Made by a program: the position numbers and the translations under genes. Below are positions 1-64,000 of a DNA stretch of 64,000 nucleotides, piece by piece. Numbering within the stretch: position 1 is the stretch's first letter; every line of letters begins with the position of its first letter. Below the pieces are notes generated by a model, which did no database searches, had not been told where the DNA came from, and saw only the letters and a list, made by a program, of their open reading frames with translations. This stretch comes from Ruegeria atlantica (lineage in GTDB: Bacteria > Pseudomonadota > Alphaproteobacteria > Rhodobacterales > Rhodobacteraceae), in assembly GCF_013032455.1 (NCBI RefSeq), contig NZ_WQCF01000003.1, positions 186,001-250,000 on the forward strand, in the 5' to 3' direction.

Positions 1-561
1 GCGGCTGTAGGGATGTATGAGGTCTCGCATCGGCTTGAGCAGGGAGAGCCGTTGGATTTCAAGTCGATATTCGGCGTTGTCATACAGCAGGGACGGCGTC
101 AATTACCATCAATCTGTGCAATCATCGTGGTGATGTTTCTATTCTGGTTCTTTCTGGGCCATATGATTTTTGCGTTGTTCATGGGGCTGTCGACCATGAC
201 CAATGTATCCACGTCATTAGAGGTTTACATGACCTCCAACGGGTTGACGATGCTGGCGGTGGGAACTGTCGTAGGCGCTGTATTCGCCACGGTATTATAT
301 ATGATTACGGTGCTTTCGATCCCAATGCTGCTGGATCGAGAATTGGATTTCGTGACCGCCATGATCGCCAGTTTTGGCTATGTCCGCGACCATCTGGTTG
401 TAATGCTAGCGTGGGGTGCCTTCATCGCAATTCTGACTTTTGTGGCCATGATCCCGTGGTTTTTGGGGTTGTTCGTAGTGCTGCCTCTGCTTGGGCACGC
501 AAGTTGGCATCTCTACCGTCTGATCACTCAGGCACCAACGGAGAGCGTAGTTCAGCCTTAG
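1..561 (+). CDS. DUF2189-type integral membrane protein, 5' end missing
   Basis: The reading frame is open from base 1 (codons for A-A-V-G precede the first ATG at 13), so the gene enters from outside the window and its N-terminus is missing. The visible 186 residues open with a YEVSHRLEQGEPLDF segment and then contain about four hydrophobic stretches, including one beginning IVVMFLFWFFLGH and another FATVLYMITVLSIPML. This fits the DUF2189 family of bacterial inner-membrane proteins, whose role is unknown. The 3' end runs into the stop codon of the convergent HTH gene. Family assignment comes from the pattern of a short amphipathic start plus four membrane helices; no function is claimed. 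Confidence 0.75.
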   Translation, partial: AAVGMYEVSHRLEQGEPLDFKSIFGVVIQQGRRQLPSICAIIVVMFLFWFFLGHMIFALFMGLSTMTNVSTSLEVYMTSNGLTMLAVGTVVGAVFATVLYMITVLSIPMLLDRELDFVTAMIASFGYVRDHLVVMLAWGAFIAILTFVAMIPWFLGLFVVLPLLGHASWHLYRLITQAPTESVVQP

Positions 562-1310
562 CCAACAGTCTGCGGTGCCGGTCGTTCTGACCGGCGAGCC
601 GTACGCGCAGCGGCCAGAATGGCCGATGGATTTTCGCCCAGATGCCGCAACAAAATCCGACGCGTCGTTGTCGCACTGGCCGTCGTTTTGGACAGGCAGA
701 TCGCGACTCCACGCCAGCGGTCGGAGTGGTCTTCGGACCCGCGCGTCACTAGGTAAATCCGGCTGTTTTGAGAGGCCCGGCTGGACATCAGAATATAAAT
801 CTGTCGCCCCGCGCAAGCGGCGATGCCTTGAACCTCGCGATCAGTGGGGGCAGCACCCGGCATGCCGGGGCGAGGTTCATATCCTCGGACCAGAGTGCAT
901 TGCGGCAATCGGCGTGCGTGGAACAACCGATGCCGAGAAGGCCGAGGTTCGTCCAACTCGGTTTCAGTGGCATAGTAGAAGCCGGCGGGAAACAGGTTCT
1001 CGGTCAAGGTTGAGGGGCCGGACCCCAGAAAATCAGTCAGGGCCGAAGCTGCCGGATGTGTTGGCAGGTGGTCGATTTCATCCAATGGTCGCAACAGTAT
1101 GCGGGCATCGACTTCGAAAAATCGGCATATGCGGTCCAGCACATCAGGGCGGGGAAAGCTTTCTCCACCCAGATATCTGTTAAACTGTGTTCGGTTGACA
1201 CCGAGTTGGCGACAAAGCTCTGAAACCGAGGAATATTGCTGAGACAGGCGCCTGAGGTTGGCACCGAACATCCTACGCAATTCGTCCGGGTTACGGATGT
1301 CTTTGGTCAT
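558..1310 (-). CDS. HTH (XRE-like) transcriptional regulator
   Basis: A 250-residue protein. Residues about 14-70 form a helix-turn-helix of XRE/lambda-repressor type (FGANLRRLSQQY, then SVSELCRQLGVNRTQFNRYL, then a helix ending near ARILLRPL). The remaining 180 residues show no domain I can name and may bind a ligand or mediate oligomerisation. I chose ATG 1310 because the HTH begins soon after it; an in-frame start at 1346 would add 12 residues. The gene is convergent with the DUF2189 gene and overlaps its stop. Three ACGTAT motifs lie at 1345-1390 just upstream and might be its own operator. Target genes cannot be inferred. Confidence 0.75.
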   Translation of the reverse strand: MTKDIRNPDELRRMFGANLRRLSQQYSSVSELCRQLGVNRTQFNRYLGGESFPRPDVLDRICRFFEVDARILLRPLDEIDHLPTHPAASALTDFLGSGPSTLTENLFPAGFYYATETELDEPRPSRHRLFHARRLPQCTLVRGYEPRPGMPGAAPTDREVQGIAACAGRQIYILMSSRASQNSRIYLVTRGSEDHSDRWRGVAICLSKTTASATTTRRILLRHLGENPSAILAAARTARRSERPAPQTVG

Positions 1311-1344
1311 TGGCGTCCCAGGTTCCAGCAACTCGTTTTGATAC

Positions 1345-1390
1345 ACGTATTGTCTTCGACCAATTGGCCGAGACTACGTATCAAACGTAT
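1345..1390. promoter_or_regulatory. Three ACGTAT motifs upstream of the HTH gene
   Basis: ACGTAT occurs at 1345-1350, 1376-1381 and 1385-1390, immediately upstream of the HTH gene start. The last two lie in the run TACGTATCAAACGTAT. They are placed where an autoregulatory operator would be, but the spacing is irregular and chance cannot be excluded. The rest of 1391-1560 shows no gene. Confidence 0.25.
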
Positions 1391-1564
1391 AGATAACACA
1401 AACGAGCGCATCCCAACGCCGCGTCGTACCTCAGAGGCTAACGTTCAATGCCACAAACGCAATAGGGTTTATTTTAATTTGCATGATCTTTTCGGCGATA
1501 TAGTGCCGATGATGATCACATCGACCAAACCCGCCATGAAGATTGAATTCGAATGGTCGAAATT

Positions 1565-1600
1565 CCCCCACCCTAATCGGCGGTCCGAAGAGGGTGGGGG
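1565..1600 (-). terminator. Terminator of the ilvBN operon
   Basis: A perfect 10-bp inverted repeat (CCCCCACCCT at 1565-1574, AGGGTGGGGG at 1591-1600) lies a few bases beyond the ilvN stop. On the minus strand it is followed by AATTTCG, a weak U-tract, so it probably acts as terminator or mRNA 3' stabiliser. Confidence 0.6.
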
Positions 1601-1606
1601 CGCTAA

Positions 1607-2167
1607 TTACTCTCCGCGCAGCAGGGCAGCTACACCGGTACGGGCCACTTCAACCAGACCAAGCGGACGCATCAGATCGGCGAAGGCGTCGATCTTGTCG
1701 GGCGCGCCGGTGATTTCGAAGATGAAGGAGTTCAGGGTGCTGTCCACCACATTAGCACGGAAGATATCGGCCAAACGCAGCGCCTCGACCCGTTTATCGC
1801 CTTCGCCAACGACCTTGATGATCGCCAGTTCGCGCTCGACTGCATCGCCTTCGACGGTCAGATCGTGCACATCGTGAACTGTAACGATACGACCCAACTG
1901 CGCCTTGATCTGTTCGATCACCTGCGGTGTACCGGTTGTAACGATGGTGATGCGGCTGAGATGGCCGGTATGGTCAACTTCGGCCACGGTCAGGCTTTCG
2001 ATGTTGTAACCACGACCCGAGAACAGGCCGATTACACGGGCCAGAACGCCGGGCTCGTTTTCAACCAAAACCGCGATCGTGTGCTGTTCCTGCACGTCCG
2101 AGAAGGTCGGGCGTAGGTTATAGGCGGAATGGCGTGTAGCGCCTTTTTTGATATGTAGGGCAGACAT
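1607..2167 (-). CDS. ilvN: Acetolactate synthase small (regulatory) subunit
   Basis: A 186-residue regulatory subunit of acetohydroxyacid synthase, the first committed enzyme of valine, leucine and isoleucine synthesis. It activates the large subunit and confers valine feedback inhibition. The N-terminal ACT domain (about residues 26-100) is clear: HTIAVLVENEPGVLARVIGLF followed by RGYNIESLTVAEVDHTGHLSRITIV. The C-terminal ALS_ss_C region contains VEALRLADIFRANVVDST and FIFEITGAPDKIDAF. It lies 60 bp downstream of ilvB on the same strand, so ilvB-ilvN is an operon with IlvN last, followed by a terminator hairpin. Length is normal for the family (ilvH/ilvN); I use ilvN. Confidence 0.96.
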   Translation of the reverse strand: MSALHIKKGATRHSAYNLRPTFSDVQEQHTIAVLVENEPGVLARVIGLFSGRGYNIESLTVAEVDHTGHLSRITIVTTGTPQVIEQIKAQLGRIVTVHDVHDLTVEGDAVERELAIIKVVGEGDKRVEALRLADIFRANVVDSTLNSFIFEITGAPDKIDAFADLMRPLGLVEVARTGVAALLRGE

Positions 2168-2193
2168 TTACGTCCCTTTCATCATCCTTGTGG

Positions 2194-2219
2194 TGTTGGG
2201 CGAGCGGCAGCGCCCAACA
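2194..2219 (-). other. Hairpin between ilvB and ilvN
   Basis: A 9-bp perfect inverted repeat (TGTTGGGCG / CGCCCAACA, 8-nt loop) fills much of the 60-bp gap between ilvB and ilvN. No T-run follows on the minus strand, so it is more likely an mRNA processing or stability element than a terminator. Confidence 0.5.
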
Positions 2220-2227
2220 GTAATTCA

Positions 2228-3979
2228 TCAAACCAGAACCGAACCTTTGGAATCGATCACACCCTGCGTCTCGGCCTCGCCCAGCAACATCTCGTTATGG
2301 GCCTTGCCTGACGGGATCATGGGGAAGCAGTTCTCGTGCTTCTCGACCAGACAGTCAAAGATCACTGGGCCGTCATAGTTGATCATCTCCATGATCGCGT
2401 CGTCCAGATCGGCGGGGTCGGAACACAGGATGCCCTTGGCCCCAAACGCCTCGGCGAGCTTGACGAAATCGGGCAGGGCCTCGGACCAGCTATGCGAGTA
2501 GCGTTCGCCATGCAGCAGCTCTTGCCACTGGCGGACCATGCCCAAGCGCTCGTTGTTCAGAATGAACTGTTTGACGGGCAGGCGGTACTGAACCGCGGTG
2601 CCCATTTCCTGCATGTTCATCAGCCACGATGCCTCACCCGCCACGTTGATCACCAGCGCGTCCGGGTGTGCCATCTGCACGCCGACCGAGGCAGGGAAGC
2701 CATAGCCCATTGTGCCCAGACCGCCCGAGGTCATCCAGCGATTGGGGTCTTCGAACCCAAGGTATTGCGCGGCCCACATCTGGTGCTGACCAACCTCGGT
2801 GGTGATGTAGCGATCGTGGTTTTTGGTCAGCTCTTCAAGGCGTTGCAGTGCGTATTGTGGCTTGATGGTCTTTTCGCTGTTGGTGTAGGCGAGACAGTTG
2901 ACCTTTCGCCAATCGCTGATCTGCGACTGCCACTGCTTAACAGCCGCCGCATCGGTCTTGCGGCCGCGTGCTTTCCAGACTTTGAGGACATCCTCAAGCA
3001 CATGGCCGACGTCGCCGACAATCGGGATATCAACGCGGATGACCTTGTTGATCGACGAGGGGTCAATGTCGATATGCGCTTTTTTCGAGTTCGGCGAAAA
3101 TGCGTCAATCCGGCCTGTGATCCGGTCGTCGAACCGCGCGCCGACATTGATCATCAGGTCGCAGTCATGCATCGCCAGATTGGCCTCGTAGAGACCATGC
3201 ATCCCCAGCATACCCAACCAGTTCTCACCCGATGCGGGGTAGGCTCCCAGACCCATAAGGGTCGAAGTGATCGGGAACCCCGTCGCATCAACCAGTTCAC
3301 GCAGCAACTGGCTGGCTGCAGGGCCCGAGTTGATGACGCCGCCGCCGGTGTAGAAAACAGGCTTTTTCGCCGTTTCTATCGCCGCGACCAATTCGGTGAT
3401 CTCTTCCAGATCGCCCTTCAGAACTGGCTGGTAATGCGAGGTTGACGGTTTCGGTGCGCTGTACTCGCCCGAGGCAAACTGAACGTCCTTCGGGACGTCG
3501 ATCAGCACCGGACCGGGGCGGCCCGAGATTGCAACGTGGAACGCCTCGTGAATGGTTTCGGCCAATGAGTCGGTGTCCTTCACCAGCCAGTTATGCTTGG
3601 TGCAGGGGCGGGTGATACCAACGGTGTCAGCCTCTTGGAACGCATCCGAGCCGATCATAAAAGTCGGAACCTGCCCGGTCAGAACAACGAGCGGGATCGA
3701 GTCCAGCAACGCATCCGTCAGGCCGGTCACCGCATTGGTTGCGCCGGGGCCTGATGTCACCAATGCAACGCCGGGCTTGCCTGTTGAACGGGCATACCCT
3801 TCGGCTGCGTGGATCGCGCCCTGTTCATGCCGCACCAGAACGTGACGGATATCGTTTTGCAGAAAAATCTCATCATAGATCGGTAGCACGGCGCCGCCGG
3901 GGTATCCGAATACCGTGTCCACGCCCTGATCTTTGAGGGCTTGAACTACCATCTTTGCGCCGGTCATCTCACGTGTCAT
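2228..3979 (-). CDS. ilvB: Acetolactate synthase large (catalytic) subunit
   Basis: A 583-residue ThDP- and FAD-dependent enzyme that condenses two pyruvates (or pyruvate and 2-oxobutyrate) to acetohydroxy acids. The N-terminal ThDP pyrimidine-binding domain is seen in VFGYPGGAVLPIYDEI and HEQGAIHAAEGYARSTGKPG (catalytic Glu in HEQGA). The central domain carries GAYPASGENWLGMLGMHG, and the C-terminal ThDP diphosphate-binding domain has SGGLGTMGYGFPASVG and NNERLGMVRQWQE. The ThDP/Mg motif reads VAGEASWLMN, with Glu449 where most family members have Asp (GDG or GDA). The gene is preceded by a short branched-chain-rich leader ORF, a hairpin-T7 terminator and a consensus-like promoter, so attenuation by branched-chain amino-acid supply is likely. 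Confidence 0.96.
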   Translation of the reverse strand: MTREMTGAKMVVQALKDQGVDTVFGYPGGAVLPIYDEIFLQNDIRHVLVRHEQGAIHAAEGYARSTGKPGVALVTSGPGATNAVTGLTDALLDSIPLVVLTGQVPTFMIGSDAFQEADTVGITRPCTKHNWLVKDTDSLAETIHEAFHVAISGRPGPVLIDVPKDVQFASGEYSAPKPSTSHYQPVLKGDLEEITELVAAIETAKKPVFYTGGGVINSGPAASQLLRELVDATGFPITSTLMGLGAYPASGENWLGMLGMHGLYEANLAMHDCDLMINVGARFDDRITGRIDAFSPNSKKAHIDIDPSSINKVIRVDIPIVGDVGHVLEDVLKVWKARGRKTDAAAVKQWQSQISDWRKVNCLAYTNSEKTIKPQYALQRLEELTKNHDRYITTEVGQHQMWAAQYLGFEDPNRWMTSGGLGTMGYGFPASVGVQMAHPDALVINVAGEASWLMNMQEMGTAVQYRLPVKQFILNNERLGMVRQWQELLHGERYSHSWSEALPDFVKLAEAFGAKGILCSDPADLDDAIMEMINYDGPVIFDCLVEKHENCFPMIPSGKAHNEMLLGEAETQGVIDSKGSVLV

Positions 3980-4020
3980 CTGCTTTGCTCCGTTCGCGAC
4001 ATGTGTCTTGCGTTTAGCAT

Positions 4021-4090
4021 AAAAAAAGCCCCCGAGATTTTCGGAGGCGCATGGGTTCGATTATGGTTTACCGTTACCGGCCCATGCGCG
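4021..4090 (-). promoter_or_regulatory. ilvBN attenuator: leader hairpin plus intrinsic terminator
   Basis: On the minus strand an intrinsic terminator (GCCTCCGA at 4048-4041 paired with TCGGGGGC at 4035-4028, one G-T pair, then seven T at 4027-4021) sits between the leader ORF and ilvB. Upstream, GCGCATGGG (4089-4081, inside the last leader codons) can pair perfectly with CCCATGCGC (4055-4047). The two helices share two bases at the terminator's foot, so they compete only partly on the bases visible. The arrangement is that of a transcription attenuator driven by ribosome position on the leader. Confidence 0.8.
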
Positions 4091-4121
4091 TGTTTCCTAC
4101 GATTACGACTAGCGCTTTCAT
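4074..4121 (-). CDS. ilvBN leader peptide (branched-chain-rich)
   Basis: A 15-residue ORF, MKALVVIVGNTRMGR, begins at ATG 4121 with a good ribosome site (AAAAAAGGAG, nine bases before the ATG) and stops with TAA at 4076-4074. Residues 4-8 are Leu-Val-Val-Ile-Val, exactly the amino acids made through the downstream enzyme. A terminator with seven T residues lies between it and ilvB. This is the expected form of an attenuation leader: ribosomes stalling at Leu/Val/Ile codons when these are scarce would alter folding downstream. Recognition rests on composition, position and signals, not on homology. Confidence 0.85.
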   Translation of the reverse strand: MKALVVIVGNTRMGR

Positions 4122-4150
4122 CGCCAGAGGCTCCTTTTTTGCGTGAAGGG

Positions 4151-4179
4151 ACATTATGAGTGAGGGGAAGGGGCGTCAA
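4151..4179 (-). promoter_or_regulatory. Sigma70-type promoter of the ilv leader and ilvBN
   Basis: TTGACG (4179-4174) and TAATGT (4156-4151) are separated by 17 bp on the minus strand. The expected transcript start near 4144 would put the leader's ribosome site about 10 nt into the mRNA. Confidence 0.65.
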
Positions 4180-4325
4180 CAGGCAATTGCACCAATTTTG
4201 TAACCTGATGGGTGAATTTTGCGACATTTTATTGCGAGGATTGCCGCAGGCTGGGAATTTTCGCCAAATCCCGCCCGATTAAGGGGTTTGGGTCGGGTCG
4301 GATCAGGTCTGAAAGCGTCAAGACG

Positions 4326-4342
4326 ATGTCTAAAATAGACAT
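4326..4342. promoter_or_regulatory. 17-bp palindrome upstream of the oxygenase gene
   Basis: A perfect inverted repeat, ATGTCTA-AAA-TAGACAT, lies about 60 bp upstream of the oxygenase start. It has the size and symmetry of a dimeric repressor operator; no regulator gene lies next to it. The remainder of 4180-4401 shows no gene. Confidence 0.45.
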
Positions 4343-4401
4343 GAGCGAAGCAGTTCTCTGAGTCACGCTGATCGTACAGGAACAGTTTAGGGAGGCGGAG
4401 G

Positions 4402-5247
4402 ATGCTACAGGACTTGGTTGATCTGGGGCGCTACCCGATCGATCGGCCGGGCTCTCGGGCTTATGATCAGATGATTGCGGATCTTAGGCGCGAACTAGAT
4501 CAGGATGGCTGCGCGGTTTTGCCCGGATTTGTGCATGAAGAGGGGTTGCAGCAGCTGGTGCGCGAAGCGGATGATGTCGCCCCACGGGCGCATCGGTCTT
4601 TCAATCGAACAAATGCTTATTTCACCAAGGATGATCCGCGCTTTGGGATCGGTCACCCGATCCGCCGGTTCTATGATCGCTCAAATGCCTTTGTGCCGGC
4701 AGATAACTTCCCTGTGTCTGGACCCTTGCGCCGCATCTACGAATATGAATGGTTTATGCCCTTTGTCAGGGATGCACTGAACGAGCCGGAGGATAGGTTC
4801 TTTCGCTACGATGATCCTCTGGCTGATGTGATTATCAACGTGGTCGAAGAGGGGCAGGGCTTTCCCTGGCATTTCGACACCAACAATTTCACCGTTACAC
4901 TGGCGATTCAGAACGGAGATTCTGGGGGAACCTTCGAATATGTGCCGAACCTTCGCACGTCGGATGATGAAAATTTCAAAGCCGTGGCTTCGATTCTGGA
5001 TGGAAACAGGGCGCGGGTGCGTGAACTGGAACTTCAACCGGGGGACTTGCAGGTATTCAAGGGGCGATACGCGCTGCACAGGGTTGCTCCGGTAACCGGA
5101 ACGCGCAGCCGGTATGTTGGGATTTTTTCCTTTGTCGAAGCGGAAGGGATGTGCGGCGGTGTCGAGCGGACCCGGCAGCTTTATGGGCGTGTGCTGCCAC
5201 ATCATCATGAGAGGGAAGGGCTGAGAAAGGATCAGTTGCTGGATTGA
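4402..5247 (+). CDS. 2-oxoglutarate/Fe(II)-dependent oxygenase, HalD/BesD-like fold, HxD type
   Basis: A 281-residue protein with the double-stranded beta-helix pattern of 2OG-Fe(II) enzymes. The facial triad is readable: His157 and Asp159 in PWHFDTNNFTVTLAIQ, and His226 in GRYALHRVAPVTG. Arg235 or Arg237 (TRSRYVGIFSF) would bind the 2-oxoglutarate carboxylate. The sequence resembles proteins grouped with the amino-acid halogenases BesD/HalD. Those halogenases have Gly in place of the triad Asp; here Asp is present, so a hydroxylase is expected. Substrate is unknown, perhaps a free amino acid or similar. ATG 4402 follows GGGAGGCGGAGG, a strong ribosome site. A perfect palindrome upstream may control it. 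Confidence 0.75.
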   Translation: MLQDLVDLGRYPIDRPGSRAYDQMIADLRRELDQDGCAVLPGFVHEEGLQQLVREADDVAPRAHRSFNRTNAYFTKDDPRFGIGHPIRRFYDRSNAFVPADNFPVSGPLRRIYEYEWFMPFVRDALNEPEDRFFRYDDPLADVIINVVEEGQGFPWHFDTNNFTVTLAIQNGDSGGTFEYVPNLRTSDDENFKAVASILDGNRARVRELELQPGDLQVFKGRYALHRVAPVTGTRSRYVGIFSFVEAEGMCGGVERTRQLYGRVLPHHHEREGLRKDQLLD

Positions 5248-5292
5248 GTTATGCTAGGCTGACCTTGGGTTATTTGAGGGCTGGAGGCTTTG

Positions 5293-5676
5293 ATGCCGAA
5301 GATTTTGCAGCTTACGCCATTTGTTTTGTGCTTTTCCCTGCAGAGACAGATTGATTTTTACTGCGACCGTTTGGGGTTTTCCTGCGGGTTCCGGCAAGAC
5401 AATTACGCGTTCCTGTCGCTGGGGTCCGTGGCGATCCGGTTGTTGGAGTGCCCGCCGCGTGACGATGGGCGGAAGTTGGGTGAAGAACAATCATTCTATA
5501 TAGATGTGGATGAGATTGACGACCTGTACGAGGTCCTGCGACCGGAATTGGCGGATTTGCCCGAGGGGCGCGTGCGCCCGCCATTTGACCAGCCCTATCA
5601 GCAGCGTGAATTCCATGTCATTGATGAAGACGGAACTCTGGTGTTTTTCGGTCAGGATATCCGCCCGAGTGAGTAG
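5293..5676 (+). CDS. VOC-family (glyoxalase/bleomycin-resistance fold) protein
   Basis: A 127-residue single VOC domain with the usual start (LTPFVLCFSLQRQIDFYCDRLGF), a central strand (YAFLSLGSVAIRLLE) and an end typical of the fold (REFHVIDEDGTLVFFGQDI). It could be a small-molecule-binding resistance protein or a dioxygenase-like enzyme; metal ligands are incomplete, so binding rather than catalysis is possible. ATG 5293 is chosen because GGAGG lies five bases upstream. It follows the oxygenase by 45 bp and probably shares its transcript. Confidence 0.75.
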   Translation: MPKILQLTPFVLCFSLQRQIDFYCDRLGFSCGFRQDNYAFLSLGSVAIRLLECPPRDDGRKLGEEQSFYIDVDEIDDLYEVLRPELADLPEGRVRPPFDQPYQQREFHVIDEDGTLVFFGQDIRPSE

Positions 5677-5694
5677 GTGCTCCCGCCTGTTGTC

Positions 5695-5747
5695 GATGCG
5701 CCTGCGGCGCATCTCCGCCAGTTGGGCCAGGCAGCGCTGCGCGCTGC
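5695..5747. repeat. Pair of GC-rich palindromes with TGC loops
   Basis: GATGCGCC-TGC-GGCGCATC (5695-5713) and GCAGCGC-TGC-GCGCTGC (5731-5747) lie 17 bp apart in the gap between two convergent genes. They resemble REP/BIME-type intergenic palindromes and may also end transcription from both sides. Confidence 0.5.
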
Positions 5748-5755
5748 GGGTGCGC

Positions 5756-6394
5756 CTAGAAGCCAGGGCTAGTACCCTGAAGTACACCGTGCTCCAGCGC
5801 GTAGCGGGTCAGGCCAGCGGTTGAAGAGATGCCCAGCTTGCGCTTGATGTTCTTTCGGTGTGTCTCGACGGTGCGAACTGAGATGTCCAAGGTTTGCGCG
5901 ACTTCTTTGTTGGATTTGCCCTGCGCCAGTTCTAGCAGGATGGTTTGTTCGCGACCTGTCAGCGCTTCGCGTGCCCCGCCTTCTTTGGGTTGCAGCGATC
6001 CGCTGGCTCCTGTGCAAAGATATTGCTCGCCGCGCATGACTGCGTCGATGGCCTGTTTGATCTCTTCTGTTGGTACGTCTTTGAGGACATAGCCCTTGGC
6101 GCCGTGGCTTAACGCGGTTGAGATATATTCTGGGCTGTCATGCATTGACAGGATCAGAATGCGAGTGTCGGGTGCGCGCTCGAGAATAATCTCTGTCGCG
6201 CTAAGCCCACCTAAGCCGGGCATGTTCAAATCCATAAGGATCACATCGGGGAAAACATCAGCGACTCGATCAACCGCCTCTTGACCGGTGCCGAGCGTGC
6301 CAACCACCTCAATATCATCGTAGCTTTCCAGGATCGACTGAATCCCTTCGGCCACCATCGGGTGGTCGTCGACTATGAGAACTCGGATGCTCAT
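5756..6394 (-). CDS. LuxR/NarL-family response regulator
   Basis: A 212-residue two-domain regulator. The receiver domain has the acidic pocket VDD (residues 8-10), the phosphoacceptor Asp55 in ILMDLNMPG and the conserved Lys in GYVLKDV. The C-terminal LuxR-type HTH (about 145-205) reads LTGREQTILLELAQGKSNKE, followed by VAQTLDISVRTVETHRKNI. The start overlaps the stop of the upstream sensor kinase (4 bp), so the two are co-transcribed. Both lie divergent from the TRAP transporter, which is the likely target. A CTACGCAGTAG inverted repeat in the divergent promoter is a possible binding site. Confidence 0.92.
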   Translation of the reverse strand: MSIRVLIVDDHPMVAEGIQSILESYDDIEVVGTLGTGQEAVDRVADVFPDVILMDLNMPGLGGLSATEIILERAPDTRILILSMHDSPEYISTALSHGAKGYVLKDVPTEEIKQAIDAVMRGEQYLCTGASGSLQPKEGGAREALTGREQTILLELAQGKSNKEVAQTLDISVRTVETHRKNIKRKLGISSTAGLTRYALEHGVLQGTSPGF

Positions 6395-7821
6395 GTACCG
6401 GCCTTTCGGTTCGGAGTTGCGTCTTCCTGCGGCGGAAGCAGGCGGCTGAGTGGCAGGGTGACCTCGATCACTGTGCCGCCGCGCGGGCCGCGTGATGACA
6501 GAATGCGAAGCGACCCGTCAAGCTGCTCGATGCGTTCCTGCATGTTGCGCAGCCCGATACCGGTGCCTGCGCCTTGTTCGCGGGGCAGGCCACGACCGTT
6601 GTCTGTGATGCGCATGGTCGCGCCCTTTTTGTGACCGCGCAGGTCGATTGTAACACGGGTCGCGTCTGCGTGGCGCTCGATATTCGTCAGAGCCTCTTGC
6701 GCAATGCGGTAGAGAGCAATCTTGGCATCCTGGTCCAGCCGGTTGCGGAATACGACCGTCGAGAATTGGGTTTCGATGCCGGTGCGCTCGCGGAAATCGT
6801 CGGTCAGCGCCTTGACCGCCGGACCGAGCCCCAGATCGTCCAGCACGCCAGGGCGCAGGTCACGACTGATGCGGCGGACCTCGGTAATGGCTGTGCCGAG
6901 GTTGTCGATCCCCTTGTCCAGCGGATCGCGGGCGCCGTCGTCGTCGCCGCGTTCAAGACGCCGTCGAGCGTTGTCCAGCGCATAACGTACGCCAACAAGA
7001 ATTTGGCTGATCCCGTCATGCAGTTCTCGGGCCACGCGACCGCGTTCTTCTTCCTGTGCATCGAACACGCGCTGTGTCAGCTCTTTCAGCTTGGCATCCG
7101 CCAACCGCCGTTCGCGGAAATTCAGCAACATGCCCGAGGCAAAGACGATCAAAACCGCTGCCAGAACGATTGCTCCGATATACCTAAAGGTCCGTTGCAC
7201 GCGCGCTTCGACCTCGGCGCGGGCGTTGGCGACGGTCGCCACGATGTCGTCAATGAAAACACCCGTGCCGACGGCCCAACGCCAGTCCTGAAGGCCCACG
7301 ACATAGGCTATCATCTGCGCCTCTTCACCGGTCGAAGGCTTTTGCCACATGAAGCTGTGCCACCCGGCACCTTGACGGGCGAGGCTGATAAACTCATCCA
7401 CGACCGGAGTGCCATCGCTGTCGGTCAGACCCACCCAGTTGCGGTTGATGAATTCTGTCTGGCGCGGACTTACCAGATTGTTGCCATCGTAGTCATAGAC
7501 GAAAAAGAACCCGTCTTTTCCATAGATCATGGCAGACAAAATCTGTGTCACTAGATTCTTGGCAACGCCGTCATCCGGAGAGGCACGACCGTAAATATAT
7601 GCAAACCCGTTCCGGGCCTGAGTGACATAATTCCGTAGTTCTGCTTTCTTGGCTTCGATTAGTCGCTGTTCCAGCGCCTGTATTTCGCGCTCGGCGGTGG
7701 CGCGGGATTCGTATGCAACCAGCAACGCAATCGCCGCTACGGCCGCGACCAGCGGGATTGCCGCAACCAGAGACAGTTTCTGTCCGTACGTCAGCGATAT
7801 CAGATTTCGAATTCCCCTCAT
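6391..7821 (-). CDS. Cache-domain sensor histidine kinase (HisKA_3)
   Basis: A 476-residue membrane sensor. A first membrane helix (LSLVAAIPLVAAVAAIALLV) is followed by a periplasmic single-Cache domain (FFFVYDYDGNNLVSPRQTEF to WRWAVGTGVFIDDI) and a second helix (YIGAIVLAAVLIVFASGML). The HisKA_3 dimerisation domain carries the phospho-His in RVARELHDGISQILVG. The ATPase domain has ALTNIERHADAT and DNGRGLP, ending with GTGIGLRNMQERIEQL. Cache domains of this type often bind small carboxylates, which fits the divergent TRAP transporter. ATG 7821 is preferred; an in-frame start 12 codons upstream (7857) cannot be excluded. Confidence 0.9.
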   Translation of the reverse strand: MRGIRNLISLTYGQKLSLVAAIPLVAAVAAIALLVAYESRATAEREIQALEQRLIEAKKAELRNYVTQARNGFAYIYGRASPDDGVAKNLVTQILSAMIYGKDGFFFVYDYDGNNLVSPRQTEFINRNWVGLTDSDGTPVVDEFISLARQGAGWHSFMWQKPSTGEEAQMIAYVVGLQDWRWAVGTGVFIDDIVATVANARAEVEARVQRTFRYIGAIVLAAVLIVFASGMLLNFRERRLADAKLKELTQRVFDAQEEERGRVARELHDGISQILVGVRYALDNARRRLERGDDDGARDPLDKGIDNLGTAITEVRRISRDLRPGVLDDLGLGPAVKALTDDFRERTGIETQFSTVVFRNRLDQDAKIALYRIAQEALTNIERHADATRVTIDLRGHKKGATMRITDNGRGLPREQGAGTGIGLRNMQERIEQLDGSLRILSSRGPRGGTVIEVTLPLSRLLPPQEDATPNRKAGT

Positions 7822-7956
7822 GGTCGAATCGATACGCAAGCGCGCGGGAAAATGCAAAATTTTTGGGTATTCGCGTCACAATGCGAGTCGAAATCCGTGA
7901 AGTCGAAGGAATTTGGGGCTGTTTTGTCAGCTTTGGATCCGCAAAAACCCGGCTGT

Positions 7957-7967
7957 CTACGCAGTAG
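7957..7967. promoter_or_regulatory. CTACGCAGTAG inverted repeat in the kinase/TRAP divergent promoter
   Basis: CTAC-GCA-GTAG lies about midway between the divergent kinase and dctP genes and is followed at once by another TAGG half-like sequence. It is a candidate site for the LuxR-type regulator. A GC stem-loop (ACCCGG / CCGGGT, 8024-8042) lies just before the dctP ribosome site. Confidence 0.35.
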
Positions 7968-8070
7968 TAGGTATTCACATTCAAAACCGGCTCATTAAGC
8001 TGACGCGCACTAATAACGACTGCACCCGGCATCAGTCCGGGTTTTGAATATGAAGGGGAGGAACACTCAT

Positions 8071-9153
8071 ATGGATCGTCGTTCATTTCTGAAAACTTCT
8101 GCTCTGGGCGGCTCGGCGGCTGCGGCCACCACACTGGCAGCTCCGGCTTATGCGCAGGGCAAGCGTACTTTGACCATGGTCACCTCGTGGGGTCGTGGTC
8201 TGGCTGGCGTTTTTGATGCTGCGCAGCGTTGCGCCGACACCATTAGCGAAATGTCGGACGGTAGCCTGACAATCGAAGTAAAGGCATCGGGCGAACTCGT
8301 TGGCGCGTTCGAAGTATTTGACGCGGTATCGTCCGGTCAGGCTGATATGTATCACGCGGCTGACTATTACTTTGTCGGCCAGCATCCGGGCTATGCCTTC
8401 TTTACCGCCGTTCCGTTCGGTATGACCGCGCAGGAAATGGTAAACTGGTACTACCAGGATGGCGGCATGGAGCTGCATGACGAACTTGGGCAAATCTTCG
8501 GCCTGAAGTCCTTCCTGGCCGGTAACACTGGCGCGCAGGCAGGCGGCTGGTACTCGAAAGAGATCAACAGCCCCGAAGACTTCAATGGTCTGAAGTTCCG
8601 TATGCCGGGTCTGGGCGGCAAGGCGCTGGGCAAACTGGGCGCATCGGTACAGAACATTCCGGGCTCGGAAGTGTATCAGGCACTGTCGTCCGGCGCGATC
8701 GACGGAACCGAGTGGATCGGCCCATGGGCGGACGAAAAGGCTGGTTTCCAGGAAATCACCAAGGTCTACTACACCGCCGGTTTCCACGAGCCTAACGCAG
8801 GCCTGTCGCTGGCAACCAACCGTGACGTGTTCGAAAGCCTGACACCTGGTCAGCAGAAGATCATTGAGATCGCAGCAGGCGAAGCGCATCAGTGGAACCT
8901 GTCGCAGTTCCTGGCCAACAATGGTGCCGCGCTGCAACGTCTGCAGTCGGGTGGCGTCAAGGTTATGGAATTCCCAGACAGCGTTTGGGATGCGTTCGGC
9001 AAGGCCAGCCAGGAAGTGCTGGACGAGAACATGAGCGATGAGCTGTTCAAGAAGATTCACGACAGCGCAGCGGCGTCTTCGGCGTCTTCAGCTGGTTGGT
9101 TGGATCTGTCCTCGGGCGTTTACACCGCGCAGCGTAACCGCGTACGCGGCTGA
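8071..9153 (+). CDS. TRAP transporter substrate-binding protein (DctP/TakP-like)
   Basis: A 360-residue periplasmic binding protein. Residues 1-29 are a Tat-type signal (MDRRSFLKTSALGG, cleavage after AYA), so it is exported folded. The mature part follows the DctP fold: LTMVTSWGRGLAGVFDAAQR, FNGLKFRMPGLGGKALGKLG (ligand-arginine segment) and GAIDGTEWIGPWADEKAGFQ. These features resemble the TakP-type group that binds 2-oxo acids, lactate or pyruvate; the exact ligand is inferred. ATG 8071 follows GGGGAGGA. It is the first gene of dctP-dctQ-dctM, with a stable hairpin after it, and is divergent from a Cache kinase that may sense the same substrate. Confidence 0.88.
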   Translation: MDRRSFLKTSALGGSAAAATTLAAPAYAQGKRTLTMVTSWGRGLAGVFDAAQRCADTISEMSDGSLTIEVKASGELVGAFEVFDAVSSGQADMYHAADYYFVGQHPGYAFFTAVPFGMTAQEMVNWYYQDGGMELHDELGQIFGLKSFLAGNTGAQAGGWYSKEINSPEDFNGLKFRMPGLGGKALGKLGASVQNIPGSEVYQALSSGAIDGTEWIGPWADEKAGFQEITKVYYTAGFHEPNAGLSLATNRDVFESLTPGQQKIIEIAAGEAHQWNLSQFLANNGAALQRLQSGGVKVMEFPDSVWDAFGKASQEVLDENMSDELFKKIHDSAAASSASSAGWLDLSSGVYTAQRNRVRG

Positions 9154-9174
9154 TAATTCGCTTCTCGATCAAAT

Positions 9175-9200
9175 GGTTTCCCCGCATTTGTGGGGAAACC
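9175..9200 (+). terminator. Hairpin between dctP and dctQ
   Basis: A perfect 9-bp stem (GGTTTCCCC / GGGGAAACC, 8-nt loop) followed by TTTCCTGTT lies directly after dctP. It likely causes partial termination or protects the dctP mRNA, giving more binding protein than permease. Confidence 0.7.
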
Positions 9201-9274
9201 TTTCCTGTTGCAAATGCGTGGATGCATCAAATCCGCTATAATCAGCAGTGCAACTGAGACGACCTGGGGACAAC

Positions 9275-10201
9275 ATGCAGGACGATAACGGTATCTCGTT
9301 CTTCGGCGCCCTGTGGAACGGACTGATATGGTTCGTTCAGAACATTGCCGAAGCCTTCTATAATTTCGGATACGCCATCACGCATCCGCAGCTCTGGCTG
9401 AATTGGTCGGACAAAGAAGCGATCATGCGCTTTGTCTATTATGGCGGCTCTGTCGAGTTCTTCTTTGTGGTTTTCGCACTCTTTCTGGTTCTGACGGCCA
9501 TTGGGCTCTATTACCGGAACTTCATGTGGGGCATGGTGCGCGGTCTGGAAGGGTTCGCCAACACCACAGGCCGGTTCTTTGCCTGGGCCGGTCTTCTGAT
9601 GGTGGTCCAACAAATCGTGATCGTGTTCATGCAGAGAATATTTGCGCGACCGGACATGTCATTTGGATTGGGGATACCGTTGACCCAGGACATCAGCTGG
9701 TTCGCCGAAGAACTGAAGCTGTATAACGCCATGGTCGTCTGCCTTTGCTGTACCTACACGTTTGTACAGGGCGGGCATGTGCGTGTTGACCTGATCTATG
9801 CCGGGATCAGCTACCGCGCCAAACGCATCGTCGATATGCTGGGCGCCCTATTGTTCATGATGCCGGTGGCAGTGCTGACATGGATGTATGGCTGGTACTT
9901 TATGTGGCGGCACCTGATCGTACCGAAACCTTCTGCCAGTGACACATTGGACCGTCTGGTGATGAAATCCCGCGCTCTGCGCTGGAATGTCGAAACCATC
10001 GGGTTCAGCCCTAACGGTTTCAACGCGTATTTCCTGTTCAAGATACTGTTGGTCGCCTTTGCGGGCATGGTGTTCCTGCACGCAATCGCGTTCATTTACC
10101 GGTCGTATCTGGAATATGTGGAAGGGCCGGAAAGTGAAGGAAAATACCTCGACAAGGACAGCCTTGGCGAGGGTGAAGAAGCCTACGAAGGCGCACATTA
10201 A
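9275..10201 (+). CDS. TRAP transporter small permease subunit (DctQ type), enlarged
   Basis: A 308-residue membrane protein in the DctQ position. Hydrophobic segments include VEFFFVVFALFLVLTAIGLY, FFAWAGLLMVVQQIVIVFMQ, IVDMLGALLFMMPVAVLTWM and FLFKILLVAFAGMVFLHAIA. The DctQ core is recognisable in YNAMVVCLCCTYTFVQGGHV, followed by RVDLIY. Most DctQ proteins have 160-230 residues and four helices; this one has an extra N-terminal part and a long loop before the last helix. ATG 9275 is chosen because GGGGA lies five bases before it; a GTG at 9248 would add nine residues. It sits between dctP and dctM. Confidence 0.85.
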   Translation: MQDDNGISFFGALWNGLIWFVQNIAEAFYNFGYAITHPQLWLNWSDKEAIMRFVYYGGSVEFFFVVFALFLVLTAIGLYYRNFMWGMVRGLEGFANTTGRFFAWAGLLMVVQQIVIVFMQRIFARPDMSFGLGIPLTQDISWFAEELKLYNAMVVCLCCTYTFVQGGHVRVDLIYAGISYRAKRIVDMLGALLFMMPVAVLTWMYGWYFMWRHLIVPKPSASDTLDRLVMKSRALRWNVETIGFSPNGFNAYFLFKILLVAFAGMVFLHAIAFIYRSYLEYVEGPESEGKYLDKDSLGEGEEAYEGAH

Positions 10202-10218
10202 GGACGGAGACCCAGACA

Positions 10219-12573
10219 ATGCTATTCGGACTTGATGGCGTCGAGATAGGCCTCATTATCGTATTCTTCTGCCTTTTCGGAGGCATCCTTTCCGGCTTTC
10301 CGGTGGCATTTGCCATCGGTGGGGCCGGTATCATCTCATTCGGGATCATCGCGGCGTTGGACAGTGCCGGGTTGCTGGTGCATCAGGCAATTGATTCAGG
10401 CTCGCAGGCCTATCGTGATCTGGTGAACTCGGGGGTCAAACCCGATGTGATATCCGTGTTCCGATACCCGGACTTGCCAACCTATGGCGAGCCGGTCTTC
10501 CCGTCTGGCTGGGAAACTGCGCTGGATCGAAACGTTTCGTTCATCGTAAACCGCATCAACGAACGCGTTCTGGCGGGTCAGTCCATTGAAACCCTTCTGG
10601 CCGTGCTGATGTTCGTCTTGATGGGGATCACGCTGGAACGCTCGAAGATCGCGAACGATCTGCTGACGACGATGGCCCGTGTCTTTGGGCCTCTGCCGGG
10701 CGGTCTGGCCGTGTCGATCGTGGTCGTGGGTGCGTTTCTGGCGGCCTCGACTGGGATTGTGGGCGCAACCGTGGTGACCATGGGCTTGTTGGCGCTGCCG
10801 ACTATGTTGCGAAACAACTACTCGCCCGAGCTGGCGACCGGGGTGATTGCGGCCTCGGGGACGTTGGGGCAGATCATTCCGCCCTCTATCGTGATCGTTC
10901 TGCTGGGTACACTGGCCGGTGATTTGTATTCGACTGCGCAAGAGACCCGCGCGATCGAGGCTGGGTGTTCCGACGCGCTGACCTATCTGGGTGAGCCTGC
11001 GGTGGTTTCCGTCGGCACTCTGTTCCAAGCAGCCTTGCTGCCGGGGATCATGCTGGCCTTGCTCTATGCGCTTTATGCCTTTGGCTATGCGCTGATGAAT
11101 CCCGAGAAAGCCCCAGCCGTTGAAATGGGTGGCGGTGGCGGTGAGCCAATCACTCGGTCAGAAGGTCTCACTTGGCTTCTGGGGGCTCCGGTCGCTCTGA
11201 TAGTTGGTGCAGTCCTGCTTGGAAGCGTCGGCATGATCGGTAGCCAGAACATCAACGTTTCGGCCTTTTCCGACATTGGTGAGGGAGCGTCACTGCGCAC
11301 CAATGTTTCGGAAGAGTGCAAGGTTTCAATGATCGAGTTGCATGGTCAATCGGCCTGGGATCAGGCCGTGGCTGAACAGGAGGCATTGGATGAAGCGGGT
11401 GGCGTTTCCCAGTCGCAGCGTCTGACCGAAGAAGAGCTGGCTGCCGCGCAGGAAGCCAAGATCGCAGCCGCAGCACCGATCGGAACAGGCGTTGCCGTTA
11501 TCGTTGTGCTGCTGGGTCTGACCTTGCTGTTCGGTCGCGGCATTGCACCATCGAAATCGACGCAACCGCTGATAGTAGGCGCCATCGGTCTATTGCTGAT
11601 GCTGCTGGTGGATGTGCTGCTGATTGCGCCGACGACCTCATCGGGGGCGGCGTTCCTGATACTGGCGATACCGTTTGCTCTGGCGATTTATGGCTGCAAG
11701 TTCGCAGCTGAACGCTGTGCTACCAATGATTTGATCCGCGTGGTCTTTCCGCCGCTGGTTCTGATCATCGCGGTTCTGGGTTCGATCCTTGGCGGTATTA
11801 CCAACCCGACACCAGCTGCGGCGCTGGGCGCGGGTGGCGCGATCATGCTGGCGGCCTATCGCAAGCTGCAGGACCAGGGGCGATCGGGCAAGGTGATCAT
11901 CTGGTCGACTCTCGCTGTCATCATCTGCATGCTGATGGGCATAAATTTCGACCTGCGCATCAACCAAGGCAATGTATCTGTCGAAAGCTGGATCGCTTTC
12001 ATCTTCGCCTATGCTGCCTATCTTTATGCGCTTTTCGGTCTGATCTTTGCCTGTTGGGTGCTGTTTTCCAGCGGTGTTCTGACGCCGGTGGTTCGCGAGA
12101 CGGCCAAGGTGACATCGATGGTTTTCACAATCCTGATCGGGTCGCAGTTGTTGAACCTGGTTGTGATCTCTTTCGGAGGCGAGCACTATATTCAGCAGTT
12201 TCTGCGTAGTTTCGACAACGAGTTTACGGTTTTCCTGATCGTCATGCTGGTGTTGTTCATTCTGGGATTTGTGCTGGATTTCCTTGAGATCATTTACATC
12301 GTGATCCCCATCGTCGGGCCAGTGATATATGGTGGGTCTTTCGATCCCAAATGGGTGACGATCATGGTGGCTGTGAACCTGCAGACCTCGTTCCTGACCC
12401 CGCCTTTCGGTTTTGCGCTTTTCTATCTAAGGGGCGTGGCACCAAAGGAGGTGACGACCGGGCATATCTATCGCGGGATCGTTCCGTTTGTGATCATTCA
12501 GGTGGTGGGGATCGCAATCCTGTGGTTCTTCCCGTCAATAGTGACAATTGTGCCTGATCTGATGCCCAATTGA
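10219..12573 (+). CDS. TRAP transporter large permease (DctM type), with large insertions
   Basis: A 784-residue transport subunit, against about 430 for ordinary DctM. The canonical first half is present (GVEIGLIIVFFCLFGGILSG; LPGGLAVSIVVVGAFLAAST; ASGTLGQIIPPSIVIVLLGT), as is the second (VFPPLVLIIAVLGSILGGIT; FVLDFLEIIYIVIPIVGPVI; QTSFLTPPFGFALFYLRGVA). Two insertions break it: residues about 50-120, a soluble loop, and about 300-505, which has a Gly-rich linker, extra helices near 320-340, 420-440 and 450-490, and a soluble Glu/Ala-rich part (about 345-415). It drives Na+- or H+-coupled uptake with DctP and DctQ. It ends with a strong terminator. Confidence 0.88.
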   Translation: MLFGLDGVEIGLIIVFFCLFGGILSGFPVAFAIGGAGIISFGIIAALDSAGLLVHQAIDSGSQAYRDLVNSGVKPDVISVFRYPDLPTYGEPVFPSGWETALDRNVSFIVNRINERVLAGQSIETLLAVLMFVLMGITLERSKIANDLLTTMARVFGPLPGGLAVSIVVVGAFLAASTGIVGATVVTMGLLALPTMLRNNYSPELATGVIAASGTLGQIIPPSIVIVLLGTLAGDLYSTAQETRAIEAGCSDALTYLGEPAVVSVGTLFQAALLPGIMLALLYALYAFGYALMNPEKAPAVEMGGGGGEPITRSEGLTWLLGAPVALIVGAVLLGSVGMIGSQNINVSAFSDIGEGASLRTNVSEECKVSMIELHGQSAWDQAVAEQEALDEAGGVSQSQRLTEEELAAAQEAKIAAAAPIGTGVAVIVVLLGLTLLFGRGIAPSKSTQPLIVGAIGLLLMLLVDVLLIAPTTSSGAAFLILAIPFALAIYGCKFAAERCATNDLIRVVFPPLVLIIAVLGSILGGITNPTPAAALGAGGAIMLAAYRKLQDQGRSGKVIIWSTLAVIICMLMGINFDLRINQGNVSVESWIAFIFAYAAYLYALFGLIFACWVLFSSGVLTPVVRETAKVTSMVFTILIGSQLLNLVVISFGGEHYIQQFLRSFDNEFTVFLIVMLVLFILGFVLDFLEIIYIVIPIVGPVIYGGSFDPKWVTIMVAVNLQTSFLTPPFGFALFYLRGVAPKEVTTGHIYRGIVPFVIIQVVGIAILWFFPSIVTIVPDLMPN

Positions 12574-12600
12574 TCTCTGAACGAAACCTGTCATAAGATA

Positions 12601-12630
12601 AGAGGGCCGCAAGGCCCTCTTTTTATTTTT
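12601..12630 (+). terminator. Terminator of the TRAP operon
   Basis: AGAGGGCC-GCAA-GGCCCTCT is a perfect 8-bp stem with a tetraloop, followed by TTTTATTTTT. This is a textbook intrinsic terminator 27 bp after the dctM stop. Confidence 0.92.
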
Positions 12631-12661
12631 AGATAACATTAGCTTGTCAAAGGTACTTCAC

Positions 12662-13111
12662 ATGCCAAAATCCGATTTCAACGAACGCCTGAACCGTATT
12701 GAAGGCAGGCGCTACTACCCAACTCAGCAGTATAGACCCACGCCGGCATCGAACAGGCGAGAGAAACTACAAAGAGCATTGCAGGCAACCGACCACGCCG
12801 GAATATCGCGTTTCGAAGCCTATCCACCAATTTTCAACCTGCTGCGAAGCATGGGCCTGTCGCCAAGACCATTACATTTCATGAACTCCTTGCCCCTCAT
12901 GGGATGTGGTGCTGGCCTAATGTTTCTTATCTTTGGCGGATTGCTTTACAGCGGCATCGGGACTCATGTCGAACGAGGGCCGTTCGCGACGCTGGAGCGC
13001 TTTGGGTGGGGCGGTGTTTGTGTGGTTTCAGTCCTCGGTGGGATCATGTTTGCCAAGAGTATTAAGTCCAAGGCCAAAAAAGCAAGATTGCCAGACTGGC
13101 AGGATCTTTAG
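12662..13111 (+). CDS. Hypothetical membrane protein
   Basis: A 149-residue protein I do not recognise. The first 80 residues are polar and basic (RLNRIEGRRYYPTQQYRP). Two membrane segments follow (LPLMGCGAGLMFLIFGGLLY and GWGGVCVVSVLGGIMFA), and the tail is Lys-rich (KSIKSKAKKAR). This suggests an inner-membrane protein with cytoplasmic basic ends. It lies just after the TRAP terminator, so it needs its own promoter. ATG 12662 has only a weak ribosome site (AAAGG). Confidence 0.55.
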   Translation: MPKSDFNERLNRIEGRRYYPTQQYRPTPASNRREKLQRALQATDHAGISRFEAYPPIFNLLRSMGLSPRPLHFMNSLPLMGCGAGLMFLIFGGLLYSGIGTHVERGPFATLERFGWGGVCVVSVLGGIMFAKSIKSKAKKARLPDWQDL

Positions 13112-13177
13112 GTCATCGATTGCGCACACCAAGCGGAACACAATAGACATTCGGTGAACGCTCTGGTTACGGATGAC

Positions 13178-14002
13178 CTAACCTTTGGTGGGGTGGCGGT
13201 CAGGCAATTGGATGCTGGCGACCTGCTCGGCAATCGGAGCGGTCGACAGGGGGTGATGATTACCGTCCGCTAGTTCAGAGGGGTTTTTGATACGTTTCCA
13301 GTCGCCCTGAATATAGGCTTCAAGCCCCGAAAAACGGGCCTTGTAGCCCATCTTGGGGCTGCCCGGCACCCAGTAGCCAAGATAGACATAGGGCAGACCA
13401 GCCTCGCGTGCGATGTCGATATGATCGAGGATCATGTATGTCCCCAGAGAGTTTTGCGGCAGATCCGGATCGAAGAATGAGTAGACCATGCTCAACCCGT
13501 CATCCAAAACATCTGTCAGGCTGACGGCGATTAGCTCTCGGGTTTCGGGGTTGGCATATTCGACCACTCGGCTGCGGATGGGGGTCTCCTCGATCATTGC
13601 GGCGAATTCGAAGACGTCCATATCGGCCATGCCGCCATCGGCGTGACGCGTATCCAGATAACGGCGGAACAGATCGTATTGCTCATCTGTCGCCCAAGGT
13701 GAGTTCGCCCTGCGCTGCAGGTAGCTGTTTCGTTTGGCCGTTCGCTTTTGACTTTTGCTGGGGCGAAATGCTGACACATCGATACGTGCGGACAGGCAGG
13801 CGGCACAATCGGTGCAGGACGGGCGGTAGAGTACGTTCTGAGACCGGCGAAACCCTTGTTGTGACAGAGAGTTGTTCAGCTGATCTGCACCTTCGCCCTG
13901 TAAGGCTGTGAACAACTTACGCTCCATCCTGCCCTCAAGGTAAGGGCAGGGCTGGGGTGCCGTCACATAGAATTGCGGCGCAATTGGCAGCGTGTGTCGC
14001 AT
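13178..14002 (-). CDS. bpt: Leucyl/arginyl-tRNA--protein transferase (N-end rule)
   Basis: A 274-residue member of the Ate1/Bpt family, which moves an amino acid from aminoacyl-tRNA to the N-terminus of proteins and marks them for ClpAP degradation. The N-terminal cysteine motif ([20 protein letters not shown]) and the C-terminal transferase core ([40 protein letters not shown]) are clear. Bacterial members of this length add Leu to Asp/Glu (Bpt), though many are labelled arginyltransferase. ATG 14002 is preferred because homologues start close to the [13 protein letters not shown] segment; 14038 is possible. Confidence 0.9.
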
Positions 14003-14076
14003 GAACGTCCCGTGTTTCCTGAAACGGGATGATAGCAACGGTTCCCCAACCCGCCAAGTGATTCACGTGGCTGATT

Positions 14077-14508
14077 TTATGCCCGCTGATTGATCATCAC
14101 TGTACCAAGGAATGAATCCGTCAGCCCCTGACATCGCGCGCTGGTCAGCATCATGATGACCGAGATGATTTGGATTACGAAGAACGCCATGCTGATAAAA
14201 TATCCGGCAGTGTGCGCCACGGCCTTACCCATATCCATGCGAGAGCCGAAGGCATCCCGCAGTTCAATGCCCATGAAACGCATGCCCAGAGTTGCCGATC
14301 CGTTTGCGATTGTGACGACACGGTAGATAAAACTGATAACGCCGTAGATCAGGGGCAGGAAAAATAATCCTGCACCAAATGTCAGGAAAACCGGCACGAT
14401 GCACAGCAGCGAGATAAAAGCGACGTCAAAGAGCCACGCGATAAATCGCTTGGACGCCACTGACTGGTAAAACTCGGGCTGGCTGTCTGGATCGGGCAGA
14501 TGAGTCAT
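14077..14508 (-). CDS. RDD-family membrane protein
   Basis: A 143-residue inner-membrane protein with the RDD pattern: an Arg in the first helix (ASKRFIAWLFDVAFISLLCI), an Asp in the same helix, and a second motif before the third helix (NGSATLGMRFMGIELRDAFG). Three or four hydrophobic segments are visible. RDD proteins are mostly uncharacterised; some act as Na+/H+ antiporters. It lies downstream of the DUF2852 gene but is separated from it by a terminator-like hairpin. Confidence 0.85.
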   Translation of the reverse strand: MTHLPDPDSQPEFYQSVASKRFIAWLFDVAFISLLCIVPVFLTFGAGLFFLPLIYGVISFIYRVVTIANGSATLGMRFMGIELRDAFGSRMDMGKAVAHTAGYFISMAFFVIQIISVIMMLTSARCQGLTDSFLGTVMINQRA

Positions 14509-14533
14509 ATCGTAAATTCCGGATATTGTTCGT

Positions 14534-14565
14534 AAAATTACCCTGTCCCGAATGGCGGGACAGGG
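14534..14565 (-). terminator. Terminator after the DUF2852 gene
   Basis: CCCTGTCCCG and CGGGACAGGG form a perfect 10-bp stem (14541-14565) with a 5-nt loop. On the minus strand TAATTTTA follows, so transcription from the DUF2852 gene probably ends or drops here before the RDD gene. Confidence 0.75.
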
Positions 14566-14575
14566 CAAGTCTGGA

Positions 14576-14998
14576 TTAGGCGCGTTCGCCGTTTTCAGCT
14601 TCGTCTTGGTTTTCGCGGGCACGTTCGTCCATGAACTGATCGAACTCGGCCTTGTCCTTGGCGTCGCGCAGGCGGCGCAGGAAGGCTTCGAAATCCTGCT
14701 GTTCACGCTCCAGCCGTGCCAGCGTGTCGGCCTTATAGGCGTCAAAGGCGCTGTTGCCCGAAGGTTTCATGGCGCTCATGTGGCTGTGCCAAGTTTTGCG
14801 GCGGCTGCAGGATTTGCTGAACATGCGTTTGCTCCAGATCATATAGGCCAGAAGGGCCAGGCCCACGGGCCAGAAGAAGATGAAACCAAGGACCATGACT
14901 GCGATCCAGGCACCCTTGCCCTTGTCGTCAAGCCAGGTCTCGATACGGCGCAGCCATCCCGGATTTTCGGGGACAGCGGTTTCGGAAAGTGCAGTCAT
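14576..14998 (-). CDS. DUF2852 membrane protein
   Basis: A 140-residue protein with one strong helical hydrophobic stretch (GAWIAVMVLGFIFFWPVGLA, running to about residue 53), then a long charged helix rich in Arg, Glu and Asp (KADTLARLEREQQDFEAFLR and beyond). This matches the DUF2852 family common in alphaproteobacteria, function unknown. The promoter region upstream holds two copies of a 19-bp palindrome (15017-15035 and 15075-15093), so expression is likely under a specific regulator. A terminator hairpin follows. Confidence 0.85.
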   Translation of the reverse strand: MTALSETAVPENPGWLRRIETWLDDKGKGAWIAVMVLGFIFFWPVGLALLAYMIWSKRMFSKSCSRRKTWHSHMSAMKPSGNSAFDAYKADTLARLEREQQDFEAFLRRLRDAKDKAEFDQFMDERARENQDEAENGERA

Positions 14999-15016
14999 GT
15001 TGGGTCTCCGGGTTTG

Positions 15017-15035
15017 ATGTAAATCGTTTTCACAT
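15017..15035. promoter_or_regulatory. 19-bp palindrome, copy 1
   Basis: ATGTAAA-TCGTT-TTCACAT, an inverted repeat with one mismatch, lies 19 bp upstream of the DUF2852 start codon. It matches copy 2 (15075-15093) in arm sequence and spacer length, so both are likely bound by the same dimeric regulator. Confidence 0.6.
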
Positions 15036-15074
15036 TGATTAGATGGGGAGTGCGCAGGTGGTTGCAAGGGGGTG

Positions 15075-15093
15075 ATGTAAAAAAGATTTACAT
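15075..15093. promoter_or_regulatory. 19-bp palindrome, copy 2
   Basis: ATGTAAA-AAAGA-TTTACAT is a perfect inverted repeat 58 bp from copy 1, in the divergent region between the DUF2852 gene and the SnoaL-like/glnE genes. Confidence 0.6.
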
Positions 15094-15150
15094 TAGATGC
15101 GTCCCGCAACTTTGGTTGACGTCCCCAAGGGAACCAAGCAATTTGCAGAA

Positions 15151-15540
15151 ATGTCTGCTGTAGAACGAAAACCCGCCCCGTCGCTTGCCGAAATTCTGGA
15201 TTTGGAGAAACAAGTCTGGACCGCGCTGGTCGAAGGAAATGCCCAGGCGGACCGGGCGTTGTTGAGTGCGGATTTTCTGGGCGTTTACCCCAGTGGCTTT
15301 GCCAATCGCGATGATCACGTCGGCCAATTTGCGGATGCGCCGACGATGGCCCGGTACGAGTTAAGCGAAACGCAGTTGCGTGTTCTGACCTCTGATATCG
15401 TGTTGCTGTCCTATCGTGCGGACTATCAGCGACCCGGAAGTACGACATGGGAGGCGATGCTGATTTCGTCTTTGTGGGAGCGTCGCCACGATGTCTGGGT
15501 CAACAGTTTTAGCCAGGACACCCCGTTGGAGGTTCAATGA
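15151..15540 (+). CDS. SnoaL/DUF4440-like (NTF2-fold) protein
   Basis: A 129-residue small protein with the NTF2-like pattern: an N-terminal helix (LAEILDLEKQVWTALVEGNA), a loop (LLSADFLGVYPSGFANRDDH) and C-terminal strands (YELSETQLRVLTSDIVLLSY; WEAMLISSLWERRHDVWVNS). Such proteins bind small molecules or act as minor enzymes; the role here is unknown. The stop overlaps the glnE start (ATGA), so the two genes are translationally coupled. The start is uncertain: ATG 15151 or ATG 15097, neither with a strong ribosome site. Confidence 0.7.
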   Translation: MSAVERKPAPSLAEILDLEKQVWTALVEGNAQADRALLSADFLGVYPSGFANRDDHVGQFADAPTMARYELSETQLRVLTSDIVLLSYRADYQRPGSTTWEAMLISSLWERRHDVWVNSFSQDTPLEVQ

Positions 15541-18326
15541 CCGACCCGTTTTCCATTCACCGGGTTCCGCGCGCTTTCGACAAGTCGTTAGGCGATGAGG
15601 CGCTGAAGGCGGTCTCGGATCTAACCGCCGAACAGGGAGAACTGATCGCTGGGACGGCAGGTTCCAGCCCTTATCTGAAAGGCCTGATCGAGAGTGAGCA
15701 CGCGTGGTTGTCGCAAGCTTTGCACCTGCCCGATCAGGCATTGGCCGATGTGATGTCCCAAGCGCGTAGGTTACCGCCAGACCAGCTTAGGCCTGGATTG
15801 CGGCAGGCCAAGCGGCGCGTGGCGTTGCTGACGGCTCTGGCCGATCTGGCGGGGGCGTGGCCGCTGGAAAAGGTGACTGCCGCGCTGACCGATTTCGGTG
15901 CCTTGGCTGCGGATGTGGCGGCTAAGGCTGAGATCGCGGCACTGATCCGGCGCGGTAAGCTACCTGGGGTGACAGAGGAAGACGTGGAAACCGCTGCTGG
16001 AATGATCATTCTGGCTATGGGCAAGATGGGCGCGCATGAGCTGAACTACAGTTCGGACATCGACCTGATCGTTCTGTTCGACGAAACCCGATTTGATCCG
16101 GATGACTTTTATGATGCGCGACAGGGAATGGTGCGGGCAACGCGCAACTTCTGTGCCACGCTCAGCGACAAGACGGCTGATGGCTATGTGTTCCGCACAG
16201 ATCTGCGTTTGCGACCCGACCCAGCGGTGACGCCGGTCTGCATGGCCGCAGAAGCCGCCGAGAGGTATTATGAAAGCCTTGGTCGCACTTGGGAACGCGC
16301 AGCTTATATCAAAGCCCGCGCCTGCGCCGGGGATTTGGAGGCAGGGCAGCGGTTTCTGGATACGCTACGTCCTTTTGTGTGGCGTCGACATCTGGATTTT
16401 GCCGCCATTCAAGACGCCCATGACATGCGCCTCCGCATCCGTGAGAATAAGGGTACAGGTGGTGCGCTGACCATTCCGGGTCATGACATGAAATTGGGGC
16501 AGGGTGGTATCCGCGAGATCGAGTTTTTCACCCAAACCCGCCAATTGATTGCGGGTGGACGTGATCCTGATCTACGTGTGCGAGGCACTGTACCTGGTCT
16601 GGCGGCGCTCGCCGAGAAAAATTGGGTTCCGCAGGACGTGGCCGCGAAGCTTACCGACCACTACCGTGCCCACCGTGAAGTCGAACACCGCATCCAGATG
16701 GTGCACGACGCGCAAACTCATAAGGTGCCGCAGTCTGCCGATGGGATTGAAAGGGTCGCCTGCCTGATGGGGGTCGACAGTACCGAACTGACCTCCGAAC
16801 TGACCCAACGCCTGACTGAAGTACATGAGTTGACCGAGGGATTTTTTGCCCCTGGGTCTTCAACACCCATTCCAGCGAAAGAGGCCGATTTCGACAAAAG
16901 CGTTCTGGCCCGCTGGCCCACCTATCCGGCACTGCGGTCGCAGCGGGGCGCGCGGATCTTCGAACGCCTCAAGCCCGAGCTTCTCTCGCGCCTTTCGAAG
17001 ACCGCGAAACCGGATGAGGCGCTTTTGGCGCTGGATGGGTTCCTGTCGGGCTTACCCGCCGGGGTGCAACTGTTTTCCTTGTTCGAGGCCAATCCGCATC
17101 TGATTGATCTGTTGGTGGATATTGTAGGCACTTCGCATGCTTTGGCAGGGCATCTATCGCGCAACGCGTCGGTCTTTGATGCTGTAATTGGCGGCAGTTT
17201 CTTCACCGACTGGCCGGGTCAGGTGGCCTTGCAGGCCGAATTGGAGCGGGCGCTTGATCAAGAATCTGATTATGAAACCCAGCTCGATTTTGCGCGCCGC
17301 TGGTGCAAGGAATGGCATTTCCGGATCGGCGTCCATCACTTGCGCGGTCTGATCGATGGCACGCAGGCAGGGCAACAATATGCTGAACTGGCGAGTGCAA
17401 TCATTGCGGCAATCGTGCCATGCGTTACTGGTCAGTTTGCTAAGAAACACGGGCCTGCACCCGGTCGGGGTGCGGCCGTTCTGGGCATGGGCTCGCTGGG
17501 AGCAGGGCGCATCAACTCGCAATCCGATCTGGATATGATCGTGATCTACGATCCAATGGACCAGGATATGTCAGACGGCCCGCGCCCGCTGGCGACACGC
17601 ACCTACTATGCGCGGTTCACTCAGGCGCTGATCACAGCGCTTTCCGCTCCGATGTCGCAGGGGCGGCTCTATGAGGTGGACATGCGCCTGCGCCCGTCGG
17701 GAAATCAGGGGCCGGTGGCAACCAGCTTGAACAGCTTCACCAACTACCAGCAGAACGAAGCCTGGGTGTGGGAGCATCTGGCGCTGACCCGCGCCCGTGT
17801 CGTAGCAGGAGACGAAGGGCTGGCGAACGATATCGAATCTTTCCGCGCCGGGTTCCTGTCGAAGCCAGAAGATCACCAGAAGGTGTTGCACGAGGTGGCT
17901 GAAATGCGGTCTCGTTTGGCCGCTGCGAAATCTCCTGCAGGGATTTGGGATGCCAAGAACGGCGCAGGCCGGATGATGGATATTGAACTGATGGCTGAAA
18001 CCGGAGCGCTGTTGTCCGGTATTGCTCAGCGCGACGTATCCGCGGGACTGGACGGGGCTGTCGTAGCCGAATTACTGGACGTCGCTCAGGCGCAAACGTT
18101 GAAAGACTGCTACGATCTATTCTGGTCGGTGCAATGCGCAGCCCGGCTACTTTCCGGCAAGGTCATCGACGCCGACAAGATCGGCGAGGGTGGCACCGCG
18201 TTCCTGTGCCGCGCCACAGGGTTCGAGCAGGTCGAGCAGCTTCAGGCTGCGTTGCAGGAAAAATACACCGCAGCGGCCGATATCATCGGTCGCGTCATCG
18301 GAAGGGCGAAAGATGCCGCGCAATGA
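15537..18326 (+). CDS. glnE: Bifunctional glutamine synthetase adenylyltransferase/deadenylylase
   Basis: A 929-residue enzyme that adds AMP to glutamine synthetase when nitrogen is plentiful and removes it when nitrogen is scarce, under PII control. Two nucleotidyltransferase domains are visible. The N-terminal one, about residues 155-185, contains ILAMGKMGAHELNYSSDIDL (deadenylylase). The C-terminal one, about 640-670, contains VLGMGSLGAGRINSQSDLDM (adenylyltransferase). A helical PII-response region lies between. Length is typical of the family. It is coupled to the upstream SnoaL-like gene and overlaps the small gene that follows. Confidence 0.95.
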   Translation: MTDPFSIHRVPRAFDKSLGDEALKAVSDLTAEQGELIAGTAGSSPYLKGLIESEHAWLSQALHLPDQALADVMSQARRLPPDQLRPGLRQAKRRVALLTALADLAGAWPLEKVTAALTDFGALAADVAAKAEIAALIRRGKLPGVTEEDVETAAGMIILAMGKMGAHELNYSSDIDLIVLFDETRFDPDDFYDARQGMVRATRNFCATLSDKTADGYVFRTDLRLRPDPAVTPVCMAAEAAERYYESLGRTWERAAYIKARACAGDLEAGQRFLDTLRPFVWRRHLDFAAIQDAHDMRLRIRENKGTGGALTIPGHDMKLGQGGIREIEFFTQTRQLIAGGRDPDLRVRGTVPGLAALAEKNWVPQDVAAKLTDHYRAHREVEHRIQMVHDAQTHKVPQSADGIERVACLMGVDSTELTSELTQRLTEVHELTEGFFAPGSSTPIPAKEADFDKSVLARWPTYPALRSQRGARIFERLKPELLSRLSKTAKPDEALLALDGFLSGLPAGVQLFSLFEANPHLIDLLVDIVGTSHALAGHLSRNASVFDAVIGGSFFTDWPGQVALQAELERALDQESDYETQLDFARRWCKEWHFRIGVHHLRGLIDGTQAGQQYAELASAIIAAIVPCVTGQFAKKHGPAPGRGAAVLGMGSLGAGRINSQSDLDMIVIYDPMDQDMSDGPRPLATRTYYARFTQALITALSAPMSQGRLYEVDMRLRPSGNQGPVATSLNSFTNYQQNEAWVWEHLALTRARVVAGDEGLANDIESFRAGFLSKPEDHQKVLHEVAEMRSRLAAAKSPAGIWDAKNGAGRMMDIELMAETGALLSGIAQRDVSAGLDGAVVAELLDVAQAQTLKDCYDLFWSVQCAARLLSGKVIDADKIGEGGTAFLCRATGFEQVEQLQAALQEKYTAAADIIGRVIGRAKDAAQ

Positions 18327-18585
18327 CGATCCAAACGATCACAAAGGCCTGATCCGCGAAGCTTATCGGATCGAGGGCATCACCTTGCCCGAATGCCGAA
18401 GCATCTTTTTGGACTGGGCGCTCAGCCTGCCTGCAGACAGGGACCAAACGGAGGCCCTGACCGAATTGCACACCCTGTATGCCGAGCAAGAAGCTGATCA
18501 CCCGATGACTCGGGTACTGGCCGAAGGGCTGAAATCCGCCCAAGCACCGAAACGGCGCGGTGGGTGGCGGTCTCGCCCCCGCTAG
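18313..18585 (+). CDS. Small conserved-looking protein downstream of glnE
   Basis: A 90-residue protein beginning MPRNDDPNDHKGLIREAYRI and ending in a basic tail (KRRGGWRSRPR). It is mostly helical by composition, without membrane segments or Cys. The ATG at 18313 lies inside the end of glnE (14-bp overlap), which suggests translational coupling, and GAAGGG precedes it. I do not recognise a family; the context suggests co-expression with glnE. Confidence 0.65.
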   Translation: MPRNDDPNDHKGLIREAYRIEGITLPECRSIFLDWALSLPADRDQTEALTELHTLYAEQEADHPMTRVLAEGLKSAQAPKRRGGWRSRPR

Positions 18586-18623
18586 GGCTTTTCCCTCGGC
18601 CCGATCGCCACTATGAGGGCGCT

Positions 18624-19826
18624 ATGAACCAAGTCATCGACCGTCCCCGTATTCGACTAAAACCCAAGGCCAACGCGCGCGGATTGCGCCACGGCTTCCC
18701 GTGGGTTTACGCCAATGACATCGTCACCGACCGGCGAACCCGCAAAATCCCGGCGGGTGCTCTGGCTGTATTGGAGGACGAAAAGCGCACACCAATTGCA
18801 CTGGTTGCGGTGAATCCTGAATCAAAGATCATGTGCCGCGTGCTGGATCGTGATCTTGACGCCCAACTGGACGCCGAGTGGTTTGAGACCCGCTTGCGCC
18901 GCGCACTTGAGATGCGCGAACGTCTGTTCGATGCGCCATACTACCGCCTGATCCATGCCGAGGCTGATGGCTTTCCCGGCGTGATCATCGACCGCTTTGG
19001 AGATGCGTGCGTAATCCAGCCCAACGCCGCTTGGGCCGAGGCGCATCTGGAAGTGCTCACCGACGCATTGGTCCGTGTCACCGATGTGACGACGGTTCTG
19101 AAAAACGCCTCGGGTCGTACACGCGGGCTTGAGGGATTGGATGACGTGAACCAGACCCTACGCGGCGAGGCCCCTGACGCGCCGCTCCCGGTGCCGATGA
19201 ATGGCGCGACCTATATGGCTGACCTGACCGGCGGTCAAAAAACCGGCCTGTTTTACGACCAACGCCCAAACCATGCCTTTGCAGCTCGACTGGTCCAGCC
19301 GGGCGCACAGGTGTTGGACGTGTTCAGCCATGTCGGTGGGTTCGGTCTGGCAATGCTGGCCAGAGGTGCCGGACGCGCCCTTTCCGTCGATGGGTCGGCT
19401 GCCGCATTGGAACTGGCCGCGCAGGGCGCTGAGGCGTCTGGGTTTTCCGACCGTTTTCAAACCCGGCAGGGCGACGCTTTCGATGTGTTGGCACAACTGG
19501 GTGAGGAAGGCGAGCAATTCGATGTAGTTATCTGCGATCCACCCGCTTTTGCACCTTCGAAACAGGCACTGGACGCTGGACTGCGCGCCTATGAACGCGT
19601 TGCCCGGCTTGCTGCACCTCTGGTGAAGCCGGGCGGGTATCTGGGCCTGTGCTCCTGCTCTCATGCCGCCGACCTGGGTCGGTTCCGCGATGCTTCCTCT
19701 CGTGGTATCGGGAGGGCCGGGCGGCAGGCGCAACTGATCCATACAGGTTTTGCTGGCCCCGACCATCCGCAACTGCCGCAACTTGCCGAAAGTGGCTACC
19801 TCAAAGCCGTGTTCTACCGGTTGTGA
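18624..19826 (+). CDS. rlmI: RlmI-like 23S rRNA methyltransferase (PUA + class I SAM fold)
   Basis: A 400-residue protein. Residues about 1-75 form a PUA RNA-binding domain (RHGFPWVYANDIVTDRRTRK; GALAVLEDEKRTPIALVAVN). A central EEHEE-like region follows (YYRLIHAEADGFPGVIIDRF), then a Rossmann methyltransferase with the SAM loop VLDVFSHVGGFGLAMLARGA, the acidic VDGS and the catalytic CDPPAF. The layout is that of RlmI, which makes m5C1962 in 23S rRNA; other targets are possible. The stop overlaps the start of the PIN gene (GTGA). Confidence 0.85.
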   Translation: MNQVIDRPRIRLKPKANARGLRHGFPWVYANDIVTDRRTRKIPAGALAVLEDEKRTPIALVAVNPESKIMCRVLDRDLDAQLDAEWFETRLRRALEMRERLFDAPYYRLIHAEADGFPGVIIDRFGDACVIQPNAAWAEAHLEVLTDALVRVTDVTTVLKNASGRTRGLEGLDDVNQTLRGEAPDAPLPVPMNGATYMADLTGGQKTGLFYDQRPNHAFAARLVQPGAQVLDVFSHVGGFGLAMLARGAGRALSVDGSAAALELAAQGAEASGFSDRFQTRQGDAFDVLAQLGEEGEQFDVVICDPPAFAPSKQALDAGLRAYERVARLAAPLVKPGGYLGLCSCSHAADLGRFRDASSRGIGRAGRQAQLIHTGFAGPDHPQLPQLAESGYLKAVFYRL

Positions 19827-20365
19827 AGGCAGTTCTGGATACCTGCGTCATCTACCCCACGGTGATGCGAGAGATGCTGCTGGGCGCTGCTAAACTCGGC
19901 CATTTCACCCCCATCTGGTCAGACCGCATTCTCGAGGAATGGGCCCGCGCAGCGCGCAAACTTGGCCCGGAAGGCGAGGCGCAGGCCCGTGCCGAAATTG
20001 CCTTGGCTCAATCGAACTGGCCCAAGGCGCAACGCACCGCTACTCCGGGTCTCGAACAACGCCTCTGGCTGCCTGACAGCGCGGATATTCACGTTTTGGC
20101 GACTGCCGTGGCGACCTCGGCCGATGTCATCGTCACTGTAAACGCCAAGGATTTTCCCAAGAACATCCTCGCAGAAGAAGGCCTCGACCGCCTCGACCCC
20201 GACGGCCTGTTGCAGGGGTTTTGGCAGACCGACCCGGACGGGATGACCGACACGGCCAATCGCGTACTGGCTGAGGCTAATCGACTGTCCGGCGAGCAAT
20301 GGACCCTGCGCGGCCTGATGAAAAAAGCCCGCCTGCCTCGGCTTGGCAAAGCCCTGACGACCTAA
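19823..20365 (+). CDS. PIN-domain protein
   Basis: A 180-residue protein starting at GTG 19823, coupled to rlmI through GTGA. The PIN nuclease pattern is present: Asp6 in AVLDTCVIYP, Glu38/Glu39 in DRILEEW, Asp88 in DSADIHVLATA and Asp110 in VNAKDFP. These acidic residues would bind Mg2+/Mn2+. There is an additional C-terminal segment of about 60 residues. No antitoxin-like gene lies beside it, so a VapC toxin role is doubtful; linkage to an rRNA methyltransferase suggests an RNA-related function (inference). Confidence 0.8.
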   Translation: MKAVLDTCVIYPTVMREMLLGAAKLGHFTPIWSDRILEEWARAARKLGPEGEAQARAEIALAQSNWPKAQRTATPGLEQRLWLPDSADIHVLATAVATSADVIVTVNAKDFPKNILAEEGLDRLDPDGLLQGFWQTDPDGMTDTANRVLAEANRLSGEQWTLRGLMKKARLPRLGKALTT

Positions 20366-20377
20366 ACCCGGTTCCAA

Positions 20378-20427
20378 CTTCATCTGGCCAAAAATATCCC
20401 GGGGAGCGCGAGGGGCTGGCCCCTCGC
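20378..20427 (+). repeat. CTTCATCTGG hairpin repeat, copy a
   Basis: CTTCATCTGGCCAAAAATAT, then CCCGG, then an 8-bp hairpin (GCGAGGGG-CTGG-CCCCTCGC). It lies between the convergent PIN and M48 genes. The same core recurs at 30587-30631 and 30742-30789, and a divergent form at 45407-45430, so it is a dispersed family; here it may terminate transcription. Confidence 0.7.
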
Positions 20428-20436
20428 TGCCTTGAC

Positions 20437-21126
20437 CTAACCGTTTGTTCCCCAACGCTGCTCAAGCGTCTCCAGAGCTGCAATCCGTTCATCTGTTTTG
20501 GGATGGCTCATCAACCAGGCTGGAACAACTCCGGCCCGCTGCTGCGTTAAATTTTCAAGCTTGTGAAACAAAGACTTCTGCGGTCCGATCCCAATTCCAG
20601 CTTTGGTCAGCAACGCGGCAGCATATTCGTCCGCCTCGTACTCGTCCCCTCGCGATAGGCGCGAAGCCAGAAGGTGCGTCAACATGTTGGCGATCCACGC
20701 CCCGATGAATGGAATGAACCGGTTCAATAGCATCATCAACGCAGCCCGCATTGCGTTTTGACCAGAAAAATCAATCATACGACGTCGTGCATGACCCAAA
20801 GCCACATGCCCCAACTCATGCGCGATTACGCTGGCCATTTCCTCGGCTGAGACCTCACCGTTTCGGAATTTTCGGTAGAACCCACGCGTAATGAATATTC
20901 GGCCATCCGGCGCAGCCAAACCGTTCACCGGATCGATTTCATAGATATACACTGGAACCCGGTCGATCTCGAGCGCGGCAGCCAGCCGGTCGGTCATCCG
21001 CTTGAGTGCAGGGTCAGCCAGTTCGGTCGATTTGGCATCCAGTTCCCGGTGTGTGCGCCAGACCGAAATCCGGTACATGACAACGGCGTATGCAATTGCC
21101 AGTAGAATGGGGGCAAGGCGTAACAT
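20437..21126 (-). CDS. M48-family membrane metalloprotease
   Basis: A 229-residue zinc protease. An N-terminal membrane helix (LAPILLAIAYAVVMYRISVW) is followed by the HExxH site HELGH (103-107) and a downstream Glu in SRGDEYEADEYA for the third ligand. This resembles HtpX/M48-type quality-control proteases acting on membrane proteins, but it is shorter than HtpX and may have only two or three helices. The substrate is unknown. It is convergent with the PIN gene and stands alone. Confidence 0.88.
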   Translation of the reverse strand: MLRLAPILLAIAYAVVMYRISVWRTHRELDAKSTELADPALKRMTDRLAAALEIDRVPVYIYEIDPVNGLAAPDGRIFITRGFYRKFRNGEVSAEEMASVIAHELGHVALGHARRRMIDFSGQNAMRAALMMLLNRFIPFIGAWIANMLTHLLASRLSRGDEYEADEYAAALLTKAGIGIGPQKSLFHKLENLTQQRAGVVPAWLMSHPKTDERIAALETLEQRWGTNG

Positions 21127-21261
21127 ACTTCAGATATGGGCAAGGAATACAGTTTAAGCAAGCTTGCAACTATGCCGACTCACCTTTTCTTTAGCGTAGG
21201 CCGCCGCTTGCCCAACTTCGTGTATTCTGGGCCGACTTGTCTGCGCGACGGCTCTATAAGC

Positions 21262-23406
21262 TCAATCGTTCGTATCCGCCTTGCGCAACTCAGAGCCCAA
21301 AACGTCAAGCTTGTTGTAAAACTCCGGATCGCTTGGATCGAGCTCGGTTATTTCACGAATTATGTCCGCACTAACGCTGCTATATTCACTACCTTTCAAG
21401 ATGCTCACTTCACGCGAAGCGACATCGGGATTCGGGCGGGGTTCATCATAGTCAACCACTGCGGTCCGATACGCTGCTATCACAGCGACCTCATCCTTGG
21501 AAAATGCGTAGCGTGGTTCCAAAGCATGCGCGGGGGGGTGATCGCGCAATTTAAAAGTTTCCTCAGTTGTTTTGGTCTCTGACGCGAGCGGAACACTGTA
21601 ATTGTTGCTCAGGGGTTCTTCGGTTCCGCCACTGGCACCATCAAAATCCAGCTGATAGTCCGTGACCTCTGTCATATAGGCGTGGGCATTGGAATAGTGG
21701 TGATAGTCCGGGTTGTACGAGATGGGCTGTGTCGTAACCTCGTCATCGTAGTGATCACCTGGCTCCGGCAAATCCAAGTTCTCGTGAAAATCAGCCAGAG
21801 CGTCTTTTGTCAGTTCTGTGTCCTTTGAAGCTTCAAAAAAGGCATGTTCCGCTTCTTTTTGGGCTACCATGGTATCAACTCGCAGCCCTTTTACGTCTGC
21901 GCGCAGATCATCGCGGGCTTCTTCATAGGCTTCCGCGTCTTGCAGTTCTTTTTCCAAATCTCTGAGATCGTCATCATAATTTGGATCACTCGGGTCAAGG
22001 TCGGCGATATCATCCGCAATTTCATCGCTGCTGCGCCCGTCATAGCTTTCGTTCAAGTCACGCAGATCGTGTCGGGCATCATACAGGTCGGATCGAAGGT
22101 CGTAATACTCATTTGCGGCAGACTGGTATGTGGCGATTTTCCCTACATTGCTGTTGGGGGCTGCGTTCCTTAGGGCTGGAGCTGCTGCATTCGACGCATT
22201 CAGGTTGCGTAACTTGTCCGAGCCGTAGGGATCAGTAATTGCCGCCACAAGTGGGTCGCCATAATAACGTTTCCCGCGGTGTTTGCCGCTATACTCGGCA
22301 TTTTCATAGCGAAGCCGATAATCGGTTTCTGTTGGCTGATACTTTCGGGCTTGTGCATCGTGATGGTAACTCGGATCGTAACCTACGGGCTGTATCGTCA
22401 CGTCGTCTTGGTAGGGGGCTTTGGGCTGCGGTAAACCTAGGTTGGAATGAAAGTCTCCAAGCGCATCGGGTGTTAAAGTCTGCCCCTTGGAGGCATCAAA
22501 GAAAGCAGATTCTGCTTGGTAAAGTGCCTCTTTGGTTTCGGACTTAATACCTGCGATATTTTCGTGCAGATTGTCTCGGGCTTCTTCATAGGCTTCTGCG
22601 TCTTGCAGTTCTTTTTCCAAATCTCTGAGATCGTCATCATAATTTGGATCACTCGGATCAAGGTCAGCGATATCATCCGCAATCTCATCGCTGCTGCGCC
22701 CGTCATAGCTTTCGTTCAACTCACGCAGATCGCGCCGGGCATCATATAGGTCGGATCGCAGGTCGTAATACTCATATGCCGCCGCTTGATATGTTGCGAT
22801 CTTCCCTACATTGCTGTTTGGGGCTGCGTTCCTGAGCGCTGGGTAGGCTGCATTCGACGCATTCAGGTTGCGCAGCTTGTCCGAGCCGTAGGGGTCAGTA
22901 ATCTTCGCCACAAGCGGGTCTCGATAGTAGTGTTTGCTGCTACGCGTAACGGGGCGAAGTGATTTTTCGAGCGGTTTGATTGAAGCTTTTTTAGTGGCCT
23001 TTTTGGGGGTTGTTACAGCGTTTCGTCTGGGCTTTGTGCTCTGTTTTATGCCGAATAGTTCTTGAACATCGCGTTTGAATTCGCGCCCAAAGTCAGACAG
23101 TGAAGTTTTCTGAAGTTTTCCGCTGCCCGTTTTTGAACTGCGCGCACCGTTGTTCTTAAGTTTAATTCTCTTTCCGTATTGAGTTTTCTGAGACTTTGGT
23201 TTGAACTGACTTGCTTCGGATGCTTTGCTGGCGTTGCTGCCACCGCCGCCTTTACCTTTGCCCTTCCCATTTCCCTTACCGTTTTCACTTTTCGCAAAGG
23301 CGGTGTCAGGTGTCAGGACAAAGGCGACAATAGCCACGGATGAACAAAAAAGTGACGCGGATGTCACGGTAGAAATAAGAAAAGTTCGTATACTAAAATT
23401 GGTCAT
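21262..23406 (-). CDS. Exported repeat protein with two 221-residue tandem units
   Basis: A 714-residue protein I do not recognise. Residues 1-38 form a signal peptide (hydrophobic core SASLFCSSVAIVAFVL, likely cleavage after AFA). A Gly/Lys linker follows (NGKGNGKGKGKGGGG), then a basic region to about 155. Two near-copies of a 221-residue unit cover about 160-380 and 381-601, each with DPYGSDKLRNLNASNAA, a helical DLRSDLYDARxDLR region and the acidic SSDEIADDIADLDPSDPNYD. The tail (about 637-712) is a diverged, shortened third copy (AYRTAVVDYD; ITELDPSDPEFYNKLD). It may be a surface or matrix protein; no enzyme motif is visible. ATG 23406 is preferred over 23439. Confidence 0.75.
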   Translation of the reverse strand: MTNFSIRTFLISTVTSASLFCSSVAIVAFVLTPDTAFAKSENGKGNGKGKGKGGGGSNASKASEASQFKPKSQKTQYGKRIKLKNNGARSSKTGSGKLQKTSLSDFGREFKRDVQELFGIKQSTKPRRNAVTTPKKATKKASIKPLEKSLRPVTRSSKHYYRDPLVAKITDPYGSDKLRNLNASNAAYPALRNAAPNSNVGKIATYQAAAYEYYDLRSDLYDARRDLRELNESYDGRSSDEIADDIADLDPSDPNYDDDLRDLEKELQDAEAYEEARDNLHENIAGIKSETKEALYQAESAFFDASKGQTLTPDALGDFHSNLGLPQPKAPYQDDVTIQPVGYDPSYHHDAQARKYQPTETDYRLRYENAEYSGKHRGKRYYGDPLVAAITDPYGSDKLRNLNASNAAAPALRNAAPNSNVGKIATYQSAANEYYDLRSDLYDARHDLRDLNESYDGRSSDEIADDIADLDPSDPNYDDDLRDLEKELQDAEAYEEARDDLRADVKGLRVDTMVAQKEAEHAFFEASKDTELTKDALADFHENLDLPEPGDHYDDEVTTQPISYNPDYHHYSNAHAYMTEVTDYQLDFDGASGGTEEPLSNNYSVPLASETKTTEETFKLRDHPPAHALEPRYAFSKDEVAVIAAYRTAVVDYDEPRPNPDVASREVSILKGSEYSSVSADIIREITELDPSDPEFYNKLDVLGSELRKADTND
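21604..22929 (-). repeat. Two tandem 663-bp repeats inside the exported repeat protein
   Basis: DNA at about 22929-22267 and 22266-21604 encodes the two units with a period of 663 bp (for example CAGGTTGCG at 22201 and 22864). The stretch for the acidic module is almost identical at the nucleotide level, silent positions included, while the flanks have diverged. This points to recent duplication or gene conversion of the core. Confidence 0.8.
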
Positions 23407-23576
23407 TTTAGCCCCCCAGCCACAACCAAGGCTAAACATATCATAAAATTCGGATCCGTAGGGGTTTTTTGGCCAATTGTTTCAGAATGGCGGATAAAGC
23501 CCTGTAGGATAGGGAAAATACGCGTTTTTGTTTCTGATTTTGACGATAATTTTGAAAACTGCCGGTCTGCTACGTT

Positions 23577-24761
23577 CTAGCGCGTCAGCTCTCGCATGCC
23601 CTGATCTAGCCCGGCCAACGTCATCGGCACCATGCGATCTTCGAAGATCTCTTGGATCATGCCGACGGATTGGGTGTATTTCCAGTATTTCTTAGGCGCC
23701 GGATTAATCCACAGGTTTGATGGCCATTGCTCGCGCGCTCGCTGCAGCCAGACCTGACCGGCTTCTTGGTTCCAATGCTCATTTGCGCCGCCAGGATAGG
23801 CTATTTCGTAGGGGCTCATTGAGGCGTCGCCGACGAAGATACATTTGTAGTCCGAGCCGTAGGTCCGCAGCACTTCATGTGTTGGGGTTTGTTGATCCCA
23901 GCGGCGGCGATTGTCGCGCCAGACACCTTCGTAGAGGCAATTGTGGAAATAGTAATATTCCAAATGCTTGAACTCGGTCCGGGCGGCCGAGAACAGCTCT
24001 TCAACTACCTTGATATGAGGGTCCATCGAGCCGCCGACATCCAGAAACAACAGCACCTTAACCGCGTTGTGACGCTCAGGCCGGGTTTTGACATCCAGAT
24101 AGCCATGCTCGGCCGTGGCGCGGATGGTACCGTCCAGATCAAGTTCCTCTGCCGCCCCCTCGCGCACCCAGCGGCGCAGGCGTTTTAGGGCGACCTTGAT
24201 ATTCCGTGTTCCTAGCTCGACTGTGTCATCCAAGTTCTTGAATTCGCGCTTATCCCAGACTTTGACTGCGCGTTGGTGGCGGCTTTCCTTCTGGCCAATG
24301 CGCACACCTTCGGGGTTGTACCCGTAGGCGCCGAACGGGGATGTCCCGGCTGTACCAATCCATTTGTTGCCACCCTGATGGCGACCTTGCTGTTCCTTCA
24401 GGCGCTCACGCAGCGTCTCCATAAGCTTGTCGAAACCGCCAAGGGCTTCAATTTCCGCCTTTTCTTCTTCGGACAGGTGCTTTTCGGCCATTTTGGCCAG
24501 CCAGTCGGCAGGGATATCAACCGCTTCCAAAACCTGATCGAAGCTGATCTGGTCCAGGCCTTCGAAACTGGCGGCAAATGCGCGGTCGAACTTGTCGATG
24601 TTGCGCTCGTCTTTCACCATCGAGACGCGGGCAAGGTAGTAGAATGCCTCGACATCATAGGTGGCCAATCCCTTTTTCATACCCTCCAGAAAAGTCAGAT
24701 ATTCGCGCAAAGATACGGGAATGCCTGCTATCCGTAGGTTTTCGAAAAAGGGTATGAACAT
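23577..24761 (-). CDS. CoxE-type von Willebrand factor A domain protein
   Basis: A 394-residue cytoplasmic protein. The N-terminal two thirds match the CoxE/DUF-type VWA family (FENLRIAGIPVSLREYLTFL; KRLRRWVREGAAEELDLDG). The VWA domain has a MIDAS-like motif DVGGSMD at 241-247 (Asp241, Gly243, Ser245; Gly replaces the usual Ser). Such proteins work with MoxR AAA+ ATPases to assemble or activate other complexes, often inserting metal. A MoxR gene lies four genes upstream on the same strand, with a 56-residue membrane peptide and a DUF2927 lipoprotein between. The client is unknown. Confidence 0.85.
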   Translation of the reverse strand: MFIPFFENLRIAGIPVSLREYLTFLEGMKKGLATYDVEAFYYLARVSMVKDERNIDKFDRAFAASFEGLDQISFDQVLEAVDIPADWLAKMAEKHLSEEEKAEIEALGGFDKLMETLRERLKEQQGRHQGGNKWIGTAGTSPFGAYGYNPEGVRIGQKESRHQRAVKVWDKREFKNLDDTVELGTRNIKVALKRLRRWVREGAAEELDLDGTIRATAEHGYLDVKTRPERHNAVKVLLFLDVGGSMDPHIKVVEELFSAARTEFKHLEYYYFHNCLYEGVWRDNRRRWDQQTPTHEVLRTYGSDYKCIFVGDASMSPYEIAYPGGANEHWNQEAGQVWLQRAREQWPSNLWINPAPKKYWKYTQSVGMIQEIFEDRMVPMTLAGLDQGMRELTR

Positions 24762-24764
24762 AAG

Positions 24765-24935
24765 TTACACCAAGAATCGGACAAGGATCAGCGACAGAAC
24801 CAGACCGATCAGGGCAAACCCAATACCATAACCCGCCGCATATTGGGCAATATCCGCCCCGCTGCCTTTGCGTTTGCGTGCAGTCAGGGCCCCAAGGATT
24901 GCCCCCAGTATCGCCATTCCCAAAACTACGACCAT
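24765..24935 (-). CDS. 56-residue membrane peptide between the DUF2927 and VWA genes
   Basis: An ORF from ATG 24935 to TAA 24765 encodes two hydrophobic segments (MVVVLGMAILGAILGALTA and, near the end, GFALIGLVLSLILVRFLV) joined by the polar turn RKRKGSGADIAQYAAGYG. It starts four bases after the stop of the upstream lipoprotein gene and ends three bases before the VWA gene, so it is part of the same unit. GAGGCGGA upstream can serve as ribosome site. It was found by reading the gap; its length is small but codon use, spacing and the hairpin-like membrane topology support it. Confidence 0.75.
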   Translation of the reverse strand: MVVVLGMAILGAILGALTARKRKGSGADIAQYAAGYGIGFALIGLVLSLILVRFLV

Positions 24936-24938
24936 GCG

Positions 24939-26306
24939 TTATCCGCCTCTGTTTTTATTTCGGGGGCCTTCAGCAACGTCCTGCATCAGCGACCGAACCA
25001 CCGTTTCCGAGCCGAACCCGTAGCGCGCCCATGCAAGGCTGTCCAGCCTGACGGAACGTGCCTGATCGGTCCGACCGGCCTGATTGAGCGCCTCAGATTT
25101 CAGCAGCAACAGAGTTGCCAGTTGCGACGCATTCTCGGCCCGCATCATAACGTCGATTGCCCTGTCCAATTCGGGTAGGATTTCGGGTCCTTTGCCTCGT
25201 GCCAGTGAATAGGCGGCGGTTTGGGTGGTCACATAAGCCTGATGAACCTCGGTTCCCGGGGTGGTGCGAAGGTATTGCAAGGCTATCTGATAGTTCCGAA
25301 GGGCTTCTTGCGGGTTGTCGAACTGACCCATACGCCCCATCACATAGTAGGGGTAGGCGCGGCGGTGGTCGGTCCAGCCTTGTTCCTGCCCGATCCGGGC
25401 GGCATATTGGGCGGCCCGCAAACGCCGCTGATACCCCAATTGCGGACGCAGAGATTTCTGAATTGCATTGATCCAATCGCGCGGCGTTTCAGATATCTGC
25501 TGCGCGGGCAGGGCGTTTCCACGGGGATTCAGGCGGCTCAGGACGCCGGGCAAGACGGCCTGAACCTGTTCCTTGGTCATGCCACTGCGCAGTTCAGGTG
25601 AATAGGCCGCGCGAAGGATCAGCATGTCAAATCCGGTCAGAACGGTGTGGATGTTGTCATCGTTGAACACCGAATCCGGCAGGTGATACAGATCGTTCAA
25701 GGGCCCCAGCGCCTGGGCGATCTCTTCATGCAGGCAATCGCGCTTTTCCTGCGGGCTGACGTCGTAGGGGATGAAAATACCCAGACGTTCCCGGCTTCGC
25801 AGGCGGCTCCAGCTGCTTTTCTGTTTACGCCGGTCGCGACGGTATTCTTCAAAACTCGACGAGTTTGGCACCACAAAACAGGCCGCCTGTGGCAGGATGG
25901 CGTGAATCTGATCCTGACTGACGGCTTCGATAGTGATGTTGGCCAAACCGTCCGAAATCTGGCGGATGTCAATTCTTGCTTCGCGGCGCAGACGGTTCAG
26001 TAGCTGCGTCAAGTCGCGCTGCATCGATGGTGTGGGTGATCCGGTAAGACGTACTGTGATGGGTGTTTCGAACCGTGTGAACACAGGGAGTTGGGCGCCG
26101 CCTTCCAGCGCAAAATGCAGCGAGACGAAATCCGCAGCAATATTCGCATTTGACCTAGCCGGAGGCGACGGTTGGGCGCGGGTGAACGCCTTGGCCGGAG
26201 GCAAGGTCTCTTCGATGGCTTTCACGCGGGTTGGCACCTCGGTCGGTTCCACCGTTGCGCAGCCTGCCAGTACCACACCGGCAAAAAGGGCCACCCAGCG
26301 CATCAT
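24939..26306 (-). CDS. DUF2927 lipoprotein with TPR-like C-terminus
   Basis: A 455-residue lipoprotein: the signal ends in the lipobox LAGC (Cys15). The central DUF2927 region resembles a metalloprotease (CLHEEIAQALGPLNDLYHLP, with HEEIAQ in the place of HExxH). The C-terminal part is helical and repeat-like, reminiscent of TPR (YYVMGRMGQFDNPQEALRNY; LLLLKSEALNQAGRTDQARS). It should face the periplasm. Its start overlaps the stop of a GNAT gene (4 bp), and the small membrane peptide gene follows, so it belongs to the putative MoxR-VWA unit. Substrate is unknown. Confidence 0.85.
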   Translation of the reverse strand: MMRWVALFAGVVLAGCATVEPTEVPTRVKAIEETLPPAKAFTRAQPSPPARSNANIAADFVSLHFALEGGAQLPVFTRFETPITVRLTGSPTPSMQRDLTQLLNRLRREARIDIRQISDGLANITIEAVSQDQIHAILPQAACFVVPNSSSFEEYRRDRRKQKSSWSRLRSRERLGIFIPYDVSPQEKRDCLHEEIAQALGPLNDLYHLPDSVFNDDNIHTVLTGFDMLILRAAYSPELRSGMTKEQVQAVLPGVLSRLNPRGNALPAQQISETPRDWINAIQKSLRPQLGYQRRLRAAQYAARIGQEQGWTDHRRAYPYYVMGRMGQFDNPQEALRNYQIALQYLRTTPGTEVHQAYVTTQTAAYSLARGKGPEILPELDRAIDVMMRAENASQLATLLLLKSEALNQAGRTDQARSVRLDSLAWARYGFGSETVVRSLMQDVAEGPRNKNRGG

Positions 26307-26752
26307 GGTCGTTGATATCTTATGAACGGCGTTTGCTTGCCTATGCGGTCATAGAGCCTGCGGGCGGTGTGGTTGAAATCCTGTGTAAGCCAATAGACCG
26401 AGGGGGCACCTTGTCGGTCGGCCTCATCATAAACGGCCTGGATCAGGGCTCGTCCTACACCAGTGCCGCGCGCTTGTGGCTGAGCGAAGAGATCCTGCAG
26501 ATAGCAGACGGGCTCAACCTTCCAAGCATGGCGGTGAAAAAGGTAATGTGTCAGTCCAACCAATGTTTCATCTTGTTCCGCAACAAAACACGAGAAATCA
26601 TGCGGATCGTCCCCTAGTAGACGCGCAAAAGTACTGTCATAGACTTCGTCTGGGACTGTCGTCTCATAGAAGGCCAGATAATCGCGCCACATGTCAGACC
26701 AATCTGGGCGATCTTCGGGCCGCAGCGCGCGGATGGTCAGTGTGTTAGCCAA
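26303..26752 (-). CDS. GNAT-family N-acetyltransferase
   Basis: A 149-residue acetyl-CoA-dependent acyltransferase. It starts with the RALRPEDRPDWSDMW helix and has the acetyl-CoA loop QPQARGTGVGRALIQAVYDE (Q/R-x-x-G-x-G/A), followed by VYWLTQDFNHTARRLYDRIG. The substrate may be an amine or a protein. The stop overlaps the start of the DUF2927 lipoprotein gene; 116 bp separate it from the MoxR gene upstream. Its link to the MoxR-VWA genes is only positional. Confidence 0.88.
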   Translation of the reverse strand: MANTLTIRALRPEDRPDWSDMWRDYLAFYETTVPDEVYDSTFARLLGDDPHDFSCFVAEQDETLVGLTHYLFHRHAWKVEPVCYLQDLFAQPQARGTGVGRALIQAVYDEADRQGAPSVYWLTQDFNHTARRLYDRIGKQTPFIRYQRP

Positions 26753-26868
26753 TCAGAATGCCCCGTCATGTCCGGTCAAAGATAGCCCGACATAGCCGGG
26801 CCGCCACCTGCAATGCTGACAGTCAGACCGACCCAAGGCAAGCAGCGATCACCGGAAGTTCAAAAGGT

Positions 26869-27714
26869 TCAACGCTTACTGCGCGCCATAAAGGCCAGAC
26901 GCTCGAACAAATGAACGTCCTGCTCGTTCTTTAGCAGGGCACCGTGCAGCTTGGGCAGGGCGTTGGCACCGTCACGTTTAAGGTCCTCGGCGGTCAGATC
27001 TTCGGCCAGAAGCAGCTTTAGCCAGTCCAACACTTCCGAGGTGGAAGGCTTCTTCTTCAGCCCCTGCGTTTCGCGAATTTCATAGAACTGCGTCAGCGCG
27101 GTTGTCAGCAGCGCATCCTTGATGCCCGGATGGTGGACTTCGACGATCCGGCGCATCGTGGCTTCGTCCGGAAAGCGGATGTAGTGGAAGAAACACCGAC
27201 GCAGGAAAGCGTCGGGCAGTTCTTTTTCATTGTTTGAGGTAATGATGACAATGGGGCGGTTCTTGGCGCGGATCGTTTCACCAGTTTCGTAGACATGGAA
27301 CTCCATTTTATCGAGTTCCTGCAAGAGGTCGTTGGGAAATTCGATGTCGGCCTTGTCGATCTCATCAATCAACAATACGACCTTTTCGTCGGCTTCGAAC
27401 GCCTGCCAAAGTTTACCCTTGCGGATATAGTTCGATACGTCATGCACGCGCTCTTCACCCAGCTGACTGTCGCGTAGACGACTGACCGCATCATATTCAT
27501 ATAGGCCCTGTTGCGCGCGGGTGGTGGATTTCACATTCCACTCGATCATGCGCAGCCCCAGCGCTCCGGCCACTTGCTTGGCCAATTCGGTTTTGCCGGT
27601 GCCGGGTTCACCTTTGACCAGCAGGGGGCGTTCCAGTGTCACAGCGGCGTTCACCGCAATGGTCAGGTCATCGGTGGCAACATATTCTGCCGTGCCTTGG
27701 AAACGTGCGGTCAT
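26869..27714 (-). CDS. MoxR-family AAA+ ATPase
   Basis: A 281-residue ATPase. Walker A is GEPGTGKTE, Walker B is VVLLIDEIDKAD, sensor 1 is VIITSNNEKE and the Arg finger region is DAFLRRCFFHYIRFP. The C-terminal lid contains LHGALLKNEQDVHLFERLAF. MoxR proteins act as chaperones with VWA partners; the matching CoxE-type VWA protein is three small genes downstream. ATG 27714 is chosen because the family begins close to the FQGTAEYVATDDL segment. Confidence 0.9.
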   Translation of the reverse strand: MTARFQGTAEYVATDDLTIAVNAAVTLERPLLVKGEPGTGKTELAKQVAGALGLRMIEWNVKSTTRAQQGLYEYDAVSRLRDSQLGEERVHDVSNYIRKGKLWQAFEADEKVVLLIDEIDKADIEFPNDLLQELDKMEFHVYETGETIRAKNRPIVIITSNNEKELPDAFLRRCFFHYIRFPDEATMRRIVEVHHPGIKDALLTTALTQFYEIRETQGLKKKPSTSEVLDWLKLLLAEDLTAEDLKRDGANALPKLHGALLKNEQDVHLFERLAFMARSKR

Positions 27715-28084
27715 GGGCCCCTCGTGTGGTTTCGCGCAATCTGTGCTGTTCGGGTTACAGAGGGGCGATGATTTTGACAAGCGGGCCACCGCGTCACGCG
27801 ATGCAATTTTCGTAGCGACTCCAATCTCTTTTGTGTGATTCGGGACCCTTTGAGTGCCGCTCTGGTTGTGGTTTGCCCAAGTTTCGCCTGACATTTTTCA
27901 CAGAAAAACAAGGTTTTGCTGTTACATGTCTCATATTTAGACAAGTCGATGCCGTGGCGTTTCAACACGACGTTTGTGTAGTGACATTCATACGCGCGTC
28001 GGATAAACGCACGGCAGAAGGGAGTGCCAAATGTCAGGTGAATCAATCGCAACCGACGTTTTTGGCCAAACCGAGGGAGCAAAA
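27715..28084. other. Divergent intergenic region between moxR and dksA
   Basis: About 370 bp without a supported gene. It must hold the promoters of both divergent genes, but I see no clear -10/-35 pair, palindrome or RNA element. The last part (GAGGGAG at about 28075) is the dksA ribosome site. Confidence 0.5.
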
Positions 28085-28507
28085 ATGAAGCAGGAAGTTT
28101 TTCTGCCGGAGGATTACCGTCCGGCCGAAGATGAGCCTTTCATGAATGACCGACAGCTTGAGTATTTTCGCCGCAAGCTGCTGGATTGGAAGACTGAATT
28201 ATTGGCGGGCAGCCGCGACACGATCGAAGGGCTGCAGGACAACACCCGTAACATTCCGGACGTTGCTGACCGCGCGAGCGAGGAAACCGACCGCGCGCTG
28301 GAACTGCGCACTCGGGACCGTCAGCGTAAGCTGGTGGCCAAGATCGACTCGGCCCTGCGCCGTATCGATGAGGGTGAGTATGGCTATTGCGAGATGACGG
28401 GCGACCCGATCTCGCTGAAACGTCTGGACGCGCGTCCGATCGCCACAATGACGCTTGAGGCGCAGGAACACCACGAGCGCCGCGAAAAGGTCCACCGCGA
28501 CGATTGA
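28085..28507 (+). CDS. dksA: DksA, RNA polymerase-binding transcription factor (single-cysteine type)
   Basis: A 140-residue protein that enters the RNA polymerase secondary channel and, with ppGpp, retunes rRNA and amino-acid promoters. The coiled-coil tip DxxDxA is intact (Asp59, Asp62, Ala64 in IPDVADRASEE). Of the four zinc cysteines in E. coli DksA only Cys102 (YGYCEMTGDP) remains; Thr105, Thr123 and Ala126 take the other places, as known in Rhodobacter DksA homologues. Thus zinc binding is unlikely. ATG 28085 follows GAGGGAGC; an upstream in-frame start at 28031 is less likely. A terminator follows. Confidence 0.92.
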   Translation: MKQEVFLPEDYRPAEDEPFMNDRQLEYFRRKLLDWKTELLAGSRDTIEGLQDNTRNIPDVADRASEETDRALELRTRDRQRKLVAKIDSALRRIDEGEYGYCEMTGDPISLKRLDARPIATMTLEAQEHHERREKVHRDD

Positions 28508-28532
28508 TCGCTGGGAAATTCGGGAAAACTCG

Positions 28533-28562
28533 AACGCCGGGGCCTGTGGCTTCGGCGTTTTT
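28533..28562 (+). terminator. Terminator of dksA
   Basis: AACGCCG and CGGCGTT pair (28533-28539 with 28553-28559), with an inner GGCC/GGC partial stem, followed by TTTTT. It lies 25 bp after the dksA stop. Confidence 0.8.
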
Positions 28563-28578
28563 GCGTTAAGCCGATGCC

Positions 28579-29730
28579 ATGAATATCGACAGTCTGAAAT
28601 TCAGTATTATCGGCGGCGGAATAGGGGGGCTAGCGGCTGCTTTGGCGTTGCAGCAACGCGGGGCGCAGGTGACTGTGCTAGAGCAAGCCCCGGCATTGAC
28701 CGAAATGGGCGCGGGTCTCCAGATCAGCGCAAATGGGACGACGGTTCTGCGGGCGCTGAATGTAGTTGGGCAAGTGCCCGAGAATGGTCAGATCTCCCAT
28801 GGTACGGTCTTGCGCGACTATCGCCGGGGCCGGAATATCAGTCATATTCCCACGCCTGCTGCCGGGCAGACCTATTACTATCATCGAGCGGACCTTCTGG
28901 ATTTGCTGCACCGCGCGGCTGTGGCGGCCGGGGTCGAAATCCGCCTTGGCGCGCGGGTTGAGAAAGTTGTCAAACATCCTGGCGAGGCGGAGGTGGTTCT
29001 TGAGAATGGCGCGCGGTTCCACTCGGATTGTGCCATCTCAGCGGATGGGGGACGCAGTGCGATCCGTCCGATCCTGAATGGGGTCGAAAATCCTCAGTTT
29101 ACGCATCAGGTGGCGTGGCGTGCGATGGTTCCATGGTCACACCGAGACCACTCACCACGCGCCTCACTGACGATGGGGCCGGGGCGCCACGTGGTGACCT
29201 ATCCGTTGCGCGATCAATCCCTGATGAATGTCGTGGCGATCGAGGAGCGTTCGGACTGGCAGGAAGAGGGGTGGCGTCTACAGGGTGACCCGAACGAGCT
29301 GCGTCAACGATTTGCCGATTTCGGTGGCCCGGCGCGTGACATTCTGGCCGATGTGACAGAAACACATGTGTGGGCCCTGTTCTTGCGTCCTGTTGCGAAA
29401 AACTGGCAGGACGGACGCCTTGCCTTGCTTGGCGATGCCGCGCATCCCACGCTGCCTTTCATGGCGCAGGGTGCATGTCTGGCGTTGGAGGATGCCTGGT
29501 TTCTGGCCCGATCTTTCGAAGAACAACCCGGAGTGACCCAAGCCTTGGCAGCCTATGAAGCCCACCGTCGATCCAGAGCCAAACGAGTGGTTGACGCCGC
29601 GGGCGCCAATGCGCGTAATTTCCATTTGCGCGGCCCAATGAGATTGGCGGCGCAACTGGCACTGATGGCGGTTGGTCCGCGTCTGGCTCAAAAATATGAA
29701 TGGATTTACAGCTACGACGCGACCGCCTGA
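28579..29730 (+). CDS. FAD-dependent aromatic monooxygenase (salicylate hydroxylase-like)
   Basis: A 383-residue flavoprotein monooxygenase of class A. The FAD-binding Rossmann motif is at the N-terminus (FSIIGGGIGGLAAALALQQR), the DG-type motif follows (FHSDCAISADGGRSAIR) and the GD motif is near the C-terminus (GRLALLGDAAHPTLPFMAQG). It resembles 3-hydroxybenzoate/salicylate hydroxylases that use NAD(P)H and O2 to hydroxylate aromatic rings. No aromatic pathway neighbours are present, so the substrate is uncertain. Its stop nearly meets the convergent xthA gene. Confidence 0.88.
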   Translation: MNIDSLKFSIIGGGIGGLAAALALQQRGAQVTVLEQAPALTEMGAGLQISANGTTVLRALNVVGQVPENGQISHGTVLRDYRRGRNISHIPTPAAGQTYYYHRADLLDLLHRAAVAAGVEIRLGARVEKVVKHPGEAEVVLENGARFHSDCAISADGGRSAIRPILNGVENPQFTHQVAWRAMVPWSHRDHSPRASLTMGPGRHVVTYPLRDQSLMNVVAIEERSDWQEEGWRLQGDPNELRQRFADFGGPARDILADVTETHVWALFLRPVAKNWQDGRLALLGDAAHPTLPFMAQGACLALEDAWFLARSFEEQPGVTQALAAYEAHRRSRAKRVVDAAGANARNFHLRGPMRLAAQLALMAVGPRLAQKYEWIYSYDATA

Positions 29731-29734
29731 GCGC

Positions 29735-30514
29735 TTACAGATCGAGGTCAATCCAAACCGGCACGTGGTCCGATGGCTTTTCATGCCCGCGCACGGCAGC
29801 GTCAATCTGGCAGTCCCGCATTAAATCAGCTGCCTGTGGTGTCAGCAGAAAATGGTCGATGCGTATACCATCGTTCTTGTTCCAAGCTCCGGCCTGATAG
29901 TCCCAAAAGGAATAATGGCCGGGGCCACGAGTGCGGGCCCGGAACGCCTCGGTGAAGCCCAGGTTGAGAATTTTGCGGAACGCCGCACGACTTTCAGGAC
30001 GAAACAGGGCGTCCTCACGCCAGGCATCAGGGCGGGCCGCATCCTCGGCTTGAGGTATAATGTTGTAATCCCCCGCCATCAGCGCCGGTTCCTCAGCAGC
30101 CATCAAATCGCGCGCGCGCTGATACAGTCGCTCCATCCAGGCCAGTTTGTAATCGTATTTCGGTCCGGGAACGGGGTTGCCATTGGGCAGGTACAACCCG
30201 CAGATTCGCAGCGCCTGCTTGCCAATCACCGTGGCCTCTATCCAGCGCGCCTGTTTGTCATCTTCGTCGCCCGGCAAGCCACGAGACACGTCTTCCAGCG
30301 GCAGCTTTGACAGGATCGCCACGCCGTTGAAGCTCTTCTGGCCATGCGTTTCGACGTTATATCCGCGCTCTTCAAACATCTCGCGTGGGAAATTTTCGTC
30401 GATTGATTTGATTTCCTGCAGCAGTACCACGTCTGGTTGAGCTTCATCCAGCCACCTTGGCAGAGCTTCGGCTCGCGCTTTGATGCCGTTGATGTTGAAC
30501 GTGGCGATTTTCAT
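29735..30514 (-). CDS. xthA: Exodeoxyribonuclease III (AP endonuclease)
   Basis: A 259-residue Mg2+-dependent nuclease of base excision repair. The EEP-fold motifs are complete: MKIATFNINGIKAR (Asn), VVLLQEIKSID (catalytic Glu), LPNGNPVPGPKYDYKLAWM (Tyr), ALMAGDYNIIPQAEDAARP (GDxN) and the C-terminal SDHVPVWIDLDL (Asp-His). ATG 30514 matches the usual family start; an earlier in-frame start at 30541 would add nine residues. It is convergent with the FAD monooxygenase gene. Confidence 0.93.
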   Translation of the reverse strand: MKIATFNINGIKARAEALPRWLDEAQPDVVLLQEIKSIDENFPREMFEERGYNVETHGQKSFNGVAILSKLPLEDVSRGLPGDEDDKQARWIEATVIGKQALRICGLYLPNGNPVPGPKYDYKLAWMERLYQRARDLMAAEEPALMAGDYNIIPQAEDAARPDAWREDALFRPESRAAFRKILNLGFTEAFRARTRGPGHYSFWDYQAGAWNKNDGIRIDHFLLTPQAADLMRDCQIDAAVRGHEKPSDHVPVWIDLDL

Positions 30515-30586
30515 GCGCGCTCCTCCGCTGGCTTGTCGCAACCTATCGCCCAGAACTGGTCCAACGGCAAGTCAGTTGGCGGGTTA

Positions 30587-30631
30587 GCGAGGCTCTGCCT
30601 CGCGCTCCGGGATATTTTTAGCCAGATGAAG
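30587..30631 (-). repeat. CTTCATCTGG hairpin repeat, copy b (inverted)
   Basis: On the minus strand: CTTCATCTGGCTAAAAATAT, CCCGGAGC, then a hairpin GCGAGGC-AGA-GCCTCGC. It is in the opposite orientation to copy c, 110 bp away. Confidence 0.7.
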
Positions 30632-30709
30632 AAACGGATTTTTAACCATTTTTGCGGAAAAATTGTAAGGCGGAACAGGCGGGGACGCCGATGGCCGCGC
30701 CAGGTGAAG

Positions 30710-30731
30710 CTCTCTGGCTTTGGTCAGAGAG
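30710..30731. repeat. CTCTCTG inverted repeat between repeat copies b and c
   Basis: CTCTCTG-GCTTTGGT-CAGAGAG is a perfect 7-bp stem. With copies b and c it makes the 280-bp gap between xthA and erpA a cluster of hairpins; no gene was found there. Confidence 0.5.
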
Positions 30732-30741
30732 CGGATCCCTC

Positions 30742-30789
30742 CTTCATCTGGCTGAAAATATCCTGGGGGTGTGGGGGCAAAGCCCCCAC
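30742..30789 (+). repeat. CTTCATCTGG hairpin repeat, copy c
   Basis: CTTCATCTGGCTGAAAATAT, CCTGGGG, then a perfect 8-bp hairpin GTGGGGGC-AAA-GCCCCCAC. It ends seven bases before the stop of the convergent erpA gene. Confidence 0.7.
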
Positions 30790-30795
30790 TGGCGA

Positions 30796-31119
30796 TTACA
30801 TCGAGAAAGACGTGCCGCAGCCGCAAGACGAGGTGGCGTTTGGGTTTTCGATCACAAACCGCGCGCCAATTAATTCCTGAGTGAAATCGATTACCGCATT
30901 TTCCAGAAATGGTAGAGAAACTGAATCTACAATGACTTTCTGGCCCTTGCCCTCAAGAACCAGATCATCCTCCCTCGGTTCGTCCAGCGCGATTTCATAT
31001 TGAAAACCTGAACATCCGCCGCCTTCCACAGCGACACGCAGGGCCTGACCCTGATCCGCCGCACCGATTTCGGCCAGCCGATCAAAGGCGCGTTCCGTGA
31101 CTGTTGGGGGCAGATTCAT
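30796..31119 (-). CDS. erpA: Iron-sulfur cluster insertion protein (ErpA/IscA family)
   Basis: A 107-residue A-type Fe-S carrier. The three conserved cysteines are present: Cys36 (EGGGCSGFQYEI) and Cys99/Cys101 in the C-terminal SSCGCGTSFSM. It hands [4Fe-4S] or [2Fe-2S] clusters to apoproteins. ATG 31119 has GGAG at a good distance; the earlier ATG at 31131 is possible. It is divergent from dgt, and stands alone apart from an isc/suf operon in this window, which favours ErpA over IscA. Confidence 0.88.
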   Translation of the reverse strand: MNLPPTVTERAFDRLAEIGAADQGQALRVAVEGGGCSGFQYEIALDEPREDDLVLEGKGQKVIVDSVSLPFLENAVIDFTQELIGARFVIENPNATSSCGCGTSFSM

Positions 31120-31195
31120 GCCGGACTCCAAAGGTTTATTTATTGAACAACCTACAATATATGGAACCTTAAGACAGGCGACAAGGACAAGACCT

Positions 31196-32338
31196 TTGGA
31201 AAGAGCGGGTTTTGCCTCGGACCCAGGCCGCGCAAGAGGGCGGCTTGTGCCAGAAGAGGAAAGCAGTTTTCGGTCATGTTTTCAGCGTGACCGGGATAGG
31301 ATTATTCACGCCAGCGCGTTTCGGCGGCTGAAACACAAAACTCAGGTATTCGTAGAGCACGAAGGCGACAGTTATCGCACGCGTTTGACCCATTCGATAG
31401 AAGTTGCGCAGGTGGCGCGGACGATCGCCGGTGCTTTGGGTTTGAACCCGGAACTAACCGAGGCCGTGGCGCTCGCGCATGATCTTGGGCACACACCGTT
31501 TGGTCACACCGGAGAAGATGCCTTGCACGCCTTGATGGAGCCATATGGCGGTTTTGACCACAACGCACAGGCTATTCGGATCGTCACCAAGCTGGAGCGT
31601 CATTATGCGGATTTCGACGGCTGTAACCTGACTTGGGAGTGTCTAGAGGGGATCGCCAAGCATAATGGGCCGGTAGATGGGGAATTGCCCTGGGCTCTGG
31701 CCGAGTGCAACGAAGGTTTTGATCTGGAATTGCACACCCATGCCAGCGCCGAGGCGCAGGTTGCCGCGCTCTCCGATGACATCGCCTACAACAACCATGA
31801 CCTGCTGGACGGGCTGCGGGCCGATCTGTTCACCGATGATGACATTCAGCAATTGCCTATTGTTGGCGACTGCTATGCGGAAGTTGACCGCAAGTATCCC
31901 GGTCTGGATCCGTATCGCCGCCGGCATGAAGCGTTGCGGAGGGTTTTTGGTGTCATGGTTTCGGATGTGATTGACACTTCGCGTGATCTCATGGCGCAGT
32001 CAGGGGCACAGACGGTCGAGGATATCCGGCATTTGGGCTATCCAGTGATACAGTTTTCAACTGGCCTCTGGGCGCAGCTAAAGGAAATCCGCGCCTTCCT
32101 GTTTTCGAGAATGTACCGCGCGCCCAGCGTGATGGAGGTGCGGGCCGAGGTCAGCGCGGTGGTGCAGGAGCTGTTTCCGATCTACCTAAACGACCCAAGG
32201 CAGATGCCTGCGCGCTGGCATGGGGATATCGAGGCGGCGCAAGATGAAACCGCGCTGGCGCGGATCGTGTCGGATTACATTGCCGGTATGACGGATCGCT
32301 TTGCCTTGCAGGATCACGCGCGGTTAACTGGTCGGTAG
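31196..32338 (+). CDS. dgt: dGTP triphosphohydrolase-like protein (HD domain)
   Basis: A 380-residue dNTP triphosphohydrolase that cleaves dNTPs to nucleoside and tripolyphosphate. Metal ligands of the HD domain are visible: His in RTRLTHSIEVAQVARTIA, His-Asp in ALAHDLGHTPFGHTGEDAL and Asp in ALSDDIAYNNHDLLDGL. I chose TTG 31196 because AAGGA lies eight bases upstream and the encoded start (ERAGFASDPGRARGRL) matches where homologues begin. Starts further upstream (31097 or 31118) would overlap the divergent erpA gene. Confidence 0.9.
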   Translation: MERAGFASDPGRARGRLVPEEESSFRSCFQRDRDRIIHASAFRRLKHKTQVFVEHEGDSYRTRLTHSIEVAQVARTIAGALGLNPELTEAVALAHDLGHTPFGHTGEDALHALMEPYGGFDHNAQAIRIVTKLERHYADFDGCNLTWECLEGIAKHNGPVDGELPWALAECNEGFDLELHTHASAEAQVAALSDDIAYNNHDLLDGLRADLFTDDDIQQLPIVGDCYAEVDRKYPGLDPYRRRHEALRRVFGVMVSDVIDTSRDLMAQSGAQTVEDIRHLGYPVIQFSTGLWAQLKEIRAFLFSRMYRAPSVMEVRAEVSAVVQELFPIYLNDPRQMPARWHGDIEAAQDETALARIVSDYIAGMTDRFALQDHARLTGR

Positions 32339-32890
32339 TTATTCGATCTCAATGTAGGCCAGAGCCCAGACTTGCTGACCCGCCTGTTTCTGCGCCAGAT
32401 CGGCATCGTCAGTCGGAGGGAAAACAATCATTGTCGGACCATAACCTCCGATACCCATCGGAGTATCGTCCGCATGTGTCGCCACGATGGGTTGATGCGC
32501 TTTGATGCTGTCCCATGGAATTTCCGACTGATAGCCATCCATTGCCATGGGCCTTGCGGTTTTCCCTTCGGCTCCGGCCATGATCATCACATCGGACAGG
32601 AGCGGGCCGGAAAAGGCAATGTCGCGCTTATTGCCCTCGGGGCCGTAGGTGATGGTGATTTCCACCTGCTCGAGGCCGTCCAGTATTGATGCGTCAAAAC
32701 CGGCGGCTCCGTCGTGTTGCACGTCGAGGTGGCCCAACAAGCCGCCATCATTTTCGTCGCGCGCGGGCAGGTTGGTTTCCGTAACTGCTCCGCCCAGCGT
32801 CAACAGAACATGACCTTGCGGCGCAGGCATCTCGGCCCAGACCGGCATCGAGGTGGTCAGGACAAAGGCAAGAGGCAGAGCTAGGCGCAT
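32339..32890 (-). CDS. Exported molybdopterin-oxidoreductase-like protein
   Basis: A 183-residue secreted protein with a signal peptide (ALPLAFVLTTSMPVWA). The mature part has segments seen in the oxidoreductase molybdopterin-binding (sulfite oxidase-like) fold: VEITITYGPEGNKRDIAFSG, LLSDVMIMAGAEG and PTMIVFPPTDDAD. It is much shorter than real enzymes of this family and the cofactor Cys is not visible, so it may bind no Mo cofactor. Function is unknown. ATG 32890 has GGAG seven bases upstream. It is convergent with dgt. Confidence 0.65.
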   Translation of the reverse strand: MRLALPLAFVLTTSMPVWAEMPAPQGHVLLTLGGAVTETNLPARDENDGGLLGHLDVQHDGAAGFDASILDGLEQVEITITYGPEGNKRDIAFSGPLLSDVMIMAGAEGKTARPMAMDGYQSEIPWDSIKAHQPIVATHADDTPMGIGGYGPTMIVFPPTDDADLAQKQAGQQVWALAYIEIE

Positions 32891-33022
32891 GAACGATCTC
32901 CGGGTTGGCAACTTTTTGTGACCTTAGCCTCGTTTACAGCTAATCCAAGCGGAAACTGATCGCTTCCATTGACCTTGCCGCTTTGCGTGGTAAACCGCCG
33001 AGCAAGCAAAAGGACATCCGAA

Positions 33023-34768
33023 ATGAACCTGTTTTCCGAGATCCGCGGCCTCGTACTGGACGCGCTGGCACAGATGCAGTCCGAAGGCGCGCTGCCCGAG
33101 GGGCTGAGCTTTGACAACGTGGCGGTCGAACCGCCGCGCGACGCCGCGCATGGCGACATGGCGACAAACGCGGCGATGGTGCTGGCGAAACCGGCCAAGA
33201 TGAAGCCGCGCGACATTGCCGATGTGCTGGCCGGAAAACTGGCCGCCGATGACAGGATCACCAGTGCCGAGGTGGCCGGGCCGGGCTTTTTGAACCTGCG
33301 TCTTGCGCCGTCGGTCTGGCAGGGCGTGCTGGCAGCGGTGCTGGAGAAGGGCACCGAATATGGCCGCTCGACCATGGGGCAAGGGCAGAAGGTTAACGTC
33401 GAATACGTATCCGCCAACCCGACCGGTCCGCTGCATGTGGGCCATACGCGCGGCGCTGTGTTTGGCGATGCTCTGGCGAGCCTGCTGGCCTATTCCGGCC
33501 ATGACGTAACACGCGAATACTATATCAACGATGGCGGCGCGCAGGTGGATGTATTGGCGCGCTCGGCCTATGAACGCTATCGCGAGGCCAATGGTCTGAG
33601 CCCCGAAATTGCCGAGGGGCTGTATCCGGGCGATTACCTGATCCCGATCGGGGAGGCGCTGAAAGAGAAATATGGCGACAGCCTGATCGACAAGCCGGAA
33701 AGCGAGTGGCTTGCGGATCTGCGCAACTTTGCCACTGATGCAATGATGGACCTGATCCGCGCCGACCTGAAGGCGCTGGGTGTTGAGATGGATGTGTTTT
33801 TCTCGGAAAAATCGCTTTATGGCACGGGCCGGATCGAGGCTGCGCTGGAGTCGCTGACCGAGAAAGGCCTCATCTACGAAGGCGTTCTGGAGCCGCCCAA
33901 AGGCAAAAAGCCCGAGGATTGGGAACCGCGCGAGCAGACCCTGTTCAAATCGACCGAGCACGGCGATGACGTCGACCGCCCGGTTAAGAAATCGGACGGC
34001 AGCTGGACCTATTTCGCCCCCGATATCGCCTATCACTATGACAAGGTGACCCGAGGGTTTGATGCTCTGATCGACGTTTTTGGCGCGGACCATGGCGGCT
34101 ATGTCAAACGGATGAAGGCGGCTGTCTCGGCCCTGTCTGATGGCAAGGTGCCGCTGGACATCAAGCTGACCCAGCTGGTGAAGCTGTGGAAGAATGGCGA
34201 GCCGTTCAAGATGTCCAAGCGGGCAGGGAACTTTGTTACCCTGCGTGACGTGGTGGATCAGGTTGGCCCTGACGTGACCCGTTTCGTGATGCTGACCCGC
34301 AAGAACGACGCACCGCTGGATTTCGATTTCGACAAGGTGCTTGAGCAAAGCCGCGAGAACCCCGTGTTCTACGTTCAATACGCCCATGCCCGCGTCATGA
34401 GCGTGCTGCGCCGCGCTGCCGAAGCCGGGATTGCCGCCGATGATGCGACCCTCGCCAGTGCTGACCTCAGCAAGAACGATCACGCCTCTGAGCTGACCGT
34501 GGCCAAGAAGCTGGCCGAATGGCCGCGTTTGGTTGAGATTGCTGCCCGCACCAACGAGCCGCACCGGGTTGCCTTCTACCTGTATGAGCTTGCGGGCGAC
34601 TTCCACGCATTGTGGAACAAGGGCAACGATGAAACGCAATTGCGTTTCATTCAGGATGGCGATGTTGTCACAAGCCAGTCAAAAATCGCATTGGCCCGGG
34701 CTGTTTCTGTTGTGATTTCAGCGGGCTTGGGTATTCTTGGCGTTACTCCAGCGCAGGAGATGCGGTAA
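33023..34768 (+). CDS. argS: Arginyl-tRNA synthetase
   Basis: A 581-residue class I synthetase. The N-terminal Add-1 domain comes first, then the HIGH motif ([20 protein letters not shown]), the active-site segment [20 protein letters not shown] and the KMSKS-like [20 protein letters not shown]. The anticodon-binding DALR domain closes the protein ([40 protein letters not shown]). ATG 33023 follows AAAAGGA. It heads the conserved cluster argS - SPOR protein - nagZ - scpA - scpB. Confidence 0.97.
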
Positions 34769-34856
34769 CAAATACCGCCCGACGCGCCGGTACGAGGTAG
34801 GCAAGAAATGACCCGCGCGCCTTATTTTCAGGCGTGATTCGGGCGGTGAGGCGGAC

Positions 34857-35921
34857 ATGGCACGTTACGATTACTCGGGGCAAATCAGCCCCGAGCAGAT
34901 GCATTACACGAATCAACCGCATCCGCAGGATGCGTATGATTATTCCGACGACATGCACGAGTATGAAGAGGCACCGCGCGCAGCGGGGCTGGGTCGTATC
35001 GTAAACGCGCTGGGCGCGGTTGCGTCCCTTGCTTTGGTCGCCGGGATTGGTGTCTGGGGCTATAAGTTGGTGATGCGTGATGTCAGCGGCGTACCGGTTG
35101 TGCGCGCCATCGAAGGGCCAATGCGCATCCAGCCAGAAAACCCCGGTGGAACACCTGCGGACCATCAGGGTCTTGCTGTAAATGCGGTGGCTGCGGTTGG
35201 AACTGCTGCGCCCCCGGCAGATCGCCTGATCCTAGCACCGCGCCCTGTTTCTCTGACGGATGAGGATACGCCAGTTGATGCACTAAAGCCCACTCCGGCC
35301 GTGCATGTGGTTCAGGAAGAGATTTCCGATCAGGAAGCCGCCCAACTGCGCCAGAACACGGTTGATGCTCTGGTCGCTGAATTGGCGGGCGAGGATGCCA
35401 AAGCCGAAGAACCTGCGGAAGAAGGCGTGCAACTGGCCGCTTTGGCTTTGCCCGAAGACGAACCTGCTATTGATCCTGCTGATTTGGCCGCGCAATTGCC
35501 CGATCCGGAACTGGCCGCGCTGCCGGGTGTCCGTCGATCCTTGCGACCGATCACGCGCCCGGCGCGTTCAACATCCAGCGGTATTTCCCCCAACAGCAGC
35601 ACTGAAGATGCAATCAACGCTGCAGTAAAAGCGGCCGTTGGTCTGGACATAGACCCCAACACCCTGTCCAAGGGTACGCGCATGGCGCAATTGGGGGCTT
35701 ATGAAAGCTCGGACATAGCGCGCGCTGAATGGGATCGTTTGAATGGCCGGTTCTCTGAGTATATGGATGGAAAGCAACGGGTTATAGAAAAAACTTCACG
35801 TGGGGGGCGGACTTTTTATCGCCTGCGTGTGCTTGGCTTCGATGACCTGAGCGATTCACGCCAGTTCTGTGCTGCGCTTGAGGGGCAAGGCGCCGATTGT
35901 ATCCCGGTGGCCGCCAGGTGA
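34857..35921 (+). CDS. SPOR-domain membrane protein
   Basis: A 354-residue envelope protein. An N-terminal Tyr/Asp-rich cytoplasmic part (residues 1-45) is followed by one membrane helix (ALGAVASLALVAGIGVWGYK), a long Ala/Glu/Pro-rich periplasmic linker and a C-terminal SPOR domain (about 275-350; MAQLGAYESSDIARAEWDRL; TFYRLRVLGFDDLSDSRQFC). SPOR domains bind denuded septal peptidoglycan, so a division-site role is likely. It lies between argS and nagZ, overlapping nagZ by 4 bp, and is therefore tied to a cell-wall recycling gene. Confidence 0.88.
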   Translation: MARYDYSGQISPEQMHYTNQPHPQDAYDYSDDMHEYEEAPRAAGLGRIVNALGAVASLALVAGIGVWGYKLVMRDVSGVPVVRAIEGPMRIQPENPGGTPADHQGLAVNAVAAVGTAAPPADRLILAPRPVSLTDEDTPVDALKPTPAVHVVQEEISDQEAAQLRQNTVDALVAELAGEDAKAEEPAEEGVQLAALALPEDEPAIDPADLAAQLPDPELAALPGVRRSLRPITRPARSTSSGISPNSSTEDAINAAVKAAVGLDIDPNTLSKGTRMAQLGAYESSDIARAEWDRLNGRFSEYMDGKQRVIEKTSRGGRTFYRLRVLGFDDLSDSRQFCAALEGQGADCIPVAAR

Positions 35922-36925
35922 GCTTTGGCGCGGCGATCACCGACGCCGAAGGCCTGCGCCTGACGGATGAGGAAAAGAGCCTGTTCAGCGATATGAACCC
36001 GTTTGGGTTCATTTTGTTTGCCCGCAACATCGATACCGCCGACCAGGTCCGTGCTTTGTGTGATGACTTCCGCGAGGCCGTGGGCCGCAATTGCCCGATC
36101 ACCATTGACCAAGAGGGTGGTCGGGTACAGCGCCTGCGCGCGCCTTTGGCGCGGGAATGGATGCCGCCCCTGGATCATACCGAAAGGGCTGGGGATCAGG
36201 CAGAGCGCGCGATGTATCTGCGGTACCGTCTGATAGCGAATGAGCTGTTCGAGCTGGGCATCGACAGCAACTGCGCCCCGATGGTCGATCTGGCGCGCGA
36301 GGATACTCATAAGTTTCTGAAGAACCGCTGCTATGGTTCTGACCCCAAAACGGTTTCCGGGCTGGGGCGCGCGGTGACCAAAGGGCATTTGGATGGCGGA
36401 GTTCTTCCTGTCATAAAGCACATGCCGGGGCATGGTTTGTCGACGCTGGACAGCCACCACGACCTGCCGCATGTGGACTTGCCGCTGGATGCGCTGGAAC
36501 AAGCAGATTTCGCACCCTTTCGCGCATTGAATGACCTGCCAATGGGGATGACGGCGCATCTGGTTTATGACCAGATCGACCCTCAACCGGCGACAATCTC
36601 GTCAACGATGATCGGCCTGATCCGCGAGAAGATCGGCTTTAAGGGTCTGATTATGACCGACGACATCTCGATGAAGGCGCTGAGTGGCGCGCCCGAAGAA
36701 ATCGCCCGTCAGGCGCTGACCGCCGGATGCGATGTGGTTCTGCATTGCAATGGCTCGTTTGAAGCCCGCGCCAAAGTATTGGAGGCTGCCGGTGAAATGA
36801 CTGATCCGGCACAAAAACGCGCAGAAAAAGCGTTGGCAATGCGGCAGAAGCCTGTGGAACTTGACATCCAAGCCGCCGAGGCGGAACTATCTGCCCTAAT
36901 GGGCGGGCAGGTATATGAACGATAA
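35918..36925 (+). CDS. nagZ: Beta-N-acetylhexosaminidase NagZ
   Basis: A 335-residue family-3 glycosidase that removes GlcNAc from anhydro-muropeptides in the cytoplasm during cell-wall recycling. Family motifs are PITIDQEGGRVQRL, HMPGHGLSTLDSHHDLPHVD (the flexible loop with catalytic Asp-His) and GLIMTDDISMKAL (nucleophile Asp). GTG 35918 is the likely start, overlapping the SPOR gene stop as GTGA. scpA starts within its 3' end (11-bp overlap). anmK at 51 kb acts in the same recycling pathway. Confidence 0.92.
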   Translation: MSFGAAITDAEGLRLTDEEKSLFSDMNPFGFILFARNIDTADQVRALCDDFREAVGRNCPITIDQEGGRVQRLRAPLAREWMPPLDHTERAGDQAERAMYLRYRLIANELFELGIDSNCAPMVDLAREDTHKFLKNRCYGSDPKTVSGLGRAVTKGHLDGGVLPVIKHMPGHGLSTLDSHHDLPHVDLPLDALEQADFAPFRALNDLPMGMTAHLVYDQIDPQPATISSTMIGLIREKIGFKGLIMTDDISMKALSGAPEEIARQALTAGCDVVLHCNGSFEARAKVLEAAGEMTDPAQKRAEKALAMRQKPVELDIQAAEAELSALMGGQVYER

Positions 36926-37709
36926 TCTTTTCAGCGAAGACCCGGTCTCGGTCGCGGATCGGCTGGCCGCCGAGGCGCTGATCGTTGATGTTGACGGCTT
37001 CGAAGGCCCGTTGGACGTGCTGCTGACTCTGTCGCGCACGCAAAAGGTCGACCTGCGCAAAATCTCGGTTCTGGCGCTGGCGCAGCAATATCTGGCGTTT
37101 GTGGAAAAGGCCCGCGCGCTGCGGATCGAACTGGCGGCTGACTATCTGGTGATGGCCGCATGGCTGGCGTTTTTGAAATCCCGACTGCTGCTGCCCCCCG
37201 ATCCGGATGACGAAGGCCCGTCGGGTGAGGAACTGGCCGCGCATCTGGCGTTTCAGTTGGAACGCCTGCAAGCCATGCGCGACTCTGCCGCTCGCTTGAT
37301 GGCGCGGGATCAGCTTGGCCGTGACTTCTTCAAGCGAGGGCAGGCCGAGGATGTCACTCGCATCCGAACCGTAACTTACTCGGCTACCCTGTTGGACTTG
37401 ATGCAGGGCTACGCGCGTATCCGCACCCGTGACGAGTTCCGCCCGTTCGTGATGGACCGGGATTCGGTGTTCACGATGGAACAGGCGCTGGAACGGATGC
37501 GCCCCCTGATCGGCTTTGCGGGCACCTGGACAGATATGGAGACCTATTTGCCTGACGGTTGGGATGCTGACCCGGTCCGCAGGCGTTCGGCCACCGCAGC
37601 GACTTTTGCGGCCTCGCTGGAACTGGTGAAAGAAGGACATATGGAGATGAAGCAGAGCGAGACCTTTGCCCCGATCCATCTGCGCAAGAGGACTGACACA
37701 CGTGACTGA
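36915..37709 (+). CDS. scpA: Segregation and condensation protein A
   Basis: A 264-residue kleisin that with ScpB and SMC condenses and segregates the chromosome. The N-terminal SMC-binding part is typical (VDVDGFEGPLDVLLTLSRTQ; KVDLRKISVLALAQQYLAFV; YLVMAAWLAFLKSRLLLPPD), and the C-terminal winged helix has FAASLELVKEGHMEMKQSET. It overlaps nagZ upstream and scpB downstream, so the genes are translated in a chain. Confidence 0.94.
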   Translation: MNDNLFSEDPVSVADRLAAEALIVDVDGFEGPLDVLLTLSRTQKVDLRKISVLALAQQYLAFVEKARALRIELAADYLVMAAWLAFLKSRLLLPPDPDDEGPSGEELAAHLAFQLERLQAMRDSAARLMARDQLGRDFFKRGQAEDVTRIRTVTYSATLLDLMQGYARIRTRDEFRPFVMDRDSVFTMEQALERMRPLIGFAGTWTDMETYLPDGWDADPVRRRSATAATFAASLELVKEGHMEMKQSETFAPIHLRKRTDTRD

Positions 37710-38358
37710 CGAACCGCAAGACGAAGGCACCGGCACCCTGTTCGAAGCACCGCCCTTCGCGGAGCAGGAACGCATGGTTGAGGCCGTGTTGTTTGCTAGT
37801 GCCGAACCGGTTTCGATTGGTGACCTTGAGGCGCGGATGCCTCATGGCAGCGACGCGGCGCAAGCTGTAGAATTGCTTCAGAAACGCTATGAAGGTCGCG
37901 GCGTACGTGTTGTGCGGGTGGGTGAGGGTTGGGCTATCCGAACCGCGCCTGATCTTGGTTTTTTGATGCAGAAGGAAACGGTCGAGACCCGCAAGCTTAG
38001 CCGCGCCGCGATCGAGACGCTGGCCATCGTGGCTTATCACCAGCCTTGTACCCGCGCCGAGATTGAGGAGATTCGGGGCGTCTCGGTTTCACGAGGGACC
38101 ATTGACCAATTGCTGGAAATGGAATGGATCAGGCTGGGCCGCCGTCGCATGACGCCGGGTCGCCCGGTGACGTTTGTGGTGACGCCGCAATTCCTTGATC
38201 ATTTCGGCCTGGAGAATGCCCGCGACTTGCCGGGGCTCAAGGAACTGCGAGCCGCTGGCCTGTTGGAGAACAGGCCGCCTCCGGGTGCAATTCCGCTGGG
38301 CGAAGGGCGCGAGGATGAGGAAGAGGAAGATCAGACCGAACTGTTCGAGGAAGAGTGA
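37702..38358 (+). CDS. scpB: Segregation and condensation protein B
   Basis: A 218-residue partner of ScpA built from two winged helices: RMVEAVLFASAEPVSIGDLE and LSRAAIETLAIVAYHQPCTR. The C-terminal extension is acidic (EDEEEEDQTELFEEE). GTG 37702 overlaps the end of scpA by eight bases. Some family members begin further on; no better start is visible. Confidence 0.93.
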   Translation: MTDEPQDEGTGTLFEAPPFAEQERMVEAVLFASAEPVSIGDLEARMPHGSDAAQAVELLQKRYEGRGVRVVRVGEGWAIRTAPDLGFLMQKETVETRKLSRAAIETLAIVAYHQPCTRAEIEEIRGVSVSRGTIDQLLEMEWIRLGRRRMTPGRPVTFVVTPQFLDHFGLENARDLPGLKELRAAGLLENRPPPGAIPLGEGREDEEEEDQTELFEEE

Positions 38359-38423
38359 TCGAGCAGCCCTTTTTGCTGTCACTGGGTTCCCCTATGTTGA
38401 GGCTGAGGAAACGGAGTCGAGCA

Positions 38424-38636
38424 ATGAACGCCAATCGGATTATCGACATGATCGTGCGTCAGGTCATGCGCCGCCTTGTCAATAAGGGGGTGGACAAGGG
38501 GTTTGACATGGCCAGCCGGATGGGCGGTCAACCTGACGAACCCAACCGTGCGAAGAGTAACGGGCCGCGCCCTTCGCAGCACCTGAAACAGGCGCAACGG
38601 ATCACCCGGCAGATGCGGCGATTTACAAAGTTCTGA
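38424..38636 (+). CDS. Small basic protein after scpB
   Basis: A 70-residue protein, MNANRIIDMIVRQVMRRLVN at the start and HLKQAQRITRQMRRFTKF at the end. It is strongly basic, lacks a signal or a clear membrane helix, and could bind nucleic acid or a membrane surface. I do not recognise a family. GGAG lies before ATG 38424. It may be the last gene of the argS-scpB transcript and abuts the convergent dcd gene without a gap. Confidence 0.6.
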   Translation: MNANRIIDMIVRQVMRRLVNKGVDKGFDMASRMGGQPDEPNRAKSNGPRPSQHLKQAQRITRQMRRFTKF

Positions 38637-39716
38637 TCAGCTAACCGCTTTGAAGTGTTTGGACAGCTTCAGCCCCTGTCCCTGATAGTTTGACGCAATG
38701 CCCGCACCGTAAAGCTGCGTGGGCATCTCGGCCATCTTTTCATAGACCAACCGACCGACGACCTGACCGTGCTCTAACACGAATGGGGCCTCATGGCAGC
38801 GCACCTCCAGCACGCCGCGCGAACCGGCGCCTCCGGCGGCAGCGTGGCCAAAGCCGGGATCGAAGAAACCTGCATAATGTACCCGAAACTCACCTACCAT
38901 CGCCAGATAGGGGGCCATTTCGGCCGCATACATCGGCGGGATGTGCACGGCCTCGCGGCTGACCAAAATGTAGAACGCGCCGGGGTCCAGAATGATGCGG
39001 CCGTCCTTGGTGCGCACCTCTTCCCAGTATTCTTGGGGCTCGTATTCTCCGATACGGTCCAAGTCGATCACGCCGGTGTGCGGTTTAGCGCGATAACCGA
39101 CGAGATCGGTATCGGGCAGTTGCAGGTCGACTGAGAAACCCAAGCCGTCTTGTATAACAGCTGGCCCATCAACCAAAGGTGAATCGTTGTGCAGCGCGGT
39201 CAGTTCTGCATCGCTGAGAACCGCCTGACCCTCACGGAATCGAATCTGGTTCAGCCGCATTCCGGGTCGCACCAGAACCGAGAAGGAGCGGGGGCAAATT
39301 TCGGCGTAGATAGGTCCGGTATAGCCTGCCGGCACTCGGTCGAACTCGGTACCACCATCGGTAATGGTGCGGGTCAGAAGGTCCAGCCGCCCGGTCGAGC
39401 TTTTGGCGTTGGCCACCGCAGTTACACTATCGGGCAGGGCCAGCGATTCCATCAGCGGCACCAGATAGACGCAACCTTTTTCAAGCACGGCGCCGTCCGA
39501 GATATCGATGCGGTGCATTTCGAATTCGCTCAACCGATCTGCAACCGATCGCCCTTCGCCTGCCAGAAACGATGCGCGGACGCGGTAAGCCACTGTTCCC
39601 AGACGTAAATCAAGGCTGGCGGGCTGAACCTGAGCCGAGATGACCTCGGGGTTGGCGGTGATCTCACCGCGTTCAATCATCGCTTCGATCTGTTGGTTTG
39701 GGCATACACCTGTCAT
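38637..39716 (-). CDS. dcd: dCTP deaminase, long two-domain form
   Basis: A 359-residue protein of the long alphaproteobacterial type (N-terminal DCD_N domain plus a second dUTPase-like domain), converting dCTP to dUTP for dTMP synthesis. Typical segments are VQPASLDLRLGTVAYRVRAS, AVANAKSSTGRLDLLTRTIT and CPRSFSVLVRPGMRLNQIRF in the first half, and AGFFDPGFGH and GQVVGRLVYEKMAEMPTQLY in the second. ATG 39716 follows a GGGGGGA ribosome site. It is about twice the length of E. coli Dcd, as expected for this subgroup. Confidence 0.9.
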   Translation of the reverse strand: MTGVCPNQQIEAMIERGEITANPEVISAQVQPASLDLRLGTVAYRVRASFLAGEGRSVADRLSEFEMHRIDISDGAVLEKGCVYLVPLMESLALPDSVTAVANAKSSTGRLDLLTRTITDGGTEFDRVPAGYTGPIYAEICPRSFSVLVRPGMRLNQIRFREGQAVLSDAELTALHNDSPLVDGPAVIQDGLGFSVDLQLPDTDLVGYRAKPHTGVIDLDRIGEYEPQEYWEEVRTKDGRIILDPGAFYILVSREAVHIPPMYAAEMAPYLAMVGEFRVHYAGFFDPGFGHAAAGGAGSRGVLEVRCHEAPFVLEHGQVVGRLVYEKMAEMPTQLYGAGIASNYQGQGLKLSKHFKAVS

Positions 39717-39777
39717 TCCGATCCCCCCTGATGCCAGAGCGGGATCTGGCCTGTCTGCCATAAACGTCGGTGTGATT

Positions 39778-39854
39778 TGGTCGGGCTAGCAGGACTCGAA
39801 CCTGCGACCTTCCGTCCCCCAGACGGACGCGCTACCAGGCTGCGCCATAGCCCG
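39778..39854 (-). tRNA. tRNA-Pro (anticodon GGG)
   Basis: A 77-base cloverleaf including an encoded CCA: acceptor arms CGGGCTA and TAGCCCG with discriminator A, D-arm GCGCAGCCTGGTAGCGC, anticodon stem TCCGT/ACGGA with loop CTGGGGG (anticodon GGG), and T-arm with GGTTCGAATCC. Upstream lies merR, downstream dcd. Confidence 0.97.
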
Positions 39855-39915
39855 ACGTTGAGGTGTTCATAAAGACTTTCCCGGCAGGGGCAAGAGGAAA
39901 TCATCGCCTTTTTTC

Positions 39916-40539
39916 TTATCCCGCCGTTCGGTTTTCAATGCGGTTCAAGACGGCACGCAGGTCTTTTGCAACCGGCGCGATCTGTTTCAACAACTGATCG
40001 TCGAAATCCGTTCGTTGCCAGGCCCGCGTTGCGATCCCACCCATCAGAGGTGCCTCATTCGCAAATTCTGGTTCAGCCTTCTCAGCGGGCTCTTCCGGCT
40101 TTGGATCAGGCGTTTGCGACGATGCGGCAGGAGACTTTGGCGCGGATTGTGAGGCTGTAGTTTCACCAAGGTCCAGTTTGATCTGTTCGGTTGCTGGTGC
40201 AGGCTTGGATGCAAAAGGAACAACCACATTGTCCTGTGTCCGGGCGATCGGTTCAGCCGATTCTTCCAGCCCCTGAGACAGCGAGGCGACGTGGTTCACA
40301 CCCTGTTCGCGCAGGATGCGCTGAACGCCTTTAATAGTGATTCCGTCCTCGTGCAGCAATTTCTTGATGCCACCCAGTAAACGCATGTCATTGGGCCGGT
40401 AATAGCGCCGGCCCCCCGCACGTTTTACTGGTTTGACCTGATTGAAGCGGCTTTCCCAAAAGCGCAAAACATGAGCCTGGACGCCGAGCCAGTCCGCAAC
40501 TTCACTGATCGTGCGAAAGGCGTCGGGGGACTTGCTCAT
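39916..40539 (-). CDS. MerR-family transcriptional regulator
   Basis: A 207-residue regulator. The MerR winged HTH is at residues 7-75 ([39 protein letters not shown]). The rest is low-complexity, rich in Ala, Pro and Glu ([20 protein letters not shown]), with no cysteine metal site visible, so it is not a metal sensor of the classic type. It follows ihfA by 18 bp and probably shares its transcript, an arrangement common in this family of bacteria. Confidence 0.88.
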
Positions 40540-40557
40540 GACCGTGCCGTCCCGATC

Positions 40558-40860
40558 TTACTTGCGATTCCCTGCGGCGACGCGATCCTTCATCAGGTGC
40601 GACGGGCGGAAAGTCAGGACGCGGCGAGGCTGAATAGGTACTTCTTCGCCAGTTTTGGGGTTACGACCGATGCGAGCAGTTTTGTCCCGAACGCTGAAGG
40701 TGCCAAAAGACGAGATCTTCACCTGTTCACCACGCACCAAGGCGTCGGACATGTGGTTCAGAACGCTTTCTACCAGCTGTGCACTTTCATTGCGTGACAG
40801 GCCGACCTCGCGGAAGACAGCCTCGCTCAGATCCATTCGGGTCAGTGTTTTATCGCCCAT
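40558..40860 (-). CDS. ihfA: Integration host factor alpha subunit
   Basis: A 100-residue HU/IHF-family DNA-bending protein. The signature is present ([20 protein letters not shown], followed by [18 protein letters not shown]). As alpha subunit it pairs with IhfB. The gene is in the conserved order fabH - ihfA - merR. Its ribosome site (AGGGG) lies inside a long inverted repeat at 40864-40903 that also overlaps a likely promoter. Confidence 0.95.
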
Positions 40861-40863
40861 ACC

Positions 40864-40903
40864 ATTTCCCCTGTTGATGCCGTAGAATACGGCGAGGGGA
40901 AAT
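40864..40903 (-). promoter_or_regulatory. Two-tier inverted repeat over the ihfA promoter and ribosome site
   Basis: ATTTCCCC (40864-40871) pairs with GGGGAAAT (40896-40903), and inside it GCCGTA-GAA-TACGGC (40879-40893) is a second perfect stem. On the minus strand the near arm carries the ihfA Shine-Dalgarno (AGGGG). A promoter, TTGACA (40913-40908) with 18 bp to TATTCT (40889-40884), overlaps the same repeat. A read-through transcript from fabH could hide the ribosome site; one started near 40877 could not form the outer stem. Confidence 0.55.
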
Positions 40904-40956
40904 TCACTGTCAATATCAATGAATTGCAGGACGGTGTGTAAGCCGAATTGCGCCGG

Positions 40957-41928
40957 TTACCAGCGCAGAACAACCGCACCCCACGCCAGGCCACCACCGA
41001 TTGCCTCGGTCACGATTAGATCGCCTTGCTTGATTTGACCGCGCTGCTTGCCCACGGACAGCGCGAGGGGAATAGACGCTGCCGACGTGTTACCATGATC
41101 CTGGACGGTGACGACGACGTTTTCCATCGGCAGGCCCATTTTCCTAGCAGTGCCTTGAATAATACGGATATTCGCCTGATGCGGCACGATCCAGTCGACG
41201 TCTGAACTGTTCAGACCGACGGTTTCCAGCGCGGTTTCGGCCGTTTTGGCCAGTTTTTCCACGGCATGGCGGAAAACCTGATTGCCCTGCATGCGCAAAT
41301 GGCCGGTCGAATGGGTCGACACACCGCCGTCCACATAAAGCAGATCCTTGAAACGCCCGTCCGAGTTCAGGTCGGTCGCCAGGATGCCCCGATCCTGCGC
41401 AGAGCCTTCGCCGTCTTGCAGTTCCAGCACCAGCGCGCCAGCGCCATCGCCGAACAGCACGCAGGTCGACCGATCCGTCCAGTCCATGATTCGCGAGAAG
41501 GTTTCGGCCCCGATGACCAGAACGCGTTTGGCCTGACCAGACAGGATCAGGGCGTTGGCATTGGTCAACGCAAAAACAAATCCGGCGCAGACGGCCTGAA
41601 CGTCAAAGGCGAATCCCTTGGTCATGCCCAGCTGTGCCTGCACCATGGTGGCGGCGGACGGAAAGGTCAGATCGGCGGTTGAGGTGGCCACAATGATGGC
41701 GTCAACATCTTCAGCCGTTAGCCCCGCATCGGCCAGCGCGGCCTCAGCTGCCTTTGTGGCTAAATCCGAAGTGGTTTCCCCCTCGGCAGCGAAATGGCGT
41801 CGCTCAATCCCAGAGCGGGTCTTGATCCACTCATCCGTTGTATCGAGTGTCTTTTCAAACTCGGAATTCGGAACAATGCGCTCTGGCAAATAGTGTCCGA
41901 CACCTACGACAACTGAACGGCCTGCCAT
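40957..41928 (-). CDS. fabH: 3-oxoacyl-ACP synthase III (FabH)
   Basis: A 323-residue condensing enzyme that starts fatty-acid synthesis from acetyl-CoA and malonyl-ACP. The catalytic Cys114 lies in FDVQAVCAGFVFAL, with the His/Asn partners in VDWIVPHQANIRIIQ and NVVVTVQDHGNTSAASIPLA. Length matches the family. It follows plsX by 21 bp, as in many proteobacteria. Confidence 0.96.
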   Translation of the reverse strand: MAGRSVVVGVGHYLPERIVPNSEFEKTLDTTDEWIKTRSGIERRHFAAEGETTSDLATKAAEAALADAGLTAEDVDAIIVATSTADLTFPSAATMVQAQLGMTKGFAFDVQAVCAGFVFALTNANALILSGQAKRVLVIGAETFSRIMDWTDRSTCVLFGDGAGALVLELQDGEGSAQDRGILATDLNSDGRFKDLLYVDGGVSTHSTGHLRMQGNQVFRHAVEKLAKTAETALETVGLNSSDVDWIVPHQANIRIIQGTARKMGLPMENVVVTVQDHGNTSAASIPLALSVGKQRGQIKQGDLIVTEAIGGGLAWGAVVLRW

Positions 41929-41949
41929 ACTGGGGTACTGCCTTTTTTG

Positions 41950-43038
41950 TTATTCGCCGGCTTTTGGCGGCGTGTGGGCGGCATCTTGTGCAAGCTCGGC
42001 TGTCGATGCAACCCGTGCCGCCAATTTTTCAGCGAAACCAGACTGGGCCAAAGTAAAGGCCAGTTTGACTGCCGCAGAGACTCCGGTGGCATCCGCGCCA
42101 CCATGCGATTTGACCACGGTTCCATTTAGGCCAAGAAAGACCCCGCCATTCACACGGCGCGGGTCGATGCGCTTTTTTAAGCGCTGCAATGAAGTGATGG
42201 CCAGGATCGAAGCAAGGCGCGACAGCGGAGAATACTTGAACGCCTGACGCAGCAGATCGCCAATCAGGCTGGCCGTACCTTCGCCGGTCTTAATAGCGAC
42301 GTTTCCGGTAAACCCATCGGTTACAATAACATCTGCTTTGTCACCGGGTATGTCACTGCCTTCGACAAAGCCCACAAAATCGAAGTTTGCCCGCTCTGCG
42401 AAATCTGAAATCATCGCGTGTGCTTCTTTCAGCTCGGCCCGACCTTTGTGTTCTTCGGTGCCGACATTCAACAGGCCGATCCGGGGGCGTTCCAGCGCCA
42501 TACCATTGCGCGCATACGAGGCACCCATAAGCGCATATTGCAGAAGATCCTTGGCGTCGGCACGCACATCTGCGCCCACATCCAGCATCACATTGAAGCC
42601 TTGCGGGTTGCGCGAGGGCCACAGAATCGCAATAGCCGGACGGTTCACGCCCGGTAATTTACGCAGGCGCATCATCGACAGCGCCATCAGCGCGCCGGTA
42701 TTGCCGCAGGACACGGCGCCATGGGCTTCGCCTTTGCGTACGGACTCCAGCGCCGACCACATCGACGTGTTCTTGCCGTTGCGCACAACCTGGCTGGGCT
42801 TGTCCTCCATCGTGACTACATCCGGACAATCACGAAAAACGACGCGCCCCTGAAGGACACGCCGTTTGGCGACAAGTTTGCGCAGCGTTTGCTCAGGCCC
42901 GTGCAGGATGAATGCGATTTCGGGATTTTTGTTTGCCGATGTGGCAATGCCCGCAACCACGGTTGCGGGCCCCGAGTCTCCGCCCATAGCGTCAACCGAG
43001 ATGGTAATCCGTCCGGCCTGCGAGGGCTGTTCTGTCAT
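41950..43038 (-). CDS. plsX: Phosphate acyltransferase PlsX
   Basis: A 362-residue enzyme that makes acyl-phosphate from acyl-ACP for phospholipid synthesis. Motifs seen are ISVDAMGGDSGPATVVAGIA, SCGNTGALMALSMMRLRKLP, RPRIGLLNVGTEEHKGRAEL and IVTDGFTGNVAIKTGEGTAS. It sits between rpmF and fabH on the minus strand, forming the rpmF-plsX-fabH lipid cluster. Confidence 0.95.
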   Translation of the reverse strand: MTEQPSQAGRITISVDAMGGDSGPATVVAGIATSANKNPEIAFILHGPEQTLRKLVAKRRVLQGRVVFRDCPDVVTMEDKPSQVVRNGKNTSMWSALESVRKGEAHGAVSCGNTGALMALSMMRLRKLPGVNRPAIAILWPSRNPQGFNVMLDVGADVRADAKDLLQYALMGASYARNGMALERPRIGLLNVGTEEHKGRAELKEAHAMISDFAERANFDFVGFVEGSDIPGDKADVIVTDGFTGNVAIKTGEGTASLIGDLLRQAFKYSPLSRLASILAITSLQRLKKRIDPRRVNGGVFLGLNGTVVKSHGGADATGVSAAVKLAFTLAQSGFAEKLAARVASTAELAQDAAHTPPKAGE

Positions 43039-43062
43039 GCCTTGCCTGCGCGTTTTAGAAGC

Positions 43063-43269
43063 TTAGGCCGCGTCTTCGTCCAGGTCGATTTCGTCGGCCT
43101 GTGCGACGACTTCGCGGTCATCGTAGTGGCCGCAGGACGCGCAGACGTGGTGCGGGCGCTTCAGCTCACCACAGTTTGCGCATTCGTTCGGGTTTGCAGC
43201 AACCAGAGCGTCGTGCGCGCGGCGGTTGTTGCGACGCGACTTGGAAACTTTGTTCTGTTGGACGGCCAT
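43063..43269 (-). CDS. rpmF: 50S ribosomal protein L32
   Basis: A 68-residue L32 with the usual start ([20 protein letters not shown]) and the zinc-ribbon cysteines CANC and CASC ([20 protein letters not shown]). The tail is acidic. It is the first gene of rpmF-plsX-fabH, and the yceD gene lies upstream on the same strand. Confidence 0.96.
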
Positions 43270-43475
43270 GGTCTCAACCTTTGTCTACTGAGGGCCAACA
43301 GATTCGCTGTGGGCCGGGTTTCATTCTTCGTTTTTCTCGTGGTTTGACGCGCGTTTAGGGGACGAGCCCCGCAATGTCCAACCCAAATTCCGATGAGCGC
43401 GCGAAAATACTGCGATTCTCGACATGTTCAAGCGATTTTTCTGAGCGCCTGCTATGACAGGAAAACAGACCTATG

Positions 43476-44012
43476 TCACTCGTCTTTTTTCAGTGCGTCA
43501 CGCAAACCGGCCAGACCGGAAAAGGGTTTGACATCCTCGTCCGTCATTGCTTGTTTGCCGGGTTCGGTAAAGTCGGCTTGTCCCAGTTCCGCGCCATCCT
43601 TGCGCGGGTATTGGGGCAGGGCCAGCGATAGGGCCTCGATCATGACAAGGGCGGGGTCGATCTCAGCGCCCAGCTGTTCGGTGTCATCATCTTCGGGGAT
43701 TTCGAATTCAGGTTCTTCGGGATCGACCCAGTCGGCCACAAAGGTTCGCGTCACAGGAATGTCGATCCGCGTGGTCACAGGTTCAAGTGTGACGACGCAA
43801 GGTTGAATTACTGTCGCGCCCAATTTGCCGGTCAGCACCCAGTCGCGTTTACCCTGTGCCCTGACGTCACCCACAAAGCTGAGTTTGCGAAGACCCAACA
43901 GACCTAGTTCATCTTTTATAGCCTCCAATGCCTTGGCGTCAGAACGCAAGTCAAAGGGGGTTGATGCATTTTGGGGCAGGTCGGCCACCCGCAGAGATGT
44001 CTGGTTGCTCAT
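43476..44012 (-). CDS. yceD: YceD/DUF177 protein
   Basis: A 178-residue acidic protein of the YceD family, which in many bacteria precedes rpmF and is linked to 23S rRNA synthesis or processing. Recognisable parts are RAQGKRDWVLTGKLGATVIQ and CVVTLEPVTTRIDIPVTRTF, the conserved CxxTLEP-type region. ATG 44012 is preferred; longer in-frame starts run into the divergent bamE gene. The 206-bp gap to rpmF shows no gene. Confidence 0.88.
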   Translation of the reverse strand: MSNQTSLRVADLPQNASTPFDLRSDAKALEAIKDELGLLGLRKLSFVGDVRAQGKRDWVLTGKLGATVIQPCVVTLEPVTTRIDIPVTRTFVADWVDPEEPEFEIPEDDDTEQLGAEIDPALVMIEALSLALPQYPRKDGAELGQADFTEPGKQAMTDEDVKPFSGLAGLRDALKKDE

Positions 44013-44097
44013 TTGTGACCCTTTCCTGTGTTGAACCGGGGCTGCGGTTTGATGTAAGCGGATAGGGCCCGCAAAGGGCCAAGGCAAGAGGGTGTAA

Positions 44098-44574
44098 ATG
44101 TTGAAGGTTGTGAACAGGTTGAAACCGGCGTCGAAAACGCTCGTCTTTGCGGCCTGTTTGGCAGCGACCACGGCATGTACGCCGGTCTTCAATAATCACG
44201 GATATATTCCTGCACCTGAAGAACTGGCCGAAATCAAAGTAGGCGTCGACACCCGCGACAGTGTGCTTGAAGCGGTCGGGGCGCCCAGTTCGTCCGGCGT
44301 AGTGCGTGATTCCGGTTTTTACTACGTTCGCTCGCGCGTTCGTCATTACGGCCCGAAAAAACCTGAAGTAGTCTCGCGCGAGCTGGTGGCGATCAGCTTC
44401 GATGACCGGGGTGTTGTCCGCAATATCGAACGGTTCGGGCTTGAAGACGGAATCGTCGTTCAGCTGGATCGCCGCGTCACCGAATCGTCAATTGAAAGTT
44501 CGGGCTTCCTGCGTCAGCTGCTGGGCAACATTGGCAACTTCAATCCGGCCAATATCCCAGGAGCCAGCGAGTAA
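44098..44574 (+). CDS. bamE: Outer membrane protein assembly factor BamE
   Basis: A 158-residue lipoprotein of the SmpA/OmlA (BamE) family, part of the Bam complex that folds outer-membrane proteins. The signal ends in the lipobox TTAC (Cys27). The domain contains VGVDTRDSVLEAVGAPSSSG and YYVRSRVRHYGPKKPEVVSR. It is divergent from yceD and runs with olsB, 97 bp downstream. Confidence 0.88.
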   Translation: MLKVVNRLKPASKTLVFAACLAATTACTPVFNNHGYIPAPEELAEIKVGVDTRDSVLEAVGAPSSSGVVRDSGFYYVRSRVRHYGPKKPEVVSRELVAISFDDRGVVRNIERFGLEDGIVVQLDRRVTESSIESSGFLRQLLGNIGNFNPANIPGASE

Positions 44575-44594
44575 CAGCAAGCCACACCTTGCGA

Positions 44595-44612
44595 TCGTCA
44601 TACGACAGTCAC
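44595..44612 (+). promoter_or_regulatory. Possible Pho box upstream of olsB
   Basis: TCGTCAT-ACGA-CAGTCAC: two 7-bp direct repeats with an 11-bp period that match the PhoB consensus (CTGTCAT-N4-CTGTCAT/C) at 11 of 14 positions. It lies 60 bp before the olsB start. Ornithine-lipid synthesis is phosphate-regulated in related bacteria. Confidence 0.4.
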
Positions 44613-44671
44613 ACATTGTGGATAGGGACGCGGCAAGAGAAATCGGGTCAGCAGCCGAGGAGGATGCGACC

Positions 44672-45406
44672 ATGACACTATTGCTTGGCAAAGGCCGGTA
44701 TCGTGCGCGTTTGGCGCAGTCACCTCAGGATGTGGCAGCGGCGCAGGTACTGCGCACGCTGGCTTTTGGAACAGAGCAGACTGATCAGGACGATTTTGAT
44801 CTGGTCTGCGAACATATTCTGGTTGAAGACATGCAGCACGAAGGGCAGCTGGTTTGTTGCTTTCGCATGCTGACGATGGACAGCGGGGCTGAGATTAGCC
44901 GGAGCTATTCTTCACAATTCTATGATCTCTCCGTGCTCGAAGGTTTTGAGGAGCGGATGGTCGAGATGGGGCGGTTCTGCATCCATCCCGATTGGACCGA
45001 CCCGGACATTCTGCGTGTCGCTTGGGGGGCGATGACAGCCTATGTCGATCAAAACGGGGTTGAGATGTTGTTCGGCTGTTCCTCTTTTGCCGGTACAGAG
45101 ACCGAGGAATATCTTGATGCCTTCGCCATGCTGAAGCACCGGCATCTTGCGCCGAAACGCTGGCTGCCGCGGGTAAAGGCGCCGGATGTTTTTCGTTTTG
45201 CCGCGCGTCTGCGTCGCAGGCCGGATGCGAAAAAGGCGATGCTACGGATGCCGCCCTTGCTGCGTACTTATCTGATGATGGGTGGTTGGGTCAGCGATCA
45301 TGCCGTGGTGGACCGGCACATGAATACCCTGCATGTCTTCACCGGGCTTGAGATCGGCGCGATTCCCCCAGCCCGAAAACGTCTGCTGCGGGCGGTCGCC
45401 GGGTGA
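44672..45406 (+). CDS. olsB: Ornithine-acyl[ACP] N-acyltransferase (OlsB)
   Basis: A 244-residue GNAT-fold acyltransferase of the autoinducer-synthase-like group. It transfers a 3-hydroxyacyl chain from ACP to ornithine, the first step of ornithine lipid synthesis. Typical segments are LRTLAFGTEQTDQDDFDLVC, HILVEDMQHEGQLVCCFRML, MVEMGRFCIHPDWTDPDILR and LFGCSSFAGTETEEYLDAFA. No olsA lies next to it. ATG 44672 follows GAGGAGGA. A possible Pho box precedes it. Confidence 0.88.
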   Translation: MTLLLGKGRYRARLAQSPQDVAAAQVLRTLAFGTEQTDQDDFDLVCEHILVEDMQHEGQLVCCFRMLTMDSGAEISRSYSSQFYDLSVLEGFEERMVEMGRFCIHPDWTDPDILRVAWGAMTAYVDQNGVEMLFGCSSFAGTETEEYLDAFAMLKHRHLAPKRWLPRVKAPDVFRFAARLRRRPDAKKAMLRMPPLLRTYLMMGGWVSDHAVVDRHMNTLHVFTGLEIGAIPPARKRLLRAVAG

Positions 45407-45430
45407 TTTGAGTATTTTTGAAAAGGTGAA
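45407..45430 (-). repeat. Divergent copy d of the dispersed repeat
   Basis: On the minus strand CTTCACCTTTTCAAAAATAC follows the core of copies a-c in its ends (CTTCA and CAAAAATA) but lacks the hairpin. It starts directly after the olsB stop. Confidence 0.45.
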
Positions 45431-45474
45431 GCAGAGGCGTTGACGCATTGTGTCTGCCGGTTTAGCTGGCGGAC

Positions 45475-47283
45475 ATGGCGAGAATTCCTTTGTTGCAGAT
45501 GTCCGGTATTTCCCTGACCTTCGGGGGCGATCCGGTATTTTCGGAGCTGGACCTAGTGGTGCAGCCAGGCGACCGTGTCGCTTTGGTGGGGCGGAACGGG
45601 TCGGGCAAATCCACCCTGATGAAAGTGATGGCTGGGCTGGTTGAGCCCGATCACGGCGACATCGTAATTCCGCCAGGGGAATCCGTTGGTTACATGGAAC
45701 AAGACCCGACCATGGAAGGCTTCGCCACGTTGGGCGACTATGCCTCAAGCGGTCTGGAGCCGGGTGAGCTGTACAAGGTCGAACGCGCCGGTGAGGGGCT
45801 GAAGTTTGATCCATCCCGCGCGGTCGAAACCGCCTCGGGTGGGGAAAGGCGGCGGGCGGCGCTGGCCAAGTTGATGGCCGAAGCACCTGACCTGATGTTG
45901 CTGGATGAGCCGACCAACCATCTGGATATCGAAGCGATTGCCTGGCTGGAGCGTGAGTTGGGGGCGACTCGAACTGCCTATGTCCTGATTTCGCATGACC
46001 GCGCATTCCTGCGGGCGCTGACACGTGCGACGCTGTGGATCGACCGCGGCATGGTGAGGCGGCAGGAACAGGGTTTCGATGCGTTCGAATCCTGGCGTGA
46101 CAAGATTTGGGACGAAGAGGATCAGCAGAGACACAAACTGAACCGCCTGATCAAGTCCGAGGCGAAATGGGCCGTTGAAGGTATCAGTGCGCGTCGGAAG
46201 CGCAATCAAGGCAGGGTACGCGCCTTGCAGGCGTTGCGAGCCGAGAAAGCGGCGCAGATCAAACGTCAGGGCTCGGCGGCGATGACGCTCGAGGCCGGGC
46301 CTAAATCCGGGCGTAAGGTGATAGAGGCCAAGGGTTTGGCCAAGTCTTTTGACGATCAACAGATCGTGCGGAATTTCGATTTGTTGGTACAGCGCGGCGA
46401 CAGGGTGGCCTTTGTCGGCCCCAACGGTGTTGGCAAGACGACGCTGCTGAAAATGCTGCTGGGGCAGGAGCAGCCGGATGAAGGCTCGGTGGCCTTGGGC
46501 ACCAATCTGGAAACTGCTGTTTTTGACCAGACCCGTGCGCAACTGGACCCCGAGATGAGCCTGTGGGACAGCCTGACCGGCGACCCTGAGATGCGGGTTT
46601 CGGGTAAGGCCGATCAGGTCATGGTCGGCGGTCAACCAAAGCACGTGGTCGGCTACCTCAAGGAATTCCTGTTTGATGAACGGCAGGCGAGAGCGGCTGT
46701 TAAGTCCCTGTCGGGCGGCGAAAAGGCGCGGTTGCTGCTGGCCAAGCTGATGGCCAAGTCCTCGAACTTGCTGGTGCTGGATGAACCGACCAACGATCTG
46801 GATGTCGAAACTCTGGACCTGTTGCAGGAACTGCTGGACGATTATGACGGCACTGTTCTGCTGGTCAGCCACGATCGGGATTTTCTGGACCGGGTCGCCA
46901 CCACGACGATTGCGATGGAAGGCAATGGTCGCGCAACCGTTTACGCGGGCGGGTGGTCGGATTACGTTGCGCAGCGGGGCGATGTATTTGAGAAGAAGGC
47001 TGAAAAAACAAAGGCATCCAAACCGAAGGTAAAGCAGGAAAGTCAGCCTAAATCGGGTCTCTCATTCTCGGAAAAGCATCGTCTTGAGAAGCTGCCCGCC
47101 GAAATCGCCCGCCTTGAGGCCGAGATCGGCAAGCTGGAAGAACTCATGTCTGACCCCGAACTGTTCACGCGCGAGCCGGTTAAGTTCAAGAAGGCGACCG
47201 AAGCGCTGGTGGAGCGGCAGGAAAAACTGGCAGCGGCAGAGGAAGAGTGGTTGACGCTTGAGGAAAAGGCCGAAGAAGCCTAG
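45475..47283 (+). CDS. uup: ABC-F family ATPase (Uup-like)
   Basis: A 602-residue protein with two ATP-binding cassettes and no membrane helices. Cassette 1 has Walker A GRNGSGKST, signature ASGGERRRAALAKLM and Walker B LMLLDEPTNHLDIEA. Cassette 2 has GPNGVGKTT, LSGGEKARLLLAKLM and LLVLDEPTNDLDVET. A linker rich in Arg and Lys lies between, and the C-terminal coiled coil (about 520-600) resembles Uup. ABC-F proteins act on ribosomes or DNA branches; Uup is the closest match. Confidence 0.9.
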   Translation: MARIPLLQMSGISLTFGGDPVFSELDLVVQPGDRVALVGRNGSGKSTLMKVMAGLVEPDHGDIVIPPGESVGYMEQDPTMEGFATLGDYASSGLEPGELYKVERAGEGLKFDPSRAVETASGGERRRAALAKLMAEAPDLMLLDEPTNHLDIEAIAWLERELGATRTAYVLISHDRAFLRALTRATLWIDRGMVRRQEQGFDAFESWRDKIWDEEDQQRHKLNRLIKSEAKWAVEGISARRKRNQGRVRALQALRAEKAAQIKRQGSAAMTLEAGPKSGRKVIEAKGLAKSFDDQQIVRNFDLLVQRGDRVAFVGPNGVGKTTLLKMLLGQEQPDEGSVALGTNLETAVFDQTRAQLDPEMSLWDSLTGDPEMRVSGKADQVMVGGQPKHVVGYLKEFLFDERQARAAVKSLSGGEKARLLLAKLMAKSSNLLVLDEPTNDLDVETLDLLQELLDDYDGTVLLVSHDRDFLDRVATTTIAMEGNGRATVYAGGWSDYVAQRGDVFEKKAEKTKASKPKVKQESQPKSGLSFSEKHRLEKLPAEIARLEAEIGKLEELMSDPELFTREPVKFKKATEALVERQEKLAAAEEEWLTLEEKAEEA

Positions 47284-47831
47284 GGGCGGTCAAGCAACCG
47301 GGCAGGATTGCCGACTACCGTTTCTTGGGCAGCAACGTCCTTGGTGACGACGCTGCCTGCGCCTATGGTGGCGTTGTCGCCGATGGTGATGCCGGGCATC
47401 AGGATGGCACCGCCGCCCACCCAAACATTCCGACCAATAGTCACTGGTAGACCGATTTCCAGCCCCTGCGCGCGCTCAGCTGGATCCTTGGCGTGCTGGG
47501 CGCAATAGATCTGTACGTGAGGGCCGAACATCGTGTCGTCCCCGATCTGCACCGGCGCGGTATCCAGAACTACACATCCTGCATTGAAATAAACCCGTGC
47601 GCCAAGGTGAATGTTCAGACCATAGGCGCAGTGAAAAGGCGCTTCGAGAAAGCAATCAGGGCCTGTGCTGGCGAACAGGGCATTTAACTCTGGCGCCATA
47701 CCCCCCCGAGCGTCCGGTTGGCAGGTGTTGTGCGCATGAACTGCTCGCCGGGCTTCCGCGCGCAATTCATTCAATTCCGCGTCAAGGCAGCAATACCACT
47801 GCCCGGCCTGCATCTTTTCCCGCTCGGTCAT
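47280..47831 (-). CDS. Maa/NodL-type sugar O-acetyltransferase
   Basis: A 183-residue left-handed beta-helix acetyltransferase. The N-terminal Mac domain (TEREKMQAGQWYCCLDAELN) is followed by hexapeptide repeats (NIHLGARVYFNAGCVVLDTA; VTIGRNVWVGGGAILMPGIT; IGDNATIGAGSVVTKDVAAQ). The catalytic His is in QIYCAQHAKDPAER. It acetylates a sugar such as maltose or a glucoside. It overlaps the end of the convergent uup gene by 4 bp and follows the SDR gene by nine bases. Confidence 0.9.
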   Translation of the reverse strand: MTEREKMQAGQWYCCLDAELNELRAEARRAVHAHNTCQPDARGGMAPELNALFASTGPDCFLEAPFHCAYGLNIHLGARVYFNAGCVVLDTAPVQIGDDTMFGPHVQIYCAQHAKDPAERAQGLEIGLPVTIGRNVWVGGGAILMPGITIGDNATIGAGSVVTKDVAAQETVVGNPARLLDRP

Positions 47832-47840
47832 AGGGTAGGC

Positions 47841-48596
47841 TTAGCGCATACGCAGGGCACCGTCGATGCGGATGACTTCTCCGTTCAGGTACCCCATCTC
47901 AACAATAAACCCGGCCAACCGCCCGTATTCACGAGGATCGCCCAAACGGGCAGGGTTAGGTACGTCGGCGGCCAGTTGCTGCTGCACCTCTTCTGGCAGG
48001 CTGGCCAGCATCGGGGTCATGAAGATGCCGGGGGCGATGGCCATCACCCGAATACCGCTCGAGGCCAAATCGCGCGCCATCGGCAAGGTCATCCCGACCA
48101 CACCACCTTTTGAGGCCGCATAGGCGGCTTGGCCTTTTTGCCCATCAAAGGCCGCGATCGAAGCTGTGTTGATAATTACTCCGCGGGCGCCATCCGGCTC
48201 TGGCTCGTTCTTAGCCATTTCAACTGCAGCCAAGCGCGAAACGTTGAAAGTGCCAATTAGGTTGATGTCTATGGTGCGCTGGAAAGCGTCCAGCGGGTGT
48301 GGGCCTTCACGACCCACTGTTTTGGCCCCAATGGCAATGCCCGCACAATTCACAGCTGCCGTGATCTTGCCCATTTTGTCCAGTGCAGTGGAGATGGCCG
48401 CAGAGACCGAGCTTTCGTCTGTGACATCGGTCTGTGCGAAGTATCCCCCGATCTCGGCGGCGACCTGCGTGCCGCGATCCGTGTCTCTGTCTAAGATCGT
48501 GACCTGCGCGCCTTGGTCCGCAAAGTGGCGGGCCGTTGCTTCGCCAAGGCCCGAAGCGCCTCCGGTTATGATGGCTGCTGTGTTCGACAGGTGCAT
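47841..48596 (-). CDS. Short-chain dehydrogenase (3-hydroxyacyl-CoA dehydrogenase-like)
   Basis: A 251-residue classical SDR. The NAD motif is AAIITGGASGLGEATARHFA, NNAG is replaced by AVNCAGIAIG, and the active site has Ser (IINTASIAAFDGQKG) and YxxxK (AAYAASKGG). It closely resembles HSD17B10/2-methyl-3-hydroxybutyryl-CoA dehydrogenase, acting in isoleucine or fatty-acid breakdown (inferred from overall pattern). ATG 48596 follows GGAAGG; a perfect TGAACA/TGTTCA palindrome lies 22 bp upstream. Confidence 0.88.
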   Translation of the reverse strand: MHLSNTAAIITGGASGLGEATARHFADQGAQVTILDRDTDRGTQVAAEIGGYFAQTDVTDESSVSAAISTALDKMGKITAAVNCAGIAIGAKTVGREGPHPLDAFQRTIDINLIGTFNVSRLAAVEMAKNEPEPDGARGVIINTASIAAFDGQKGQAAYAASKGGVVGMTLPMARDLASSGIRVMAIAPGIFMTPMLASLPEEVQQQLAADVPNPARLGDPREYGRLAGFIVEMGYLNGEVIRIDGALRMR

Positions 48597-48617
48597 GACA
48601 GGTGCCTTCCAAGTTAA

Positions 48618-48631
48618 TGAACAAATGTTCA
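48618..48631. promoter_or_regulatory. TGAACAAATGTTCA operator-like palindrome
   Basis: A perfect inverted repeat TGAACA-AA-TGTTCA just upstream of the SDR start. It resembles operators of TetR-family regulators of fatty-acid or branched-chain catabolism; no such regulator is encoded in the window. Confidence 0.45.
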
Positions 48632-48806
48632 ATAACTGGAACGCTGGGGGTCTGTCCAGTGGTTTGGCCCCAGATGTTGAGTCGCGGTCGGCATCATTTG
48701 ATTAACAATTCCTTAGATTGTGCCCATCCAGCCTTCACCCTCTGTGCCCATTTCGTGATCGAACAACCTGGCGTGGTTGGCTGTTTATTGGTCAGGAGGT
48801 ACTGAC

Positions 48807-49514
48807 ATGTTAACGAGTACAAAGCACAAGCTGGGCGCTCTTGCGATTGCGCCTTTCATGGGGGTTTTGATGGCGGGCAGCGCAGCTGCAGCGTCTGAGG
48901 TCTGTAACGCGAAAACCGCGCGGGACGCGGCGAACAGCGGCGATTATGCCGCGCTGTGTTCCTGTTCACAGGTCACGCCGAGTTTTCTTAAGCAGTTGCA
49001 GAAACGTTCAGATTTCGAAACCACCTTGGTAAACACAGGCGCGATGTGTCCCGGTTTGGCGGCTTTGCTGACAGACCTCCCGACGGAGTCGATCAGTGCA
49101 TCTGCTCCTGATGGAGAGAACCGTGAAAGTGAACAGTTCGCTGGTATTGACCCGGACAACGGAGGAGGCTCAGGTCCTGGTGGCGGAGGAGGAAATCCCG
49201 GCGATAGTGGGGGTAACCCAGGTGAAGGCGGGAACGGCGGTAACAATGGCGGCGGGAACGGTGGCAACAATGGCGGCGGAAACGGCGGTAACAATGGCGG
49301 CGGGAACGGCGGTAATAATGGCGGCGGGAACGGCGGCAACAATGGCGGCGGCAACAACGGCGGTCCGGGCAATGGAAACGGAAACAACGGAAACCCTGGT
49401 AACGGCGGAGGCAACAATGGCGGCTCTGGCCCCGGCACTGGAAATGGTGGCAGCAATAACGGCCAGGGCAACGGGTCCGGCAAAGGCGGCCAAGGCAACG
49501 GCGGCAAGCGGTAA
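48807..49514 (+). CDS. Exported Gly/Asn-rich repeat protein
   Basis: A 235-residue protein I do not recognise. The signal peptide ends around GSAAAA. A short Cys-containing domain follows (four Cys in VCNAKTARD, CSCSQVTPSF and AMCPGLAALL), then about 110 residues of Gly, Asn and Ser, including five units of NGGNNGGG. ATG 48807 has the strong site AGGAGGT. It could be an extracellular matrix or adhesion protein; the Cys domain may form two disulfides. No enzyme motif is visible. A bidirectional hairpin follows. Confidence 0.72.
   Translation: MLTSTKHKLGALAIAPFMGVLMAGSAAAASEVCNAKTARDAANSGDYAALCSCSQVTPSFLKQLQKRSDFETTLVNTGAMCPGLAALLTDLPTESISASAPDGENRESEQFAGIDPDNGGGSGPGGGGGNPGDSGGNPGEGGNGGNNGGGNGGNNGGGNGGNNGGGNGGNNGGGNGGNNGGGNNGGPGNGNGNNGNPGNGGGNNGGSGPGTGNGGSNNGQGNGSGKGGQGNGGKR
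49232..49351 (+). repeat. Five 24-bp tandem repeats (coding minisatellite)
   Basis: Five units of about AACGGCGGTAACAATGGCGG plus CGGG, each coding NGGNNGGG, with a few silent changes. The array is in frame, so copy-number change would only lengthen or shorten the Gly/Asn domain. Confidence 0.9.
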
Positions 49515-49535
49515 TCTCCTTACCACCACCGGAAA

Positions 49536-49566
49536 CGAAAAACGGCCACCCGCTTAGGTGGCCGTT
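49536..49566 (-). terminator. Terminator between tyrS and the Gly/Asn-rich gene
   Basis: AACGGCCACC-CGCTTA-GGTGGCCGTT is a perfect 10-bp stem. On the minus strand TTTTTCGTTT follows, giving a good terminator for tyrS. On the plus strand GCTTCATTT follows, so it may also stop the Gly/Asn-rich gene. Confidence 0.85.
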
Positions 49567-49588
49567 GCTTCATTTGTCGTGTCGCTGA

Positions 49589-50842
49589 TCAGCCCAGCTG
49601 CACCAGCACGTGCCGCTTCTTGCCAGCGCTCAGCTTGATTGGCGAGGACAGCGCACCCGCGTCGATCATCAACCCTGCATCGGTCAGCGGAGCGTCATCC
49701 AGTTTTGCTCCATTTTCCGCAATCAGGCGCTTGGCCTCTTTACCGGATTTCGCAAGGCCCGATTTCACGATGACCTGTACGATGGACATGCCGTCGCCCA
49801 GCTCGTCCGCGCTTAAGGTCAGGGTCGGAAGATCGTCCCCGACGCCACCTTTTTCGAACACTTCGCGTGCGGTGGCCTCGGCGTTTGCCGCAGCCTCGGC
49901 CCCGTGCAACAGCGCGGTGACTTCGTTGGCAAGGCGGATCTTGGCCTCATTAATTTCCGACCCCTGCAATGCGCCAAGGCGATCACATTCATCCACCGGC
50001 ATTTCAGTGTAGAGCTTCAGGAAGCGACCCACATCCGCATCGGTGGTGTTGCGCCAGAACTGCCAGAATTCATAGGGCGAGCGCATTTCCGCGTTCAGCC
50101 AGACGGCGCCGTCCTGAGACTTGCCCATCTTCTTGCCGTCGCTGGTGGTCAGCAGGGGCGAAGTTAGGCCGTAGATCTCGTGATCCAACACGCGGCGGGT
50201 CAGGTCGATACCATTTACGATATTGCCCCACTGGTCACTGCCGCCCATCTGCAAAACACAGCCGTAACGGCGGTTTAGTTCAAGGAAGTCATAGGCCTGC
50301 AGGATCATGTAGTTGAATTCGAGGAAGCTGAGCGACTGCTCGCGGTCCAGCCGTGATTTCACGGATTCAAATGATAGCATCCGGTTGACCGAGAAATGCC
50401 GCCCGATGTCCCGTAGAAAGTCGAGGTAGTTCAGGCCGTCCAGCCACTCGGCATTGTTCAGCATCAGCGCCTTGTTTTCGGCGTCGCTGTCATAGTCGAT
50501 ATAGGCCGCGAAAACCTTTTTGATGCCCGCGATGTTTTCGTCGATCTGTTCGGGGCCCAGCAGGGGGCGTTCATCCGCACGGAAAGACGGGTCGCCCACC
50601 TTGGTGGTGCCGCCCCCCATCAGGGTGATCGGCTGGTGACCGGTCTTCTGGAACCAGCGCAGCATCATGATCTGGATCAGGCTGCCCACATGCAACGATT
50701 TGGCCGTTGCATCAAAGCCGATATAGGCCGGCTTGCATCCACTCATCAGCGCTTCGTCAAGGCCCTGATAATCGGTGCAGTCGGCGAGAAAGCCGCGCTC
50801 GATCATCGTGGCGATGAAATCCGATTTGGGATGGTAGGTCAT
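49589..50842 (-). CDS. tyrS: Tyrosyl-tRNA synthetase
   Basis: A 417-residue class I synthetase. The HIGH-type motif is HVGSL ([20 protein letters not shown]), the tyrosine site is seen in [20 protein letters not shown], and the KMSKS-type motif is [12 protein letters not shown]. The C-terminal S4 domain ([24 protein letters not shown]-type end) binds the tRNA. ATG 50842 is the normal family start ([16 protein letters not shown]). Confidence 0.96.
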
Positions 50843-51019
50843 ATCGTGCCCTTTGGGTTGATGTTGCGGGGCAGTGTATAGGCGGTGGTGGTGCCAAGGA
50901 AAAGGCACCATTTCCAAGAAAAACGCGGGTGCTACACGATGTGGCTTGCCTAAGCTTTGCGTTACCGTGCAGGTTGTCACCAACGCGCCGAGAAAATGGG
51001 TGTGACAAGCAAATAGAGG

Positions 51020-52147
51020 ATGAACGTGGGCCGGGCGATCAGCAAAACAGGCACGATCAGAGCATTGGGTGCAATGTCTGGAACATCTCTTGATGGCGTG
51101 GACACCGCTGTGGTCGAAACGGACGGGCAGCGGATTGTGGGCTTTGGTCCCAGCGGTTACAGGGCGTATTCGGAACAGGAGAGAAGCGTCCTGCGGTCGG
51201 CGCTTGGCCAATGGTACGGGCCGGACGTTGATGCGGCTGCTGAACTGGTCACCATCGCCCATGCCGAGGCGTTATCTGAATACGAACAGATAGACCTGAT
51301 CGGATTTCACGGTCAGACCCTTGCGCATGAACCACGCGGACGTGGCACGTTGCAGGTGGGCGATGGCAAGGGGCTGGCGCAAGCTCTGGGCGTGCCGGTG
51401 GTCTGGGATTTCCGCAGTGATGACGTGGCCATGGGGGGCGAAGGTGCGCCGCTGGCACCCATTTTCCATTTTGCCTGTGCCAAATGGATCGGAGCCACGG
51501 AACCTCTGTGCTTTCTGAACCTCGGAGGGGTGGGGAATCTGACTTATGTCGATCCCAGCTTTGAAGGGCCAGAAGCCCCGGGTGCGCTGCTGGCGTTTGA
51601 TACTGGTCCGGCCAATGCGCCCGTGGATGACCTGATGCAGGCGCGTTTGGGGCTGCCGATGGATCGGGACGGCGCTGTGGCGCGCGGCGGTACGGTTGAA
51701 ATGGGCGCGCTGGAGCTGTTTTTGGCTGAACCCTTCTTTTCCCGTATGCCGCCGAAATCGCTGGATCGTAACGACTTTGCCGAGATGATCGGGTTGGTGA
51801 AAGAACTGTCTGACGCTGATGCCGTGGCGACCCTGACCGGCATGTGCGCGGTTGGTGTTGTTCAGGGGATGGAACACTGCCCCAAGCCTCCGTCTCGCGT
51901 TCTGGTGACTGGCGGTGGGCGGCGTAATCCGGTGTTGATGGAGATGCTGCGCGTCTCGCTGGATTGCCCGGTCGAACCGGTCGAGGCAGTGGGTCTGGAC
52001 GGAGATATGCTAGAAGCGCAAGCCTTTGCCTATCTCGCGGTGCGCGTGGCGCGGGGCTTGCCAACCTCATGCCCGGGTACGACGGGGGTTCAGGCGCTGG
52101 TCGGCGGCGGGGTGGTAAGCTCAGTCGAACGCAAAGTAACCCATTGA
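51020..52147 (+). CDS. anmK: Anhydro-N-acetylmuramic acid kinase
   Basis: A 375-residue kinase that converts anhydro-MurNAc to MurNAc-6-phosphate in cell-wall recycling. ATP/sugar motifs are [54 protein letters not shown] and [20 protein letters not shown]. It is divergent from tyrS. With nagZ (36 kb) it shows that muropeptide recycling is active. Confidence 0.94.
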
Positions 52148-52357
52148 AACATTCTTTGAGTGAACTTGGATTTCTGCATTTATGCTTTCTTTTTGTAGAC
52201 TAATGGCGGACAAAGACTGATGTATAGTGGCTATTGAGTTGAATTTTTCAGTCAATTTGCGTGTCAAGTCACATTTTCGTCAATTTCTTTTGTTTAAATT
52301 GTGTCCTCGCAAATAAACTGGGTGACGATGTTGGGTTAGAATACGAGGGAAAAGGTT
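52148..52357. promoter_or_regulatory. AT-rich region upstream of the M8 protease gene
   Basis: About 210 bp with clearly lower GC than the neighbours and no gene. GTCAATTT occurs twice (52251-52258 and 52279-52286). It most likely holds the protease promoter and may bind a nucleoid protein; no convincing -35/-10 pair was assigned. Confidence 0.4.
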
Positions 52358-53332
52358 ATGCCGTCAGAATTAAGTGGAAATTTTCTTGATTATGTAAAGT
52401 CGTCAGGTGCAGGCGCATCGCGTCTCCATGCATCTGAAAGTAACAATCAACCCATCGGAAATCTGAGCGGTGACCTTCTGTTTATTGATGAGCCAGCCGC
52501 CGCCAGGGGCGACAAGGGGCCACCGCCGGGAAAAGGCGGCGGGGGTGACACCGAAACAGAAACTGTCACGGACGTTTACATCACCGGGCAAAACGATGGG
52601 ATCGACGACAGCCTTCAATACAATATCGAAGTTCGGTTCGTTGGCGACTGGCCCGAAGATCTGAAGGCAGTGTTCATTGCGTCAGCAGATTATCTGGCCT
52701 CTCTTATTGATGGCGATATCGAAGATGCGGTCGACGGAGAGGGTAACATCTACGATGACCTCGTCATCATGGCGGATTTAGATGCCATAGATGGTGAGGG
52801 TGGGGTGCTGGGGCAGGCGGGACCCACCGGTATCCGCAGTGACACCGGTTTGCCTGCAATCGGTGAGATGACTTTCGATGAAGCTGACGCTTTGGCGTAT
52901 CATGACGCTGGGCAGTTCGATGATATCGTTCTGCATGAAATGATGCATGTCATGGGTTTGGGTACACTTTGGGATTATTACGGTCTGGTATCGACTGTGG
53001 TGGACGACAATGGCACCAGAAGGCCAACTGATGACACAGTGACCAGCCTCTATAACGGTGATGCAGCAAACTCGGAATACGTTGGCTATTTCACCGAAGA
53101 CGATTTCCTATTGGTTGAAACTGACGGCGGCTCAGGCACAGCCGGAGGACACTGGGACGAAGAAGCGTATCAGGATGAGCTGATGACCGGGTATATCGGG
53201 TATTTGGCAGATGATGGTACGTACGATGCGACCAGCTATTTGTCGGATTGGTCGGTCGCGTCCCTTGAGGATCTTGGTTACGTTCTCACAGCTGGAGCTG
53301 CTGGTATCGACGACAACATCGATCTGGCCTGA
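52358..53332 (+). CDS. Leishmanolysin-like (M8) zinc metalloprotease
   Basis: A 324-residue protease. The zinc site HEMMHVMGLG (His193, Glu194, His197), a distant third ligand His265 in GGHWDEE and the Met-turn ELMTGYIG (Met276) match the M8/leishmanolysin metzincins. No signal peptide is visible at the N-terminus; residues 45-65 are a GP/GK-rich linker (RGDKGPPPGKGGGG). Lack of a signal with many acidic residues suggests export by a type I system, though no RTX repeats are present. Substrate is unknown. Confidence 0.82.
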   Translation: MPSELSGNFLDYVKSSGAGASRLHASESNNQPIGNLSGDLLFIDEPAAARGDKGPPPGKGGGGDTETETVTDVYITGQNDGIDDSLQYNIEVRFVGDWPEDLKAVFIASADYLASLIDGDIEDAVDGEGNIYDDLVIMADLDAIDGEGGVLGQAGPTGIRSDTGLPAIGEMTFDEADALAYHDAGQFDDIVLHEMMHVMGLGTLWDYYGLVSTVVDDNGTRRPTDDTVTSLYNGDAANSEYVGYFTEDDFLLVETDGGSGTAGGHWDEEAYQDELMTGYIGYLADDGTYDATSYLSDWSVASLEDLGYVLTAGAAGIDDNIDLA

Positions 53333-53422
53333 TTTCTTGATCGAACCCTGCCCGATATGGGGTTAGGGCGAGCCCAAGGTCTGATTTTCGTCGCAACTGG
53401 GGTCGACTCGATGGTCACTGCC

Positions 53423-53842
53423 TTACGCGCGCGGGATATCGAAATCTGGCTCGGCCAGTTCGAAGCCGTCGAACTCGAACCCAGGTGAGACGGTGCAGCT
53501 TACCAGGGTATAGTCTCCGGTTGATTGCGCTGATTGCCAGTGGTTCACGGGCACGATCACTTGTGGTGCGCCACTGATTAGATCTGGGGTCAGCAGGTGA
53601 TCGGTTGCGGGGCCGTCCTCGGTGGCGCTGAGAGACAGGGTCAGGGGCGCACCAGCGTGATACAGCCAGATCTCGGTCGCATCCACGCGGTGCCAATGAC
53701 TGCGTTCGTCTGCCTGTAGTAGGAAATAGATGCAGGTGCCTGTTGCGCGGCCTTCGTTCTCAGCACGCCATGTTTCGCGGAACCAGCCGCCCTCGGGGTG
53801 GCGTTCAAGGTTCAGGTGCGCGATGATTTCTTCTGCTGTCAT
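53423..53842 (-). CDS. Cupin (DUF985) protein
   Basis: A 139-residue protein of the DUF985 cupin family. Segments are LNLERHPEGGWFRETWRAEN, CIYFLLQADERSHWHRVDAT (metal-like His), VIVPVNHWQSAQSTGDYTLV and SCTVSPGFEFDGFELAE. Members may bind a metal and a sugar-like ligand; function is unproven. ATG 53842 has GAGG five bases upstream and is preferred to 53857 or 53908. It is divergent from selO. Confidence 0.85.
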   Translation of the reverse strand: MTAEEIIAHLNLERHPEGGWFRETWRAENEGRATGTCIYFLLQADERSHWHRVDATEIWLYHAGAPLTLSLSATEDGPATDHLLTPDLISGAPQVIVPVNHWQSAQSTGDYTLVSCTVSPGFEFDGFELAEPDFDIPRA

Positions 53843-53928
53843 GTGGTGCCTCGTCATGTTGACGCGATTATGCACGCGGTCATGCGATCCGCTATGGTAT
53901 TTGTGCATTTCGACAATATGTTTGCGGT

Positions 53929-55347
53929 ATGTCCCTGACGATCCCGTTTGACAACAGCTACGCCCGCCTTCCTGACACGTTCTTTGCCCGGCAGGCGCCG
54001 ATGCCCGTGCGAGCGCCGCATCTGGTCGCGTTCAACGAGGAACTTGCGCAGATTTTGCGCGTCACCCCCGGCGAGGTTGAGGACATGGCCCAGACCTTTG
54101 CGGGCAATACGCTGCCCGAAGGTGCCGAGCCAATTGCGCAGTTGTATTCCGGGCATCAGTTCGGAACCTACAATCCTCAGTTGGGGGATGGCCGTGCGGT
54201 TTTGCTGGGTGAGACGGTCGGCACTGATGGTGTAAGGCGGGATATTCAACTTAAAGGCTCGGGGCAGACGCCCTTCAGCCGCCGAGGCGATGGCCGTGCT
54301 TGGTTGGGGCCGGTGTTGCGCGAATATGTGGTGTCCGAGGCGATGCACACGCTGGGCATTCCGACCACTCGCGCGCTGGCTGCCGTTGAGACGGGTGAGA
54401 TCGTTCTGCGCGAAGGTCCGATGCCCGGAGCGGTTCTGACCCGCGTTGCGCAAAGTCATCTGCGTGTGGGTACGTTTCAGGTATTTGCGGGGCGTCGGCA
54501 GGTCGAAAACCTGAAAAAGCTGACCGAGTACGCCATTGCCAGGCACTATCCGCAAGCCGACGGTCCTATGGGGTTGTTGCGAGCGGTACGGGATGCGCAG
54601 GCGCAGTTGATTTCGCAATGGATGAGCGTGGGCTTTATCCATGGGGTGATGAACACCGACAATTCGTCGATCGCGGGTGAGACCATCGACTATGGACCCT
54701 GTGCCTTTATGGACAGTTACCATCCGAACACGGTCTACAGTTCGATTGACCGGATGGGGCGCTATGCCTACTCCAACCAGCCGGATATCGCCGTGTGGAA
54801 TCTGGCGCAGTTGGCGACCTCGCTGATCCAACAGGTCGAAGACCCCGAAAGTGCGGTCGAAGAAGCGACCGAAATTGTGCATGCAATGCCCGGCCTGATC
54901 CAGCAGCACTGGCTGACGCGTTTCCGTGCCAAGATTGGCCTGACCACCGAAGACGAAGGCGATGAGGCGCTAATTACCGATCTTCTGACCCGAATGGCGC
55001 ACAACAATGCTGATTTTACCAACACGTTCCGGGCTCTGGACCGCGATAACGTGCGCGATCAATTCCTGACGCCGCAAGCGTTTGATGAGTGGGCCAAGGG
55101 TTGGAAAGAACGCCTGACCCGCGAACAAAACCCGCAAGCCGTCATGAATGCTGCGAACCCGGCCTTTATTCCCCGCAATCATCGGGTCGAGCAGATGATT
55201 CAGGCGGCCGTTCAAGGGGATTATGAACCATTCCATCGGCTGAACACGGTTCTAGCACGCCCATACGAGGATCAGCCCGAAGCGGCCGACCTGACACACC
55301 CTCCGACCGAAAATGAAGTCGTTCACGCGACGTTCTGTGGGACGTGA
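53929..55347 (+). CDS. selO: Protein AMPylase SelO (YdiU)
   Basis: A 472-residue pseudokinase-fold enzyme that transfers AMP to Ser/Thr/Tyr of proteins, linked to redox stress. Family motifs: AQLYSGHQFGTYNPQLGDGR, QLKGSGQTPFSRRGDGRAWL, SEAMHTLGIPTTRALAAV and the metal/active-site HGVMNTDNSSIAGETIDYGP. The C-terminus is TFCGT; in selenoprotein members the Cys is Sec. Here TGT codes Cys, so no Sec is needed. Confidence 0.93.
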   Translation: MSLTIPFDNSYARLPDTFFARQAPMPVRAPHLVAFNEELAQILRVTPGEVEDMAQTFAGNTLPEGAEPIAQLYSGHQFGTYNPQLGDGRAVLLGETVGTDGVRRDIQLKGSGQTPFSRRGDGRAWLGPVLREYVVSEAMHTLGIPTTRALAAVETGEIVLREGPMPGAVLTRVAQSHLRVGTFQVFAGRRQVENLKKLTEYAIARHYPQADGPMGLLRAVRDAQAQLISQWMSVGFIHGVMNTDNSSIAGETIDYGPCAFMDSYHPNTVYSSIDRMGRYAYSNQPDIAVWNLAQLATSLIQQVEDPESAVEEATEIVHAMPGLIQQHWLTRFRAKIGLTTEDEGDEALITDLLTRMAHNNADFTNTFRALDRDNVRDQFLTPQAFDEWAKGWKERLTREQNPQAVMNAANPAFIPRNHRVEQMIQAAVQGDYEPFHRLNTVLARPYEDQPEAADLTHPPTENEVVHATFCGT

Positions 55348-55365
55348 TATCAGCCCTGTTGAGTG

Positions 55366-56253
55366 TTACTTCCGGACGATTTCCAGTACGGCAGCGCTGA
55401 CAATCAATGCAGTGCCCAATAGTTCTCGCAGTCCGAAGGGCTCCCCAGACAGGGCAGCGGCTGATGCGATGCCGACAACGACCTCGCTCATCAACAATAG
55501 GCCTACGCGGGCAGGGGATAGCTTGGTTGCGGGCCAGATCGTCATGTAGATCATGGGCAGCACATAGAGGGCTGAGAGCAAAGCAAAAACAAGCAGCCTA
55601 AGTGCGTTCTCTTGGCTAATGCCAGGCAGTGCCCCGTCGGGCAGAAAAACAAGGCTGATCAGCGATAGTACCATTGCGCCCAGAACAAAGGCAAATACTT
55701 GCCCAGAAGCCGAAATGTTGCTTGTACGGTAAAGCCCCAGCGAGCCGAGCGCCCAACATATGCCAGAGGCCAGTGCCAGCCAGTCACCGATATTTTTTGG
55801 CCAGGGTATTTCACCCGCATCCCCAAGGACAACAAACAGGCCACCGATCCCGCATAACAAACCTAAGATGCGCCCAAGACCAATGCGTTCTCTCAGGAAA
55901 AATAGCCCCAGAAGCGTGCCCCAGATCGGCGTCAGGTAGAACAGAAGGATCGAGCGTACGACCTCAGTATAGACAAGACTGATAGAGTACAGGCTGAAGG
56001 CTGCGCCGGTGAACATGCCACTGACCATAAGATCGCGCCATTGCAAGGCCAGTGTTTGCCGCTCTCGCCAGATCAGGAAGATAAGCACAAGCAAGGCCGA
56101 GCTGTACATCGCGATACCCGGCCATGGGCCGGTCAGGCCGAGGTTGTATAAGAATCTTACGGGGATCCAATACAGCCCCCACATCATGCCGCCGATCACC
56201 AACACAAGGCTGGCGCGCGTGGTGTCACTCGACTGGATGTCGCTTGAAACCAT
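55366..56253 (-). CDS. EamA/DMT-family transporter
   Basis: A 295-residue protein with about ten hydrophobic segments in two EamA halves (SLVLVIGGMMWGLYWIPVRF; LLFYLTPIWGTLLGLFFLRE; WLALASGICWALGSLGLYRT; ATKLSPARVGLLLMSEVVVG). It probably exports metabolites or takes up a small compound. ATG 56253 is chosen for GAGGGA four bases upstream. It is convergent with selO. Confidence 0.88.
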   Translation of the reverse strand: MVSSDIQSSDTTRASLVLVIGGMMWGLYWIPVRFLYNLGLTGPWPGIAMYSSALLVLIFLIWRERQTLALQWRDLMVSGMFTGAAFSLYSISLVYTEVVRSILLFYLTPIWGTLLGLFFLRERIGLGRILGLLCGIGGLFVVLGDAGEIPWPKNIGDWLALASGICWALGSLGLYRTSNISASGQVFAFVLGAMVLSLISLVFLPDGALPGISQENALRLLVFALLSALYVLPMIYMTIWPATKLSPARVGLLLMSEVVVGIASAAALSGEPFGLRELLGTALIVSAAVLEIVRK

Positions 56254-56470
56254 TGATCCCTCGCTGAGTCGACGATCCGCCATAACAGTCGTTCTGGCAT
56301 AGAAGCACGGAGGGCAGCGGATCAAGAGAAACCGCGTTTTGCTGATCGTTTCTTAGGCAAGATAGCCAGGCTTACGGTAAAGCCTCGCTTTATCTGGTCT
56401 TGCAGATCTAAGGGGGTTGCACCCAGCGTTTAGCATGGCACTCTGTTTGCATAGGAATGATCAGAGCCTC

Positions 56471-57175
56471 ATGACACACCCATCGACCCTGCGCATAGCC
56501 AGCTACAATATTCAGAAATGTGTCGGCCTCGATTTCCGTCGGCAACCACAGCGTATCATGCAGGTGATCGACAGCATGAAGGCCGATATTGTGGTGCTGC
56601 AAGAGGCTGACAAGCGTCTGCCTCCGCGTCCCGCTGCTTTGCCGCATTTCATGCTGGATGAAGCCGGTTGGAAGATCGTTGACCTAGGTGGCGCGGGCAG
56701 TCTGGGCTGGCACGGCAATGCGGTGATCTGGCGGGGCGACGCGATCCGGGTGCGGCAGGCAGGCCATCACGATCTGCCGGGGCTGGAGCCTCGGGGGGCG
56801 GTGCGGGTTGAGTTCGACACGCAGATCGGTCCGCTACGGGTGATGGGAATGCATCTGGGCTTGTTGCCCGCGTCTCGCCGTCAGCAGATCACGCATATTC
56901 GCCATTTTGACGAGGATCTGGATGATATGCCGACAGTCTGGGCCGGGGATTTCAACGAATGGTCTCGGCAGCCAGTGCTGGACCATTTGGCGCCAGACAT
57001 GAGATTTCTGCCACCGGTTCCAAGCTTCCCCGCCGCACAGCCATTAGGGGCTCTGGACCGGATCGCGCTGGGCGAGGGGCTTGAGGCGGTATTGCACGGT
57101 GCGCACAAAACGCGGCCTGCGCATATTGCATCCGACCATCTGCCGATCTGGGCCGACCTACGCCGCGTGGCCTGA
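56471..57175 (+). CDS. Endonuclease/exonuclease/phosphatase-family protein
   Basis: A 234-residue EEP-fold protein. Motifs: LRIASYNIQKCVGLDFRRQP (Asn), DIVVLQEADKRLP (Glu), VRVEFDTQIGPLRVMGMHLG, TVWAGDFNEWSRQPVLD (GDxN) and HIASDHLPIWADL (Asp-His). It could be a nuclease or a phosphodiesterase/phosphatase; xthA at 30 kb is a separate member. ATG 56471 is supported by the family start. It is followed by the Fur gene, 73 bp away. Confidence 0.88.
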   Translation: MTHPSTLRIASYNIQKCVGLDFRRQPQRIMQVIDSMKADIVVLQEADKRLPPRPAALPHFMLDEAGWKIVDLGGAGSLGWHGNAVIWRGDAIRVRQAGHHDLPGLEPRGAVRVEFDTQIGPLRVMGMHLGLLPASRRQQITHIRHFDEDLDDMPTVWAGDFNEWSRQPVLDHLAPDMRFLPPVPSFPAAQPLGALDRIALGEGLEAVLHGAHKTRPAHIASDHLPIWADLRRVA

Positions 57176-57248
57176 GCTGCAATTCCCCTGTGGCGCCAGC
57201 CGCGCAGACGTATTAAGACAAAGACCCGAACTACTCTGAGGGTCACTC

Positions 57249-57662
57249 ATGTCCGACACGATCATCGCCCGTTGCGAAGCCAAAGGCCTGCGTATGACGG
57301 GACAGCGCCGTATAATCGCGCAGGTGCTGCAGCAAAGCGACGATCATCCCGATGTCGAAGAGCTGTATGCCCGTGCCTCCAAGGTGGATTCGGGTATTTC
57401 AATCGCAACCGTCTATCGCACCGTGAAACTGTTCGAAGAGGCGGGGATTCTCGACCGTCTGGAGTTTGGCGACGGGCGCGCTCGGTATGAGGATGCCGAA
57501 CGGGACCACCACGACCATCTCATCGACATGCAGTCGGGCGAAGTGATCGAATTCGTCGATCCCGAGATTGAGGCGCTGCAGGAAAAAATAGCCGCTAAGC
57601 TGGGGTACAGGCTGAAGGGTCACCGGTTGGAATTGTATGGTGTTCCCTTGGAACGGGACTGA
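57249..57662 (+). CDS. fur: Fur-family metalloregulator (Fur/Mur)
   Basis: A 137-residue Fur. The winged-helix DNA-binding domain reads LRMTGQRRIIAQVLQQSDDH and ISIATVYRTVKLFEEAGILD. The metal site is HHDHLIDMQSGEVIEF, and the cysteine pairs of E. coli Fur are absent. This is the alphaproteobacterial type that often works as Mur, a manganese regulator. Whether it controls iron or Mn genes here is not visible. Confidence 0.92.
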   Translation: MSDTIIARCEAKGLRMTGQRRIIAQVLQQSDDHPDVEELYARASKVDSGISIATVYRTVKLFEEAGILDRLEFGDGRARYEDAERDHHDHLIDMQSGEVIEFVDPEIEALQEKIAAKLGYRLKGHRLELYGVPLERD

Positions 57663-57798
57663 TTCATCACAAAACGCGATTGGTGGTCTCACATCAATTC
57701 ATAATACCTGTCGAGTTTTTGCTTGCTCTGTTGTGAAAGTTACGGTTTTGCTGCCGTAAGGGCGCCCATTTTGCCAGCCCATTCCAACGGAAACGCTT

Positions 57799-58680
57799 AT
57801 GAACAACATCAACGGCATTTTGCTGATCATAGGGTCAATGGCGGCCTTTGCGCTTGAGGACATGTTTATCAAGCACTTATCGATCAGTGTATCGACCGGG
57901 CAGATCATGATTGTCTTGGGACTGTTCTGCAGCCTGATTTTTGTTGTGATGTCTCTGGCGACACGCAAACGTATTTTTGATCCGCTTGCGTGGAAGGCAC
58001 TACCGCTGGCTCGTGCTGGAACCGAAGCGGTTGGGGCACTGACATTTGTGACCGCACTGTCGCTTGTCGATCTTTCCACTGTGGCAGCCGTTTTTCAGGC
58101 GATGCCGCTGGCCGTAACCATGGGTGCGGCCTTGTTTCTGGGCGAACAGGTCGGCTGGCGACGCTGGAGCGCAATTGGCGTAGGATTCATCGGCGTTGTG
58201 ATGATCATTCGTCCTGGGCTGGAAGGCTTCCAGCCTGACTCGTTATTTGTAGTTGCAACCGTGATCGCGATTGCGGCGCGTGATTTGATTACCCGGCGGC
58301 TGGATGTTCGCGTGGCCTCATCTGTTGTGGCATTGCAGGCTTATATCGCAGTGGGGCTTGCTGGCGTGGTGCTTATGCTGTTCACGGCGCAACCTGTTGT
58401 TCCCTTGCAGGCGGTTCAGGTTGGTCCCTACTTAGGTGCCATTGGGTTTGGTGTTCTTGGGTATTACGGCATCGTTTCGGCCATGCGGATCGGGGAAGCG
58501 TCTGCTTTGACCCCGTTTCGTTACACCCGATTGGTTTTTTCGATCATAGCCGGGATGCTTATGTTCGGTGAACGTCCTGATACGATGACGCTGGCCGGGG
58601 CGACGCTGATCATTGGTTCGGGCATGTACACCTTTATCCGTGAACGCAAGTTGGCGCGTGAACTGGCCGTGGTGGCTTGA
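57799..58680 (+). CDS. EamA/DMT-family transporter
   Basis: A 293-residue membrane protein of about ten helices in two EamA repeats (ILLIIGSMAAFALEDMFIKH; VGALTFVTALSLVDLSTVAA; LAVTMGAALFLGEQVGWRRW; LAGATLIIGSGMYTFIRERK). It differs from the other EamA gene at 55 kb. The substrate is unknown. It lies after the Fur gene with its own gap of 136 bp and before eno, which has its own operators. Confidence 0.88.
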   Translation: MNNINGILLIIGSMAAFALEDMFIKHLSISVSTGQIMIVLGLFCSLIFVVMSLATRKRIFDPLAWKALPLARAGTEAVGALTFVTALSLVDLSTVAAVFQAMPLAVTMGAALFLGEQVGWRRWSAIGVGFIGVVMIIRPGLEGFQPDSLFVVATVIAIAARDLITRRLDVRVASSVVALQAYIAVGLAGVVLMLFTAQPVVPLQAVQVGPYLGAIGFGVLGYYGIVSAMRIGEASALTPFRYTRLVFSIIAGMLMFGERPDTMTLAGATLIIGSGMYTFIRERKLARELAVVA

Positions 58681-58712
58681 CGTATCGTCGCACGTTGGCG
58701 CAAACAGATGAG

Positions 58713-58726
58713 TGTTAGCCCTAAAG
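58713..58726. promoter_or_regulatory. LacI-type operator candidate upstream of eno (weaker)
   Basis: TGTTAGCCCTAAAG matches TGTTAGCGCTAACA at 11 of 14 positions, and lies 29 bp upstream of the stronger copy at 58742-58755. Confidence 0.4.
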
Positions 58727-58741
58727 ATCAGAGAATGACCC

Positions 58742-60103
<1,362 letters not shown>

Positions 60104-60123
60104 CGTCAGGAATGCTAACTTGA

Positions 60124-60142
60124 CCCTCAACTTCAGTTTGAG
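60124..60142 (+). other. Small hairpin after eno covering the next ribosome site
   Basis: CCTCAA and TTGAGG form a 6-bp stem (60124-60142) 20 bp after the eno stop. GAGG in the second arm is the apparent ribosome site of the GNAT gene that begins TTG 60152, so folding could lower its translation. It may simply be a weak terminator. Confidence 0.35.
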
Positions 60143-60151
60143 GATCAGGTT

Positions 60152-60676
60152 TTGCTTCGCATCATAGAACCCAGGACGCCGAACCACTTTAATGAGGTTC
60201 GGCGTTTGTGTTGGGAATACCGGGATTTTCTACTGACTCTTGACGAAAAATCCGTGCGCGTCGTGAAGACCTTTTATCCTCGTGATGTTTACGCCCAGCT
60301 GTTGGATGAGATTGAAGTTGAACACGCTCCCCCTACCGGAGGGGTGAGGTTGGCGTTAATGAACGGGCAGGCCGTTGGGTGCGGGATGTTTCGGACAATC
60401 GGACCGGGCATCGCTGAAATCAAACGGGTTTTTGTCAGTGATGTCGCCCGCGGGACGGGTGCGGGTTACGCAGTCATGATGTCCTTGATTGACCAATGCC
60501 GAAAGCAGGGATTTGACTGTATTCGCATGGACACTGGCAAACCATTAGAAGCGGCGACGCGTCTGTACCTTTCAATGGGCTTTCAACTGCGTGACGCCTA
60601 TTCCGAGGTTCCAGAGATCGCAAAGGACACTTTGTTGTTTTTTGAGATGCCGCTGAAGCCCGACAAACCGGCATGA
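60152..60676 (+). CDS. GNAT-family N-acetyltransferase
   Basis: A 174-residue acetyltransferase with the acetyl-CoA signature VSDVARGTGAGYAVMMSLID and the C-terminal EAATRLYLSMGFQLRDAYSE. The start is uncertain: TTG 60152 fits the ribosome site GAGGAT eight bases upstream. It follows eno and may use read-through. Confidence 0.78.
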   Translation: MLRIIEPRTPNHFNEVRRLCWEYRDFLLTLDEKSVRVVKTFYPRDVYAQLLDEIEVEHAPPTGGVRLALMNGQAVGCGMFRTIGPGIAEIKRVFVSDVARGTGAGYAVMMSLIDQCRKQGFDCIRMDTGKPLEAATRLYLSMGFQLRDAYSEVPEIAKDTLLFFEMPLKPDKPA

Positions 60677-60736
60677 CAATACGTCTAAAAAACTTAGGCA
60701 GCTATCCCCCTGTAAACATTTAGAAATACAATTTCG

Positions 60737-60766
60737 TTGACATTTTTTCGCCATAATTCCGATTAT
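60737..60766 (+). promoter_or_regulatory. Promoter of the small lipoprotein gene
   Basis: TTGACA (60737-60742), an 18-bp spacer and GATTAT (60761-60766) give a near-consensus sigma70 promoter about 70 bp before the lipoprotein start, in an AT-rich stretch. Confidence 0.55.
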
Positions 60767-60837
60767 GTGTGAACTTTTTCCTATTTGTATCATGTTGAGC
60801 CGAAGTAATGTGGCTGCATTACAGAAAGGAGCACACC

Positions 60838-61005
60838 ATGACTGGTTCGAAATTCCTTCTCGTAGCTTCAGTGATCAGCACTGTTTTTTTGGCCGCTTGC
60901 TCGGGCCCGGGGACATATCCGGTATCAGGAATGCAGGCATCGTCCACTGACCCGGTGATGGGCATGGACGTTCCCGGAATGGATATGGGGATTGAAGCGC
61001 GCTAA
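60838..61005 (+). CDS. Small lipoprotein
   Basis: A 55-residue lipoprotein: signal peptide KFLLVASVISTVFLAAC (lipobox LAAC) and a Met/Asp/Gly-rich mature tail (DPVMGMDVPGMDMGIEAR). The Met pattern could bind copper or another soft metal, but this is only suggested by composition. AGAAAGGAG before ATG 60838 is a strong ribosome site. Its stop overlaps the stop of the convergent GNAT gene. Confidence 0.65.
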   Translation: MTGSKFLLVASVISTVFLAACSGPGTYPVSGMQASSTDPVMGMDVPGMDMGIEAR

Positions 61006-61451
61006 AGCGGCTTGCTCATCAACATATACCGCTCACGTGGTTTAAAGCCGGTGCGTGCATACAAATTCTGGGTGGCTACTTTGGCACGGTCGACTTCAAG
61101 GTGCAGGGCCGTCAACCCGGCACCCGCCAGCGCCTTGGGCAGGGCAAGCAAAACTTCGGTTGCGATACCACGGCCGCGGACGGCGGGGCGGATGTAGATT
61201 TCGTCGACAAAGCCATCCATGCCGCCAAACTCGATGGACCAGCCAAAGGTAAGCACGATATAACCCAATGGCGCACGGCCGGGGCCGATCAAGTAAACGC
61301 AGCCGTGGGGGATGCCCTCTAGCAACGGAGCCAGTGCGTTTCGGCGTTGATCGGGGTCCTGTTCAATTCCCGACTCGGCGTGAAAGGCTGCGACCAGACC
61401 CATCAAGCGGTCCAGATCTTCAGGGCGTGCGAGTTTTAGTGCGGCGCTCAT
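61002..61451 (-). CDS. GNAT-family N-acetyltransferase
   Basis: A 149-residue acetyltransferase. It carries the acetyl-CoA loop EIYIRPAVRGRGIATEVLLA and the C-terminal HLEVDRAKVATQNLYARTGF, usual for GNAT enzymes. It overlaps the stop of the nucleoside hydrolase gene by 4 bp and is its downstream partner. The substrate is unknown. Confidence 0.88.
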   Translation of the reverse strand: MSAALKLARPEDLDRLMGLVAAFHAESGIEQDPDQRRNALAPLLEGIPHGCVYLIGPGRAPLGYIVLTFGWSIEFGGMDGFVDEIYIRPAVRGRGIATEVLLALPKALAGAGLTALHLEVDRAKVATQNLYARTGFKPRERYMLMSKPL

Positions 61452-62389
61452 AGGCGGGCCAACCTTTCTGTAAGCAGGTCAAAGAACCCGTCGGCGTCGA
61501 TTTCGCCCATAAACATAGCATTGGGCGGATGGTCGGTGACGCGCCACCAGTCTGCGACGGTCATCCCCAGGGTCAGGTCGGATTTTGTTTCTATCTGAAC
61601 GTTGATGTGACGACCCGAGAATAGGTCGGGCCGGATCAGATATGCGGTCACGCAGGGATCGTGCAACGGTGCACCTTCCGACCCGTATTTTTCTTTGTCG
61701 AAACGTTCGAAGAAATCCGTCATTTCTGCAACCGCATGCCCGACTTTTGAATCAAGCGCGCGGAACGCATCGTTGCGCTGTTTTGTGACCAATGCGTTAT
61801 GGGTGACATCCAGCGGCATAACCACAATATGAACGCCGGATTTAAACAAGATTTCAGCAGCTTCCGGGTCGACATAAATGTTGAATTCGGCGGTGGGGGT
61901 AATGTTCCCGACTTCGAAATACGCCCCTCCCATCAGCACGATTTCCTGCACCCGGTCGATGATATCGGGCGCTTTTTGAAAGGCCGTTGCGATGTTGGTC
62001 AGCGGCCCCAGCGGGCAGAGCGTCACCGTCCCGGACTCGTGCGTGCGCAGGGTTTCAATGATGAAGTCCACCGCGTGGCCGTCGGTCAGAGGCATCTCGG
62101 GATCAGGCAGGATAGGGCCGTCTAGGCCGGTTTTGCCGTGTACGTGTTCCGCTGTGACCAGAGGACGGTTCAACGGGCGGTCGCACCCGGCGTAAACGGG
62201 GACATGCGTGTGCCCGGCCAGTTCGCAGACAATGCGCGCGTTCTTTGCAGTCAACTCAAGTGGTACGTTCCCCGCAACGGCGGTGATACCAAGCACATCA
62301 ATCTCTTCGGGGCTGGCCAGCGCCAGCAGGATGGCGACGGCGTCGTCCTGACCGGGATCGGTGTCGATGATGATCTTGCGCGGTGTCAT
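61448..62389 (-). CDS. Inosine-uridine preferring nucleoside hydrolase
   Basis: A 313-residue hydrolase that splits the N-glycosidic bond of nucleosides. The N-terminal Ca2+ motif is KIIIDTDPGQDDAVAILLAL, followed by LGITAVAGNVPLELTAKNAR and LIGPLTN-type LCPLGPLTNIATAFQKAPDI. The catalytic His region is APLHDPCVTAYLI. ATG 62389 is preferred for the family start. A GNAT gene is coupled downstream. Confidence 0.92.
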   Translation of the reverse strand: MTPRKIIIDTDPGQDDAVAILLALASPEEIDVLGITAVAGNVPLELTAKNARIVCELAGHTHVPVYAGCDRPLNRPLVTAEHVHGKTGLDGPILPDPEMPLTDGHAVDFIIETLRTHESGTVTLCPLGPLTNIATAFQKAPDIIDRVQEIVLMGGAYFEVGNITPTAEFNIYVDPEAAEILFKSGVHIVVMPLDVTHNALVTKQRNDAFRALDSKVGHAVAEMTDFFERFDKEKYGSEGAPLHDPCVTAYLIRPDLFSGRHINVQIETKSDLTLGMTVADWWRVTDHPPNAMFMGEIDADGFFDLLTERLARL

Positions 62390-62453
62390 GCTGTGCCTTC
62401 CGGGGTCTTGAACCGCGGACACTCGCAAGTGTCACTGTTCTTGTCCAGCGGTT

Positions 62454-63311
62454 TCAGGCGTCGGTTGCGGCATCCACCGGCGGGAGTTTGCCGTTGGCGC
62501 GATGCTCCTCGATCTTCACTTCGTCCCAAAGGGCATCCATCTCGGCCAGATCGCTTTGTGACGGGGTTTTGCCGCGTGCTGCTAACCGTGCCTCGACCTG
62601 TTCAAAACGGCGGGTGAACTTGGCATTGGTGCGGCGCAGGGCGGCCTCGGGTTCGATGCCCAAATGGCGGCCCAGATTGACCATCACAAAAAGAAGATCG
62701 CCGAATTCATCCTCCAAAGCGTCCGCGTCCATGCTGTCGCGGGCTTCTTCCAGTTCGGCAGCTTCTTCGGTGATTTTAGCGAGTACATGGCTGGCATCAG
62801 GCCAGTCGAATCCCACGCGGGCGGCGCGTTTTTGCAGTTTGTGGGCGCGTAGCAGGGCAGGCAAGTTCGCCGCAACGCCGTCCAGAGCACCTTTCTGTTC
62901 CTTACCCTCGCGCTCGGCAGCTTTGATGGTTTCCCAATCTACCGTCTGCTGTTCTGCGGATTTGTCGCGGGATTCCTCACCGAACACATGCGGGTGACGG
63001 GTGACCATCTTGTCCGACATGGTGCGCACCACGTCCTGAAAGCTGAAATGCCCAGCCTCTTCTGCCATTTGCGCGTGGAAAACGGACTGGAACAGCAGGT
63101 CACCTAGTTCTCCCTTCAGTTCGTCATAAGCCTCGCGTTCGATGGCGTCGGCGACCTCATAGGCCTCTTCGATCGTATAGGGGGCGATGGTGGTAAAATC
63201 CTGTTCGATGTCCCAAGGGCAGCCTGATTGTGGGTCACGCAGGCGGCGCATGATTTCCAACAGACGCTCGATACCCGCGTCGCTGTCATGGATCAGAGGA
63301 TTTTCGGCCAT
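62454..63311 (-). CDS. mazG: Nucleoside triphosphate pyrophosphohydrolase MazG
   Basis: A 285-residue two-domain all-alpha NTP pyrophosphatase. Each MazG domain has the EExxE-type metal site: IEEAYEVADAIE with DELKGELGDLLFQ in the first, and TEEAAELEEARD with ALEDEFGDLLFV in the second. It clears aberrant NTPs and can lower ppGpp. ATG 63311 is the likely start. It is divergent from the M20 gene. Confidence 0.93.
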   Translation of the reverse strand: MAENPLIHDSDAGIERLLEIMRRLRDPQSGCPWDIEQDFTTIAPYTIEEAYEVADAIEREAYDELKGELGDLLFQSVFHAQMAEEAGHFSFQDVVRTMSDKMVTRHPHVFGEESRDKSAEQQTVDWETIKAAEREGKEQKGALDGVAANLPALLRAHKLQKRAARVGFDWPDASHVLAKITEEAAELEEARDSMDADALEDEFGDLLFVMVNLGRHLGIEPEAALRRTNAKFTRRFEQVEARLAARGKTPSQSDLAEMDALWDEVKIEEHRANGKLPPVDAATDA

Positions 63312-63377
63312 TGCGAACCCTTTCGTTCCGGTGTCAGATGCATCCATTCCGCAGTCAGGATCAGGAGTCCACCCCAG

Positions 63378-64000
63378 ATGCCCGTCGTCAACCGAATTGC
63401 CGATTTCTCTGCCGATATGGCCGCGTGGCGGCAGCACTTGCATACGATCCCGGAATTGGAGTTCGAATGCTATGAAACTGCCGCTTTCGTGGCGGATCGT
63501 CTGCGCGAATTTGGGGTCGATGAACTGCATGAGGGCATTGCCAAGACAGGGATCGTCGCAATCATCAATGGGCTGGGCGAAGGGCCGACCATTGGCCTGC
63601 GCGCGGATATGGACGCGCTGCCGATCCCAGAAGAGACGGGTGTAGAGTACGTCTCGAAAAATCCGGGCAAGATGCATGCTTGCGGCCATGACGGGCACAC
63701 CACGATGTTGTTGGGGGCCGCACGCTATCTGGCCGAGACGCGCAATTTCCGTGGCCGAGTGGCGCTGATCTTTCAACCTGCCGAGGAAGAGGGCGGTGGC
63801 GCCGGTGTCATGGTCGAAGAAGGGATTATGGACCGTTTCAACATCTCTCAGGTCTATGCCCTGCACAACGCGCCGGGCTTTGCCGAGGGGGCTTTCTATA
63901 CCACGCCGGGGCCGATCATGGCAGCGGTTGATACGTTCGAGGTACATATTCAAGGCGTCGGCGGCCACGGCGCGATGCCGCATGAAACCCGCGACCCGGT
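63378..64000 (+). CDS. M20-family amidohydrolase (hippurate hydrolase-like), 3' end missing
   Basis: The first 207 residues of a metal-dependent amidase; the frame is open to the end of the window. Motifs: WRQHLHTIPELEFECYETAA, IGLRADMDALPIPEETGVEY (Asp), NPGKMHACGHDGHTTMLLGA (metal His/Cys) and LIFQPAEEEGGGAGVMVEEG (Glu pair), then GVGGHGAMPHETRDP at the dimerisation domain. It is in the hippurate/IAA-amino-acid hydrolase group (M20D). ATG 63378 is the start. Confidence 0.9.
   Translation, partial: MPVVNRIADFSADMAAWRQHLHTIPELEFECYETAAFVADRLREFGVDELHEGIAKTGIVAIINGLGEGPTIGLRADMDALPIPEETGVEYVSKNPGKMHACGHDGHTTMLLGAARYLAETRNFRGRVALIFQPAEEEGGGAGVMVEEGIMDRFNISQVYALHNAPGFAEGAFYTTPGPIMAAVDTFEVHIQGVGGHGAMPHETRDP

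What the first reader, a model, noticed from the sequence alone, without database searches (positions are those of the whole stretch)
21262..23439. Exported protein built of duplicated 221-residue units with a decayed third copy
After a signal peptide and a Lys/Gly linker, residues 160-380 and 381-601 are near-copies of one unit. The C-terminal 75 residues align with the same core (AYRTA/YQSAA; ITELDPSDPEFYNKLD/IADLDPSDPNYDDDLR), so they look like a diverged, shortened third copy. The DNA of the acidic core is almost identical between copies 1 and 2, including silent sites, while the outer parts differ, which suggests gene conversion or recent duplication. I recognise no known family. A basic N-terminal half joined to very acidic repeats suggests binding to a polyanion or a surface, but this is inference.
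Basis: partly seen in the sequence, partly recalled or inferred. Interest (0 to 1): 0.72.

Follow-up and report, generated by a model that had tools for sequence, protein, structure and literature searches.

The report
Exported repeat protein with self-copied core
A marine bacterium carries an exported protein made of two repeated units plus a worn third one, and the first part of the units has repeatedly been copied over from one to the other during evolution; it belongs to a protein family without a name that we could find, whose job is unknown.

Summary
The repeat is real. The gene, in a Ruegeria-like genome, encodes a 714-aa protein (start 23406, not 23439): signal peptide, basic Gly/Lys linker, two units 221 residues apart, and a diverged third copy of about 113 residues (longer than the 75 proposed). 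Ten of 54 Ruegeria genomes carry the gene at one site. In eight genomes with both units, the units' C-terminal flanks group by copy, while the cores pair by genome in four and within one three-species clade. Flank silent differences are near saturation (0.65-0.87), core ones 0.05-0.64. This shows one old duplication followed by repeated, tract-limited gene conversion; one genome shows no recent conversion. The protein is not an orphan: relatives with an LNAAHAS...PNSxVGxIAxY head region match in 37 of 54 Ruegeria, about 46 of 295 family and 20 of 385 class genomes. No Pfam or NCBIfam model reaches its cut-off for this protein. AlphaFold2 predicts a helical hairpin without a significant PDB match. 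Function (a multivalent envelope or matrix protein with a cationic anchor and acidic hairpins) is inference only.

The parts
21262..23406 (-). coding sequence, 714 aa, from the preferred start Met12 of the listed frame (the frame itself runs to an ATG at 23439)
   Evidence: the relatives' frames have the same Met after a G-rich stretch
23412..23417 (-). GGGGGG Shine-Dalgarno-like run, 5 nt before the ATG at 23406
   Evidence: direct reading
23293..23406 (-). Sec signal peptide, residues 12-49 of the 725-aa frame, likely cut after AFA
   Evidence: read from the sequence and the alignment; no signal-peptide program was run
22921..23292 (-). basic Gly/Lys-rich linker, residues 50-173; residues 50-172 have pI 10.8
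22942..22962 (-). SLRPVTR motif in the linker, shared with single-unit relatives
   Evidence: S.RP..R in 20 of 28 proteins (9 of 10 close relatives, 11 of 18 single-unit ones); 300 shuffled sets mean 0.05, maximum 1
22423..22920 (-). unit 1, 166 aa (head motif, helical hairpin, tail motif)
22258..22422 (-). linker 1, low-confidence and mostly without regular structure in the model
21760..22257 (-). unit 2, 166 aa
21604..21759 (-). linker 2, a diverged copy of linker 1
   Evidence: alignment
21265..21603 (-). third, diverged unit, about 113 aa, cut short by the stop codon
   Evidence: 39.7 bits against at most 15.8 in 10,000 shuffles; shared with R. atlantica
22598..22656 (-). 59-nt tract of unit 1 identical to unit 2, a likely recent conversion tract
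   Evidence: (0 of 10,000 permutations)
21935..21993 (-). 59-nt tract of unit 2 identical to unit 1
23577..24761 (-). upstream neighbour, VWA (CoxE-like) protein; one border of the variable site
20437..21126 (-). downstream neighbour, M48 peptidase; the other border of the variable site

Best explanation
The gene encodes an exported, non-enzymatic-looking repeat protein: a tandem form, seen in Ruegeria, of an uncurated alphaproteobacterial family (signal peptide, Gly/Asn/Lys-rich linker, LNAAHAS-type head, helical stretch, [L/V]T/S...LLG[LI] tail). One old internal duplication made two units; a third, truncated copy exists in this genome and in R. atlantica. The cores (head plus first part of the hairpin) have been made alike inside genomes by repeated intragenic gene conversion, while the second part of each unit has diverged into a unit-1 type and a unit-2 type. 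Shown by computation: duplication, third copy, conversion, relatedness to the family (head), selective constraint. Read from the sequence: export signal. Inferred: the cationic, probably disordered segment ties the protein to an anionic envelope or matrix polymer, and the acidic helical hairpins act as multivalent binding or spacer modules; conversion plus selection keeps one face alike in both units, while the divergent halves contact different partners.
For: Core silent differences between the two units within a genome are 0.05-0.51 in 7 of 8 genomes, against 0.64-0.88 for the same unit between species outside one close clade; flank silent differences within a genome are 0.65-0.87 in all 8. 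Core tree pairs units by genome for W, R. denitrificans, G033 and R. arenilitoris HKCCC1153; the flank tree separates all 8 unit-1 from all 8 unit-2 flanks (98/98). AU: unit-1 clade rejected in the core (p 4e-78), genome pairing rejected in the flank for 4 of 4 tested of 8 (p 3e-5 to 0.011). Longest identical run beats permutation at p<0.001 in 5 of 8. Same locus in 10 of 54 genomes. Core non-synonymous difference between species 0.05-0.18 outside the closest pair, so constrained. Unit model: 76 of 166 residues at pLDDT 90 or more, mostly in the hairpin. Head homology E 4e-11. Charges.
Against: R. arenilitoris HKCCD6430 shows no recent conversion (run p 0.35; core silent difference 0.64), and two others only a weak recent signal (p 0.02, 0.05). 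No experiment or annotated relative supports the function; no informative gene neighbour (the site is a gene-turnover site). Head motif modelled at low confidence (pLDDT blocks 41-63). A paper on the R. pomeroyi exoproteome (PMC2953401, seven passages seen) names two signal-peptide hypothetical proteins, described as TRAP-related and YceI-like, not as of this kind: a weak negative, because I could not tell which family member, if any, that strain has.
Confidence: 0.5

Rival explanations
1. Independent recent duplications in each species, without gene conversion: each lineage duplicated its unit anew, so cores look alike inside a genome.
For: Cores do pair by genome in four genomes.
Against: Flanks of the same units separate by copy across all 8 genomes (98/98) and genome pairing of flanks is rejected in the 4 genomes tested; the copies sit at the same locus. 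Independent duplications would not give copy-specific flanks shared between species.
Confidence: 0.03
2. Assembly artefact: short-read assemblies collapsed or smeared the repeats, giving false identity in the cores.
For: Two assemblies break inside the gene (R. arenilitoris HKCCC1153 and R. conchae), and the single hybrid unit of R. atlantica (270 contigs) could be a collapsed repeat.
Against: G033 (6 contigs) shows a strong signal in an unbroken gene (core silent difference 0.05); G001 (4) and G045 (2) carry two units too. In the window the identical tract is only 59 nt.
Confidence: 0.05
3. A periplasmic chaperone or scaffold (Skp-like or coiled-coil tether): the hairpins hold client proteins or bridge the envelope, and the basic linker is a flexible spacer.
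For: Signal peptide by reading; confident helical hairpin; one relative of 16 gives an OmpH hit at E 0.044.
Against: No significant PDB match (best Foldseek E 0.22, an IpaB coiled coil); OmpH is not among the families listed for this protein; a basic G/K-rich linker is not typical of Skp (recalled).
Confidence: 0.2
4. A secreted surface or matrix protein (adhesin-like) in which unit number and core exchange vary the surface.
For: Unit number varies: 1 (G006), hybrid 1 plus third (R. atlantica), 2 (others), 2 plus third (window); repeats with conversion are common in surface proteins (recalled).
Against: Cores are conserved at the protein level rather than diversified (non-synonymous difference 0.05-0.18 between species); no adhesin, RTX or anchor family listed.
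Confidence: 0.2
5. The third copy is a dead remnant without any role.
For: Truncated by a stop; higher non-synonymous difference (0.27 against 0.14 in the core) between the window and R. atlantica; the three frames just downstream show no clear continuation by eye.
Against: Frame kept open in both species; non-synonymous 0.27 is still below synonymous 0.42; the C-terminal LDPSDPxFYxKLDxLGSELRKA stretch is nearly unchanged.
Confidence: 0.35

Closest known systems
Uncurated exported Gly-rich family with the LNAAHAS...NA[SA]PNSxVGxIAxY head (my descriptive label; no database name found in the libraries searched)
   Same: Signal peptide by reading, Gly/Asn/Lys-rich linker, head motif, helical stretch, tail motif; the S.RP..R motif is in 11 of 18 Ruegeria single-unit relatives
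   Different: Relatives read here mostly have one unit; minimal forms in other bacterial families have a domain of about 84 aa without the long hairpin; this gene has two units plus a third
Intragenic concerted evolution of repeats in proteins (general phenomenon, recalled)
   Same: Repeats inside one gene are more alike within a genome than between species
   Different: Here no tract found runs past about codon 111 of the 166-codon unit (tract ends 71, 105, 107 and 111 in the four clearest genomes), leaving two lasting copy-specific flanks
WXG100 / ESAT-6 (Pfam PF06013, TIGR03930)
   Same: Weak sub-threshold helical similarity
   Different: Below cut-off, no Trp in the units, Sec signal peptide by reading
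RTX / type I secreted proteins of Ruegeria (PMC2953401, passages)
   Same: Exported, glycine-rich stretch
   Different: N-terminal signal peptide; no RTX nonapeptides seen by reading

Membership tests
Uncurated LNAAHAS-head exported family | head motif LNAxxAxxxAxxNA[SA]PNSxVGxIAxY | tested here: met
   hhalign of the unit alignment against minimal domains of other bacterial families: 35 columns, probability 97.2, E 4e-11, 57% identity
Uncurated LNAAHAS-head exported family | tail motif near ANK/ASKxxLTxxxLxxLHxxLxL | tested here: inconclusive
   aligned through intermediates, but hhalign covered the head only
Uncurated LNAAHAS-head exported family | signal peptide followed by Gly-rich low-complexity segment | tested here: met
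   read by eye in the alignments; no signal-peptide program was run
WXG100 / ESAT-6 | profile score above the curated cut-off | tested here: not met
   22.1 bits against 27.3; 20.9 against 44.85
WXG100 / ESAT-6 | W-x-G between two helices | tested here: not met
   no Trp in the units; the turn reads YDGRSS
CigR-like (NF040487) | profile score above cut-off | tested here: not met
   16 bits against 78, residues 34-105 only
Skp / OmpH (PF03938) | profile score or fold match | tested here: not met
   not among the 11 families listed for this protein up to E 10 (HMMER filters drop most weak hits); one relative of 16 at E 0.044; no Skp in the 50 Foldseek rows shown of 320, best E 0.22
Any curated Pfam or NCBIfam family | score above the gathering cut-off | tested here: not met
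   this protein; 8 relatives. For 16 other members cut-offs were shown only for the first; the best E-value among the rest was 1.2e-5 (TrAA12-like, matched by 5 members), so for them the test is incomplete
Polyanion-binding envelope or matrix protein | binding to LPS, DNA or acidic polysaccharide | not testable with these tools
   charge asymmetry only

The most novel reading that the evidence does not exclude
An undescribed alphaproteobacterial envelope domain, found in several bacterial families, has been duplicated inside one Ruegeria gene, and natural selection uses intragenic gene conversion to keep one half of each unit interchangeable while the other half is held as two fixed, different types: a natural two-part repeat in which a shared assembly face and two private contact faces sit on the same helix pair, building a self-associating extracellular or periplasmic polymer.
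Probability: 0.15. Interest if true: 0.6.

Novelty: new variant of a known kind. Interest (0 to 1): 0.4.

Why it matters
It gives a clean case of tract-limited conversion inside one bacterial gene that can be followed across eight genomes, and points to an exported domain in many alphaproteobacterial genomes that the two curated libraries tried do not name for this protein. Neither is a new mechanism; a named domain and one knock-out phenotype would help annotate many hypothetical proteins.

Tried and rejected
Curated families: for this protein only sub-threshold coiled-coil or low-complexity hits (phage families, best E 4e-4, SbcC-like); relatives. PDB sequence search gave one hit at E 0.27; Foldseek against PDB gave 320 matches up to E 10, none under E 0.2. 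Phage, plasmid or viral origin: no match in viral contigs with the 10-row alignment, in plasmids with three relatives' sequences (the window protein itself was not tried there) or in phages with the window protein. First genome-contig scan with the single protein found nothing; the alignment found 7 loci. Gene neighbourhood as a clue to function: rejected, because the VWA-M48 interval holds different genes in other Ruegeria. Two-unit structure model: both hairpins, linker of low confidence, pTM 0.36, so their mutual arrangement is not known. A pattern for an SLKxLF-like segment fitted 13 of 28, none of them close relatives of the window protein, so it is not used as a family link. Paper searches: none with Ruegeria, repeat protein and gene conversion together; exoproteome search, 13 of 13 listed; the string NAAHAS gave 4 papers with unrelated titles; searches (15 of 245 listed; 15 of 2,388 listed; 8 of 8) showed nothing on this family in the rows listed. 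TRF found no tandem array: the 663-nt period exceeds its 500-base limit.

Corrections made on checking: of the 57 family genomes matched, 10 do not reach across the head region of the profile, and of the 47 that do by coordinates one (G147) held no head when checked, so about 46; another checked genome, G289, one of the 10, held none either. One of the 47 (G332) was not fetched or read, nor were many others beyond the loci. In one search, 4 of 41 genus genomes stop before or inside the head. In one search, 2 of 22 lack the head.

Dropped rows: R. conchae (unit 1 only, contig end), R. atlantica (one hybrid unit) and MAG G006 (single unit) were left out of the 16-row trees and the within-genome counts, which need both units; they are in the 19-row FastTree core trees (R. 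conchae left out of the flank tree). One search used 28 of the proteins of loci L001-L031 (L009 truncated, L019 not entered, L026 frame not recovered). Of 30 M48 loci fetched (one search matched 54 genomes), 6 carry the gene, 22 show the VWA end, 2 do not; 21 of the 22 were read and the last, L122.

Full report
What is there. On the minus strand at 21262-23439 lies one open frame of 725 codons. The likely start is Met12: it follows a GGGGGG run five bases upstream, and the relatives' frames have the same Met after a G-rich stretch, so the protein is most likely 714 aa (21262-23406). By reading, residues 12-49 form a signal peptide ending in AFA. Residues 50-172 have pI 10.8, the unit cores pI about 4.1. 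Residue numbers here are those of the 725-aa frame.

The repeat. Residues 160-380 and 381-601 agree at 155 of 221 positions without gaps, 488 of 663 at DNA level. The natural units are 166 aa each, at residues 174-339 and 395-560, with linkers between. The third copy is real: a unit profile built without this protein and without R. atlantica scores the tails 39.7 and 47.2 bits, while 10,000 shuffled tails reached at most 15.8. The matched stretch is residues 630-723; the alignment to the unit start puts its beginning near residue 613, after a diverged copy of the linker, so it is about 113 aa long rather than 75. It is shared with R. atlantica.

Relatives. The nearest named relatives are Ruegeria. 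Of 101 genomes of genus and family, 37 matched the protein itself, 36 of them in the genus; 39 of 54 genus genomes matched its alignment. Genes of the close kind, at the same place between a VWA (CoxE-like) gene and an M48 peptidase gene, are in 10 of 54 genomes, the window's and nine others. In two of these the two borders lie on different contigs. In one (G045) the M48 side was placed by coordinates only, about 1.9 kb away; in the sister genome L033 a phosphate-transporter-like gene (name recalled) lies between. G006 has a one-unit gene elsewhere. R. atlantica has one unit whose C-terminal flank is copy-2-like (non-synonymous difference to window unit 2 0.14-0.15, to unit 1 0.37-0.41), joined to the N-terminal linker, as a deletion between units would give; a collapsed assembly is not excluded.

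Gene conversion. In the 8 genomes with both units, silent-site differences between the two cores (115 codons) are 0.05, 0.08, 0.22, 0.31, 0.45, 0.48, 0.51 and 0.64; between the two flanks (51 codons) they are 0.65-0.87. Same-unit cores of different species differ at 0.64-0.88, except within the clade of G001, u4-22 and G045 (0.05-0.56). In the core tree, units pair by genome for W (the window), R. denitrificans, G033 and R. arenilitoris HKCCC1153, and the three-species clade stands together but splits by unit inside; in the flank tree all unit-1 rows oppose all unit-2 rows with 98/98 support. Holding unit 1 together in the core is rejected (p-AU 4e-78); pairing by genome in the flank is rejected for W, G033, HKCCC1153 and R. 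denitrificans (p 5e-5, 0.003, 0.011, 3e-5; these four of eight were chosen after the first trees were seen). The longest identical run over variable sites beats permutation in 5 of 8 at p<0.001; u4-22 and G045 give 0.02 and 0.05, and HKCCD6430 gives 0.35, so conversion is not visible everywhere. The tracts differ: they end at codon 71 (R. denitrificans), 105 (HKCCC1153), 107 (window) and 111 (G033), and identity falls to 0.47-0.58 in codons 121-140 in all eight. The duplication is therefore old and the homogenisation repeated. In the window the clearest tract is 59 nt, 22598-22656 against 21935-21993.

Constraint. Same-unit core non-synonymous differences between species are 0.05-0.18 outside the closest pair, far below the silent ones: the protein is under purifying selection. 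For the third copy, window against R. atlantica, they are 0.27 against silent 0.42: relaxed, not clearly free.

A wider family. Relatives with the head LNAAHAS...NA[SA]PNSxVGxIAxY: 41 of 54 genus genomes match the family profile, 37 across the head; 57 of 295 family genomes match, 47 reach the head region by coordinates and one of those failed a check, so about 46; 22 of 385 class genomes match, 20 with the head (own genome counted); with the minimal-domain profile 20 of 372 class genomes and 4 of 299 phylum genomes, all four in this class. The own genome holds one further member (C31). Profile comparison of units with minimal domains from other bacterial families gives E 4e-11 over the head; the tail is joined only through intermediates. 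The motif S.RP..R in the linker occurs in 20 of 28 proteins, 300 shuffled sets at most 1. No Pfam or NCBIfam model reaches its cut-off for the window protein or 8 diverse relatives; for 16 further members the tables show E-values down to 1.2e-5 without cut-offs for all but the first. Tandem domains also occur in other bacterial families, for example two full domains in one 349-aa frame of G617.

Structure. AlphaFold2 on unit 2 with 13 units gives mean pLDDT 77.9, two long helices (37-71, 94-143) with most of the hairpin above 90, and a poor head. The two-unit model shows two hairpins and a low-confidence linker, pTM 0.36. Foldseek against PDB: best E 0.22, coiled coils. The end of the longest conversion tracts (codon about 105-111) falls inside the second long helix.

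How it probably works. Shown: repeats, conversion, constraint, head homology; the export signal is read from the sequence. Inferred: the cationic segment binds an anionic envelope or matrix polymer, the acidic hairpins are binding or spacer modules, two units give valency, and the copy-specific halves meet different partners. I give this functional reading about 0.35, the evolutionary reading about 0.95; the single confidence 0.5 is for the statement as a whole. That conversion does not pass codon 111 may reflect either loss of identity in the flank or selection against mixing; the data do not separate them.

Novelty. Repeats kept alike by conversion are a known kind of evolution (recalled). 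The family seems undescribed in the libraries searched; paper searches showed nothing on it in the rows listed, and they cover open-licence papers only. Of PMC2953401 I saw the listing and seven passages.

Noticed in passing
window 21127-23576, interval between the VWA gene (23577-24761) and the M48 gene (20437-21126): Gene-turnover site: in 22 readable intervals of other Ruegeria genomes the gap is 134-1318 bp and holds different frames (a hemolysin-III-like membrane protein, a name recalled, in 8; others look flavodoxin-like, cupin-like or LysE-like, also recalled) or none of 60 aa or more (L114).
   Followed up: partly
L033:7985-9544: A phosphate-transporter-like gene (name recalled) lies between the repeat gene and M48 in the uncultured Ruegeria 4-22.
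   Followed up: no
G617:C117:14115-14741, G693:C147:4332-4913, L136: Tandem or partial second copies of the minimal domain inside one frame in other alphaproteobacterial families, so internal duplication of this domain probably happened more than once.
   Followed up: no
L034 and L035: Two records both titled Ruegeria arenilitoris differ at 0.85-0.86 of silent sites in this gene's cores, so they are probably different species.
   Followed up: no
L009/L090 and L011/L091: Two assemblies break inside this gene; in HKCCC1153 the contigs end near the start of the unit, at the edge of a stretch of about 311 nt identical between its units.
   Followed up: partly
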